This document shows positions 1 through 64,000 of a stretch of 64,000 bases of DNA, in pieces. Made by a program: the position numbers and the translations under genes. The DNA comes from Platanthera guangdongensis. Taxonomy: Eukaryota > Streptophyta > Magnoliopsida > Asparagales > Orchidaceae. Under the pieces are notes generated by a model. It was not told the DNA's origin. It ran no database searches and saw nothing but the letters and a program-made list of their open reading frames with translations. The stretch covers positions 88,038,564 through 88,102,563 of the forward strand of contig CM077166.1 of the NCBI GenBank assembly GCA_039583875.1, given 5' to 3'. Every line of letters starts with the position of its first letter. Within the stretch, counting starts at the first letter, position 1.

Positions 1-651
1 GTTACTTTCCTGCTGTTACTTATACTTGCTAGTTTAGTGTAGCTTTTACATAAATGCTCATTATGATGCTGTTACTCTTACACTACTGTCACCTGCTTGT
101 ACTTCCTTTACTTGCATACTTGTTATATACTATACTCTTGTTCCTTTTCTCCGCCCGGTGCCGAGGAGTCGCCGGGGGAGCGGATGTGAAACCACTTAGT
201 CGTTTAGACTAACGGTTGCTATGTCTTCCTTTTTAGGAGGCCACGCCGCAGGTAGAGCAGCCGCAGACACGCAGCAGGACAGCCAGGCCAGGACGACAGG
301 GCCTGATGTGACGGTGCCGTCGATACCGTCTGTTACTGATGTTAGTGTTTTGTTTACTCTGATGTAGCCCGTTTGGGCAATGATTAGCTGTACTCTGATA
401 TATTGTAGAAGCATGTTTTACCTTCTCATTATTGATGTATTTGGATATTATAACTTAGTGTGGATTTTGACTTCTGGATGTTTATTTATTTGGTTGGGTT
501 GGCATGTTATATTGATATTGTTGTAGCCGGCGGAATAGGCGTCTTGTGGTACAGGTTAGCCCGTGTGCTAATGCTACCGCAAGGCGGCTGTTCCGGGCAT
601 AAGACTCCCCCTTCGTGCCGTGTTTTGGGATCCGGGAGGGGGGGTCTTACA
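1..651 (+). repeat. 3' end of a Tekay-type LTR (Tekay-0), truncated by the window edge
   Basis: This stretch is the terminal part of a long Ty3/gypsy LTR in + orientation. It follows the same order of blocks as the last 700 bases of the Tekay-1 LTR (about 21050-21743): a T-rich tract, a GC-rich segment with a gccgaggag-like block, then a gccggc...ggcgtcttg block, a ccgcaaggcggctgttccgggcataag block and the terminus ggggtcttaca at 641-651. It differs from the other Tekay LTRs at many positions, so it is a different subfamily. Base 652 resumes Tekay-1 pol in the middle of the RT/RNase H region, so the LTR end sits inside another element. The right target copy would be GATAG (652-656). The rest of this element lies left of the window. 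The short open frames in it are not conserved. Confidence 0.8.
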
Positions 652-2728
652 GATAGCACTCCCCCTCACCTCCTTGACGAAGAAAGACACAGATTTTGTT
701 TGGTCAGAGCGGTGTGAGACGGCTTTTCAGGAGCTGAAGGACCGACTCATCTCATCCCCCATTCTTGTGCTTCCATCCGGGAGCGAAGGATTCCAGATCT
801 ATACGGATGCCTCTTACCAGGGGATGAGTGCAGTCCTGATGCAGCATGGACATGTTATTGCTTATGCTTCAAGACAATTGAAGAAGCATGAGCATAACTA
901 TCCAGTACATGATCTAGAGCTCGGGGCTGTGGTATTCGCAATAAAGATATGGAGGCATTACTTATACGGAATTCATTGTGACATCTTTTCAGATTACAAG
1001 AATCTTAAGTATATCGATACACAGAAGGACCTAAACCTGAGATAGAGGAGGTGGCTGGAGTTCCTCTGTGATTATGATTACAAGATCCACTACCATCCGG
1101 GAAAAGCGAACACGGTAGCAGATGCTTTGAGCAGGAGGGCCGACACTTCTGGACCGGAGCCCCGATTAATGTCTATAAAGCTGCTACAGATAATGGAGGA
1201 CATGCACATTACCATGGTATCCGAGACCGAGCCAGTCGTGTATCGAGAGTATTTGAGCTCAGTGATCAGCGGCGATGATATACAGGAGCGCATCCGAGCA
1301 CATCAGAGGCTGGATGCTGCGTTACAGTCAATTTTCATTGCCCTAGAGAGGGGCAAGGTCGAGGACTACATGCTACAGGATGATCTTCTTCGGTTCCGAG
1401 GGTGCATCTACATACCAGCAGGGGGCAGTATCCGGGAGGACATACTTAGAGAGGCACATTGCTCGAGATATTCTGTGCACCCCGGCATCACCAAGATGTG
1501 GGTAGATTTGCGGAGGTCTATGTATTGGCCCGGGATGAAGAGGGAGATCACGGAATTTGTGACCCATTGTGAGACCTTCCAGCGTGTGAAGGCAGAATGC
1601 AAGAGCCCGGGAGGTTTACTACAGCCACTGCCAGTTCCAGAATCGAAGTTCGAGGACATTGCTATGGACTTTGTACACGGATTGCCTCGCTCCCACTCTG
1701 GGCATGACTCTATATGGGTTATAGTGGATAGATTGACCAAGGTAGCGCAGTTTATTCCAGTTCGAAAGGATGCCCTAGTTGCAGTTCTGGTGAGATTATT
1801 TGTGGAGCAGTACGTCAGGTATCATGATATCCCCAGGACTATTGTTTTGGACCGTGATGGTCGGTTCACTTCGAGCGAGTGGAGGGCCGTGCATGCTTAC
1901 TTGGGATCTCGCCTTACTTTTAGTACCGCCTTCCATCCGCAGACCGACGGACAGACCGAGCGGACCATCCGGACCATGGAGGACCTGCTCAGACTATGCA
2001 TGTTGGATACGGGGAAGCCTTGGGAGAGGCTGCTACCATTGATTGAGTTCTCGTATAATAACAGCCACCAGGCTAGCATCAGGATGGCTCCATACGAGGC
2101 ACTTTATGGGAGGAGATCCCGGACACCGCTATCATGGGTTCAGGATGTGGATACCGGGGCTCTTGGTTCTGATTATATAGAGGATACTGAGGCTCAGATT
2201 CGATTGATCAGAGATCGGCTACTAGAGGCCCAGAGCAGGCAGGCAAAGTATTATGATGCTCGGCACCGGAAGGTGGAGTTCCAAGTTGGAGATAGAGTAT
2301 TCTTGAAGATACGTCCAGTACACGGTGTCTCTCGGGTGCGGAGGCACAAGAAGCTCAGTCCACGATACGTGGGGCCATACCTGATCCTAGAGCGGATCGG
2401 CCCCTTGGCTTACCGACTGCAGCTGCCACCGGAGTTGGGTGCATTACATGACGTCTTCCATGTCTCTTCCTTGCGAAGAGCTCTCCTTCGGCCGGAGCAG
2501 AACATTACTACTACAGCCGGACCGGTAGAGCCTGACAGATCAGTGAGATTGGAGCCGATCCGGATTGACGATACAACCATCCGAGTGTTGCGGAAGAAGA
2601 AGGTCCCTCTTGTGAAGGTGATGTGGTCCAACCATGGACGGGAGGAGCACACTTGGGAGCCGAGGGATCTGATGCTGGAACAACACTCGGAGCTATTCGC
2701 ATCAGGTACTTTTAAGTTATGTCTTTAA
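652..2728 (+). pseudogene. pol: Tekay-1 pol fragment: RT end, RNase H, integrase, chromodomain-like tail
   Basis: The frame begins mid-codon at 652 in the tail of reverse transcriptase, continues through RNase H ([10 protein letters not shown], then a [10 protein letters not shown] block) and is broken by one TAG at 1043-1045. Tekay-2 has CAG at the same codon. It then stays open to 2728. The integrase zinc finger keeps its first residues, but the second cysteine of the CETCQR motif is Phe (CETF), which should abolish zinc binding. The DDE core is visible as AMDFVHGL, LDRDGRF and TERTIRTMEDLL. The last 60 residues form a chromodomain-like segment (VKVMWSNHGREEHTWEP) of the kind that targets chromoviruses to chromatin. 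The start is not a gene start: the 5' part was cut off by the insertion at 651. It is not functional as it stands. Confidence 0.9.
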
Positions 2729-2813
2729 AATTCTTGATAATTCTTGCAAGTAGAACTCCTTAGACCCGAACTTAAATTTCGGGGACGAAATTATTTTCTT
2801 GTTTATTGGAATT
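2729..2813 (+). other. Tekay-1 pol-LTR spacer with polypurine-type tract
   Basis: An 85-base spacer separates the pol stop from the 3' LTR. It contains the tttcggggacgaaatt block typical of plant gypsy elements just before the LTR, where plus-strand DNA synthesis is primed. Tekay-2 has the counterpart at 11045-11128 on the other strand, and gypsy-X has a similar tcgggacgaaatt block at 30700-30713. There is no coding sequence. Confidence 0.7.
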
Positions 2814-2894
2814 TGTAACATCCCATGTTACTTCTGGACCCCTCAACTTAGATTGGGTTAGGCCTAGGTGAGATTTAAGGAAGACCAACTATGT

Positions 2895-3256
2895 TTGACC
2901 CTAGGTAGTGGGTGGTAACCATGTGGGGCCCACTATAAGACCATAGTCAAACTAGGTCAAACTAGCCTATGTGGGGACCCTAGCCACACCATGACCCCAC
3001 CACATTGCCCTAACCCTAAAAACAATCTAAGTGGACCCTAGGGCATGTCACTAGGTCAACACTTTGACCCCAATTGACCAAAGTCAACCTTGGGCTTAAT
3101 TTGGTCAAATCCACACTCATAAGCCCAATTAGCCTAAGTAGGGCACCCCCTTGACCAAACCCAAGTTGGGTGGTGCCACTAGACCTATTACCACCAAGTA
3201 GGGTCAGCTCACCCACCATGGTTGACCAAGTCAACCCTAAAAGTCAATTTGGTCAA
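2895..3256 (+). promoter_or_regulatory. W-box cluster in Tekay-1 U3
   Basis: Thirteen TTGACC/TTGACT hexamers, counting both strands, lie in about 360 bases, for example at 2895, 2955, 3053, 3064, 3074, 3103, 3151, 3222 and 3251. Fewer than one would be expected by chance. TTGAC(C/T) is the core bound by WRKY transcription factors, which act in plant defence and stress. The last copy directly touches TATAAGG (3257-3263), a possible TATA box. Binding and promoter activity are inferred. Confidence 0.6.
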
Positions 3257-6000
3257 TATAAGGCCTAAAGAGAGAAAATGAGTGTCAAGCTCATTTCCAA
3301 TGGGCTAAGCCCATGAACCAAGACCCATGACCAGCCTTAATGGTTAATGACAGCCCCTACCCTCCTGAAATTGGAGAGAGATTGCATGCAAGGGGGTAGT
3401 TTGGGAAATTGGGGGAAAAAGAGGAGAGAGAAGGGAGGGAAAAGGGGATGAAGGCCATGTGGCCCTCCTCCTCTCTTCCCAAGCACAGATCTGAACCCAC
3501 ACATCAATTATCATCGTTTCCAACCCAATTTCATGCCACTTGGAGCCAAGGAGGAGAAACCAAAGCTCATGGCCGAAATTCCCATCATGGTATCTCTGTA
3601 TACAAGCCATATCAGCCAAAACCAACCATCCCATTAGCTTCAGACGGTCCGAAGGTGTGGAATTCGATACCTGGATCGAAGCTTTTGGTGGAGAATCGGG
3701 TTCGGGAGCAAGCTCGCCGGAGAGGAAAATTTCCATGGCCAACCGCCGCCAAACCCGCCGCCAAGCCCCAATTCAGGTCTGTTTCACCTCACCTCTACCC
3801 GTACTAGTTTCCTAGATCTATTAGGCGAGACATCGGGCTCAAATGAGCCAGATCCAAGGTGAGCTTTTCATGAATTTCAAATTTTTTGATGGAGTGCAAG
3901 TTCGCCGGAAACCGCCGCCTCCGGCGGCCAAGTCGCCGCCGAACGTTAGCCCTCACCTCAACGGAGGTGTTGGTGGTGGTGGCCGGCCAGGGAGGTGGTT
4001 GGGTGGCCGGTAAATGGCCTTGTAAGGTGCTCCATGTCGGGCAAATCGCGGCCCTTGGCTCCATGGAGAAGATGAACAGATGCCCTCCATTCTGCTTTAA
4101 GATTCGTGCCATATCAAATTTAATTTTCTGTCCCTCTTTTTGCTGTCACTTGCAAGCTAATTTTAGGCCTCTTAGAGGCATTTACAGAACTTAGTCTCTT
4201 ACTTAAAATTGTAGCTGATGGTCTTATCGTTAATGTGCCACCCTAAACATGTGATTTGGTGTAGTGTACAGTCCTGTAGGACATTTCTCCTAGGACTGGT
4301 CCTAGAGTAGGGCAAAAATTAAATTGGATGCCCAGGTCAAACCATTAGTCACCATGGCCCCACATTTTGGGCACATGCATGATTATGGCATACTTAGCCC
4401 CTGCCAAAAATTAGGAATTTTTAGAGAACATTTTCCTATAGTGTTTGCCAAAATATCAAAATACAAATAAATGAAATATATGGAGTTTTACACCTCCCCA
4501 TGGTCCCAAATCTTGGTGGTAGGTCAATGGGGACATCCTTGGTGCATGATGAAATTTTCAGCACCTTTGGTTCACTGTATGTTGGAGAATCCACTTGCAT
4601 GTGTTAGCTCATGTTATGCCTTGGTGTGCAATTAGCAAAAATGCAAATATAGTGTATTCAGCCAAATGGTGACATGTAAAGGTCTTGGAATTCTTTACAG
4701 TGGTTGATTAGGGTAAATTGCATCCCTCAAATTAATCATGGAATTTTTGGAATCAAAAATTCCATTTATTGGAATTTATTTTAAATATAGCTATTTTGGA
4801 AATAAAATTGGAAAATAGGTTTTCCTCACGTACAAATCCTAAAATTTTGCCAAGGCATATATAATGTCACATTTGACTTAGTAAAAATATGATCCCTCTG
4901 TTTTGAAGAACGTTTGGAGTAGATATCTTAAATTGCCCATTTTACCCTTGTCTTATTTAATTCTTGAAATGATGGATATGTACCTCAAAAAAATTTGGAA
5001 TTTATTCCACTGCTATAAAATGGTATTATTAGTTTTGCATGAATTTCTCAGAATTAATGGATGCATTGTTAGTTGCTAGATTAATATAATGGCATTTTTG
5101 GTAAATATGTTATAATGGAATTTTATAGGCCATTTCACAATAAATGTTGATGATACTCTGCCAATAGTCATAAATTAGTGTTCTAAAAGTTCTGTAATTT
5201 TCCTGGAATTGTTGATTACACAATTCCTATACTTCATTTGGAAAATGGAATTTGTGTGAATTTGATATTAAATAGGAAATGGGAATAAATAATTAAAGGA
5301 AAATTATGAAACTCTGTAGGCAACAATATTTTATCAATATACATCTCAGGAAACATTTCCTAGGTCAGTGGATATTTAATCATACTACTTCATGTGTAAA
5401 GTGACCTAGTGTTTAAATTAAAAGATTTAATTAAAGGACTATTTGGCCAAGAAAAATTATGAGAATTCATAGGGTAGTTCCCTTAGTCCATACCACCCTA
5501 GGATAAATATATAGAGGCAAGATGCCTTAAGGTTTGGAAAATCACATTTTTAAGGTAATCATAGGACATGGTCTGCATATAACACAAATAGGTCTTGCCT
5601 TAGGGGTTACCAGGGGATTGATTATCGGCAGAAATAAGAGAGTTCAACATGAGTAACCCTGGTGGGTAGAGTTGTCCTAGTGAGGGATCAAAAGTGCAAG
5701 TCTTAGTTAGCAACTGGAGTGGGGGTCGGCGGAAGACCGTCGGTTTCCCGGTAACACCTTAAGTCACTAGGGTTGTACTAGAGCAATAAGGAGAGCTGGG
5801 GAGATACATGGGTAGCCATCAACTAAAATAAATATCCTTGCGAAAGGGAACGCTGGGCGTAATCCCAACACAGTTCCTAGTGCCCCTTGAGAGCCCTTTA
5901 CAGGGAATACCGGGGGCAGTCCTGGGATTAACCTTAAATCTCTAAGTATAATAACCCGTAGACAAGAGTAGTTTAATAGGTTAGGACATTGTTGTACCTT

Positions 6001-6170
6001 CTCGCCCGTGTAGGGTTGGAGAGATTCATGATTTATGCTCACCCGTTTAGGGTTGGAGGGAGTTGGTATAAAGGCACTAATGTGCGTTCTCACCCGTTTT
6101 GGGGTTTGAGGGAGTTGGTATAAAGGCACTAACGTGCGTTCTCACCCGGGTTTGGGTTTGAGGGATTCAG
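6001..6170 (+). repeat. Minisatellite inside Tekay-1 LTR, about four units
   Basis: Units of roughly 40-55 bases built around ctcacccg...gggtttgagggagttggtataaaggcac are repeated about four times. Tekay-2 carries about three units at the equivalent place in each LTR, and Tekay-3 about three diverged ones, so copy number changes between family members. There is no coding role. Confidence 0.75.
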
Positions 6171-6360
6171 GACGGGTTTGGTCCTGCGAGCGGGAGGCTC
6201 GGAATGAATTATTTGCATGTGCATAAATATCGTGGCGGGGCATGCGGTACTGGTCGTTCGTCACAACGATGGCAGTGCGGTGCACCAGGCAGTTGTGAGA
6301 GTTAGAGGGGCCAGTGGGTTGTTTTACACTGTGGTCTGGAGGACGATCCCCGATAACACA

Positions 6361-6365
6361 CATCC
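6361..6365. other. Target site duplication CATCC, left copy
   Basis: CATCC directly precedes the TG of Tekay-2 at 6366 and is repeated at 20588-20592 directly after its final CA. Five bases is the usual duplication for Ty3/gypsy elements. It proves that Tekay-2 inserted as one unit into Tekay-1's LTR. Confidence 0.95.
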
Positions 6366-7689
6366 TGTAAGACCCCCCTCCCCCTTACCAAGGAGGGCAA
6401 CCGGATCTTATGCCCAGAACCGCCGTCTTACGGTGGCACTAACTCACGGGTTAGTCGACACCGCAACACGCCGATTCTGCCGGCTAGTACGATCATAAAC
6501 CTGTAGGCCAATATGAGAAGAAAGAAGTAAACTGTATATAAAAACCATCAGTCCACAAGTCACAGTACAATCATGTAAAAGAAATGAATAGTACAATAGT
6601 CCACAATATAGTACCAATGAAAGAGTAAAAAGGGCTTATGCCCAGTACATCAAATCTCTCTCTCACAAAATCATAAATGCGGAAGCTACACTAGAACATC
6701 AAGACTCGTCCCACCTGAGGACGCACAGTAGTGGTAGTAGCCTGCTGAAGCGGTATCTGCTCCTCATGTCCTGCCTCCTCGACGTGCTGGTGCTCCATCT
6801 CCACGGGCTCCTAAAAATAGTTGGTCACCGACCATTAGTCAAAAGACTAAGTCGTTTCCTCCGCACCTCGCCCCGCAGCTCCTAGGCACCGAGCGGGAGG
6901 ACGAAGCGGAGGACAACAAGGGGTAGCAAAATGGAAGCAGGTGACAATATCTATCTAGAGTGGTACTAAGTAATGAAATTCTACTCTAGCAATGCTAAGT
7001 ACAGTACAAGTAGTAAGTAAGAGCGGTGCAGTAAAGGAAAGTAAAGAAACACAGTATGAACAAGTAAATAAGCTAAGCTACCACTAAGCTATCATCGCAA
7101 ACGTACCCTAACTTATATAAATGCCCATACAAATATATAAGTTAGGGTTTCCAGGAAATTTAACTTATCATATAAAAGAGCCCATACTAATTTATATGAT
7201 AAGGATCTATGAAGCGTATGACCTAATATGAATGAATGATATGATGCAATTTTATACGCAGGCAAGTGCAACTCACACACAACGACTCTGTGATCACAGA
7301 CCTTTAGTTCCCACTTTTTGAGAGCTAGCATCACTCTCAGGTACCACCGCTGTGGCTACGGCAGCAGCAGAGCGGGCGTCTCCGCTTCTAGACCGGTATG
7401 CACACTACCAAGCCTTAGACCCCTCTCATATGCCTCTGTACACGTCCAAGGTGCACTCTAGAGTCTCGCGTACGTACTTTGCTGACAAACCCGTCAGTCT
7501 TGTTGGGTCGGATGTGTGTTATTGGGGGTCGTCCTCCAGACCACAGTGTAAAACAACCCACTGGCCCCTCTAACTCCCACAACCGCCTGGTGCACCGTAC
7601 TGCCATCGGTGTGACGAACGGCCAGTACCGCATGCCCCGCCACGATATTTATGCACATGCAAGTAATTCATACCGAGCCTTCCGCTCGC

Positions 7690-7840
7690 AGGACCAAAAC
7701 CCGTCCTGAATCCCTCAAACCCAAACCCGGGTGAGAACGCACATTAGTGCCTTTATGCAAACTCCCTCAAACCCTAGACGTGTGAGCATATATCATAAAT
7801 CTTTCCAACCCCCACACGGGCGAGAAGGTACAACCATGTC
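7690..7840 (-). repeat. Minisatellite in Tekay-2 3' LTR, about three units
   Basis: This is the reverse complement of the array at 6001-6170, with one unit fewer. The diagnostic block ccctcaaaccc...gggtgagaacgcacattagtgcc occurs twice, followed by a diverged third unit. Confidence 0.65.
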
Positions 7841-10592
7841 CTAACCTATTAAGCTACTCTTGTCTACGGTTTATTATACCTAGAGATTTAAGGTTAATCC
7901 CAGGACTGCCCCCGGTATTCCCTGTGAAGGGCTCTCAAGGGGCACTAGGAACTGTGTTGGGATTACGCCCAGCGTTCCCTTTCACAAGGATACTTATTTT
8001 AGTTGATGACTACCCATGTATCTCCCCAGCTCTCCTTATTGCTTTAGTATAACCCTAGTGACTTAAGGTATTACCGGGAAACCGACGGTCTTCCGCCGAT
8101 CCCCGCTCCAGTTGCTAGCTAAGACTTGCACTTTTAATCCCTCACTAAGACAACTCTACCCACCAGGGTTACTCATGTTGAACTCTCTCTTATTTCTGCC
8201 GATAATCAATACCCTGGTAATCCCTAAGGCAAGACCTATTTGTGTTATATGCAGACCATGACCTATGGTTACCCTAGAAATGTGATCTTCCAAACCTTAA
8301 GGCATCTTGCCCCTAAATATTTATCCTAAGGTGTTATGGACTAAGGGAACTACCCTAAGAATTCTCGTAATTTTCCTTGGTCAAATAGTCCTTTAATTAA
8401 TTCTTTTAATTTAAATGTTAGGTCACTTTACACATGAAGTAGTTTGATTAAGTATCCACTGACCTATGGAATTTTTCCTGAGATGTATATTGACAAAATA
8501 TTGCTGCCTACAGAATTTCATAATTTTCCTTAAATTATTTATTATCATTTTCAATTTAATATCAATTCCACACAAATTCCATTTTCCAAATGATGTATAG
8601 GCATTATGTACTCAACAATTCCAGAAAAATTACAAAGCTTTTAGGACACTAATTTATGACTATTGGCAGAGAATCATCAACATTCATTGTAAGATGGCAT
8701 ATAGGATTCCATTATAATATATTTACCAAAATGCCATTGTACTAACTTAACACAAATAATGCATACATTAAATTCTGAGAAATTTATGCAAGACTAATAA
8801 TAACATTTTATAGCAATAGAATAAATTCCAAATTTTGTAGAAGTATATATCCATCATTTCAAGAATTTACAAGATAAGGGTAAAATGGGGAATTTAGGGT
8901 ATCTACTCCAAACGTTCTTCAAAACAGAGAAATCATATTTTCCTAAGTCCAATGTGATCTCATATATGCCTTGGCAAATTTGTTTGAGTTTGTACTTGAA
9001 GAAACCCTATTTTCCAATTTTATTTCCAAAATAGCTATATTTAAAATAAATTCCAATAAATAGAATTTGATTCCAAAAATTCCATTATTAATTTGAGGGA
9101 TGAAATTTACCCTAATGAACCACTATAAATAATTTCATGACCCTTGCATGCCACCATTGGGCTAAATACACCAATTTGCATTTTTTGCTATTTGCACACC
9201 AAGGCTTAACATAGGCTAGCACATGCAAGTGGATTCTCCAACATGCATTGAACCCAAGGTGCTGAAAATTTTATCATACACCAAGGATGACCCCACTGAC
9301 CTACCACCAAAGTTTGGGGCCATGGGGAGGAGTAGAACTCCATATATGTCATTTATTTATATTTTGATATTTTAGCAAATACTATAGAACAATATTCTCT
9401 AAAAATTCCTAAATTTTGGCAGGAGATAAGTATGCCCTAATCATGCATGTGCACAAAATGTGGGGCCATGGTGACTAATATTTTGACCTGGGCATCCAAT
9501 TTAATTTCTGCCCTACACTAGGACCAGTCCTAGGATAAATGTCCTACAGGACTGTACACTACACCAAAATGTAAGTTTAGGGTGGCATATTAAAGGTAAG
9601 ACCCTAGGCTACATTTTTCATTAAGGGACTAAGTTCTGGAAATGCCTCTACGAGGCCTAAATTTAACATGTAAAGTAACTGAAAAAGTGTGACAGAATCA
9701 TACTATTCAATACATTTAATTAATTCATATTAATAATCTGCGCACGAATCTTAAAGCTTATCCGACGGGTTCTGGTCATCGTCTACCTCCAGCCAATGGC
9801 TGAGATCGAGCCGACCTGGAGCGACTTTGCCGGCGGTTTCCGGCCAACTGAGACGGCGCCACCTCCGGCCAACGGTGCCATCACCTTCACGGTGGTGGTG
9901 GCTATCATTTCCCGGCGATGGGGCGGCGGGAGACGGCAGCGATGGCGATCCCGAGCGGTTTCAAAAGCTTGGAATTCTCTCGATTTTCTCACATGGCATC
10001 GGGCTCAGTTGAGCCCGATATCTCTCCTATTTGATCTAAGAAGCTAGTACGGGTAGAGGTGAAGTGAAACGCACCTGAATCGAAGCTTGGCTGCGGGTCA
10101 GGCGGCGGTTTGCCGTGGTGGTGGTGCGCTGGCGAGCTCCACCCCGAAAGCTCAAATCTCCACCGTTCTCCATGATTAAGCAGTCGAATTCCACTCCTCT
10201 CTGCCTTCTGAAGCTAATGGTGAGCTCTGTTTGGACTTAGGTGGGCTATAAGTGGAGTTAACTCCAAGGTGAGCTCGTTTTGAGCTTTGGAGGTTTCACC
10301 CAGCTGCCATGTGGCTCACAGTCCTGGTATTCTTCTGGAAATGAAGAGGGGAGGTCAGCCACCTGGTTTTGGGCAGCCAAAACCAGCTGGTGGGGTGGCC
10401 ATGTGGCCATTATCCCTTCATTCCCCTTTCTCTCTCCTCTTTTCCTAAAAATCTCAATTTTACCCCCTTGCATGTACTCTCTCTCCTGATTTAGAGGGGT
10501 AGGACTGGTCTTGTTCACTTGGGCTGACTTTGGGCCAATTTTTAGTGGGCTTGGTCCAAGGGAACTTGGCTTGGCCTTCATTTCACTCTTTA

Positions 10593-10964
10593 GGTCAATT
10601 TGTTGACCAAATTGACTTTTAGGGTTGACTGGTCAACCATGGTGGGTGGACTGACCCCACTTGGTGGAAATGGGTCTAGTGGCACCACCCAACTTGGTTT
10701 GGGTCAAGGGGGTGCCCCACTTAGGTTAATTTGGCCTATGAGTGTGGGTTTGACCAAATTAAGCCCAAAGGTTGACTTTGGTCAATTGGGGTCAAAATGT
10801 TGACCCAGTGACATACCCTAGGGTCCACTTAGATTGTTTTTAGGGTTAGGGCAATGTGGTGGGGTCATGGTGTGGCTAGGGTCCCCACTTAGGCTAGTTT
10901 GACCTAGTTTGACTACGGTCTTATAGTGGGCCCCACATGGCTACCACCCACTTCCTAGGGTCAA
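10593..10964 (-). promoter_or_regulatory. W-box cluster in Tekay-2 3' LTR U3
   Basis: Fourteen TTGACC/TTGACT hexamers (either strand) lie in about 370 bases, including 10593, 10603, 10612, 10625, 10631, 10702, 10750, 10773, 10800, 10899 and 10959. They occupy the same part of U3 as in Tekay-1. The TATAAGG next to the Tekay-1 cluster is not preserved here; the position reads as another W-box pair. Confidence 0.6.
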
Positions 10965-11044
10965 ACTTAGTTGATCTCCTTAAGTCTCACCCATGCCTAA
11001 CCCAATCTAAGTTGAGGGGTCTAGAAGTAACATGGGATGTTACA

Positions 11045-11128
11045 AATTCCAATAAACAAGAAAATAATTTCGTCCCGAAATTTAAGTTCGGGTCTACAGG
11101 GTTCTAATTGCAAGAATCATCAAGAATT
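11045..11128 (-). other. Tekay-2 polypurine-type spacer
   Basis: This is the spacer between the pol stop (11129) and the 3' LTR. On the - strand it carries the same aaatttcgggacgaaatt block as the other chromoviruses in the window. It is the expected site of plus-strand priming. There is no gene. Confidence 0.7.
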
Positions 11129-14100
11129 TTAAAGACATAACTTAAATGTACCTGATGCGAATAGCTCCGGGTGTTGCTCCAGCATCAGATCCCTCGGCTC
11201 CCAAGTGTGCTCCTCCCGTCCATGGTTGGACCACAGCACCTTCACAAGAGGGACCTTCTTCTTCCGCAACACTCGGATGGCTGTATCGTCAATCCGGATC
11301 GGCTCCAATCTCACTGATCTGTCAGGCTCTACCAGTCCGGCTGTAGTAGTAATGTGCTGCTCCGGCCGAAGGAGAGCTCTTCGCAATGAAGAGACATGGA
11401 AGACATCATGTAGTGCACCCAACTCCGGTGGCAGCTGCAGTCGGTAAGCTAAGGGGCTGATCCGCTCCAGGATCAGGTAGGGCCCCATGTATCGTGGACT
11501 GAGCTTCTTGTGCCTCCGCACCCGTGAAACACCGTGTGCTGGACGTATATTCAAGAATACCCTGTCTCCAACCTGGAACTCCACCTTCCGGTGCCGAGCA
11601 TCATAATACTTTGTCTGCCTGCTCTGGGCCTCCAGTAGCCGATCCCTGATCAATCGAATCTGAGCCTCAGTGTCCTCTATATAATCAGATCCCAGAGCCC
11701 TGGTATCCACATCCTGAACCCATGACAGCGGTGTCCGGCATCTCCTCCCATAAAGCGCCTCGTATGGAGCCATCCTAATGCTAGCCTGGTGGCTGTTATT
11801 ATACGAGAACTCGATCAATGGCAGCAGCCTCTCCCAAGGCCTCCCCGTATCCAATATGCATAATCTGAGCAGGTCCTCCATGGTCCGGATTGTCCGCTCG
11901 GTCTGTCCGTCGGTCTGCGGGTGGAAGGCGGTACTAAAGGTAAGCCGAGATCCCAAATAAGCATGCACGGCCCTCCACTCGCTCGAAGTGAACCGACCAT
12001 CACGGTCCGAAACAATAGTCCTGGGGATACCATGATATCTGATGTACTGCTCCACAAATAGTCTCACCAGGACTACAACTGGGGCATCCTTCCGAACTGG
12101 AATAAACTGCGCTACCTTGGTCAATCTGTCCACTATAACCCATATAGAATCATGCCCAGAGTGGGAGCGAGGCAATCCGTGTACAAAGTCCATAGCAATG
12201 TCCTCGAACTTCCACTCTGGAACCGGCAGTGGCTATAGTAAACCTCCCGGGCTCTTGCATTCCGCCTTCACACGTTGGCAGGTCTCGCAATGGGTCACAA
12301 AATCCGTAATCTCCCTCTTCATCCCGGGCCAATACATAGATCTCCGCAATTCTGCCCACATCTTGGTGATGTCGGGGTGCACTGAATATCCCGAGCAATG
12401 TGACTCTCGGAGTATGTCCTCCCGGATACTGCCTCCTGCTGGTATGTAGATGCGTCCCCGGAACCTAAGAAGATCATCCTGTAGCATGTAGTCCTCGACC
12501 CTGCCCCTCTCTAAGGCACTGAAAATCGGCTGTAACGCAGCATCCAGCCTCTGATGTGCTCGGATGCGCTCCTGTATATCATCTCCGCTGATCACTGAGC
12601 TCAAATACTCTCTATAAACAACTAGCTCAGTCTCGGACACCATGGTAATGTGCATGTCCTCCATCATCTGTAGCAGCTCTAAACACATCAATCGGGGCTC
12701 CGGTCCAGAAGTGCCGGCCCTCCGGCTCAAAGCATCCGCAACCGTGTTCGCCTTCCCCGGGTGATAGTGGATCTTGTAATCATAATCACAGAGGAACTCC
12801 AGCCACCTCCTCTGTCTCAGGTTTAGGTCCTTCTGCGTATCGATATATTTGAGATTCTTGTGATCTGAAAAGATGTCACAATGAATCCCATATAAGTAAT
12901 GCCTCCATATCTTTAGGGCGAAAACCACAGCCCCGTGCTCTAGATCATGTACTTGATAGTTATGCTCATGCTTCTTCAACTGTCTCGAAGCATAAGCAAT
13001 AACGTGTCCATGCTGCATCAGGACTGCACCCATCCCCTGATAAGAGGCGTCCGTGTAGATCTGGAATCCTTCGCTCCCGGATGGAAGCGCAAGGATGGGG
13101 GATGAGATGAGTCGGTCCTTCAGCTCCTGAAAAGCAGTCTCACACCGCTCTGACCAAACAAAATCTGTGTCCTTCTTCGTCAAGGACGTGAGGGGGAGTG
13201 CTATCCTCGAGAACCCCTCCACGAACTTGCGGTAATACCCTGCTAGTCCCAAGAAACTGCGGATGTCAGAAGCGGTCTTCGGCCGTGGCCAACCCCTCAC
13301 CGTCTCTATCTTGGCTGGGTCCACAGCTAACCCAGCCCCACTGATCGTGTGCCCCAGGAATGCCACCTCCTGCAACCAAAACTGGCACTTTGAAAATTTT
13401 GCATACATCTGTGTCTCCCTTAGCCTCTGCAAGACCTGTGCCAAGTGCTCCGTATGCTCCTCCTGAGTCCGAGAATATATAAGGATGTCGTCGATGAACA
13501 CAATCACGAAGCGGTCTAAGAAAGGCTCGAATACACGGTTCATTAGACTCATGAATGCAGCAGGAGCATTCATGAGCCCAAAAGACATCACCGTGAACTC
13601 GTATAGTCCATAGCGCGAACTGAATGCCGTCTTCGGTATGTCCTCTTCCCTGATACGGAGCTGATAGTAGCCGGATCGCAAATCTAACTTGGAGAACCAG
13701 AATGCTCCCTGTAGCTGGTCAAATAACTCATCTATCCGAGGCAGAGGATAGGTGTTGCGGACCGTCAACCGGTTCAGCTCCCGGTAATCTATATATAATC
13801 GCAGTGATCTGTCCTTCTTCTTCACAAAGAGAACTGGCGCTCCCCATGGCGATGAACTAGGCCGCACAAATCCTGACTCGACTAGATCCTGTAGTTGAGT
13901 CCTGAACTCTGCTAACTCCCTAGGAGCCATCCTGTAGGGTGCCCTGGACAACGGCCTCGCTCCCGGTACTAGCTGAATCCTGAAATCCAAGTCTCTAGCA
14001 GGTGGTAGCCCGGGCAATTTCTCCGGGAACACGTCGGATAAATCCCGGACCACCAGAATATCTGAGATAGTCGCCTCTGTTCCCACCATCTCGAAGCAGA

Positions 14101-14529
14101 CAATATAGACTTCTTCACCCTGCTCATGGGCCTTCACAGCCTGTATAGAAGATAACAGTAGGTGGCAGATAGACTGGATACCTTCAACGATAACATGAGA
14201 GTCGCCATGTCTTAGCGTGATCCTCCTGGACGGGCAATCTATCTGGGCATGGTTCCGATGCAACCAGGCCATGCCCAAGATCAAATCAAAGTCCTGTAGC
14301 TTCAGAATGGTCGCCGGCGCCTCAAATGCCTTGCCGCCAATCTCGGCCTCCATATCACAATGTGCAGTGGTCCGCAGCTCCGATCCATCGGGTAGACGTA
14401 CCCTCATCTCTAGTCCAGGGAACCTCTCCACGCCTTCGAGTCCGTCGATGAAGGCCTCGGATACGAACGAGTGTGAAGCACCCGTGTCGAAGAGAGTATG
14501 AGCGGGCTTGCCGCTGATCATAACTATGC
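11129..14529 (-). pseudogene. pol: Tekay-2 pol: protease, RT, RNase H, integrase, chromodomain
   Basis: This is the polyprotein of a Ty3/gypsy chromovirus. After the intron acceptor, exon 2 begins at 14529, and the first Met is at 14521. In order: aspartic protease with DTGASHSF at about residue 12 after that Met; RT with [10 protein letters not shown] and the catalytic FIDDIL (aspartate codons 13487-13492); RNase H with [10 protein letters not shown]; integrase with an HHCC zinc finger (CETCQR), DDE residues in AMDFVHGL, SDRDGRF and TERTIRTM; and a chromodomain-like tail (VKVLWSNHGREEHTWEP). One TAG at 12233-12235 replaces the CAG seen in Tekay-1 between the zinc finger and the catalytic core; otherwise the frame is open for 1,130 codons. 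In the finger HPGIT reads HPDIT. Confidence 0.93.
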
Positions 14530-14629
14530 CTGAGGTTTGTTTATGTGAAAGTTAATTGTTATCCTATAGTTCCAGGTACTAAATATATATCATTGAAATC
14601 CAAGAAAATTCATAATTAACTTCAGGTAC
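14530..14629 (-). other. Probable spliceosomal intron between gag and protease (Tekay-2)
   Basis: On the - strand the exon ends ATCACAG at 14630 and the segment starts GTACCTG (14629) and ends CCTCAG (14530), followed by GCATAG. It is 100 bases, strongly AT-rich between GC-rich coding flanks, as plant introns are. Removing it joins gag (frame of 14630) to protease (frame of 14521) through a split Gly codon, giving the VITG-I-V-x-I-SG order expected across the gag/protease joint of this lineage. Without removal, gag reads GGT ACC TGA and stops. Tekay-3 has the same arrangement at 35507-35613. Splicing itself is inferred, not observed. Confidence 0.72.
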
Positions 14630-15747
14630 CTGTGATAACCTCCTCGGGATTTCTCGGCTCTGTGAGGTCCAAGGCGTATATCTGCTCCTGCTCGCGTCTC
14701 CTGCCGTGATATCCCCGACCTCGGCCTCGTCCTCGGCCTCGTCCTCAGCCCTGCTGTACTGGGGCCACTGGAGGTGGAGGAGGAGGAGGGGGATGGAATC
14801 GGTGCGGGCACTCCGACCTGATGTGCCCGGGCTGGCGGCATCGGTAACAAACCACTTGTCGATGGCCTCGGTCATCCTGTCTCCTTGGATCATGCATCTG
14901 TAGAGGTGGGGGAGCCAATGCTGGAGGAGGTACCTGCTCCTGCCTGAAGTTGGGACGACGACGTCCCCCACCCCTCCTGTATCCGATGGTCCTGCCTCTC
15001 TGAGAGCCCCTACTGCTCTCACCTGATGTCGATCCATCAAATGGTCTCTTCCATCCGGCTCGCACCATCAGCTGGTCAGCCTCCAGCTTCTTCGCCATCT
15101 CTATGATCTGCCTGGATGTGCCATGAGAAATGAATAGCAGAGCCTGCCTCAAATCATCCCTGAGGCCCCGGTAGAACCTCTTCGCATACCTCCTATCGTC
15201 GGTGTCCTGAATCCCCGCGAACCTGGCCAAGTGGGAGAACTCTCTCTGGTACTCTATCACTGATCTAGTCCCTACTTGAGGTTCAAAAACCTCTCCTCCA
15301 AAGCATCCCTGTCCGTAGCAGAAACGAAGTGCTCCAGAAACACATCGCCAAACTCCTCCCAAGATATCTCTGATAGCTCAAAGTCCGCATAAGTAGACGC
15401 CCAGACTGATTTCCACCATCTCTTTGCATGAGCCTCTAGCACAGAGGTGGCTAGGGGTACTGCCTGGCCGATTGGGCAGCTGATGCCCGCTAAGATCTCG
15501 TGTATGGCCTCCAGCCATTCTTCCATCTTCACCGCATCCTCTGTCCCACGGTACGTCGGTGGGGACAAGCTCTTGAATGCACTCAGCCAGCTCGACCCCG
15601 GATTTGGCTGTGGAGCCGGGACTTGCTGGGCTCTAAAGGCATCCAAATCGCCGTCAGGGTCTGCCCCATCTCCGTATGTAGGAATGGAGTGGCAGCTGGA
15701 GGGGGAGGAGCCACATTTTGCGGCGCTGCGACCTGTGGAGGTTGCAT
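14630..15747 (-). pseudogene. gag: Tekay-2 gag (frameshifted)
   Basis: This encodes the coat protein of the virus-like particle. The start is the ATG at 15747 (MQPPQV), 183 bases after the 5' LTR; Tekay-3 has the same start. The retrotransposon Gag core is recognisable (EWLEAIHEIL, then EFGDVFLEHFVS, EYQREFSHLARF, LRQALLFIS), followed by a CX2CX4HX4C zinc knuckle (CYRCRQPGHIRSEC, about 14808-14849) and an arginine-glycine-rich tail. The frame changes near 15640 and again near 15280. A TAG follows LNLK at 15272-15274, and a TGA lies at 14745-14747. The second frameshift is shared with Tekay-3. It is not functional as it stands. Confidence 0.88.
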
Positions 15748-15930
15748 AAAGGTAAGGTTAAAACAAAATTGGCCTAAAATATTGTACTTTGTGGACCATT
15801 TATGTGACTTTACACCTGGGTACACCACTGCTTCCGCTGCATAGTTTGTCCGCAAACTGATGCTCGGGCGGGGGTGGTGCCATGTTGTGGACTTCTTTCT
15901 CATATGATCGTTGTTCGAGTGATACCAGTT
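15748..15930 (-). other. Tekay-2 untranslated leader with primer-binding site
   Basis: This is the 183 bases between the 5' LTR and the gag ATG. Three bases after the LTR end the - strand reads TGGTATCACTCGAAC (from 15927 down). The first eight bases match the complement of plant initiator tRNA-Met (TGGTATCA), the usual primer of plant gypsy elements; the following bases do not match it. Tekay-3 has TGGTATCACTTGAAC at the same distance, so the short match is a family trait. Confidence 0.75.
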
Positions 15931-17267
15931 TGTAAGACCCCCCTCTCCCCTTACCAAGGAGGGCAACCAGATCTTATGCCCAGAACCGCCGTCTTACGGT
16001 GGCACTAACTCACGGGTTAGTCGACACCGCAACACGCCGATTCTGCCGGCTAGTACGATCATAAACCTGTAGGCCAATATGAGAAGAAAGAAGTAAACTG
16101 TATATAAAACCATCAGTCCACAAGTCACAGTACAATCATGTAAAAGAAATGAATAGTACAATAGTCCACAATATAGTACCAATGAAAGAGTAAAAGGGCT
16201 TATGCCCAGTACATCAAATCTCTCTCTCACAAAATCATAAATGCGGAAGCTATACTAGAACATCAAGACTCGTTCCACCTGAGGACGCACAGTAGTGGTA
16301 GTAGCCTGCTGAAGCGGTATCTGCTCCTCATGTCCTGCCTCCTCGACGTGCTGGTGCTCCATCTCCATGGGCTCCTAAAAATAGTTGGTCACCGACCATT
16401 AGTCAAAAGACTAAGTCGTTTCCTCCGCACCTCGCCCCGCAGCTCCTAGGCACCGAGCGGGAGGACGAAGCGGAGGACAACAAGGGGTAGCAAAATGGAA
16501 GCAGGTGACAATATCTATCTAGAGTGGTACTAAGTAATGAAATTCTACTCTAGCAATGCTAAGTACAGTACAAGTAGTAAGTAAGAGCGGTGCAGTAAAG
16601 GAAAGTAAGAAACAGCAGTATTAACAAGTAAATAAGCTAAGCTACCACTAAGCTATCATCACAAACGTACCCTAACTTATATAAATGCCCATACAAATAT
16701 ATAAGTTAAGGTTTCCAGGAAATTTAACTTATCATATAAAAGAGTCCATACTAATTTATATGATCAGGATCTATGAAGCGTATGACCTAATATGAATGAA
16801 TGATATGATGCAATTTTATGCGCAGGCAAGTGCAACTCACACACAATGACTCTGTGATCACAGACCTTTAGTTCCCACTTTTTGAGAGCTAGCATCACTC
16901 TCGGGTACCACCGCTGTGGCTACGGCAGCAGCGGAGCGGGCGTCTCCGCTTCTAGACCGGTATGCACACTACCAAGCCTTAGACCCCTCTCATACGCCTC
17001 TGTACACGTCCAAGGTGCACTCTAGAGTCTCGCGTACGTACTTTGCTGACAAACCGTCAGTCTTGTTGGGTCGGATGTGTGTTATCGGGGGTCGTCCTCC
17101 AGACCACAGTGTAAAACAACCCACTGACCCTCTAACTCCCACAACCGCCTGGTGCACCGTACTGCCATCGGTGTGACGAACGGCCAGTAACGCATGCCCC
17201 GCCACGATATTTATGCACATGCAAGTAATTCATACCGAGCCTTCCGCTCGCAGGACCAAAACCCATC

Positions 17268-17395
17268 CTGAATCCCTCAAACCCAAACCCGGGTGAGAAC
17301 GCACATTAGTGCCTTTATGCCAACTCCCTCAAACCCTAGACGGGTGAGCATATATCATAAATCTTTCCAACCCCCACATGGGCGAGAAGGTACAA
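17268..17395 (-). repeat. Minisatellite in Tekay-2 5' LTR, about three units
   Basis: This is the same array as at 7690-7840, in the partner LTR, with the same unit number. Confidence 0.6.
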
Positions 17396-20136
17396 CCATG
17401 TCCTAACCTATTAAGCTACTCTTGTCTACGGTTTATTATACCTAGAGATTTAAGGTTAATCCCAGGACTGCCCCGGTATTCCCTGTGAAGGGCTCTCAAG
17501 GGGCACTAGGAACTGTGTTGGGATTACGCCCAGCATTCCCTTTCGCAAGGATACTTATTTTAGTTGATGACTACCCATGTATCTCCCCAGCTCTCCTTAT
17601 TGCTTTAGTATAACCCTAGTGACTTAAGGTATTACCGGGAAACCGACGGTCTTCCGCCGATCCCCGCTCCAGTTGCTAGCTAAGACTTGCACTTTTAATC
17701 CCTCACTAAGACAACTCTACCCACCAGGGTTACTCATGTTGAACTCTCTCTTATTTCTGCCGATAATCAATACCCTGGTAATCCCCTAAGGCAAGACCTA
17801 TTTGTGTTATATGAGACCATGACCTATGGTTACCCTAGAAATGTGATCTTCCAAACCTTAAGGCATCTTGCCCTAAATATTTATCCTAAGGTGTTATGGA
17901 CTAAGGGAACTACCCTAAGAATTCTCGTAATTTTCCTTGGTCAAATAGTCCTTTAATTAATTCTTTTAATTTAAATGTTAGGTCACTTTACACATGAAGT
18001 AGTTTGATTAAGTATCCACTAACCTAGGGAATTTTTCCTGAGATGTATATTGACAAAATATTGCTGCCTACAGAATTTCATAATTTTCCTTAAATTATTT
18101 ATTATCATTTTCAATTTAATATCAATTCCACACAAATTCCATTTTCCAAATGATGTATAGGCATTATGTACTCAAAAATTCCAGAAAAATTACAAAGCTT
18201 TTAGGACACTAATTTATGACTATTGGCAGAGAATCATCAACATTCATTGTAAGATGGCCTATAGGATTCCATTATAAGATATTTACCAAAATGCCATTGT
18301 ACTAACTTAACACAAATAATGCATCCATTAAATTGTGAGAAATTTATGCAAGACTAATAATAACATTTTATAGCAATAGAATAAATTCCAAATTTTGTAG
18401 AAGTATATATCCATCATTTCAAGAATTTACAAGATAAGGGTAAAATGGGGAATTTAGGGTATCTACTCCAAAAGTTCTTCAAAACAGAGAAATCATATTT
18501 TCCTAAGTCCAATGTGATCTCATCTATGCCTTGGCAAAATTGTTTGAGTTTGTACTTGAAGAAACCCTATTTTCCAATTTTATTTCCAAAATAGCTATAT
18601 TTAAAATAAATTCCAATAAATAGAATTTGATTCCAAAAATTCCATTATTAATTTGAGGGATGGAATTTACCATAATGAACCACTATAAATAATTTCATGA
18701 CCCTTGCATGCCACCATTGGGCTAAATACACCAATTTGCATTTTTTGCTATTTGCACACCAAGGCTTAACATAGGCTAGCACATGCAAGTGGATTCTCCA
18801 ACATGCAGTGAACCCAAAGTGCTGAAAATTTTATCATGCACCAAGGATGACCCCACTGACCTACCACCAAAGTTTGGGGCCATGGGGAGGAGTAGAACTC
18901 CATATATGTCATTTATTTATATTTTGATATTTTAGCAAATACTATAGAAAAATATTCTCTAAAAATTCCTAAAGTTTGGCAGGAGATAAGTATGCCCTAA
19001 TCATGCATGTGCCCAAAATTTGGGGCCATGGTGACTAATATTTTGACCTGGGCATCCAATTTAATTTCTGCCCTACACTAGGACCAGTCCTAGGAGAAAT
19101 GTCCTACAGGACTGTACACTACACCAAAATGTAAGTTTAGGGTGGCATAGGCTACATTTTTCATTAAGGGACTAAGTTCTGGAAAGGCCTCTAAGAGGCC
19201 TAAATTTAACATGCAAAGTAACTGAAAAAGTGTGACAGAATCATACTATTCAATACATTTAATTAATTCATATTAATAATCTGCGCACGAATCTTAAAGC
19301 TTATCCGACGGGTTCTGGTCATCGCCTACCTCCAGCCAACGGCTGAGATCGAGCCGACCTGGAGCGACTTTGCTGGCGGTTTCCGGCCAACTGAGACGGC
19401 GCCACCTCCGGCCAACGGTGCCATCACCTTCACGATGGTGGTGGCTATCATTTCCCGACGATGGGCGGCGGGAGACGGCGGCGACGACGATCCCGAGCGG
19501 TTTCAAAAGCTTGGAATTCTCTCGATTTTCTCACATGGCATCGGGCTCAGTTGAGCCCGATATCTCTCCTATTTGATCTAAGAAGCTAGTACGGGTAGAG
19601 GTGAAGTGAAACGCACCTGAATCGAAGCTTGGCTGCGGGTCAGGCGGCGGTTTGCCGTGGTGGTGGTGCGCCGGCGAGCTCCACCCCGAAAGCTCAAATC
19701 TCCACCGTTCTCCATGATTAAGCAGTCGAATTCCACTCCTCTCTGCCTTCTGAAGCTAATGGTGAGCTCTGTTTGGACTGAGGTGGGCTATAAGTGGAGT
19801 TAACTCCAAGGTGAGCTCGGTTTTGAGCTTTGGAGGTTTCACCCAGCTGCCATGTGGCTCACAATCCTGGTATTCTGCTGGAAATGAAGAGGGGAGGTCA
19901 GCCACCTGGTTTTGGGCAGCCAAAACCAGCTGGTGGGGTGGCCATGTGGCCATTATCCCCTTCATTCCCCTTTCTCTCTCCTCTTTTCCTAAAAATCTCA
20001 ATTTTACCCCCTTGCATGTACTCTCTCTCCTGATTTAGAGGGGTAGGACTGGTCTTGTTCACTTGGGCTGACTTTGGGCCAATTTTTAGTGGGCTTGGTC
20101 CAAGGGAACTTGGCTTGGCCTTCATTTCACTCTTTA

Positions 20137-20507
20137 GGTCAATTTGTTGACCAAATTGACTTTTAGGGTTGACTGGTCAACCATGGTGGGTGGACTGACC
20201 CCACTTGGTGGAAATGGGTCTAGTGGCACCACCCAACTTGGTTTGGGTCAAGGGGGTGCCCCACTTAGGTTAATTTGGCCTATGAGTGTGAGTTTGACCA
20301 AATTAAGCCCAAGGTTGACTTTGGTCAATTGAGGTCAAAATGTTGACCCAGTGACATACCCTAGGGTCCACTTAGATTGTTTTTAGGGTTAGGGCAATGT
20401 GGTGGGGTCATGGTGTGGCTAGGGTCCCCACTTAGGCTTGTTTGACCTAGTTTGACTATGGTCTTATAGTGGGCCCCACATGGCTACCACCCACTTCCTA
20501 GGGTCAA
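20137..20507 (-). promoter_or_regulatory. W-box cluster in Tekay-2 5' LTR U3
   Basis: This repeats the cluster of TTGACC/TTGACT motifs described for the 3' LTR. In the 5' LTR it lies upstream of the element's own genes, where it could act as an enhancer responding to WRKY factors. No clear TATA box is seen beside it. Function is inferred from motif density only. Confidence 0.55.
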
Positions 20508-20587
20508 ACTTAGTTGATCTCCTTAAGTCTCACCCATGCCTAACCCAATCTAAGTTGAGGGGTCTAGAAGTAACATGGGATGTTACA

Positions 20588-20592
20588 CATCC
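20588..20592. other. Target site duplication CATCC, right copy
   Basis: This copy follows the final CA of Tekay-2 and is identical to 6361-6365. From 20593 the Tekay-1 LTR resumes (gacccaataagactgacgg). Confidence 0.95.
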
Positions 20593-21743
20593 GACCCAAT
20601 AAGACTGACGGGTTTGTCAGCAAAGTACGTACGCGAGACTCTAGAGTGCACCTTGGACGTGTACAGAGGCGTATGAGAGGGTTCTAAGGCTTAGTATTGT
20701 GCATACCGGTCTAGAAGCGGAGATGCCCGCTCCGCTGCTGCCGTAGCCACAGCGGTGGTACCCGAGAGTGATGCTAGCTCTCAAAAAGTGGGAACTAAAG
20801 GTCTGTGATCACAGAGTCGTTGTGTATGAGTTGCACTTGCCTGCGCATAAATTGCATCATATCATTCATCCATATTAGGTCATACGATTCATAGATCCTT
20901 ATCATATAAATTAGTATGGGCTCTTTTATATGATAAGTTAAATTTCCAGGAAACCCTAACTTATATATTTGTATGGGCATTTATATAAGTTAGGGTATGT
21001 TTGTGATGATAGCATAGTGGTAGTTTAGTTTATTTACTTGTTCATATTACTGTTCTATACTTTCCTTTACTGCACTGCTCTTACTTATTACTTGTACCGT
21101 ACTTAGAACTGCTAGAGTAGAACTACATTACTTTTTAGAACTCTAGTTAGATACTGTCACCTGCTTCCACTTTGCTACCCCTTATGTTGTCCTCCGCTTC
21201 GTCCTCCCGCTCGGTGCCTAGGAGCTGCGGGGCGAGGTGCGGAGGAAACGACTTAGTCTTTTGACTAATGGTCGGTGACCAACTATTTTTAGGACCCCGG
21301 GGAGATGGAGCACCAGCACGTCGAGGAGGCAGAACATGAGGAGCAGATACCACTTCAGTAGGCTACTACCACTACTGTGCATCCTCAGGTGGGACGAGAT
21401 CTGATGTTCTAGTATAGCTTTCGCATTTATTATTTTGAGAGAGAGAGTGATTTTGATGTACTGGGCATAAGCCCTTTTTACTCTTTCATTTGTACTCTTC
21501 TGTGGACTATAGTGATGTACTTTTCATTTCATTTATTGTATTATGTGGCTTGTGGACTGATGGTTTTACATACAGTTTTACTTCTTTCTTCTCATATTGG
21601 CCTACATGTTAAATGATCGTACTAGCCGGCAGAATCGGCGTGTTGCGGTGTCGACTAACCCGTGAGTTAGTGCCACCGTAAGGCGGCGGTTCTGGGCATA
21701 AGACCCGGTAGCCCTCCTTGGTAAGGGGGATGGGGGTCTTACA
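20593..21743 (+). repeat. Tekay-1 3' LTR, second part (to LTR end)
   Basis: This continues the LTR broken at 6365. It is the reverse-complement homologue of about 15931-17090 in Tekay-2, and includes the block with gccggcagaatcggcgtg and the terminus gggggtcttaca at 21743. No genes are seen. Confidence 0.9.
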
Positions 21744-22971
21744 CACCACACCCCCAGACTTAACTTTTAACATATGGGTGTGTGCACAACCTACTCCAAA
21801 AATACTCACATCTCAAATAAGACTTTCAATTTTACTTTTACTTTTCATTTTTTTCACAATTAACATCATTTTTCAATTTTTTTTAACTGTTCTTTTTTTT
21901 TTCAAATTGCTTCTCTTTTATCAATTTCAGCAAAAATAAGCTTTGGAGCACATCCACATATTCACATGTAAAAGCACCACATCAACACCCCAACATGAAA
22001 AATGTAAAACTCTAAAGCTGGACTTGGGAGTGCGACTAGGATCGGCTTTGAGGCTTTGGTGAAATAAAGGTGGAGCTGAATCAAAAGAATGGGTAGGCAC
22101 AACGGGGCTAGCAAGGATAAGACGTTAGGAACGGTACAAAGCTCAACCGTGTCAAAATGATGGCCTATATCACACTCATGCGAGTGAACAAACATATACC
22201 CATGCTTCAAGAATAGCTTGGGGCAGGTTCTTAGCCAACGAGAAAGACTATCCATCCTCCCGACTCGAGCAATACGAACCTAATGGCCGTCTACACACAT
22301 CCCTAAGCTACCGTCGGATTCACACCAGATTCACCAATTTTTGAGTAGAATAAAAAGTATTTACGCAATTAAAAAAATATAAAACTAAAAGCATACAGAA
22401 AAATTAAATCTACTCTAATTTCTACACGAGACAATAGCACTCGACTAGGAGCACAGCAGGGTCAACATTTTACCCTGTCTCACAATCCTAAGCCAACACC
22501 ATAATTTTCCCAAATCTAACGAAGAAATGAGTTTAACTTGCGGCACACAAATAACTAAGCACGCGCTCAAGTGGGTGCAGTGGTGTGCACATGAGATGTG
22601 TACGTGCAAAAGGTAACAAAACTGGCTCTCCCCCTAGATTTAAACTAAACTACACACCATATGATAGAGAAATTAAGATCATAAAGAGCTAAGGGAAGAG
22701 GTTACCCAATGCTCAACTAGTGATCATACTAGAAGATGCGTGGAAACCTGAAGCATGCCCGCCATACGAAGAATCACAACCCCGCCAATGCGATTTTCCA
22801 TGAATACCTGCAGGGGTGAGCTCTGCAAAAACAAAAGAAAAATATACAAAAAGAAATGCTAAAACTAAAATAGACATGAAAATTAAAAATGCAGGAAATA
22901 TAAGATAACTACTGGGGTTATTGTCATCCCAGCACGACTTATTAAATTCTATACAATTCAAGCTAATGGGC
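21744..22971 (-). other. Athila-1 3' non-coding region
   Basis: There is no gene. The sequence is homologous to 42138-43300 of Athila-2, including a repeated motif that on the - strand reads aagtctggggg/aagtctggtggtg (at 21750-21763 here), which resembles a polypurine tract, and a T-rich stretch. Such long 3' regions without an envelope gene are common in Athila relatives. Confidence 0.65.
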
Positions 22972-23850
22972 CTATGAAAAGAAAAATGCACAGGTAATTG
23001 ACCTAATATCTGTTGCGGTAACAAGTACCGATATGGAGATAGAGCACTGGTCCTCGCTCATCTTATCACAAAATAAATCCTTGCCTAGCAAGGTATCGTC
23101 TACAGGGAGACTGTACGAGGAGAAAGCGATGAATGGACCTTCCTCAACAGAGGAGGAGTCAACCTCCTCGCAAATGAGGATGCTATCATCCATGACTCGA
23201 GCTAAAAGCTCCAAGTCCTCCTGAAGCTCCTGCGAAGACTGAACCCACACAAGCTCAGATACAGAAATGGGATCAAGAAATAAACGAGATGAATAACTAA
23301 AAGAATCAGAAATAGGGGGAGTGGTCTTGGTCTCACTCCCAGCAGGATTCCGACATAGATCATTGACGGCATTATATGAGTCATGGCGCGGGGAATCCGC
23401 GAGCTTGAGGTCCTCGGTGGTGGTTTGGACCTCCTCATCCATCAAGGAAGTGGAAACTTCCTCAACAAAGAGGATCACCTCATCAACACACCTCGGTGCG
23501 TCCACATGTTCCAAGACGTAATACTTTCCATTAATGAAAATAATATCCTTGTCAAACATGGGCACATCCTCATGCTCAGATTCACAATCTGGCCGAACAT
23601 CATCAATCGACTCACTAAAAATAGGGATAGATAATTCTTGCAAAGAAGGCGGAGGAACAATAGCATCAGAGAAAATTTGTGCAGGTTCCTCCGGGGGTGA
23701 ATCAACAAAAGGGGAAGAGTGCATGGGGAGAGACGGTGCCACAATGTCGTCACACCGATCAGCGGAGAGTATGATGGGCATATATGCAGCAGTCCCCCAT
23801 AGACAAGGTGGTGATGCGAATATATCATCAGAATCAGAAGGGGTGGCCAT
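22972..23850 (-). CDS. Acidic 292-residue open frame of unknown function in Athila-1
   Basis: This is an uninterrupted frame starting MATPSDSDDIFASPP, rich in Asp, Glu and Ser throughout, with a more ordered-looking centre (DKDIIFINGKYYVLEHVD) near residues 103-120 and a second acidic stretch after residue 200 (QELQEDLELLARVMDD). I see no transmembrane segment, zinc finger or enzyme motif, and I do not recognise the family. It follows the zinc-knuckle frame on the same strand and in the same frame, after stops. It could be a Gag-derived or accessory protein of the element. Survival of a 292-codon frame in an otherwise decayed context is notable. That it is translated is a guess. Confidence 0.5.
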   Translation of the reverse strand: MATPSDSDDIFASPPCLWGTAAYMPIILSADRCDDIVAPSLPMHSSPFVDSPPEEPAQIFSDAIVPPPSLQELSIPIFSESIDDVRPDCESEHEDVPMFDKDIIFINGKYYVLEHVDAPRCVDEVILFVEEVSTSLMDEEVQTTTEDLKLADSPRHDSYNAVNDLCRNPAGSETKTTPPISDSFSYSSRLFLDPISVSELVWVQSSQELQEDLELLARVMDDSILICEEVDSSSVEEGPFIAFSSYSLPVDDTLLGKDLFCDKMSEDQCSISISVLVTATDIRSITCAFFFS

Positions 23851-23901
23851 TTGAGAGAGTGATAGAGTGAATCAGATACCCGGTTCATCATCTTCCTCCA
23901 A

Positions 23902-24195
23902 CTAGCGCTGAAATTTTGCGCAATCTTTCAACACGTGGTCGGTGCTATGACAACACAAACATCGTTTTCCCTTACTCCTCGATCCAGGTGGGACCGGAGA
24001 GGAATAAGAAAAAGATGAATGCGTAGAAGAGGTGTGACCATAAGACCTGGGTTGGTTGTATGAAGTGCCATGGGAAGACGGTGCTCCATACACAGAACCA
24101 AGAGAATTATGCTCCCAATCTTCAGTGGGTCACTCATCACTACCATGCCTATAATCCATGCACCATCGGCAACAAATATTCATATAAGAATACAT
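23902..24195 (-). pseudogene. Small zinc-knuckle protein of Athila-1
   Basis: The frame starts at ATG 24195 (MYSYMNICCRWC), is broken by TGA at 24130-24132 and ends with TAG at 23902-23904. The middle is Ser/Tyr/His/Pro-rich (HSSFSYSSPVPPGS). The C-terminus carries a perfect CX2CX4HX4C zinc knuckle (CLCCHSTDHVLKDC), the nucleic-acid-binding motif of retroelement Gag. No capsid-like domain precedes it. It lies about 250 bases after the primer-binding site, where gag would be. It may be a minimal RNA-binding Gag remnant. Confidence 0.6.
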
Positions 24196-24447
24196 GGTGA
24201 AACAAGAAGAATTCACCAACAGAAAGTTTCTAAGCAACAATTAACTACACAACACAGATAAAAAAATAGGAAAACCTACGACATAAAAATTAAAACTAGA
24301 AGAGGAACAAATAAAAACAAAAAACAGATTCTAAAAACTAAAACTAAGAAGAAACATGAAATATACAAATGGAAAATTTCTTCTATCTCCTATCACCCTC
24401 TCCAAAAACTCACACGACTGTGTTCCCCGGCAACAGCGCCAAAAACT
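24196..24447 (-). other. Athila-1 leader with primer-binding site
   Basis: Directly after the LTR end (…GCATCA at 24448) the - strand reads agttt and then TGGCGCTGTTGCCGGGGA (24441-24424). This is the characteristic Athila primer-binding sequence; the element at 54654 has TGGCGCCGTTGCCGGGGA. The rest is AT-rich leader without a gene. Confidence 0.85.
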
Positions 24448-25382
24448 TGATGCTAAATATCACTGCAGTGAACCGGTCACACAAGAAATATAAAATGGGC
24501 GAGTTTTCCCAAGTATCGATCTCTCAAGGAACATAGTAAGGTGGAGTTAATTTCGAGGAGGACTTGAGATTGAAGTCCTCAAGGTCGGCAGTAACGATGG
24601 GGGTTTTGAAATTACGGACAAAGAAAATAAAATACTATCAACTACTCCTATGCAACGCCGCTATGCGATGCTTCGCCAGGCGGGATGGAAGACTAGTCGG
24701 GCCGCTATGCACTGAATCACTAGGCGGATGGGCGAGTAGGCTTGCGGATGAGGTGATGAGAATGGTGGAATGAGGGTCGAAAACACTTCTTCGCTATGCA
24801 CGCCACTAGCAATTGCTAGTGCGGCAAGGGTGGATGGTGGTGGATGGAATATGGCGCACCTCAAGAAAATAACAAAAATATGAAATCACATAGACATGAT
24901 TTGATACAAATGTATATCAAAATAAGTACAACTTCATCATAAATAAGAGATCAACTATACTATTCAACAATAAGAGAAGAAAAGTGTGCGAAATAGACCG
25001 GATGTGAATTCTTGCTGAGGATTCACGGTTGGAATCGTCGGGTTGTCAATCCGCGTCCAATCTCGGTCCTCAACTGCGTCGGGGGTAGAGAAGGGCTGTC
25101 ACCACCTTCCAATGGCCCGTCTTCTTCATGTCACGATCTGGTGGAGGATTGCACAACTTCTCCTAGCTTTATGGAGAAAGCTAGGTCATGCTCTTCTTGA
25201 AGCTCAAAGATGAAGGAGGAGGCCGAGAGGAAGCTCCGGCTTGGATTTGGCGGTGAAAGCTTGCCTGGAGCACCTCCCTATGATGGAAGATGAAGGGGAA
25301 TGGCGGAACCCTTCCTCAGAGACGAAAATGGCGGAGAAATGTCGAACGATCCGAGATATTCTGAATTAGGCGAGGCCTGCGA

Positions 25383-25390
25383 TATTTATA
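25383..25390 (-). promoter_or_regulatory. TATA box of Athila-1 LTR
   Basis: The - strand reads TATAAATA, directly downstream of the palindromic array and about 640 bases into the LTR. This fits the usual position between U3 and R. Confidence 0.65.
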
Positions 25391-25409
25391 CAAAGCAGAA
25401 TTGAACAAT

Positions 25410-25748
25410 ATGCACGATCACGGGCGCACAACCAGTGGTCGTGCGCACTATGTCCAGTGATCGTGCGCACTGGCATGGCAGATTAGGAAGAAGAACTGAG
25501 ATAACTCGCACGAGCAGTGGCGCATGACCAGTGGTCATGCGCACTAAGTCCAATGGTCATGCGATTACCCCAGACAGAACTCCAGAAAAAGAGGAATCAA
25601 TGCACACGATCAGTGGCGCACGACCGATGGTCGTGCACACTGTGTCCAGTGGTCGTGCGATTACCCCAGGCTGATTTTAGAAAATGAAGAGTAGTGCGCA
25701 CGATCAGGGGCGCACGACCAGTGGTCGTGCGCATTAGATCCTGATCGT
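25410..25748 (-). repeat. Array of about four palindrome-bearing units upstream of the TATA box
   Basis: Units of roughly 90-95 bases carry inverted repeats with GCACGAC/GTCGTGC arms. The best, 25710-25732, has 11-base arms (GCGCACGACCA and its complement) around one base. A second weaker copy of the half-site follows in each unit (tccagtggtcgtgcg). Units end in aatgcacacgatcagtgg or similar. The array abuts the TATA box, which suggests an enhancer or protein-binding array. Confidence 0.7.
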
Positions 25749-26027
25749 TCGCAGTATTTCTATTTCACAACTATCCTGTAACACGCACACGACCCCTGTA
25801 CCGATAGGAAAAATAAATCACTAATCTATGCAGACATTCCAGGCAAAAACAAAAAGGAGAACAGTTTATAAAAATAACAAAATACACAACCACAAACATA
25901 AATATGCACTTCCTATGGAAATATAGATAAGATGGAATATATACGATAATGAACTAAAAGTGAGGTGCAAGCGAAGGAAAATAAGCCCAGATGAGTCCAA
26001 AAATAGGTATAAAAAATGGACTCATCA

Positions 26028-26336
26028 CCAGCCGATCAAAGGTCTAGAGACTCAGAGCCTTACTGCGAATTCCATAAAGAGCCAGGTCACCTGACTGAGA
26101 ATTATCGAGCACTCCGCCAGCTTGTGCAAAGGATGCTCCGGTAAGGTAAGATGCGTGACCTACTTTTCAAAGAAGATCGCCCTGATCCATCAACCGCAAA
26201 GGGCAAAGAAGTCATAGATGTTCCTTGCTCCTCAAAAGGAGTGAACCTAGTCGAAGAATCTCCTCTCCTAGTTGTTAACAAAACTGTCGAATTCTTCAAT
26301 GCCGATGACGAGGGTGTGCTTGGAAGGATATTCTAA
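26028..26336 (+). pseudogene. gag: Tat-like gag, C-terminal fragment
   Basis: The frame is open from the Athila-1 junction: a YCEFHKEPGHLTENY motif (a CX2H..H-type finger whose last Cys is Tyr), then LRQLVQRMLR, a TAA at 26140-26142, and then about 64 more codons (GKMRDLLFKED...GVLGRIF) to a TAA. The motif is typical of Gag C-termini in Tat/Ogre-like elements. The 5' part is cut by the Athila-1 insertion. The early stop and lost Cys make it non-functional. Confidence 0.7.
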
Positions 26337-27559
26337 GCTAGCCAAGGGCTTCATAGTCCTCCAAATTCTCTCACAACCTTGATGGGTTATCGCAACTCTT
26401 ACCCTTACTCTTTTCAGACACTTTTATTTAAAGACACTTCTTAGTGTTCATTACTGTTTTTCAACAAAGCTTTTATCTAAGATCTTATACTGACACAGTT
26501 CCCTTCTTGTGATGCTTCCTTCTCTATCTTTTCTCTTTGCAAAAGAGATCACTACACCCGTGAGATATCGCCAAGTCCGAAATGCTCCCTCCGCAGATTG
26601 TTCTCTGGCATGACCGCTTCGACCACATATGGCGGGAGTATACCCATATGTGTAGTGGGAGCCATTCAATCTATGATGTTGGGCTCGAGACTTAGGATCC
26701 TAGCTGGCATCTGACACAGAGTGTCTGCTAGGGGAGCCCCATGTGTTAGCTCTGCTGTGCTTCGCAAAGGATACATTACAGTTACAGTGATCTTTGCTTG
26801 ACAAGCAATGGCGATCAAGCGTAGCCTTATCTCTTTGATCATCTCACAACTGTGATGGCTGAGCAATCTCTAGTACTCTCAATCCGTGCCTTCGCGGGAT
26901 CCCACAACTCCATTGATCAATCCACAGACAAGCAATAGGCCACCTGGCGCAACTAGTCTCATTGATCAGTGATGATTGTACCCGAGGCAAGAGAGCAGTC
27001 CATCTAGCGATCCTTCTCAGGATTTCCCTTACTTTTCTTCTTTGTTCCCTCCTAGAGGATGCGTGGCCAGCCCGCTTTGAGTAGGACTATACTCGGGATG
27101 ATTTTCTCAGGCAAGCGATGCATAAGGCCCACGGGGAACACCTGTGGTAGCATCCAGCCTTCTTTAGTCACTTCTGAGTATTGACCTCTTTTTGTCAACT
27201 GCCATCTTTCACAGGTGACCAGGTTGATTTGACCTCTCAAAAGGATTAGCAAACATTCACTTTACTTATGCTCATCTTATATGCATCGCTTGCTCAAGCT
27301 CTATCAGATGATGATTCATAGAGCTATTCATTACCCTTATCAAAATGTAATGGTATCAAACATTGATCAACGAATCTTACTCTCCTCGATCATCAAGCCG
27401 TGCTATTGCAATCTAGTTAAGATTGACAGAATTCGTCAAATTCCTTTTCTGCTAATCTGATCATGTCCATCCACAGTTGGCCTTATCTCATGATAAAGAG
27501 TTCATCAGCCATTTTCCTTGCTATTTGGTCATATTGGCCTTATCTCATCAACAGTTAAC
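26337..27559 (+). other. Non-coding interior of the Tat-like element
   Basis: This is 1.2 kb of mixed-composition sequence between gag and the tandem array, rich in gatca-type words (gatcactacacc, tgatcatctc, cattgatca). I find no conserved frame and no RNA gene. Confidence 0.5.
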
Positions 27560-28280
27560 ACTTGCAAGTCTTCTCTCTTGTACTTGCAAGCTCCTTTCAT
27601 GTATATGTCTGCTCCTAACTCTTTTCTTGCAGAGATCAGCAGACACTTGCAAGCCTTCTCTCAGGTACTTGCAAGCTCTTTTCATGTTTTGTATCCACCT
27701 AACTCTTTTCTTGTAAAGACTAGCAGACACTTGCAAGCCTTCTTCACAGGTACTTGCAAGCTCTTTTCATATTTTGTCTGCTCCTAACACTTTTCTTGCA
27801 GAGACTAGCAGACACTTGCAAGCCTTTTTCATAGATACTTGCAAGCTCTTTTCATGTTTTGTCTGCTCCTAACTCTTTTCTTGCAGAGAATAGCAGACAC
27901 TTGCAAGTCTTCTTCACAGGTACTTGCAAGGTACTCACATATTCCATGTTTGTTCCTAACTCTCATTTTGTAGAGATCATCCGACCCTTTCAAGTTTCTT
28001 CACAGGTACTTGCAAGTTACTTTCATATACTGCGCCTACTTTTAACTCTTCTTTTTGCAGAGACCAGTAGATACCTGCAAATTGCTTTCAGGTATTTGCA
28101 GCTTTCTCTACTCCCGAATTTGTTTCTAAACCTCACTTTTGCAGAAAACAACAAAGACTTGCAAGTTCCTTGCAGGTACTTGCAACTCATTTTTCCTTCT
28201 TGTATACTCTTCATCCTTCCTTTTTTGTAGGGGATAATAGGTGCTTGCAAGCCTCCATCAGGTACTTGCAAGTTACTATG
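27560..28280 (+). repeat. Tandem array of about nine 75-95-base units with acttgcaag
   Basis: Units carry two copies of the 8-base palindrome CTTGCAAG. The typical order is acttgcaagccttcttcacag, gtacttgcaagctcttttcat, a T-rich stretch, then ctaactcttttcttgcagag. The first five units are very similar and the later ones decay. Each unit looks like a miniature splice acceptor (ctaac, pyrimidine tract, gcag) followed about 33 bases later by a donor-like cag/gtactt. There is no coding potential. It lies just upstream of the polypurine tract of the element. Confidence 0.75.
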
Positions 28281-28565
28281 CTTTTATGTTTTCCTCTCAC
28301 TTTCATTTTGTAGAACTTAGTGGAAGACACATCTTCTTCATTTTGCAAAGGAAAACTCAGGTACACACACGATGTACCACCCATTCATGCCTACCCTAAC
28401 TTTCCTCTTACAGGAAAATAGACAGGCAACACCAAACTCCTAAGGAGAGGCTTTAGGTTCTATCTCTCCTTGCCCCTTTCTCTTTCCGTTGGTGTGGATC
28501 ACGAATTTGGTGGGTCTCTAACTTTTTCGAAGTTCTATTCAGAACTTAAAAAAGTGCGGGGATTA
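28281..28565 (+). other. Pre-LTR region with polypurine tract
   Basis: A non-coding stretch ends with aaaaaagtgcgggga (28548-28562), a strong polypurine tract directly before the LTR. An imperfect hairpin (ctttttcgaagttct / agaacttaaaaaag, about 28523-28554) overlaps it. Confidence 0.75.
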
Positions 28566-29762
28566 TGTTAACCCTGAAATCGGCGATGCTTCTCAAGCCG
28601 GCCAGCTTTCTCATCACGGCCTGCCCCGGGTTCATCTTGGAGGCCGTGATGCTCTAGGGAGGTCGGACAAAATTATCTGTCCGCTCAGGCCGCGCGGCTT
28701 GTGCGGTCTTAGCGGTCTGACCGACCAGTCCGCGTGCCTTCCCTTGGTCGGCAGGGTCCGCGGACTGCTTCCGCAGTCCTCCTATGCAGGCCGCCCCCTT
28801 TTTCAGCTTAACCGCAAGGTTGTATCCGTCGGTCTCTCTCTGCCGGACTCAACTCCCTATCCGGCCAAGCCGCCAGCCAGCTACCGCGGCTTCTGCCTCG
28901 CCAACATGCGTGGTCTACCTCGTCAAGATCGGCAGGTCGCTCAGTCCTTACCACCAGCAGCATGGGGAGCCGACTCCTCCAGCTCGCCTGTAGGGTGCGG
29001 ACTACAGGTCTGGCTACCCGCAAAGACCAGCAGCGACATCCAAGTTACTCGCGAGCTGGGCGGACTCGAAGTACGGTCGATACTTCCAGTCCACCTTCAT
29101 TGGTGAACCCCAACAGCCTCAACAGCCAGGCTCTCCATCTCCAACATAAGCGGACTCGACCTTGCAGTAGCCGCGGACTCGACGGACTTTGCGGACTCTC
29201 TATGCAGTCCGCCCTTTCCCTAGCCAGCACTAGCTTCTCGGCAGCAGCAGGGTCAACTCCTCCTCAGTCCACAGGCCTGTCATAGGCTCAGCCAGCAGTA
29301 GCAGACTTCTCCCTCAGACCGCAGTCCTGGCGCGGACTCAGTCAGTAGTGGCGGACTCTTTCCAGCCCGCCAGGCATTAGATCCTCCAGAAGGCAGTCCC
29401 ATTCTGCATAACCTCGTGCGGACTCGCCGGACTCCACGGGCACTCTCCTGCTCGCACCCCTTACAGATCGATCAGTTCAACAGTGGCAGACTCCCTGGAT
29501 TCTCCTCGTAGTCCTCCACATAGCTTCCAGCATCCGCCACCCCAGCAGTTGGCAGACAGTCCCAGCTCAGCAGTGACGGACTCCGCGAACCTGCATCGCA
29601 GTCCTCCACTAAGTCTCCCATTTTGCTGTCAACAGCTCCGGTTTCAGTACCAAGCCCCAGTCCGCACGGCCTATTACAGACTTGGCGGACTCCGTCTCCA
29701 TCTCACACAAGTTACCATCTCACCGGGGGTAACGTCACCGCAAGCCGTTACCTCCTCGGGCC

Positions 29763-29770
29763 TATAAATA
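29763..29770 (+). promoter_or_regulatory. TATA box of the Tat-like LTR
   Basis: TATAAATA in the context gggcctataaatagccccc. This is a textbook plant TATA box about 1.2 kb into the LTR, followed by aggggaggtctcatc, a usual start region in this lineage. Confidence 0.8.
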
Positions 29771-30089
29771 GCCCCCCATGCCTCTCGTATAGGGGAGGTC
29801 TCATCATCGCCAAGGTGCTCACGCTCGAAGTCAGCCAGCAAGCCCTTCTCCTGTGGACTCCGTTTATCAGACCGCACCCATCTCTGCGCCTTTAGTCGCG
29901 CGGTCTGCTAGCCTCTGGTTCGCCAGTCTGCGCGGTCTCCCGTTTCCCTTAATCGCGCGGCCTGCCAGCTTTGCTCTTCAGTCCGCGCGGCCTCCACTGG
30001 CATTTTTCTTCCTTAGCCGCCAGCTTCCTTCTTGTACCCTTTATTGCTTTGTTGTAAAGGTGTATTAGCAAGTTGTAACTCTCACTATT

Positions 30090-30095
30090 AATAAA
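30090..30095 (+). terminator. Poly(A) signal of the Tat-like LTR
   Basis: AATAAA in cactattaataaaaggaaag, about 320 bases after the TATA box, preceded by T-rich sequence (tgctttgttgtaaaggtgta). It is a likely 3' end of the R region. Confidence 0.55.
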
Positions 30096-30482
30096 AGGAA
30101 AGACCGTCGCAAGAGTGGCATTTAAGCCGCTGCGGGCGAAGTCTGCTGTTGCCGCTGCTAGCGGCCCCCTCTCTCTCTCTCCCTTCTTCCTAGCTCAGCT
30201 CAGCTCCCTCGGCAACCAACCTGTAAGCATAACCGTCATAGTAACCGTTTGCTCGACAACTCCTAATCAACCTCCTCCTCTCATCAGCCTTCCCGCCTGC
30301 TCTCAGCACCCTCTCCTCTATCCCCGCAACCTCCTTAACAAGCGTTTGCTGCACTCTCGAGCACTCAGAAGCTTCCTTCATCCCTCTTCCCCCGCAACCT
30401 TCATCCCTCTTCCTCTCCTAGCTTGTGAGATCGAACAATCCCCTCCGTGTTAGCTAGCCGGTGTCATTTTCGCGCATCAACA

Positions 30483-30677
30483 CCAGTGGATTAGGAGTTG
30501 ATGACAAAGGTCAAGCCTATACATATAGAATACGTTGAGGTCAAATGACTCCGTAACAAGGAAATCCAAATGTTTAAGGTTCGTTGGGATAAATGTGGAC
30601 GTGAGGAGCTTTCTTGGGAGCGAGAGCAAACTATGTTGGAGGAATACCCCGAGTTATTCCGCTCAGGTAAAATTTAA
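30483..30677 (+). pseudogene. pol: Gypsy-X pol C-terminus with chromodomain-like segment
   Basis: In one frame ending at TAA 30675-30677, the text shows an LRNKEIQMFKVRWDKCGREE block followed by SWEREQTMLEEYPELF. This is the chromodomain-like tail of a Ty3/gypsy chromovirus integrase, homologous to the ends of Tekay-1 and Tekay-2 pol. A TGA interrupts it at 30546-30548. Only the last 65 or so codons remain. Confidence 0.8.
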
Positions 30678-30736
30678 TTTTTGTATACCTTTTCTTAATT
30701 TCGGGACGAAATTCCTTAAGGGGGGGGGGGGAGATT
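30678..30736 (+). other. Gypsy-X polypurine tract
   Basis: The spacer ends in a run of 12 G (30720-30731) followed by aga, directly before the LTR. It also contains the tttcgggacgaaattcc block seen before other chromovirus LTRs. Confidence 0.8.
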
Positions 30737-32609
30737 TGTAATGCCCCGAAAATCGTTATCGCGTTGGTCGCGTCCAAAAGTAATTTTGGTGCCTGTATAG
30801 GGGTACACGGCCTAGGACACGGGCGTGTCCAACGCCGTGTCTGGCTTGCTATTTTGGTCGGCTGTATCCCGAGAAGGACACGGTAAGAAATATGGCTGAA
30901 TGACATGGGCGTGTCATTTGACACGGGCGTGTGCCTACCCGTGTCAGTACTCGTGTTCCCTAGAGTCGTGACGGTTGGCGTGGCGGTTATTCATGACACA
31001 CCTCCAGTCACGGGCGTGTCCAATACCCGATACGGGCGTGTCACGTTGAGACAAGGGCATGTCTTGCCCGTGTGGTTTTTCTACGTTCGACGATAGTGCC
31101 AGGATCGAGGCACACGTCCTGGGACACGGCCGTGTGCGAGGCCGTGTTTGGCCCAGGTTTGAGGATTTATGTACAGATCTGAACCGTTTGTTTTCTTTAA
31201 TTAAGATCTGACAGCTGAGGCATGTTCCTGCTCTGTTAAGGCCGGGAATGGTTGTTTAACTCCTCATTTATCCCTTAAGCTTTCTCTTTCCAAGGAGTTA
31301 GAGCAAGGTGGAAGAAGGAGGAGGATTCCGCCCACCGACGGAGCATCGGAGCACCATTTAGAGAACCGAGAGCGGATCCATGGAGGAAATCGCGTTGCGA
31401 AGACTTCTATCCGTGTAATTTTCCATGGCGCAAAAGCGTACTACAAGGGTAATGATTCTTTTCTTGATAATGTGAAGCTCTCTTCCTTTTGCATAGGGAA
31501 ACCCGCTCCCGCAAGTGTGCGGCGAGTGTGCAGTGTTCCTTGGTGTTGACGGGAATAGTCCCCCTTGTGTTGCATATAGAGTCAGGAATGGAAGTACGGG
31601 CATAGGCATTGTGTGTGAAGCCTACCCGGACATGTTGGTCTGGATCGGTGATGTTGCATTTGTTATGATTTGTCGGAGAAGACTCCGTGCTTTGGGTTTT
31701 CGGGTTTCTACACGGTATATTGTAGCAGGGATCCTTGGGGATCCACTTCAAGGCACGCCCGAAAATCTGAGCGGAATCGTTGTTCTGCTAATTTGGCGGT
31801 CTGGGAACCGGCCTTGAACATAACTGGGTTATGTGATTGTTTGGAAATGGCAGGATCCGAGAGAAGCTTGTCTCATGCGTACGTCTTAAGGTGTACTACG
31901 CGTTGTGAGAAATGGGCAAGTGGAATCAGACCTGGGCTATGTGGTTCGGTGCGAGAAACACGAAAAGGGGACTGGCCGTTGGCATAGTTGGGAGCCTTAG
32001 ACAATGGTCAGAAAGGCTAAAATGCTAACATTGTTTCCATCCCGGGGGTGGTGGTGAAGACGCTGAAGTGTCAGGATTCACCGATAATGTGCCCTGAGTG
32101 CACGGGGTGTTTGGTCGTGCGAGCCTACACTTGTGGCTAACATGTTTGTACTATATTATTTTAGCTGGGCTAATGAATTGCAGGGAAGAAGCACCGCAGT
32201 CCCGAGTTAGGGGCGGGGTCATTATAATTTGGTCGGCTTTTGGCTGACCGTTGCTTTTTTTGCCACCGTGCGGTGGATGTTGTTTGCAGGTGTTGCAGAG
32301 CCGAGTACCAAATAGCGAGCTGGAGCCACGATGCTGTGCTGGCCCTAAAAGGCCATAAGGCCGTGTACCTTACTGTGTATTTGTTTTCATTCCAGTTGTA
32401 GTGGTGTTTGACATTCATGTTTTTTGGATACAAGTTTGGGTTCTTTCAACTATTTAAAACTTCTGCTAGAATGCTCTGTGTTAGGACGAGTAGTCTTAAT
32501 TAGATAGTTTGGTTATTCATACGTAACCCTTCCGACAGTCCGTGGTATATGGTGTCGGGTTCCAGCTGGACCTTCTACTATATACCATACGACGGATGGG
32601 GGTATTACA
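30737..32609 (+). repeat. Gypsy-X 3' LTR (1873 bp)
   Basis: It runs from TGTAATGCCCCG to GGGTATTACA. The first 420 bases contain repeated near-palindromes of the type acacgggcgtgtc (for example about 30815, 30905, 30921, 31012, 31034 and 31125). There is no gene. No TATA box is convincing. Confidence 0.85.
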
Positions 32610-35506
32610 AACTCTACCTTCGGATGTCGCGCATCGTCGTGCTTCGCCTGCCTACTCTAGGACTTTAGCATCCGGTCCCTGATCAATCGTATCTGAGCGT
32701 CCATATCCTCAATATACTCCGATCCAAGTGCCCTGGGGTCCTCATACTGAACCTAAGATAGCGGTGTCCGGCATTTCCTCCCGTAAAGAGCCTCATATGG
32801 TGCCATCCTAATTCTCGTCTGGTGACTGTTGTTGTAGGAGAACTCGACCAATTGCAACAGTCTCTCCCAGGGCCTCCCCGTATCCAGTATACATAATTGT
32901 AGCAGATCCTCCAGGGTCCTGATGGTCCGCTCTGTTTGACCGTCGGTCTGTGGATGGAAAGTAGTGCTAAAAGTATGCCGAGAACCAAAGTAAGCCTGCA
33001 CTTCTCTCCACTCCCTAGAAGTGAATCGACCATCACGATCTAAGACAATCGTCCTGGGGACCCCGTGGTATTTGACGAACTGTTCCACAAACAACCTCAC
33101 CAAAACAGTAACTGGGCTGTCCTTCCTAATAGGTATAAACTGGGCCACCTTGGTCAATCTGTCGACAATGACCCAAACAGAATCGTGGCCCGAGTAGGAG
33201 AGTGGAAATCCGTGCACAAAATCCATTGCAATATCCTCAAACTTCCACTCAGGGACTGGAAGCGGCTGTAGCAACCGTCCAGGGCTCTTGAATTCTGCCT
33301 TTACTCGCTGGCAGGTCTCGCAGTGTGTCACATATAAGATGATCTCCCTCTTCATCTCCGGCCAATACATGCTCTTACGTAGATCAGCTTTCATCTTGGT
33401 GATACCGGGGTGCACTAAGTACTGAGTACAGTGGGCCTCCCTAAGTATATCCTCCCGGATACCACCTCCTGTGGGTATATAAACACGACCGCGGAAATGA
33501 ACGAGGCCATCAAGAAAAGAATAATCACCTGGCATGCCCCCTTCCAGGGCCCTAAACACTAGCACCAAAGCTGCATCCAACCTCTGTTGTACCCTGATGC
33601 GCTCTCGTAGATCACATTCCACGATCAGGGAGTTCATATACTCCCGGTAGATTTCTGGCTGGGACTCGTTAACGAATGAAATGTCTATATCCTCTAACAT
33701 CCACAATAGCTCATAGACATCACTCGAGTCTCTGGTACTGAGGTGCTGGCTCTCCTACTCAAGGCATCTGCCACGGTGTTCGCTTTCCCCAAATGATAAT
33801 GCATGGTATATTCATATTGGTATAAGAATTCAAGCCAGCACCGAGCTCTAAGTCATAATGAACCCCATATAGATAATGTCTCCAGATTTTTAATGCAAAT
33901 ACCACCGCCCCGAGCTCTAAGTCATGTACGGGGTAATTCTATTCATGCTTCTTCAAATGCCTTGAAGCATAGGCGATGACATGCCCGTGCTGCATCAAAA
34001 CTGCACCCATCACCTAATATAAGGCATCAGTATATATGTGAAATCCTTCCTTCCCAGATGGAAGTGCAAGGATAGGGGAAGGGGTGAGCCCGTCCTTTAA
34101 CTCCTGAAATGCCTCCTCGCACTTCTCCGTCCATATAAAAGCTGCTTCCTTCTTCGTCAAGGATGTGAGGGGGAGTGTTATCCTCGAGAACCCCTCTATG
34201 AACTTGCGATAATATCCTGCGAGCCTTAGGAAACTGCGTATGTCTGATGCTGACCTTGGCTGCGGCCAATCTCTAACTGCCTGCACCTTGGCTGGGTCTA
34301 CGGCCAACACTGCCCTACTGATAGTGTGCCCTAGGAATGCCACTTCCTGCAACAAGAACTGGCACTTGGAGAACTTTGCATACAATTGGTGCTCTCTCAT
34401 CTTCCCCAAAACCAAGGCCAAATGCTGAGTATGGTCTTCTTGTGTCTGGGAGTAGATCAGTATATCATCGATGAAAACTATAACGAATCTGTCCAAGTAA
34501 GGCTCGAAGAAGAGGTTCATCAAGCTCATGAATGCAGAAGGCACATTCGTGAGCCCAAATGGCATCACTGTGAACTCATACAATCCATAGCAGGAACTAA
34601 AAACTGTCTTCGGAATGTCCTCCTCCTGGATCCGCAGCTGATAGTACCCCGATCTCAAATCTAACTTGGAGAACCAGAAGGCTCGCTGAAGATGATCAAA
34701 TAGCTCGTCGATCCGGGGTAGCGGGTATGTATTCCAGACCATCAACCAGTTCAGCTCCCGGTAGTCGATGCAGAGATGTAGGGAGCCATCCTTCTTCTTG
34801 AAAAATAACACCAGAGCTCCCCACGGTGATGAGCTCGGTCAGACAAACCCTTACTCAACCAGCTCCTGTAGCTGAGTCTTGAACTCTGCTTGCTCCTTTC
34901 GGGCCATCCCGTACGATGCCCGAGATACGGACCTAGCTCCTGGCACCAACTAAATACGGAACTCTGTGTCCCTGGCCGGTGGTAATCCTGGCAATTTCTC
35001 CGGAAACACGTCGGAAAAATCCCGAACTACCGGGAAATCCACAATAGGAGTCTCTGCTCCCGCCATCTCAAAGCAGATAATGTACATATCCTCTACTTAT
35101 AGGTGGGATTTGACAGCCTGTACAGATGATAATAAGAGATGGGAGACGAGTCTAATACCTTCAACGATGACGTGGGAGTCTCTGTGTATCAAGTTGATCC
35201 TCCTCGATGGGTAGTCAATCTGGGCATCATTCCAATATAACCAAGTCCTGCCCAAGATCAAGTCGAAATCTGGCATCTTCAGAATCGTCGCAGGCGCTTC
35301 ACAAGTCTTTCCACCGATTTCTGCCTCCATATTGCACTTCGCAGATGATAGTAGTACCGACCAATCGGGTAGCCTTACTCTTATCATTGAGCCCGTGAAT
35401 CATTCGACGCTGTCCAATCCTTCAACGATGGCTTCTGATATGAACGAGTGTGAAGCACCCGTATCGAAGAGTCTATGAGCGGGATTGCCGCTGATGAATA
35501 CTATGC
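32610..35506 (-). pseudogene. pol: Tekay-3 pol (degenerate, truncated)
   Basis: Exon 2 starts at 35506. Protease keeps DTGASHSF, then meets TGA at about 35400 where Tekay-2 has Arg. RT (34811-34014) retains [20 protein letters not shown] and the catalytic FIDDILIYS. RNase H is damaged: around 33830-33860 about 60 bases are lost. Integrase (33706-32753) keeps CETCQR and the DDE blocks AMDFVHGFP, LDRDGRF and TERTIRTLEDLL, then ends at the gypsy-X junction before the chromodomain. Stops and frameshifts make it a pseudogene. Confidence 0.88.
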
Positions 35507-35613
35507 CTGAGGTTGATTGAGTTTCAAATGGGTAGGCATTTTTCGTGGTAAAGATTATGTAAAATAGTAATACTAAAGGAACATGTCTTAATTTCATAAC
35601 ATAAATTATATAC
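35507..35613 (-). other. Probable spliceosomal intron between gag and protease (Tekay-3)
   Basis: The exon ends ATCACAG at 35614. The segment begins GTATATAATTT (35613) and ends CAACCTCAG (35507), followed by GCATAG. It is 107 bases and AT-rich. It sits at exactly the same codon as the 100-base segment in Tekay-2, with the same split Gly codon, but the interior sequence is very different. Unspliced, gag would read GGT ATA TAA and stop. Removing it puts protease in the gag frame. Boundaries are conserved while the interior is not, which is how introns evolve. Confidence 0.7.
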
Positions 35614-36737
35614 CTGTGATGACTTCCTCCGAATTTCTCGGCTCAGCGAGTTCCAATGCATACATCTGCTCATGTCCTCTGTCTCATCCAAAAGGTCCTC
35701 GGCCTCGGCCCCAACCTCAACCTCGTCCTCGACCTTGACCCTGCTGTACTAGAGGGGCCACCGAAGGTGGATGAGGAAGTGGACGAAACCGATGCGGGCA
35801 CTCAGATCTAATATGGCCCGACTTATGGCACTCGAAACAAACTATCGATCGCTGTCCACGATCATCTTGTCTCATCTGGCTATGTGTTTGTGGTGGTGGA
35901 GGAGCTGGTGCTGCAGGGAGTCCCTACTCCTGCCTGTAGTTGGGACGATAACATCCTCCACCTCTCCTGTGCCTAATGACTCTGCCCCTCTGCGAGTCCC
36001 GACTGATCTCCCCAAAGAACGACCCATCCAGTGGTCCCTTCCCTCTGTTCTGCACCATCAGCTGGTCTGCCTCCAGCTTCTTGGCCATCTCAATGATCTG
36101 AGCTGACGTATCGCGAGAGATGAATAAGTGGGCCTGCCTCAGATCGTCTCTAAGGCCCCGGTAGAATCTCTTGGCATACCTCCCATCGTCTGTATCAAGT
36201 ATCCCCACGAACCTGGCAAGGTGAGAAAACTCCCTCTGGTACTTAATCACCGACCTGGTTCCTGCTTGAGATTCAAGAACCTCTCTTCTAACTCATCATG
36301 ATCCGTGGTGGACACAAAATGGTCCAAGAATACTTCGCCGAACTCCTCCCAGGATATTTCTGACAGATCTCTATCTACATAGGTGAGTCCATAATGGACT
36401 TCCACGACATCTTTGCATGGGCATCCAGTGTAGTAGTCGCCAAATGAACTGCCTCGCTGACAGGGCAGCTGACGCCTGCCAGCATCTCATGTATAGCCTC
36501 GAGCCATTCCTCCATTTTTACCGCGTTCTCCGTCCCATGGTACATGGGCGGGGACAAACTCTTGAACGCACTTAGCCAGTTTAATCCCAGATTCGGCAGC
36601 GGCGCCGAAATGTGCTGGGCCCTGAAGGCCTCAAGGATGGTCGTCAAGGTCTGGACCATCTCTGTTTGTAGAAAAGGAGTGGGATCCGGAGGGTAAGGAG
36701 CCACACTCTAGGGTACATCGACCCTGGGAGGCTGCAT
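35614..36737 (-). pseudogene. gag: Tekay-3 gag (frameshifted)
   Basis: It starts at ATG 36737 (MQPPRV), as in Tekay-2. Core blocks EWLEAIHEML, EFGEVFLDHFVS and EFSHLARFVG are visible, then a CX2CX4HX4C zinc knuckle (CFECHKSGHIRSEC) and an RG-rich tail. One base is missing near 36390 and another in the LNLK-Q-G region near 36275. The second loss is at the same place as in Tekay-2. There are further stops, such as one near 35924. Confidence 0.83.
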
Positions 36738-36919
36738 AAAGGTAAGGTTTATATTAGAATTTGCCTAACTCATTATTTATGTGGACTGTTTTATGTGACG
36801 TTTTACACATGGGCACACCATTGCATCCGCTGCATAGTTTGTCCGCAAACTAATGCTCGAGTGGGGTGTTCCAGTGCCGTGAACTTCTCTTATGATCGTT
36901 TGTTCAAGTGATACCAGTT
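36738..36919 (-). other. Tekay-3 leader with primer-binding site
   Basis: This is 182 bases between LTR and gag. TGGTATCA (36916-36909) lies three bases after the LTR end, as in Tekay-2, and matches the first eight bases of the initiator tRNA-Met complement. Confidence 0.75.
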
Positions 36920-39900
36920 TGTAAGACCCCTCACCCTTACCAAGGACTTAACCCAGTTTTATGCCCAGAACCGCCGTCTTACGGTGGCACTAACACGCGG
37001 GTTAGTCCACACCGCAACACTCTGATTCTGCTAGCTAGTACGATCATATAACCTGTTGGCCAAAAGAGAGTAAGAAGTAAAAGCAGTATGAAGCAACCAG
37101 TAGTCCACAAGTCACAGCACTATCTCATAATAAATATAGTACATCAGTCCATCATGAGTTATATAAAATAGAGAAAAAGGGCTTATGCCCAGTATATAAT
37201 GAAAAATACCACTCTCATAAATGACAACAAGCGGAAGCTACACTATCCTCAGAAGACTCGTCCCACCTGACGTCGAGCTGCATTAGTAGTAGTGGGTGGA
37301 GGTGGTATCAGCTCCTCACATCCTGCCACCTCATCCTACTGGTGCTCCATCTCCTCGGGCTCCTAAAATGATTGGTCACACCGACCGTTAGTCTAAAAGA
37401 CTAAGTCATTTCCTCTGCACCTCGCCCCGCAACTCCTAGGCACTGGGCGGGAGGACAAAGCAGAGGACAACAAGGGGTAAAACAAGGAAGCAGGTGATAA
37501 TGGAACTATACTAACAAGTAGATATACATCAATATCTCTATTGTAGCAGTTCTATATATATAGTGCATGAAGTAAAAGAACTGAACAGGAACAAGTATGT
37601 GCAGTAAATAAATAGTACTGGAAGTAAGCCGAGTAAAGACAGTAAGTAAAATAAACTACTACTACCATCAAGAAGTATCTTAACTTATATGAATTACAAA
37701 CATATAAGTTAAGGTTTCCAGAAATATAATTTATCATATAAAAGAGTCTATACTAATTTATATGTTAAGGATCCATGGTGCGCATGAACTAGTTATGAAT
37801 GTATGACATGCATGCGTTTTATGGTTCATACAAGTGCAACTTACACACACGACTCTGTGACCACAGACCTTTAGTTCCCACTTTTTGGAGCTAGCATCAC
37901 TCTTGCACCACCGTTGTGGCTACGATAGCAGTGGAGCAGGCGTCTCCATTCCTATGTGGGTATCACATTACCAGGCATAGACCTCCCATACGCCTCTGTA
38001 CATGTCCTAGGTGCACTCTGGAGTCTCTGCGTAGTATTTGCTGGCTACCCACTAGTCTTTTTAGTCGAGTGTGTGTTTTCGGGGATCGTCCTCCAGACCG
38101 CAACGTAAAACAACCCACTGGCCCCTCAAACCATCTCACCTCGTCAGAGCCACCATACTGCCATCGGTGTGACGATTGGCCCAGTACCGCATGACCCGCC
38201 ACAAGTTTATGCACATGCAAGATATTCCAACCTGAGCCTCCAACTCGTAGGACCAAACTGTCCTGAAACCCTCCAACCCATCACGGGTGAGATTGCACAT
38301 TTGTGCCTTAGTTCTGAATCCCTCCAACCCTCCTCGGGTGAGAATGCACATTTGTGCGTTTATTCAAATCCCTCAAACCCATCATGGGTGAGAATGAACC
38401 ACGATGCATTAACCTATTAGACTACTCTTGTCTAGTGTTAGTTACACCTAGTAGTTTAGTGTTAATCCCAAGACTGCGCAGGGCATGCCTGGTGAAGGGC
38501 TCTCGAGGGCACTAGGAACTACGATGGACTGAATCCCAAAGCTCCAATTCTCAAGGATATTTACTCTTATTAGTGTCTACCCCTTGTCCATATTCTATTC
38601 TTATTATTACTCTGGAGTGATCCTAGTGACTTAAGATGTTAATAGAAGGGCGACGGTCTTCCGCCGGCCTTTGTTATAATTTCTATCCTAAGACTTGCGC
38701 TCCATTGCTTGTAACCACGAAATGACCTATAGTAGACGAACCAGGGTTTATTCTCCCAAAATAATTACCATCTGAATGTTTATTCTTATCCCCCTGCGGT
38801 GCTAGTAATATATACTATCTGAGCTAGACGCAACCCATGACCTACTACCACCCATAAAGTACGACTTCCAATTTCTTAGCCAAAGTAACCCTAACCATTT
38901 ATCATGGGATGGTATGATATATCATATTGATTATGTGGAGTTTTCACTATTTTTCTAAATCGTATGACCCTAAATTAAATCCATTAATTAAGTGGCCTAG
39001 GTCACTTTATACAAGAAGTACTATATCAAATGATCCCCCTGGTCTAATAAATATTCCTGATGATCATCTAGGCTAATTATTTTTCATTTCCAAGATTTGT
39101 AATTTTCCCATTTATATTTCCATTTAATTTTCATTTAAGTTAAATCCATGAATTGGCCACTTTACAAATGAAGTACATAAAATATGTTTCTAAAAATTCT
39201 AGAAACATTATTGCAGATTTACATTACTGAAATAATACCAAATACAAAAATTCATGGTCCTAAACATTAATTTGGTTTACCAACACTCATATGACAAATA
39301 TTACAAAAATGCCATTATTTGGATTTGAAACCTATATAAGAATCCAAAAATATCAAGAAAATTACACAAGGTCACAATCACATAATTAAATCACTAGGAA
39401 TGTTTCCATAATATTCCCACTGTAATGTCCATCATGTTTTAAATAATTCCATAAAGAGAAAAATTGTAAATTCTACATAATTCCAAAATATAAGCATCTA
39501 ACAGACCCATAAAATTTTCCATGGGTTAAATATGACTCCCTTGAGTTCTTAACAAAATTTGAGAATTTTAAATCAACAATAACCCTATTTTCAAATTTTT
39601 ATTCTAAAATGGCCTAATACTAAAAAATTCTGAATAATGGGATTTTTGATCCCAAAAATCTCATTACTTCTGTTGAAGGTATATTTCACCCTAATAATCC
39701 TCTGACCAAAATTTCAGACTTTTCATGTTCCAAATGGGCTAAGTCCCCATTATATAGATTTTTGCTAAAGGCACCCCAAGCCTATATTCATCATACACAT
39801 GCAAGTGGGTTTACCCAACATGCAGATGCCCAAATTGGCTAAAATTTTTATCATGGTCTTATATTGACCCAAAGTCCATGCCACTAAACTTTGGGGCCAT

Positions 39901-41505
39901 TCCAAGCTATATTGCTCCCAATATTTCCTTAATTTAAGTATATGTATTTTCATAAAAACTATAGGAAAATTTCTTCCAAAAATTCTCATATTTTTTCAGG
40001 GTCTAAGTTTGACCTATGCAAGCACATACCCAAAATTTTGGGCCATGTGGACTGTGGTTTGGCATGGTCATTCAATCAAATTTCTGCCCCAGCGTAGGAC
40101 CAGTCCTAGTAGATTGGTCCTACAGGGAGATCTACTGTCCCAAATATGGACTTTATGGTGGCAAACGAAAGATAAGACCTAGGCCTACAATTTTCAAGTT
40201 GATGTCTTGTTCTGAAAGTTCCTTTAAGTGGCCTATTTTTAACATGAAAAAACTGTGTAAAAGTGTTCCATATAATGCATTGTTCATTATCAAAATTATT
40301 CATCAATCATATGAAATGAAACAGACGACATCCATTCATCCCCTACCTCCAGCCAACGGCTGGGATGAGCCCGACCTGGATCAACAAGATTTCTCATTTC
40401 TGGCCACTTGGGCCGGCGCCACCGCCGGCGTTTATTGCCACCAACTTCGTTGAGGTGGTGGCTGGCATTTCCCGACGGTGAGGCTACCGGAGGCGGCACC
40501 TCCGGTGATCCCGAGCATGAGGAGAAAGCTCAAATTTTTACTATCGGCTCACATGATATCGGGCTCAATTGAGCCCGATGTCTCACCTAGTCGATCTATG
40601 ATTCTAGTATGATGAGAGATGAAGCGAAACAGACTAGAATTGAGGCTTGGCGGCAGGTTTGGCGGCGGTGTGCCATGGCCGAGCTTGCTCCGGCGAGTCC
40701 TTCCCATTTCCTGGTTTCTCCAGCAATTTCCTTGTTCCAGATGTCGATTTCCACTCGCCTGAGCTCACTGAAGGTGATGGTGGGCTTTCGTTTAGCTAGG
40801 AGTGGCTGTATAGGGAGTTAGGTTCAAGATGGGGCTCAGCCAAGCTTAGGAAGCTTCACCCATGGTGCCAAGTGGCCATCCAGCACATATTCCCTCTAGA
40901 ATGAGCTGGGGAAGCTTTTCAGGTTGCCTTGGACAAAAGGAAGGAGGACCACATGGCCCTCATCTTCTTTTCTCCACCTTCACTGTCCTAAAATTCCCAT
41001 TTTACCCCCATGCATGCATTCTCTCTCCTAATTCAGAGGGGTAGGATCTGTCTTTGACCACTTAGGTTGGTCATGGGCCATGGTTAGTGGACTTGGTCAA
41101 CTAGATGAGTGGGCTGACCCCACCTGAAGGTCATGGACTCTATGACACCACCCAACTTGGGTTGGGCCATGGTGGTGTCCCACTTGGACTAAGTGGGCCT
41201 TTAGGTGTAGGTTTGACCAAATTAAAATTAGGGTTGACTTCGGTCAACTCTAGTCAATTGGTGACCTTGTGATATGGCTTATGGTTCCCTTAGGTTGGTG
41301 TTAGTGTTAGGGATGCAGTGGTGGAATCTATGTGTGGCTAGGACCCTAATTTGGGGCTGGTTTGACTTAGACTACCTTGGGCCCTGTTGTGGGCCCCATG
41401 TGACTAACCCTAATCCCATGGTTCAAACCTAGCCTAAACCCATGCCCCACCACATGCCCTAACCCAACCTAAGTAGAGGGGTCTAATTATAAGTGGGATG
41501 TTACA
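36920..41505 (-). repeat. Tekay-3 5' LTR (4586 bp)
   Basis: On the - strand it begins TGTAACATCCCAC at 41505 and ends GGGGTCTTACA at 36920. It is diverged from Tekay-1/2 LTRs but has the same order of blocks: U3 with fewer W-boxes (about seven in 41050-41380), a GC island at 40330-40960, an AT-rich middle at about 38860-39950 and a minisatellite at 38262-38405. No genes are supported. Confidence 0.9.
38262..38405 (-). repeat. Minisatellite in Tekay-3 LTR
   Basis: Three units of about 55-60 bases contain ccctccaaccc...cgggtgagaatgcacatttgtgc. They correspond to the arrays at 6001 and 7690 but have diverged. Confidence 0.7.
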
Positions 41506-41621
41506 AAATGGTCCATGACCGAACGATGCCAATATAACCGATAACCGGTTGAAATGGAGTGTACGAGTGAGAAAACCAGCCCAGATTAGTCAGAAAAGCA
41601 CTATAAATATCAGACTCATCA
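41506..41621 (-). repeat. Athila-2 3' LTR, first 116 bases
   Basis: On the - strand it starts TGATGAGTCTGATATTT at 41621 and continues with aatctgggct, like the Athila-1 LTR start. It is preceded by the tract gtttaagtatggtggtg. It is cut at 41505 by Tekay-3. Confidence 0.75.
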
Positions 41622-42265
41622 CACCACCATACTTAAACATTTGCTCATCCCGATCAAATCATCTCTCTGTGAACTAGAAAACACCTAGCTGGCTTAGAAA
41701 TTTCCAAATAAAGTAAAGCGAGAAAACAAATACTACATGGGCATAGAAAATTTAATAGATACAAGTTGTAATTATGCTACAAAGTTTATAAATTTCGACA
41801 GCTGTAAATAAATATTGTAACTAATCAAAAATAAAATCCCGGAGAATCGTTCGGTCATGGGTAGGAAGAAAGTAGGAAGGCCACTCAGTTGAGCATTGTC
41901 AAAGACCGGGGCTCGGGATCACATCTAAATAAATCCATCAATGTCGGGGACCATACGCTTGCCCGTTCACACTCTCTCCACAGTGCTAGTATGAATCAAG
42001 CGTAAATCTGTAGGGCTTTAGGAAAATAATGAGGCTTGGGTATATACGTAGGTAAGGACGCAAAACGATAAAAATGATGGCTACGCAGAACCCAAATGAG
42101 CTCATACAAATGCAATCCTCTCGCCAACAAAACATTCTTGTGCACCACACCACCAGACTTGAACTTGACAACACGGGTGTGTGCACCGCCTATCCCACAA
42201 CAATAACACAAATAGATTATTCATTTTCACTTTCTTTTTTATGCAATCAGCACACACACACACAC

Positions 42266-42361
<96 letters not shown>

Positions 42362-43518
42362 TTTTTCCAGATTTTTATAATACACTTTCAGCCAAATTTT
42401 TAAGAAAACTTCACTGCACGACAATATAACAACATCATAGCCACAACACCAATAGAAGAATTAACATACTAAATACATCGAGCTTGGGGTGTGCAACTGG
42501 AAAAGGTTTTTGGCTCTGGTGATCGCGAAGTGGGGCTAAATCAACAGGAAGGGTAGGCTCAAAATAGGCTAACAATGATTATCATTAGGACGGGTACAAG
42601 GCTCAACCGGGCCAAAAAGATGGACTACATCACCCTCACGCTAGACCAACCATGTACCAATGAATCGAGTGTAGCTTAGGGCAAGTTCTTAGCCACCGAG
42701 AAAAATGATCCCTCCTCCCGACTCGAGCAATACGAGGCTAGTGGCGGCTACACACATTTTTTACACTACCGTTTGATTACTCCAGATTCAACACTTTTGA
42801 GTAGCACAAATAATATTTAGAAATGAAGAAAAGGTTTAAAACTACGTGCATAGAGAAAAATTAAATGTATACTATTTTTACACACCATGAGCACTCGATT
42901 AGGAGCACTACACGAGTTTCACAGTACTCTATCCTAAAATCCTAAGCTAGCACCCTTTTTTAAAGTTAACACAAAAGAAATAAATTTGACTTGAGTCGAG
43001 CTCATGCTTAAGATCGCGCTCATGTGGTTGCAGGTGCATGATTCGGACATGATAATATGGAAACAGAAAATGAGAATATACTTTTGGTATGAAAGTGTTA
43101 ATAGTGCATGTGCATATGTAACCCGCATAACTATACACCACCAGACTTAAACTAAACAATCTATCAAAGATTTGCAATAAAAATAGAGAGATAAAAGTTG
43201 TGGGAGAGGTTACCCCATGCTCAGCAAATGAGCATACCAGAAGATTGGCGTTAATTTCAGTAGCAAGTCCGCGGCCCAAACGAACTCCACCTGCATAATA
43301 GAATATCTCCAACCATGCATACTATAAGAATATAATAACAGCAGCATAATTGAGCAAATTAAAAGCGACAAAATTGGGTTGTCTCCCAAAAGACGTTTTC
43401 TTTACAGTCCTTAAGGTGGACCAAATACCTGTATTAGCAGTTATGTAAATATTTTTTTACACTCCTAGGCAAAAGAAAATCCAAGAAACAAATGTATGCA
43501 AAACAACTAATATAGGTT
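41622..43518 (-). other. Athila-2 3' non-coding region
   Basis: There is no envelope-like gene. The motif aagt(c/a)tggtggtg recurs three times on the - strand (at 41622, about 42150 and 43139), each resembling a polypurine tract. A cttttgggagacaacc block at about 43380 follows the integrase end, as usual in Athila. It is homologous to 21744-22800 of Athila-1. Confidence 0.7.
42251..42359. repeat. (CA)n(TA)n microsatellite
   Basis: About 16 bases of CA repeats are followed by about 90 bases of nearly perfect TA repeats. It is absent from the homologous place in Athila-1, which is T-rich there, so it expanded after the two copies separated. Open frames across it are artefacts. Confidence 0.95.
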
Positions 43519-44739
43519 ACATCCATTGGGTTCTTGCAGCAATATGCAGTGCACGTCTTTATCGATGACCTTCCCCTCAAATCGCTTCAAGCGAAGCTCG
43601 TCTACTTTGAAAGTGCCATCCTTGTCGTCCCAAATCTCTATCGCGCCATATGGAGAGGCACTCACCACCGTGTAAGGGCCGCTCCATCTGTATTTTACTT
43701 CCTGGTAAATAGCCGCAGGCTTGAATTATACAAAACAACCGGATCATCCAGCTTGAATTCTTTGTGCGAGATCTGTCTATCATGACAGCGCTTGGTTCTT
43801 TCCTTATATATGCTCGTGCTCTCATAAGAACCCATGCAAAATTCGTCGGGCTCGCAAAGCTGACCAAGTCGCTTGTCAGAAGGCTCTCTAAAGTCCATGT
43901 AGAACAATTTTGTGGCCCACAATGCCTTGTTCTCCAATTTGACAGGAAGGTGGCATGATTTGCCAAATACCATTTGGAAGGGTGACATCCCTATCAGTGT
44001 CTTGAACGCAGTAATCCCAAAGAGCATCATCCATCTTCTTTGCCAACTCCTTTCGGTTGGAGTGGATAGACTTTTCTAAAATCCGCTTCAGTTATCTATT
44101 TGAAATCTCCACTTGCCCGCATGTCTGAGGATGGTAGGCCAAAGAAACCTTGTGGTGAACACCAAACCGTTTCAGCAGTTGCGTGAATTGCTAGTTGCAG
44201 AAATGGCTACCCCCGTCGCTAATTCTAGTTCTTGGTGCACCAAAGCGGGAGAATATATTCCTATGAATGAATTGGAGCACGGTGCGATATTCATTCGATG
44301 CAACCACCTCTGCCTCCAACCATTTGGACACATAATCCACAACAACTAGGATGTACTGCTTCCAATGCGACATGGGGAAAGGACCAATAAAGTCAATCCC
44401 CCATATGTTGAATAACTCACAAACCAGCATATTGTTCAAGGGTATTTTGTCTCGTCGAGCAATTTTCCCTATGCGCTGACATTCGTTGCACTCTTTAACG
44501 TGTGTAAAAGAGTCACAGAATAACGTAGGCCAAAACAAACCACACTATAGTACCTTGCGAGTAGTCCGCGCGGCTCCAAAATGCCCTCCAGCCTCACGAT
44601 CATGACAATGCCTCAGAATCTCTTTAACTTCCAGCTCGGGGACACAACGTCGGATAACCCCATCAGCACAGGTGCGAAACAGTAGTGGATCCTCTGAGAG
44701 ATAATACTTGACGTCTGAGAAAACTTCTTCTTTTGTTGA
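43519..44739 (-). pseudogene. Athila-2 integrase
   Basis: The zinc finger (HCHDREAGGHFG...ECNECQRIG) lies in 44620-44450. The DDE core is visible as GIDFIGPF, RISDGGSHF and [11 protein letters not shown]. The C-terminal part ([17 protein letters not shown], then VDELRLKRFEGK) runs to about 43519. A stop near 44191, frameshifts around 44030-44100 and others break it. A solo LTR is inserted at its N-terminal border. Confidence 0.82.
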
Positions 44740-45094
44740 TGCTAAAGTAGCGAACGAACGACAAAAGAACAAGTCGAATTTTGAATAATGCAAAGTTTAT
44801 TATCCAAAAACGATATGTATTACAAAGATATGCTCTCCCTTATATAGAATGGAGGAGAGATGAGAGAATACAAATAAGAGATGTGGGACTAAAAATTTAC
44901 AGGAATAAGCTGACTATACAGAACAAACCGCACAATCCGTCCGGTCTCCAAGCCGGCTGAGACAAACCGCCAGACTGCCCGGCTACCAAACAGCAACAGC
45001 ACAGCAACCAACCTGCTGAAGGGAAACTGCCAGACCGCGCGGTCTCCAACCCACCAAGACAGACTGCCAGACCGCCCGGTCACCAACTTCAACA
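44740..45094 (-). repeat. Solo LTR (355 bp) with perfect TSD GTTGA
   Basis: On the - strand it starts TGTTGAAGTTGGTGACC at 45094 and ends CTACTTTAGCA at 44740. GTTGA flanks it at 44735-44739 and 45095-45099. It carries a TATA box (- strand TATATAA, 44846-44840) and a poly(A) signal (AATAAA, - strand, 44801-44796). It interrupts Athila-2 pol between the ALPPYLTYQ region and FSDVKYYL. The small size and layout resemble copia LTRs. No internal sequence remains, so it arose by LTR-LTR recombination. Confidence 0.85.
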
Positions 45095-46714
45095 GTTGAT
45101 ATGTTAAATATGGCGGCAGTGCCTTGCTTGCTAAAAAGTTAGCAAAGTCAGCATACGACGTAGTAGAAGCAATAGAAGAAAGGGCGAACATGCCCTCAAC
45201 CTGAAAAGCATCAGAAATTGCAATTCCCTGTGAGCCCTATCCTTCTCCCCCTTCAAGTCTCGATAGATGGTCGACAATTACATTGTCAACTCCATGGCGA
45301 TCTAGGATTTTAATATCATATCCTTGCAGCAATAGAATCCAACGCATGAGCCGCAGCTTAGCATCTTTCTTATGCATGAGAAAACAAATAGCTGCATGAT
45401 CAGAATGCACCACCACCCTGTGAAGAATTAAATAAGAATGGAACTTCTCAAAGGCGAAAACAATAGCTAAAAACTCCTTCTCGGTCGTGGCATAATTTAA
45501 TTGTGCATCATTCAATGTCCGACTCGGGTATGTAATTGTATGAAAGGTCTTATTTTTTCGTTGTCCCAACATTACCCCAACCGCGACATCACTAGCATCA
45601 CCCATCAACTCGAAAGGCACTGCGCAATTAGGGGATGAGAGAATCGGGGCGGAAACCAATCAATCCTTCAAGCAATTATACACCCGATTGTAATCATCAT
45701 TGAACACAAAATTGACATCCTTCGCCAACAGATTAGATAGGGGCTTAGCTATAGCCGAGAAGTCTCGAATAAAACACCGGTAAAATCCAGCATGCCCCAA
45801 AAAACTATGAATTCCATAAAGTGTTGACAAAGGGGGCAGGTTTCTAATCACATCAACCTTCATCGGGTCAACCTCAAGCCCCTGCTGAGAAACCTTGTGC
45901 CACCGAACAATCCACTCACGCACCATGAAATGACACTTATCCTAATTGAGCACTAAATTAGTATCCTTGCAGCGTTGCAAGACCAAAGCTAGGCGGTGCA
46001 GCGCTTCATCGAAGTTATCACCAAACAAGGAGAAGTCATACATCGCTGGAAGGTGGCTACCTCATTATATAGGCATCCATGAACACCTCCAAGAAATCCC
46101 CAACCATCTCACAAAAAACCATGGTCATACATCGCTGGAAGGTGGCTACCCATTACACAACCCAAAAGGTAGCCGCCTGAAAGCAAATGTCCCATACGGG
46201 CAGGCAAACGTTGTCTTCTCCTGATCCTCTGGGTCAATTGCAAGCTGATAATAGCTAGAGTAGCCACCTAGGAGGCAGTAGTAATCATGCCAGGCCATCC
46301 TTTCCAAAATCTGCTCCATGAATGGTAGCGGGAAGTGGCCTTTCCTGGTTGCCGCATTAAGCTTTCGATAATCGATACAAACACTCCATACAATGACAGG
46401 CCTCGTAGTAAGTGGCTCGCCGTTCTCATTATGAACACTGTGATTCCTCCCTTTTTGAGCACAAACTGCACCGAACTCACCCATTTGTTGTCGCTTGGGA
46501 TATATAATACCGGCATCCAAAAGCTTGATAACCTCGTCCTTCACCACCTCTTGCAACATAGGGTTCAATCTGTGCTGTGGTTGAGCTGAAGTCTTGAAGT
46601 TATCTTCCAGCAATATCTTGTGCATGCACACCGTGGGGCTAATTCCTTTGACATCCGAGATTTTCCCCCAAAAGGCATATCTATGTAACTTCAGCACTTC
46701 AACGAGATGGACCC
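45095..46714 (-). pseudogene. Athila-2 reverse transcriptase and RNase H
   Basis: RT starts near 46697: VCIDYRKLNAATRKGHFPLPF, then FACPYGTFAFRRLPFGLCN. The catalytic FMD/D motif is split at 46038-46074 by 37 extra bases, which include a copy of 27 bases found 89 bases away (46124-46150). RT continues to the GFYRCFIRDFSAIAKPLSNL block (about 45750). RNase H (45659-45237) has FELMGDASDVAVGVMLGQ and ends with DHLSRLEGGEG. A stop at about 45660 and frameshifts are present. Confidence 0.83.
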
Positions 46715-47377
46715 CTAATCAGATGTAAGCAGAGCCAAAATAATGGTAGGATGAGTTTCTTTCTCTCCTAGAAAGACATACTTCAGCGTGCATAGGAGAG
46801 ACTTGAGCCCACGAAATCCATCTGAGTCAAACGGGGGTACCGCCAGAATCTTGGGGTCTCCAACCGGCGCCTCGCACGACCCTTCCTGAATATTTATATC
46901 GGGGTCACAAAACTCAACCTCAACATCATCAGGCTGAAATGTCCGGTCATCGTCAATCTCCATAGCACCAAGCTCCACACGACTATCCCCCTTTGACAAC
47001 TTATACATATCAAAAATAGTCTTCTTTAATCCTAGGCGCAACGTTAACAAACCCTTTTCCGCATTGATGATGGATCTAGTAGTGACCTGGAACGGACGCC
47101 CCAGAATAATCGACATCCCATCTGCATCCTCAATATCGAGGATAACAAAGTCGGCCGCAAAGCACAACCTGTTTACCTCGACTATGAGATCCTCAACAAC
47201 TCCAACCAGTTTGTTCTTTGATCGATCAGCCAGCTGCAGAATGACATTAGTGGGCCGAAGAACACCAGAGCCTAGCTCACCGAAGATGGATAATGGCATG
47301 AGATTGATGGACGCTCCAGAATCACACAACGCATGACTAAGCACGGATCGCCCAATGGTACATGCATTCGTGACGCT
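46715..47377 (-). pseudogene. Athila-2 protease region
   Basis: The frame is open from the copia junction to the stop at 46715. It contains ALCDSGASINLMPLSIF (catalytic DSG motif) and DADGMSIILGRPF (the flap and ILGRPF block), typical of Athila protease. The upstream gag is missing because the SIRE-like element inserted at 47378. Confidence 0.85.
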
Positions 47378-48950
47378 TGTTGGATGCCTAGTTTGATTTT
47401 GGCTAGATTCACTAATCTAGGATATTTGACCCACCATGTATAGCGAGGGTCATGTCTGTGTCTTAGAGTTTAGGATTAAGTCCTTAGATTCAACCTTGAT
47501 GGACCACCCAACAGAAGACCAAAGAAGACTTAAGGTTTGGAAGAAAATCTATTCATAAAGTTAGTTCGACGTTCGACGAACTCAGAGATTATTCTCTGAG
47601 TTGAGCTCGACGATATTCAAACTCATATCGACGAAATTCTAGAAGCTCAACTTCAACACAATATGTCCAGAATACTTTCTCTGAACTCAGGTCGACGAAG
47701 TTAGAATCTCAGCTCGACGAACTCAGACTACATATTTGGCAAGTCATTCTCAGTACACAGTTCGCAGAGCTCAGGTTGACGAACTGGAATTCTCAGGTCG
47801 AAGAACTTTGATCTCAGGTCGACGAAATCTGTCCTCTGGTCTACAATTTCTGTGCATTTCCAGACTTAATATTTTCCTCAATTTCTGTCCTTATTCCATA
47901 TTATTTAGCAGTATTGTCCTGAGTAATTAATGCATATATTCTCTGAATATAGCCGTAGTGGCATCATTGATTATGGTCTTCATCAGGATAATTACTTGCT
48001 TGTTTTATTAGGGACAGTTGGGGAAATTTATTTATGACAGACATTCCAGCCGTATTTCATTCTCTCCAGGCAATCAGCAATTAATGTTAGAATTCAAAAA
48101 TTCAAAGGAGAGATTGACTGAAAAAGATAAAAAGAGATCCCTTTCTTTAGTCGAAAAAGAGAAGACAGAAGATAGAACTCAGAGAAAACAGAGAAGAACT
48201 GAGAAGAACATTCAGAGCACAAAACACAGATCCTGATTATTCTGAAGTTTATTCTGTGTGCTGAAACATTTTCTGTCCTGGTATCTGAAGAAGAACATTC
48301 ATCGAAAATCAAGAGTCTTCTTTAGAAGTCTTGAATCCTCAGAGACAGCCATTCTACATCTATCTACTAGATTCCTGAACATTGACAGAACATGCTGAAT
48401 ACCTACACCCTGAAGCAAAGCTCCTATCTTCCTGAACAATTCAATATCTCAGGGGGAGCATTGACAATATCAAGATCCACTAGTCTTCTCAGTTGTTTTA
48501 AGAAAGAGAAGACACCATAAATATCTCAACCCCTCTCTGTACAAAGGGTTCTTTAACTCCCTTCAAAAATTATTCCTTGGTTGCAAGTCTCCTGATCAAA
48601 AGACTTGAGTTGGTTTTTGAGTACCTGATCAAAAGCTCAAAGGTGGCTATCACCTGATCAAAACCTACAGTGGATTCCAACTAGGGTGGTAGAAGAGTGG
48701 ATGTACACTAGTTAGGGAACCACTATAAAATTCTTGTGTCGTCTGGTTGCTCATTTTCTCTTTTGTTGTTACTATGGCTATGATAGATAGAATATCTTAT
48801 GCTGCTGTTATTTTCTAAATATATTATTGGTATCACTTATTTTCACTCTGATATAAAAACTTAAAACAGCCAAAATTTGTAATTACTCTATTCATCCACC
48901 CGCCCCCCACCCCTTCCTCTGGAGTAAATCAGGTCTAACCCCTCCTTTCA
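47378..48950 (+). repeat. 5' LTR of the SIRE-like element (1573 bp)
   Basis: It starts TGTTGGATGCC and ends CCTCCTTTCA, followed by the primer site. U3 has an array of tcgacgaa motifs (47569-47830). A weak TATA-like ATAAATA lies at 48517. No genes are seen. Confidence 0.85.
47569..47830 (+). promoter_or_regulatory. Array of TCGACGAA motifs in copia U3
   Basis: About eight or nine copies of a loose unit ctcaggTCGACGAActc, spaced 20-50 bases, some with one substitution (ttgacgaa, tcgaagaa). The same octamer recurs inside the element's coding region at 50733-50960. A regulatory role is a guess. Confidence 0.55.
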
Positions 48951-48966
48951 ATTGGAATCAAAGCAT
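48951..48966 (+). other. Primer-binding site of the SIRE-like element
   Basis: ATTGGAATCAAAGCAT directly follows the LTR. It differs by two substitutions from TGGTATCAGAGCAT, the complement of initiator tRNA-Met used by copia elements. Confidence 0.75.
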
Positions 48967-49057
48967 TGTTCCTTTGGTTGTACAAGCTAGCCCTTGAACC
49001 AAAAGATCCTTTATTAGATCTGATCCTTAATTCTATAAGGTTTATTCATTTCACAGC

Positions 49058-50735
49058 ATGGCACAGAACAAGGATTATGCAAGCACCGGACCTCCAGTAT
49101 GCAACTTGAATAAGTTTGCCCTCTAGAAGGCAAGAATCAAGCTTTATATGAATTCCATTGATGGGGACATCTACAATTCTATTTTGACAGGTCTGACTCA
49201 ACCAACAACATCTACATCTATATCAACATCAAGCACACATGTTGTTCCATCACCTGAGTGGATAGATGCTCAGAAGAAGGCCAAGATTGCTGATGTAAAG
49301 GCCATGAATATTATGGCTCAGACAATGTGTGATGACATCTTCCAGAAGGTGGCTGAATGCACATCTGCCAAGGCTATTTGTGACTCTCTTAACCAGATGG
49401 TTGCTGGTTTTACTGATGAGAGGAAAGATAGAAGATCAACTCTCATCTCCTAGTATGAGAACTTCCAGAAAGATGAGTCAGAGACTGTTGCTGACATGTA
49501 CAACATATTGAGCTCTATAATCAATGAGCTGAAGACTTTAGACAAGGACATCACTCTTACAGAATTGAATGATAAGATCCTCATGTGCTTCCCAAGCTCA
49601 TGGGATTCCAGGATCTGGATAATTAAGGAGGCTAGTAGTTTAAATGAGATTTCCACAGATCTCTGTTGGGAAAGCTCAAATCTTATTAGCAGGTGATAAA
49701 GTCTAGAGAAGCTGCAGAACAAAGGACTCCTCCACCAGTAAGAAAGGAGCAAAGCATAGCATTCAAAGTAACTGAAGAATCTGCAGCTCCAGCATCAAGT
49801 GAAGAACTCCTATGTCTCTTAGCCAAGAGATTCTACAAAATGGCTAGGGAAGATTTCAGGAGAAAGTCATCTAGGCATGATGAAAAACCCAGGTATGTAA
49901 GACACCCACTAAAGTAATAGTGTGTTTTGGATACAGGAAACCTGAAAAGTTTATCTTAGAGTGTCCAGAGGATCAGAAGAAAGAAAGAAGAAGAGAGAAG
50001 GACTATAGAAGAGAACAATACAGCAGGCCTTCCTCCAGCAAACAGAAAATGAAGGAGAAGGAATTTGTGGCTGAGACCTGGAGTGAAACTGAAGAAGAAT
50101 CATCATCTTCAAGCTCCAGTGAAGATGAAGAGGAAGCAAAGGCCAAGGAAATGTGCTTGATGGCTATTGATGCATCAAGAACCCATTCTAAAGCTGACCA
50201 ATCAGACATTGAAGAACCTCTATCTAAAGAGGATCAGGTATTGTCCTCTTTTGATTTTGATTCAGAAGAATTTAAAATTGAGTTTAAATATGTATGTCTT
50301 GACATAATTAACTCTGAAAAAATAATTAAGCAACTTATAGACAAAATAAGTAAACAAGAAAACCTGCTGTCAGAAAATAACAAGTTAAAAGATGAATTAA
50401 TCATAGCAAATGAACAAATTATATCTTTAAAATCTGAACTGGCTTGGGCAAGGAAACTTGAAGAATCCCTGAATGGGAGAAGCATCAAGTTGATGGACAT
50501 CACTAGTACAGTGAATGCCAGACATAATGGCAAGCTAAGCTTAGGTGCTTCATCAAGACAACCCCCACTCATTCAAAAAAACATATTAACCACCCCAATA
50601 AAATTTCTTTCTAAAAAGGGTAAGGAGAAAGTAGAAGATAACAATATTAATCAAACTGAACTTACACACAAGAATAAGAAAAGAAGAAAGAGTAAGAAAA
50701 ATAATAACCAGAATAATGTTCAGCATTTTCTTTGA
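49058..50735 (+). pseudogene. gag: SIRE-like gag
   Basis: Starts at ATG 49058 (MAQNKDYASTGPP). TAG at 49127 replaces the Trp of the FALWKA motif. The capsid region follows (KAKIADVKAMNIMAQTM), TAG at 49451, then YNILSSIINELKTL. After frameshifts the frame of 49920-50735 has a decayed zinc knuckle (CFGYRKPEKFILEC, with Cys to Tyr and His to Lys), an acidic Ser/Glu-rich stretch and a coiled-coil-like segment (KQENLLSENNKLKDELI). It is not functional. Confidence 0.83.
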
Positions 50736-51175
50736 ACTCTGATCGACGAAAGATGTACAATTCGTCGAGCTCAAGTCGACGAACTCCGAACGCAAACTTC
50801 TACTATAACTATTCTCTAAACTGCGATCGACGAAACCAGTATGGTTCGTCGAGCAAAGATCGACGAAATTGGGGTCCAAAAAATGAATATCTTCATTCTC
50901 TGAGTGGAGTTCGACGAACTAATCCTCGTTTGTCGACCTCAGATCGACGAACGTACCAGAATTTATCTAACCCAGTTCAGTCCAACAAAATTTTTGATTT
51001 TGCTAAAACTCATAACCAACGAAGAACATTTAGTAATCAATATAATCATTGGATCATTCCACCTAGGAAATACCACCCCTTATGGTATAAATGTCAACCT
51101 GAATACTCATATATATCCAGTATTATCTATGTGAAGAATGATGGACCCAAGGTAACCTGGGTAAAGAATAACTAA
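50732..51175 (+). pseudogene. Gag-pol linker with DRR repeats (tcgacgaa DNA motif)
   Basis: This frame matches the pol frame downstream. The residues DRR or SRR recur (NSDRRK, SSRRT, CDRRN, KDRRN, VRRT, SDRRT) because the DNA motif gatcgacga repeats about nine times in 230 bases in both orientations. The end (DGPKVTWVKN) corresponds to the GPKKIWVPK-like block before protease in SIRE elements. TAA ends it at 51173-51175. Confidence 0.65.
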
Positions 51176-51223
51176 CTTCTGTTTATGCAGGTGATTTTCT
51201 ATCAAGCTTCTAATCAACAATGA

Positions 51224-51775
51224 TATCTGGACAGTGGATGCTCCAAGCATATGACTGGTAACAAGGATAACTTAATCAATTACAAGTCCAAGCTGGGACC
51301 AAAGGTGATCTTTGTTGACTCCAAATATGGCCAGACTGAAGGCTTTAGAGAAGTCATGATTAGGGCATTAACTTTCAAAATGGTTGCATATGTAAGTGGA
51401 CTAAAGCATAACCTCATCTCCATTAGTCAATTATGTGATGAAGGTTATCAAGTAACTTTTAACTCAAGTTCTTGCATTATTTCTACTAAAGAGAAAAAAA
51501 TTGTTTTAATTGGAAATAGACAAGGCAACATTTATATAGTTAATTTTGAGTCTGCCAAAATAGAAATCTTCCTATTTAATCAAATTAATAATAATAATGA
51601 CCTTTGGAATAGGAGATTAGGTCATGTTAATTTGAAAAACATTGCCAAACTATCTAGGGACAACCTTGTTAGAGGATTGCCTTCTTGCCCCTACAAGAAG
51701 GAAAGCCTTTGCAGGGCTTGTCAATTAGACAAGAAAACTAAAAGTAGTTTTAAATCATTAAACAAAAGTGACTCA
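51224..51775 (+). pseudogene. SIRE-like protease motif and GAG-pre-integrase domain
   Basis: It begins YLDSGCSKHMTGNKD, the copia protease active-site block (DSG), continues with GLKHNLISISQLCDEGY and ends with the pre-integrase domain (WNRRLGHVNLKNIAKLS, CRACQLDKKTKSSF), which has the HC-type zinc-binding residues that precede integrase. The composite element at 51776 cuts it. The frame continues at 63082. Confidence 0.85.
51771..51775. other. Target site duplication ACTCA, left copy
   Basis: ACTCA precedes TGATGAATTG at 51776 and recurs at 63077-63081 after CAATTCATCA. It flanks the whole three-LTR composite. Confidence 0.88.
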
Positions 51776-51948
51776 TGATGAATTGTAAATATACGTATTT
51801 TTGTGTACATTAAATTAGTTATTTTCGTTTATTTTTGTCATTTTTACTTATTTTTATTCAATAAAATGCTCTTATTTTTGTAAATATTATACTAACTTGT
51901 TTTATTTTATTTTTCAGGAAAAAATGAAAAACTGCCAAAAATTGACAT

Positions 51949-52505
51949 GTCACGCCCGTGACATATGGGTCACGCCCGTGACCAGAGCGTGACACGTCAA
52001 AAACCGTGAAATCGGAAAATTTCTGAAGTTAAAGCGTGACACGCCCGGGGTCACGCCCGTGTCACCCGACACGGGGCGTGACCCAAGCCCGTGTCCACCC
52101 GCTCGACGTTTTCAGCTCAACGATCGTCGAAACCAGCCGACACGCCTAGAGTCACGCCCGTGACCTAGGGCGTGACATCAATTTTCGCTCGACGATTTTC
52201 AACTCGACACTTTCAGCTCGACATTCGTCGAGTGTCGACACCTGCCGACACGCCCAGAGTCACGCCCGTGACCTGGGGCGTGACCTTTCCAGCTAGCCCG
52301 ACAAGACCCGCGCGGCGACTTTTTGACGCACCGCGCCCAGATCCACCTGCCTGTCACGCCCCCTGTCACGCCCGTGACCAAGGGCGTGACCACTGCGAGA
52401 CCGACACGTGTCCAGCCCGAAGTCCACTTTCCCGTCAAATCACCGGCCGCCTTCTCAAATAGTACTGTCACGCCCCCTGTCACGCCCGTGACCAAGGGCG
52501 TGACC
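51949..52505 (+). repeat. U3 array of GTCACGCCCGTGAC inverted repeats
   Basis: Six perfect copies of GTCACGCCCGTGAC (6-base arms GTCACG/CGTGAC around CC), at 51949, about 51969, 52153, 52258, 52364 and 52478, plus many half-sites (gggcgtgacc). It ends 15 bases before the TATA box. Segments with ctcgacga/tcgtcga are interspersed. A protein-binding enhancer is likely but unproven. Confidence 0.75.
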
Positions 52506-52520
52506 CATGTAAATTTTTTC

Positions 52521-52528
52521 TATAAATT
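52521..52528 (+). promoter_or_regulatory. TATA box of LTR A
   Basis: TATAAATT in tttttctataaattcagagg, directly after the array. The same box is present in LTR B (57825) and LTR C (- strand, 62328-62321). Confidence 0.72.
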
Positions 52529-53098
52529 CAGAGGTTCTGCTCTGAATTCCTGTTCCTTTTTTTTGAACCATTTTGTATAGGAGTTATGCTGCTCGGATGA
52601 GTCCAAATGCTATGTAAGGGAAATTTCTCCCCCTCTCCTTTATTTTCTTAACTTTGTAATCTTCATTTTTAGCTTAATAAAATTGTAGTTTTTCTCTCTT
52701 TTATGGATTTGGACTTGAACTATGTGGCTACTCTTATGCAATCTTATTTCTTTCCTTGTCTTAGTTTTTTTTCGTTCTTCTTTATATGTGTGTGTGTGTG
52801 TATGAGTATAACTTTATAATTTTATGTTCTTAGTTTTGTTAACTTAGAATTGTTATAGCTTTATTTGCATTCCTATAGATCCGTAAAAATGTTTTCAAAG
52901 TGATTTTAATTTTTTCTAACTTAGATTTTCGTGTTTTGATTGTAAACTTTTTCGTTCTTTTCGCTTTATTCTCACTTTTTTAGCACTTTTACGGAGTTAT
53001 AGGAATGATAACATAATCGTTTTAATTTTTCTAGAATTTTCGTTTTTGCATTTATTTTCAAATCTTTTTCCTTATTTAATTTTTTCGTTCTCTTTTTA

Positions 53099-53650
53099 TG
53101 CATTTCTACCGCATTCTAGCGGTAGAAATGTATTCGTTTTAATTTTACGATCACTTGCATTTTCATTTTTATGTGCAAAACTTTCTTCCCGTTTAATTTT
53201 TATTTTCGCTTTTTATGCATTTCTACCGCATTTAAGCGGTAGAAATGCAGTTGTTTTAATTTTTCGGCAACTTAGTTTTTTTTGCAATTTTTTATGTGTG
53301 CGCATTTATTTCCGCCTACTCGTTAAGAGTTAAATGGCGCTTGCTTATTTTACTTTCTGTAGAGTGCGTGAGTTTGTAATTTTCCTTTTTTCCGCCTACT
53401 CACTTGAGTTTAATGGCTGGATTTCGTTTCAGTAGAGTGTGTGTGTTTTCATTTATGTCGAGAGAGAGTGTGCGTGCGTTGCATTTATTTTGTCCTACTC
53501 GTTTGAGTAGGACCCGTATTTATTTTCTCCTACTCATTTGAGTAGGACTTGCGTGTGTGCGTTTTACCGCTTTCTTTCTCCCGCCCATGCATTTGCGCCG
53601 GGACTCGCAATTTACTGCTTTCTTCAGTCCTACTCGTTTGAGTAGGACTT
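53099..53650 (+). repeat. Hairpin-rich U5 segment of LTR A
   Basis: Two inverted repeats with 12-base arms (CATTTCTACCGC and its complement, 53101-53130 and 53219-53248) and three with arms GTCCTACTC/GAGTAGGAC around GTTT-like loops (about 53491-53512, 53528-53548 and 53628-53649). All are conserved in LTR B, and mostly in LTR C. In RNA they would form a series of stable hairpins. Confidence 0.75.
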
Positions 53651-54653
53651 GCAATTTTCAGCTTTCCTTTACTGCTTTCATTTTACTGCTTTCATTTACT
53701 GCTTTCTTTTTCTGCTTTCTTTTCTGCTTTTCCCGCAAGCCATCCCCATTCCGATGAGTGGCTAACCGTTCTTAGCCCTCGGTATCGAAGAGCATTGGGA
53801 CAGATAAAATAGCTTAAAATAATTAAAGGTCTTATTTTTCTAATTAATTAAAGTACTTAAGGTTTGCCCGGGGTTAACGACGCGTAGGACCACATATCGA
53901 TGTGTGGGCCCTATTTCCGTTTTCCATACGCTCGCCGAGAGGCCGTGCGTATGGACAGATCACCCCTTGGTAAAGAGAGTTCCGCAGTAACCCTCGAGAG
54001 AGGAGGCGCGCCAACTCTACCGGATTGGGTTCCCCACCCAATAGCGGGGTTCTTAGCATAATGCGGGCGTTAAGAGGAATCCTTCGTCGGACGAGAGCCC
54101 GGTCGAATAGTCTTAGCGTTCAGGTGAGCGATAGCCCTATAGCTAGGTGAGCTCATTTTAGTGGAACCTCCACGGCCAAGTCTCCGCCTTAATTAATTAG
54201 AAATTTAGGAGCTCTTTTTATTTAAAGTCTATTTTAGTTCAATTGTTTCTCGGTGCCATCGAGCTAAGCTCTTCATCGGCACCACCTTATTGCTTTTCCC
54301 TTCATGCTTTCATTTTTCTTTCTGCCATTTTCTGCTTTTTATTATATATATAAATATCCCGACAAGTATTATCGGTAAAATAATAGTCCCCTCCAGGGAA
54401 GAGTAGAAATAATCGAACCGGACCCGAGAACAATACGACCTCGATATTCCACCCGAATATCCTGTACTACTCACGATAGGTGCACTTGCCTCCTTTCGTT
54501 AAAACTCGATCTAAACCTTTTTATATCCAAAATAAATAAATACGCGCGCCCCGTTTTCTTAAATAAAATCACTTCCGCCTTTTTCTCAAAATAAAACCGC
54601 CGGGTCGCCGCGTGACCGTAAATAATTTTGGAGTTTTAACCACATCAAGTTTT

Positions 54654-54671
54654 TGGCGCCGTTGCCGGGGA
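54654..54671 (+). other. Athila-type primer-binding site
   Basis: TGGCGCCGTTGCCGGGGA, six bases after the end of LTR A. It is the counterpart of the site in Athila-1, which has one difference. Confidence 0.88.
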
Positions 54672-57074
54672 TATTTTAGGTTCGTTATTTAAACCCTGGA
54701 AATCTATTAATTTTACCTATATCTATATATAATAAAAAATTAAAAATGGCCAACAAAAATAATATAATAATAATAACATAATAATAATAATAATAAATAA
54801 TAAAAAATATATATATACAAATTTATAAAAAAAAAAATTTGAAAAACTTACAAAACCAAAAAATTTTTGAAAAACCTTAAAATTAAAAATTTGAAAAAAA
54901 ACTATAAAACTAAAAAAAAAACTAAATAAAAGAACAACTAAAACCCAAAAAAAATGAAAAAAACAAAAAAAAAACTTAACAAAAAAATTTTATTTTTCAT
55001 TCTTTTAATAAAAAGACAAAAAAAAAATATAAAACAAACAAAACTAAAAAAAAACATTCGAAAAAAAAAATGAAAGCACAACTAAAAAATAAAAAACGTC
55101 CTTAAAAACACAAAAAATACAAGTGTATATATTTTGTCTTTATTTTTTTTTACCTTGTTTTATTTTGTTTTGTTTCGCTTCGGCGCGCTTCCATTCTTGT
55201 GCACGTTAGGGGTGCGCGTTTCCATCACACTCACGTAGCTAAGGCCTTAGCTACCTTCGACTCCCCCACGCACATCTCCCCCCTACCGCCCGCAATCTTT
55301 AGGCCGAGTTTCTCTTTTTTGTTTTTTTTTCTGTTATCTTTTTGCTTTTTCTTCTAAATAATGCAGGGTTTCAACTTGGGCCTCCCGGACTCGTCTTAGG
55401 GAAGCTTCTACCCTCTTTGTTTTTGTTTTTTGTACTTATTATATTTTGTATATTATCTGTTCCGCATACTTAGATTGCAACATTGGGGACAATGTTGGGT
55501 TTAAGTATGGGGGTGTTTTCCTATTCTGCACTTTTTATATTCAGTACTTAACAAAAAAATACAAAAAAATGCAAAAATCAAAGAATTTCAAAAAAAAAAA
55601 AAAATTAATTAAAACAAAAAAAAACTTCAAAACAAAAAAAAAAATCTCTCTTCCCCCCTCTTCTTCTCTTTTTTGTAAAAACTTGCGTCTTGCCTGCCCG
55701 CGACGGTCGACTCATCGAACCAACCATTCAAATAAGAGTCTGTTCGCGGGGCCGCAATCGAGTTTTTACTTTGCCCTTTTTTGTAAAAATCTCTCTTTCC
55801 CCCCTATCTTCTTTGTAAATAACTCTTCTTTCTCTCCTCATTCTTGTAAATAATTTATCCTCAAAAACTAAAACATAAAAAAATTAAAAAACCCAAAAAC
55901 CCTAAAAAAAAAAGATAAAAAATCTAAAAAAATCCTAAAAAGATAATAATTAAAACACAAAAAATGATAAAATCCCTAAAAAAAATCCAAAAAATGTTTT
56001 GTTAATTATGTAACAAAATAATTCGAATATACCATATCTTAACCCTTTTTGCTTTCCAAAAATCTAGTTTCGAGTTAATTTATATGCGAATTTTAGTTAT
56101 TCTTTGTTCACTATTCGTTTATTAATTAAAGTTCGATAGATTTAAGTGTCTGGGGTTAAGTCTTAAAGAATTTTTTATGTCTTTTCCTTATAATAGGGAA
56201 CTTGTTTTTCACCACCACTTCTAATTTTATAAATAGAAGCTCGTTTTTATGTTAGAAAATAACATCCATGGATTTCAATTATTTCTACTTCATGCTTTTA
56301 GAAACATTGGAACGTTCATTTTAAAAAGGTTGCTCTCAAAACTTTTTTATTAAAATCTAGTTTTATTTTTGAAAAAATAGACCCACTTCCTTTTTTTTTT
56401 CGTGTCTTAATTGACATGTTTTCCCCTACTTTATCCCTTAAAAGATCCTATGTCAATGAGAATAAGATTTCGTTCCGTAAACATAGGCACCCAATAATTT
56501 AAAAAGATTATATATGTAGTAAGAGGATAAAATTCATTACTCCTACAAATATACATTGGGTTATTTATTATGAAGAAAGAAAAAAAAATTTATGTGTTAG
56601 GAAAATAAGATTTCGTTTTCCTAACTATCCAAAAAGAAAAAAATTGGAGGTTCGAGAAAAAATTACCTCACCTCAATATTCAAGCCTTCTTCATAAACCA
56701 CCAAACCACTTAGCATATTTCAATGATTCTAGACTTAATTTAAAATTTTTTTGAGAGCATAATTTTTAAATTACATTATTTCCTTTAACTTCTTTTAAGC
56801 TAAAGTTTTTTTGTATAAATCCAATCCATCTTTGTTAAACTAACAAAAATAATTTTTTGCTTTCTATTTTATTTTTTCTAGAAGTCTTTTTGAAACTCTT
56901 CCTCTATTCATAACATTTCATAAATTAGGATTTAATTCTTTAACCCCGGATGTTTATTTTGATCTTCCTTTTAATTAAGTCAAGCGGTAGTTAAACTTAG
57001 GATTTCTTTTATTCCTTATAAGTTCATCTCCAACTTTTGCTCTGGAATAGCAAAAGCTTAAGTATGGGGGTATT
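54672..57074 (+). other. Non-coding interior of the composite element
   Basis: This is 2.4 kb, mostly A-rich on this strand with homopolymer runs, and no conserved frame. At 55477-55516 is an attggggacaatgttgggtttaagtatgggggtg-type block, as found near the end of Athila relatives, and a second tract agtatgggggtattt (57061-57075) primes LTR B. A 176-base stretch (about 56570-56745) recurs in the LTR B/C spacer. The 135-codon frame at 55446-55853 is low-complexity and unsupported. Confidence 0.7.
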
Positions 57075-59962
57075 TGATGAATTGTAAATATACGTATTTT
57101 TGTGTACATTAAATTAGTTATTTTCGTTTATTTTTGTCATTTTTACTTATTTTTATTCAATAAAATGCTCTTATTTTGTAAATATTATACTAACTTGTTT
57201 TTTTATTTTTCAGGAAAAAATGAAAAACTGCCAAAAATTGACATGTCACGCCCGTGACATATGGGTCACGCCCGTGACCAGGGCGTGACACGTCAAAAAC
57301 CGTGAAATCGGAAAATTTCTGAAGTAAAAGCGTGACACGCCCGGGTCACGCCCGTGTCACCCGACACGGGGCGTGACCCAAGCCCGTGTCCACCCCTCCC
57401 GCTCGACGTTTTCAGCTCAACGATCGTCGAAACCAGCGACACGCCTAGAGTCACGCCCGTGACCTAGGGCGTGACATCAATTTTCCGCTCGACGATTTTC
57501 AACTCGACACTTTCAGCTCGACATTCGTCGAGTGTCGACACCTGCCGACACGCCCAGAGTCACGCCCGTGACCTGGGCGTGACCTTTCCAGCTAGCCCGA
57601 CAAGACCCGCGCGGCGACTTTTGACGCACCGTGCCCAGATCCACGTGCCTGTCACGCCCCCGCCCCCTGTCACGCCCGTGACCAAGGGCGTGACCACTGC
57701 GAGACCGACACGTGTCCAGCCCGAAGTCCACTTTCCCGTCAAATCGCCGGCCGCCTTCTCAAATAGTACTGTCACGCCCCCTGTCACGCCCGTGACCAAG
57801 GGCGTGACCCATGTAAATTTTTTCTATAAATTCAGAGGTTCTGCTCTGAATTCCTGTTCCTTTTTTTGAACCATTTTGTATAGGAGTTATGCTGCTCGGA
57901 TGAGTCCAAATGCTATGTAAGGGAAATTTCTCCCCCTCTCCTTTATTTTCTTAACTTTGTAATCTTCGTTTTTAGCTTAATAAAATTGTAGTTTTTCTCT
58001 CTTTTATGGATTTGGACTTCAACTATGTGGCTACTCTTATGCAATCTTATTTCTTTCCTTGTCTTAGTTTTTTTTCGTTCTTCTTTATATGTGTGTGTGT
58101 GTGTGTATGAGTATAACTTTATAATTTTATGTTCTTAGTTTTGTTAACTTAGAATTGTTATAGCTTTATTTGCATTCCTATAGATCCGTAAAAATGTTTT
58201 CAAAGTGATTTTAATTTTTTCTAACTTAGATTTTCGTGTTTTGATTGTAAAACTTTTTCGTTCTTTTTCGCTTTATCTCACTTTTTTAGCACTTTTACGG
58301 AGTTATAGGAATGATAACATAATCGTTTTTAATTTTTCTAGCATTTTCGTTTTTGCATTTATTTTCAAATCTTTTTCCTTATTTAATTTTTTCGTTCTCT
58401 TTTTATGCATTTCTACCGCATTCTAGCGGTAGAAATGTATTCGTTTTAATTTTTCGATCACTTGCATTTTCATTTTTATGTGCAAAAACTTTCTTCCCGT
58501 TTAATTTTTATTTTCGCTTTTTATGCATTTCTACCGCATTTAAGCGGTAGAAATGCAGCAGTTGTTTTAATTTTTTGGCAACTTAGTTTTTTTTTGCAAT
58601 TTTTTATGTGTGCGCATTTATTTCCGCCTACTCGTTAAGAGTTAAATGGCGCTTGCTTATTTTACTTTCTGTAGAGTGCGTGAGTTTGTAATTTTCCTTT
58701 TTTCCGCCTACTCACTTGAGTTTAATGGCTGGATTTCGTTTCAGTAGAGTGTGTGTGTTTTCATTTATGTCGAGAGAGAGTGTGCGTGCGTTGCATTTAT
58801 TTTGTCCTACTCGTTTGAGTAGGACCCGTATTTATTTTCTCCTACTCATTTGAGTAGGACTTGCGTGTGTGCGTTTTACCGCTTTCTTTCTCCCGCCCAC
58901 GCATTTGCGCCGGGACTCGCAATTTACTGCTTTCTTCAGTCCTACTCGTTTGAGTAGGACTTGCAATTTTCAGCTTTCCTTTACTGCTTTCATTTTACTG
59001 CTTTCATTTACTGCTTTCTTTTTCTGCTTTCTTTTCTGCTTTTCCCGCAAGCCGTCCCCATTCCGATGAGTGGCTAACCATTCTTAGCCCTCGGTATCGA
59101 AGAGCATTGGGACAGATAAAATAGCTTAAAATAATTAAAGGTCTTATTTTTCTAATTAATTAAAAGTACTTAAGGTTTGCCCGGGTTAACGACGCGTAGG
59201 ACCACATATCGATGTGTGGGCCCTATTTCCGTTTTCCATACGCTCGCCGAGAGGCCGTGCGTATGGACAGATCACCCCTTGGTAAAGAGAGTTCCGCACT
59301 AACCCTCGAGAGAGGAGGCGCGCCAACTCTACCGGATTGGGTTCCCCACCCAATAGCGGGGTTCTTAGCGTAATGCGGGCGTTAAGAGGAATCCTTCGTC
59401 GGACGAGAGCCCGGTCGAATAGTCTTAGCGTTCAGGTGAGCGATAGCCCTATAGCTAGGTGAGCTCATTTTAGTGGAACCTCCACGGCCAAGTCTCCGCC
59501 TTAATTAATTAGAAATTTAGGAGCTCTTTTTATTTAAAGTCTATTTTAGTTCAATTGTTTTCTCGGTGCCATCGAGCTAAGCTCTTCATCGGCACCACCT
59601 TATGCTTTTCCCTTCATGCTTTCATTTTTCTTTCTGCCATTTTCTGCTTTTTATTATATATGTAAATATCCCGACAAGTATTATCGGTAAAATAATAGTC
59701 CCCTCCAGGGAAGAGTAGAAATAATCGAACCGGACCCGAGAACAATACGACCTCGATATTCCACCCGGAATATCCTGTACTACTCACGATAGGTGCACTG
59801 CCTCCTTTCGTTAAAACTCGATCTAAACCTTTTTATATCCAAAAATAAATAAATACGCGCGCCCCGTTTTCTTAAATAAAATCACACTTCCGCCTTTTTC
59901 TCAATAAAACGCCGCGGGTCGCCGCGTGACCGTAAATAATTTTGGAGTTTTTAACCACATCA
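57075..59962 (+). repeat. LTR B (2888 bp)
   Basis: This is nearly identical to LTR A, with small indels. It is followed not by the target duplication but by AGTTTTTGG, the beginning of the primer-site region, as if another copy of the interior started here. Confidence 0.92.
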
Positions 59963-60195
59963 AGTTTTTGGATGGCTGCCTTTTTACATGGGTTATTTAT
60001 ATAGAAAGAAAAAAAAAAAATATGTGTTAGGAAAATAAGATTTCGTTTTCCTAACTATCCAAAAAGAAAAAATTGGAGGTTCGAGAAAAAATTACCTCAC
60101 CTCAATATTCAAGCCTTCTTCATAAACCACCAAACCACTTAGCATATTTCAATGATTCTAGACTTAATTTAACCACATCAACGGCGCCAAAAACT
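59963..60195 (+). other. Spacer between tail-to-tail LTRs B and C
   Basis: It contains agtttttgg (start of the leader), about 170 bases copied from the interior (homologous to about 56570-56745, same orientation), then CCACATCA (an LTR-end octamer) and acggcgccaaaaact (60181-60195), the complement of the leader and primer-site start. TTAACCACATCA (60169-60180) and TGATGTGGTTAA (60196-60207) form a 12-base-pair hairpin with the primer-site segment as the loop. Confidence 0.8.
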
Positions 60196-63076
60196 TGATG
60201 TGGTTAAAACTCCAAAATTATTTACGGTCACGCGGCGACCCGGCGGTTTTATTTGAGAAAAAGGCGGAAGTGATTTTATTTAAGAAAAGGGGCGCGCGTA
60301 TTTATTTATTTTGGATATAAAAAGGTTTAGATCGAGTTTTAACGAAAGGAGGCAAGTGCACCTATCGTGAGTAGTACAGGATATTCCGGGTGGATATCGA
60401 GGTCGTATTGTTCTCGGGTCCGGTTCGATTATTTCTACTCTTCCCTGGAGGGGACTATTATTTTACCGATAATACTTGTCGGGATATTTATATATATAAT
60501 AAAAAGCAGAAAATGGCAGAAAGAAAAATGAAAGCATGAAGGGAAAAGCAATAAGGTGGTGCCGATGAAGAGCTTAGCTCGATGGCACCGAGAAAACAAT
60601 TGAACTAAAATAGACTTTAAATAAAAAGAGCTCCAAATTTCTAATTAATTAAGGCGGAGACTTGGCCGTGGAGGTCCACTAAAATGAGCTCACCTAGCTA
60701 TAGGGCTATCGCTCACCTGAACGCTAAGACTATTCGACCGGCTCTCGTCCGACGAAGGATTCCTCTTAACGCCCGCATTACGCTAAGACCCCGCTATTGG
60801 GTGGGGAACCCAATCCGGTAGAGTTGGCGCGCCTCCTCTCTCGAGGGTTAGTGCGAAAACTCTCTTTACCAAGGGGTGATCTGTCCATACGCACGGCCTC
60901 TCAGCGAGCGTATGGAAAACGGAAATAGGGCCCACACATCGATATGTGGTCCTACGCGTCGTTAACCCCGGGCAAACCTTAAGTACTTTTAATTAATTAG
61001 AAAAATAAGACCTTTAATTATTTTAAGCTATTTTATCTGTCCCAATACTCTTCGATACCGAGGGCTAAGAACGGTTAGCCACTCATCGGAATGGGGACGG
61101 CTTGCGAGAAAAGCAGAAAAGAAAGCAGAAAAAGAAAGCAGTAAATGAAAGCAGTAAAATGAAAGCAGTAAAGGAAAGCTGAAAATTGCAAGTCCTACTC
61201 AACGAGTAGGACTGAAGAAAGCAGTAAATTGTGAGTCCCGGCGCAAATGCGTGGGCGGGAGAAAGAAAGCGGTAAAACGCACACACGCAAGTCCTACTCA
61301 AATGAGTAGGAGAAAATAAATACGGGTCCTACTCAAACGAGTAGGACAAAATAAATGCAACGCACGCACACTCTCTCTCGACATAAATGAAAACACACAC
61401 ACTCTACTGAAACGAAATCCAGCCATTAAACTCAAGTGAGTAGGCGGAAAAAAGGAAAATTACAAACTCACGTACTCTACAGAAAGTAAAATAAGCAAGC
61501 GCCATTTAACTCTTAACGAGTAGGCGGAAATAAATGCGCACACATAAAAAATTGCAAAAAAAACTAAGTTGCCGAAAAATTAAAACAACTGCATTTCTAC
61601 CGCTAGAATGCGGTAGAAATGCATAAAAAGCTAAAATAAAAATAAACGGAGCAAAAGAGTTTGCAAATAAACGCAAAATGCAAGTGATCGAAAAATAAAA
61701 CGAATACATTTCTACCGCTAGAATGCGGTAGAAATGCATAAAAGAAGACCGAAAAAATTAAAAGAGGAAAGGTTTAAAATGAAAAACTAAGTGCGCGAAA
61801 AATTAAAACATTAAATTATCATTCCTATAACTTGATAAAAACGCTAAAAATGTGTAATTAAAGTAAAAATAAAGAAAAAGTTTTTACAACCTAAAACGAA
61901 AAAAGCTAAGTTAAAGAAAAAAAGAAAGACAGTTTAAAGCATTTTTACGGGTTATAGGAATGAAATAAAAGCTATAAAAATCTAAGTTAACCAAAACAAG
62001 TAAAAATAACTAAACATAAAAACATGAAAACTATACTCATACACTAACACACTCATTACAAAAGAAGGAAAAACAAAGTAAAAACAAGAAAATAAAGATA
62101 AGATTGCATGAAGGTAGTTGTTTAGATTCATTCCAAAGCTATAATGAGAGAAGAAAAAAAATTTTATTAACTAAAAGCACTGGTTACAAAGACACGAAAA
62201 TAAAATCTAAGGAGAGGGGGAGAAAATATCCCTTACATAGCATTTGGAACTCATCCGAGCAGCATAACTCCTATACAAAATGGTCAAAAAAAGGAACAGG
62301 AATTCAGAGCAGAACCTCTGAATTTATAGAAAAATTTACATGGGTCACGCCCTTGGTCACGGGCGTGACAGGGGGCGTGACAGTACTATTTGAGAAGGCG
62401 GCTGACGATTTGACGGGAAAGTGGACTTCGGGCTGGACACGTGTCGGTCTCGCAGTGTGGTCACGCCCTGGTCACGGGCGTGACAGGGGGCGTGACAGGC
62501 AGGTGGATCTGGGCGCGGTGCGTCAAAAAGTTGCCGCGCGGGTCTTGTCGGGCTAGCTGGAAAGGTCACGCCCCAGGTCACGGGCGTGACTCTTGGCGTG
62601 TCGGCAGGTGTCGACACTCGACGAATGTCGAGCTGAAAGTGTCGAGTTGAAAATCGTCGAGCGGAAATTGATGTCACGCCCTAGGTCACGGGCGTGACTC
62701 TAGGCGTGTCGGCTGGTTTCGACGATCGTTGAGCTGAAAAAGTCGAGCGGGTGGACACGGGCTTGGGTCACGCCCCGTTGTCGGGTGACACGGGCGTGAC
62801 CCCGGGGCGTGTACGTGTCACTTTTTACTTCAGAAATTTTCCGATTTCACGGTTTTTGACGTGTCACGCCCCTGGTCACGGGCGTGACCCATATGTCACG
62901 GGCGTGACATGTCAATTTGGCAGTTTTTCATTTTTTGAAAAATAAAATAAAACAAGTTGGTATAATATTTACAAAAATAAGAGCATTTTATTGAATAAAA
63001 ATAAGTAAAAATGACAAAAATAAACGAAAATAACTAATTTAATGTACACAAAAATACGTATATTTACAATTCATCA
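60196..63076 (-). repeat. LTR C (2881 bp), inverted
   Basis: It is homologous over its full length to LTRs A and B in opposite orientation. The ends and the U3 array (about 62340-62915) are very similar, but U5 between about 61610 and 62100 is strongly diverged. It ends with CAATTCATCA at 63076. Confidence 0.9.
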
Positions 63077-63081
63077 ACTCA
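63077..63081. other. Target site duplication ACTCA, right copy
   Basis: This copy is directly after LTR C, identical to 51771-51775; the SIRE-like integrase frame resumes after it. Confidence 0.88.
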
Positions 63082-64000
63082 CCTAGGATATTGTACTTGC
63101 TACATATGGACCTCTTTGGCCCTATTGCAGTAAAAAGTTTAGGAGGGAAATCTTATACTTTAGTGATTGTAGATGATTTCTCTAGATTCACTTGGGTTTT
63201 TCTTTCTAAGATCAAAGTCTGATAACATCAGAGTTTTACAGATTTTCTCAAGAACATACATAATTGAGTACTCTACTCCAGTTGTATTGATCAGAAGTGA
63301 TCATGGTACTGAGTTTGAGTCTCTTCTCATGCAAGAGTTCTTTATTAAGGAAGGTATCAGACATTCCTTCTCAGCTCCTAGAACACCTCAACAAAATGGG
63401 GTTGCTGAAAGGAAGAATAGAATACTAATTGAATCAGCAGGAACATTACTTGCAGATGCTTATTTACCCCTATCGTTTTGGGCAGAGGCTGTAAGCACAA
63501 CAAATTATGTACTGAATAGAAGTATTATACACAAAGCTTAAGAGTAAGACTCCTTATGAGCTACTTAAAGGGAAGAAACCTAAAGTAGACTACTTTAAAA
63601 TATTTGTTGTTTATGTTACATTCACAACATAAAAGAAACACATTAGAAAATTTGAAGCCAAGGCTGCTGAATGGGAATTTTTCATGGTATTCTCAAGTAA
63701 GCAGGACTTATAGGGTGTATAATAAATCCACTATGAAAATTGAAGAATTAGTCCACGTTTCATTTGATGAGACTAAGATGGTTTACAAGGAGAAGACTTC
63801 TTCTAACATTGAATCTTTGCAGGAAACAAATCTGTGTGAGAAGCTAAATGAATTGACCCTCACCAATGAGGCTATTAGGCATCCTTCACCACACATTGCT
63901 GAAGAAAGTGAAAGATGAAGACAATCAGATCAGTGGAGAGCCAACAAAAGCCAATATAATTCCACAAGAGGAATTAATTACCCAAGTTGTTGAACAAACA
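63082..64000 (+). pseudogene. SIRE-like integrase (continues beyond the window)
   Basis: It resumes in frame: LLHMDLFGPIAVKSLGG, then VIVDDFSRFTWVF (first catalytic Asp in the MDLFGP block), a frameshift with TGA near 63221, SDHGTEFES (second Asp) and TPQQNGVAERKNR (Glu), then FWAEAVSTTNYVLNR and a TAA at 63539. The C-terminal part (YRVYNKSTMKIEELVHVSFDE) is visible in 63604-63918. RT and RNase H should follow right of the window. Confidence 0.85.

Follow-up and report, generated by a model that had tools for sequence, protein, structure and literature searches.

To our knowledge, it is an open question how plant Ty3/gypsy elements that encode a single-frame polyprotein make enough Gag. The locus described here, in a 64,000-nt stretch of the Platanthera guangdongensis genome (hereafter, the window), raises the question of whether the segment that separates the gag and protease frames of an LTR retrotransposon is an intron, the retention or removal of which would decide between Gag and Gag-Pol. 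The reading that we favor, with a probability of roughly 0.8 for its parts taken jointly, is that a phase-1 spliceosomal intron interrupts the Gly codon at the Gag-protease joint, and that its retention would lead to Gag and its removal to Gag-Pol. The parts of the element, with positions in the window and with slashes marking the borders of the segment, are as follows.

6366 to 20590, minus strand: complete family-A insertion, an LTR retrotransposon (boundaries placed by eye after self-BLAST with the 5' LTR)
15931 to 20590, minus strand: 5' LTR, TGTAACATCC...CTTACA, 4660 bases
15920 to 15927, minus strand: start of the primer-binding site, TGGTATCA, read from the sequence
14630 to 15747, minus strand: gag exon, from MQPPQ... 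to ...EEVIT plus base 1 of the Gly codon, with a zinc knuckle; frame broken in the window copy
14530 to 14629, minus strand: putative intron, CAG/GTACCT at the 5' border and AACCTCAG/GC at the 3' border, 28% GC
14622 to 14624, minus strand: in-frame TGA that would end Gag upon intron retention
14551 to 14555, minus strand: TTAAC, a candidate branch point by resemblance only, read from the sequence about 22 nt upstream of the 3' border
12233 to 14529, minus strand: pol exon with the remainder of the Gly codon, protease (RVP_2), RT, RNase H and the integrase zinc domain (Pfam, translation)
11129 to 12193, minus strand: core and C-terminal portion of integrase, including a weak match to a chromodomain; a separate ORF in the window copy (Pfam)
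6366 to 11047, minus strand: 3' LTR, 4682 bases
35507 to 35613, minus strand: corresponding putative intron of a diverged family-B copy, 107 nt

Two LTRs, the GGATG target-site duplication at both ends of the insertion (6361-6365 and 20591-20595; boundary sequences read by eye) and the Pfam domain order RVP_2, RVT_1, RNase H, integrase identify the family-A element as a Ty3/gypsy LTR retrotransposon. It is likely a chromovirus on its Pfam domain content, which includes a chromodomain match in pol (PF00385, E 9.3e-4, 19.5 bits) that is weak and lies below the 25.1 cut-off. The Tekay name given in the initial annotation is a provisional lineage label. We take CRR of rice, to which we return below, to be a chromovirus. 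The start of the primer-binding site is presumably of the initiator-Met tRNA type. The LTR pair is 97.97% identical over 4687 columns of the self-BLAST (63 mismatches, 32 gap positions), and at the grass rate of 1.3e-8 substitutions per site per year, this divergence gives the window element an age of roughly half a million years, to be read as an order of magnitude only. The nearest proteins found were those of the orchid Platanthera zijinensis.

Some further observations concern the surroundings of the joint. The pol of the window copy is split into two ORFs at 12193-12233 (minus strand), in a region through which a plus-strand relative (1127-2728) reads. The LTR of a related plus-strand element, at 2811-6365 and 20585-21746, seems to host the family-A insertion, the two forming an inverted nested pair. 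In the leader before gag (15747-15860, minus strand), a further intron could extend from GTGTAAAG to a downstream CCACAG (by eye), and the gag models of P. zijinensis have an N-terminus that is longer than that of the window gag and different from it.

Read from 14629 to 14530 on the minus strand, the segment between gag and protease comprises 100 nt, GTACCTGAAG...AAACAAACCTCAG, and with its exon edges it reads CAG/GTACCTGA...AAACCTCAG/GC. The initial annotation had described it as an AT-rich stretch running from GT to CAG between the two frames, and both the borders and the composition were confirmed (GC 0.28 against 0.54 in the flanks; U 0.35 against 0.20). The gag frame enters the segment as ...EEVIT GT followed by a stop (GGT ACC TGA), at the third codon past the junction as annotated, and the protease frame resumes beyond it as (G)GC ATA GTT ATG, so that the Gly codon is split G/GC after its first base. 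The 5' border, GTACCT or GTACTT, agrees with the splice consensus at its start only.

The gag frame upstream of the segment is not open in the window copy, where a frameshift and stops occur at 15270-15290 (minus strand). A conserved frameshift inside gag, first suspected in families A and B, was rejected as private damage of this copy, because 20 other fetched family-A copies are not disrupted at the same place. The family-A copy L026 has an insertion of its own in gag. The gag frame is uninterrupted up to the stop in the segment in 7 of the 20 other copies (whole stretch read), it enters the segment as GT and a stop in all 21, and 19 of the 21 have no stop in the 142 codons of the protease frame that were read.

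The 4.25-Gb genome (274 contigs) was searched for related copies. For family A, 40 matches were scored and 20 of the 39 others were fetched, and for family B, 40 were scored and 10 of the 39 others, spread across the list, were fetched; both queries contained the segment, which favored copies that had kept it, and the family-A sample could thus not show its absence. A third sample comprised 23 pieces, each 10 kb long and taken from fixed positions, which were searched by tblastn with a few gag-protease proteins. Three readable joints were present in these pieces, all with a segment, in L043 (family C), L034 (family D) and L051 (family E), and these three families, represented by one copy each, were thereby found without the bias of a segment-holding query. 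No gag-protease joint was found in L049, the left flank of the window, or in L044, which has pol; the pol matches in the sampled pieces L030, L039, L047 and L050, about 30% identical, belong to other lineages.

All five Ty3/gypsy families have an interruption in this split Gly codon, at an identical position and in the same phase (21 copies of A, 11 of B, and one each of C, D and E). Alignment of the copies for GT and AG, a check that the initial annotation had called for, gave GT...AG in 21 of 21 family-A copies, with lengths of 100-102 nt and both borders kept in all 20 of the other fetched copies. In family B, where the segment is 107 nt long in 11 of 11, GT is present in all 11 and AG in 10, the exception being the decayed copy L058, which has lost it; GT...AG also occurs in C, D and E. 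The lengths are 118 nt in C, 77 nt in D and 77 nt in E (the last by eye), giving a range of 77-118 nt for all families. D and E, whose 77-nt segments interrupt one and the same codon, form a more distant group in which VISG replaces VITG; E is about 50% identical to A over protease-RT-RNase H, and D is 29% identical over the protease of a decayed copy.

The GC content of the segments is 0.27-0.34 against 0.42-0.54 in the flanks, and U is raised in all four families measured, although the segment of the decayed D piece ranks 139 of 1800 for AT-richness in its surroundings and is not the top. Comparison of A, B and C gives 65-83% identity in the flanks, while the interiors are not clearly alignable between families: the real alignment score was reached by 19 of 200 shuffles for A-B, 74 of 200 for B-C, 143 of 200 for A-D (a comparison in which the D end was placed one base off) and 5 of 200 for A-C, the pair that keeps some likeness. 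Flank differences between A and the 11 B copies amount to 0.204, 0.077 and 0.473 at the three codon positions, a pattern that points to protein constraint on both sides. Within B, the segment is less variable than its flanks (0.061 against 0.093-0.110), perhaps because the GC-rich exons of old copies have decayed, and this does not speak for free drift of the intron inside this family. Across families, GT...AG is conserved at a fixed codon around a free interior, as in a spliceosomal intron.

The damaged gag of the window copy would be in keeping with an artefact or with decay, that is, with an unrelated AT-rich insertion in a dead element. This explanation is hardly credible and was refuted by the counts of copies and families together with the coding constraint on both flanks: all 32 copies fetched for A and B have the segment (both window copies included; segment-holding query), as do three more families found without query bias.

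Intronless copies, the search for which had also been proposed initially, were sought with an exon-exon probe of 200 nt taken from the two flanks of family A, and 40 of 1944 candidates were scored. The segment is lacking in 15 of these 40, which match as a single piece over 194-200 nt with identities of 99, 97, 97, 96, 96, 95, 95, 94, 94, 90, 88, 88, 88, 87 and 85%; the probe design favors intronless copies, so 15/40 is no estimate of their share, and their membership in family A rests on the 200 nt around the joint. In 14 of these copies, the match occupies as many bases in the genome as in the query, and in the remaining one it is a base shorter in the genome. The other 25 matches fall into two pieces and are intron-bearing, with segments of 95, 97, 101, 102, 103, 105, 107 and 111 nt (101 nt in 12 of the 25); the length is a multiple of three in only four of the 25, and all three remainders occur.

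At the level of the joint itself, GTNATCACAG/GCATAGTNNTNATCAGCGG with up to three mismatches was found 874 times genome-wide (453 + 421), against a single match for the reversed control. Thirteen joint matches are exact, and eight carry family A's own letters (exact 29-mers), all eight belonging to the 15 intronless copies; the joint letters (29 nt) were read for 11 of the 15, and the other four rest on spans. Another intronless type, ATCACAG/GTATAGTCTTC, that is, ATCACAG/GTATAG followed by CTTC or similar, accounts for dozens of the near-matches listed.

The initial annotation had counted absence of the segment from related copies against an intron. Such copies do exist, but their absences are exact at both borders and so support splicing instead: at identities of up to 99%, they would be the expected trace of reverse-transcribed spliced RNA. 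They could also have come from recombination with an intronless family, though the A-type bases reach the joint. Border conservation across diverged families, lengths that fix no frame and intronless copies ending exactly at the borders strongly support the interpretation of the segment as an intron, and it is very probably a spliceosomal one.

Ribosomal frameshifting or re-initiation across the AT-rich spacer could join gag and protease without splicing; many Ty3/gypsy elements frameshift between gag and pol (PMC3735527), and an ATG is located a few codons into the family-A pol frame. Such a mechanism is nevertheless highly improbable here and was largely refuted by the spacer lengths, the missing ATG and the exact intronless copies. 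At 95-111 nt in the 25 matches, the spacer falls into every length class modulo three, which rules out a fixed frameshift between the frames; B and C have no such ATG (IVFISG and IVSING); and a spacer serving either purpose would not be missing exactly at these borders elsewhere.

The dozens of listed joints that share the other intronless type invite the opposite order of events, in which one lineage has kept these joints from an older condition, other lineages acquired the intron, and the A-like intronless copies arose through inter-family recombination. This history appears rather improbable, since the codon and phase common to A-E, despite the approximately 50% identity of E to A, favor one old intron, and family A's own bases reach the joint on both sides (eight exact 29-mers; up to 99% over 200 nt). 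Starting from one old spliceosomal intron, it can be suggested tentatively, at somewhat less than even odds, that the group has repeatedly yielded intronless offspring via spliced RNA and that one such line has proliferated and needs some other means of balancing Gag and Pol.

The protein linkers are in line with the excision that had been proposed to fuse gag and protease in frame through one Gly codon. In P0005, P0011 and P0012, the linker is uninterrupted and has the spacing of family A, with 13 residues from VYA[LVI] to Gly and 11 from Gly to LFD (by eye), and the equal distances indicate that intron removal would cost no residue. P0004 agrees with A only downstream of the Gly, being three residues shorter upstream, and P0010 is shorter at the linker. 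The comparison was made at the protein level, where some entries are gene models perhaps spliced by prediction. P0008, a Gag model of P. zijinensis, ends VITGTCKIY, as would be expected for reading into such an intron. P0001 and P0002 of the same species, considered as spliced gene models, may equally be continuous ORFs of an intronless type and were not counted; no relative was found in the viral contigs scanned with P0002. As separate observations, P0003 (Sinapis) carries five residues more than P0004 (Raphanus) precisely where gag meets protease, which may stem from an intron of a crucifer element that was retained or wrongly modelled, and P0005 is a plant-type retrotransposon Gag-protease on a 3405-bp contig deposited as Escherichia coli, which is probably plant contamination.

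If the segment is spliced in this way, two RNAs with distinct products would be predicted. Upon retention, the gag frame would end at the third codon past the junction in A (TGA) and B (TAA), one codon earlier in D, and after 14 codons in C and 16 in E (the latter by eye); the unspliced RNA would thus encode Gag and would serve as the template for reverse transcription. Upon removal, gag would be fused in frame to protease-RT-RNase H-integrase, no residue being gained or lost, and the spliced RNA would encode Gag-Pol. Since the unspliced RNA would code for Gag only as far as the intronic stop, Gag-Pol would have to come from spliced RNA, and we infer that splicing is partial and would set the Gag:Gag-Pol ratio.

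The initial annotation had assigned Gag and the genome to unspliced RNA and Gag-Pol to a spliced minority. This proposal gains from the in-frame stop and from the young copies: among those at least 98% identical to the window copy of family A, at least 40 have the segment and one lacks it, which suggests that most of the family-A RNA reverse transcribed recently was unspliced. It is weakened by the intronless relatives, which manage without the intron; their number indicates that not every relative requires the intron, and from the intronless types it is evident that control of the ratio by splicing is not the only way.

A real intron might also act without any such switch, with the protease releasing Gag from Gag-Pol and the intron separating translated (spliced) from packaged (unspliced) RNA or aiding export. 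The intronless copies and the dozens of joints of the other type imply that a separate Gag product may be dispensable there, and the later stop of the retained frame in C and E points the same way; however, the stop at the third codon in A and B means that the unspliced RNA would encode only Gag, whatever its purpose. A role confined to packaging or export is unlikely, though it keeps appreciable weight, and the choice between Gag and Gag-Pol by retention or removal of the intron is preferred.

The arrangement differs from those of known spliced elements. Ogre, of the Tat lineage of Ty3/gypsy, has its intron between protease and RT, whereas the intron proposed here has 77-118 nt and lies between gag and protease; in family A it is located upstream of protease, and hence is not of the Ogre type, and the primer-binding site is initiator-Met-like. 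A second close parallel is BARE1 of Ty1/copia, described as having a facultative, U-rich intron of 104 nt near the end of gag that decides between Gag and Gag-Pol, and as coexisting with a non-splicing sister, BARE2 (PMC3735527). The sign is opposite, because the stop, and with it Gag, is produced by splicing in BARE1 but would be produced by retention here. Rice CRR is a Ty3/gypsy element with a spliced RNA (PMC3735527), but there splicing removes RT and does not concern a gag/protease joint. EVADE and the short-GAG isoforms of sunflower Tyran/Varan similarly involve splicing that gives distinct RNAs in plant LTR elements (PMC12786077, PMC7730604), although these are copia elements in which the short GAG RNA arises via splicing and early termination. 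Bianca has two ORFs about 172 bp apart (PMC6317226), but belongs to the copia superfamily, and the gap is not called an intron in the accessible part of that source, which gives one ORF for most groups and names Ogre and Bianca alone as separated; gag and pol are split in the element described here. According to a 2025 review, plant LTR elements are generally intronless, with Ogre and EVADE as notable exceptions (PMC12786077). An intron between gag and protease in such elements was not found in the literature covered, which consisted of titles and abstract openings and included few subscription journals.

The presence of intron-bearing and intronless relatives in one genome allows a direct comparison of what splicing contributes to the supply of Gag, to the choice of RNA for packaging and to copy number. 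The intronless copies would, at the same time, constitute an in-genome record of how often spliced RNA gets packaged and reverse transcribed.
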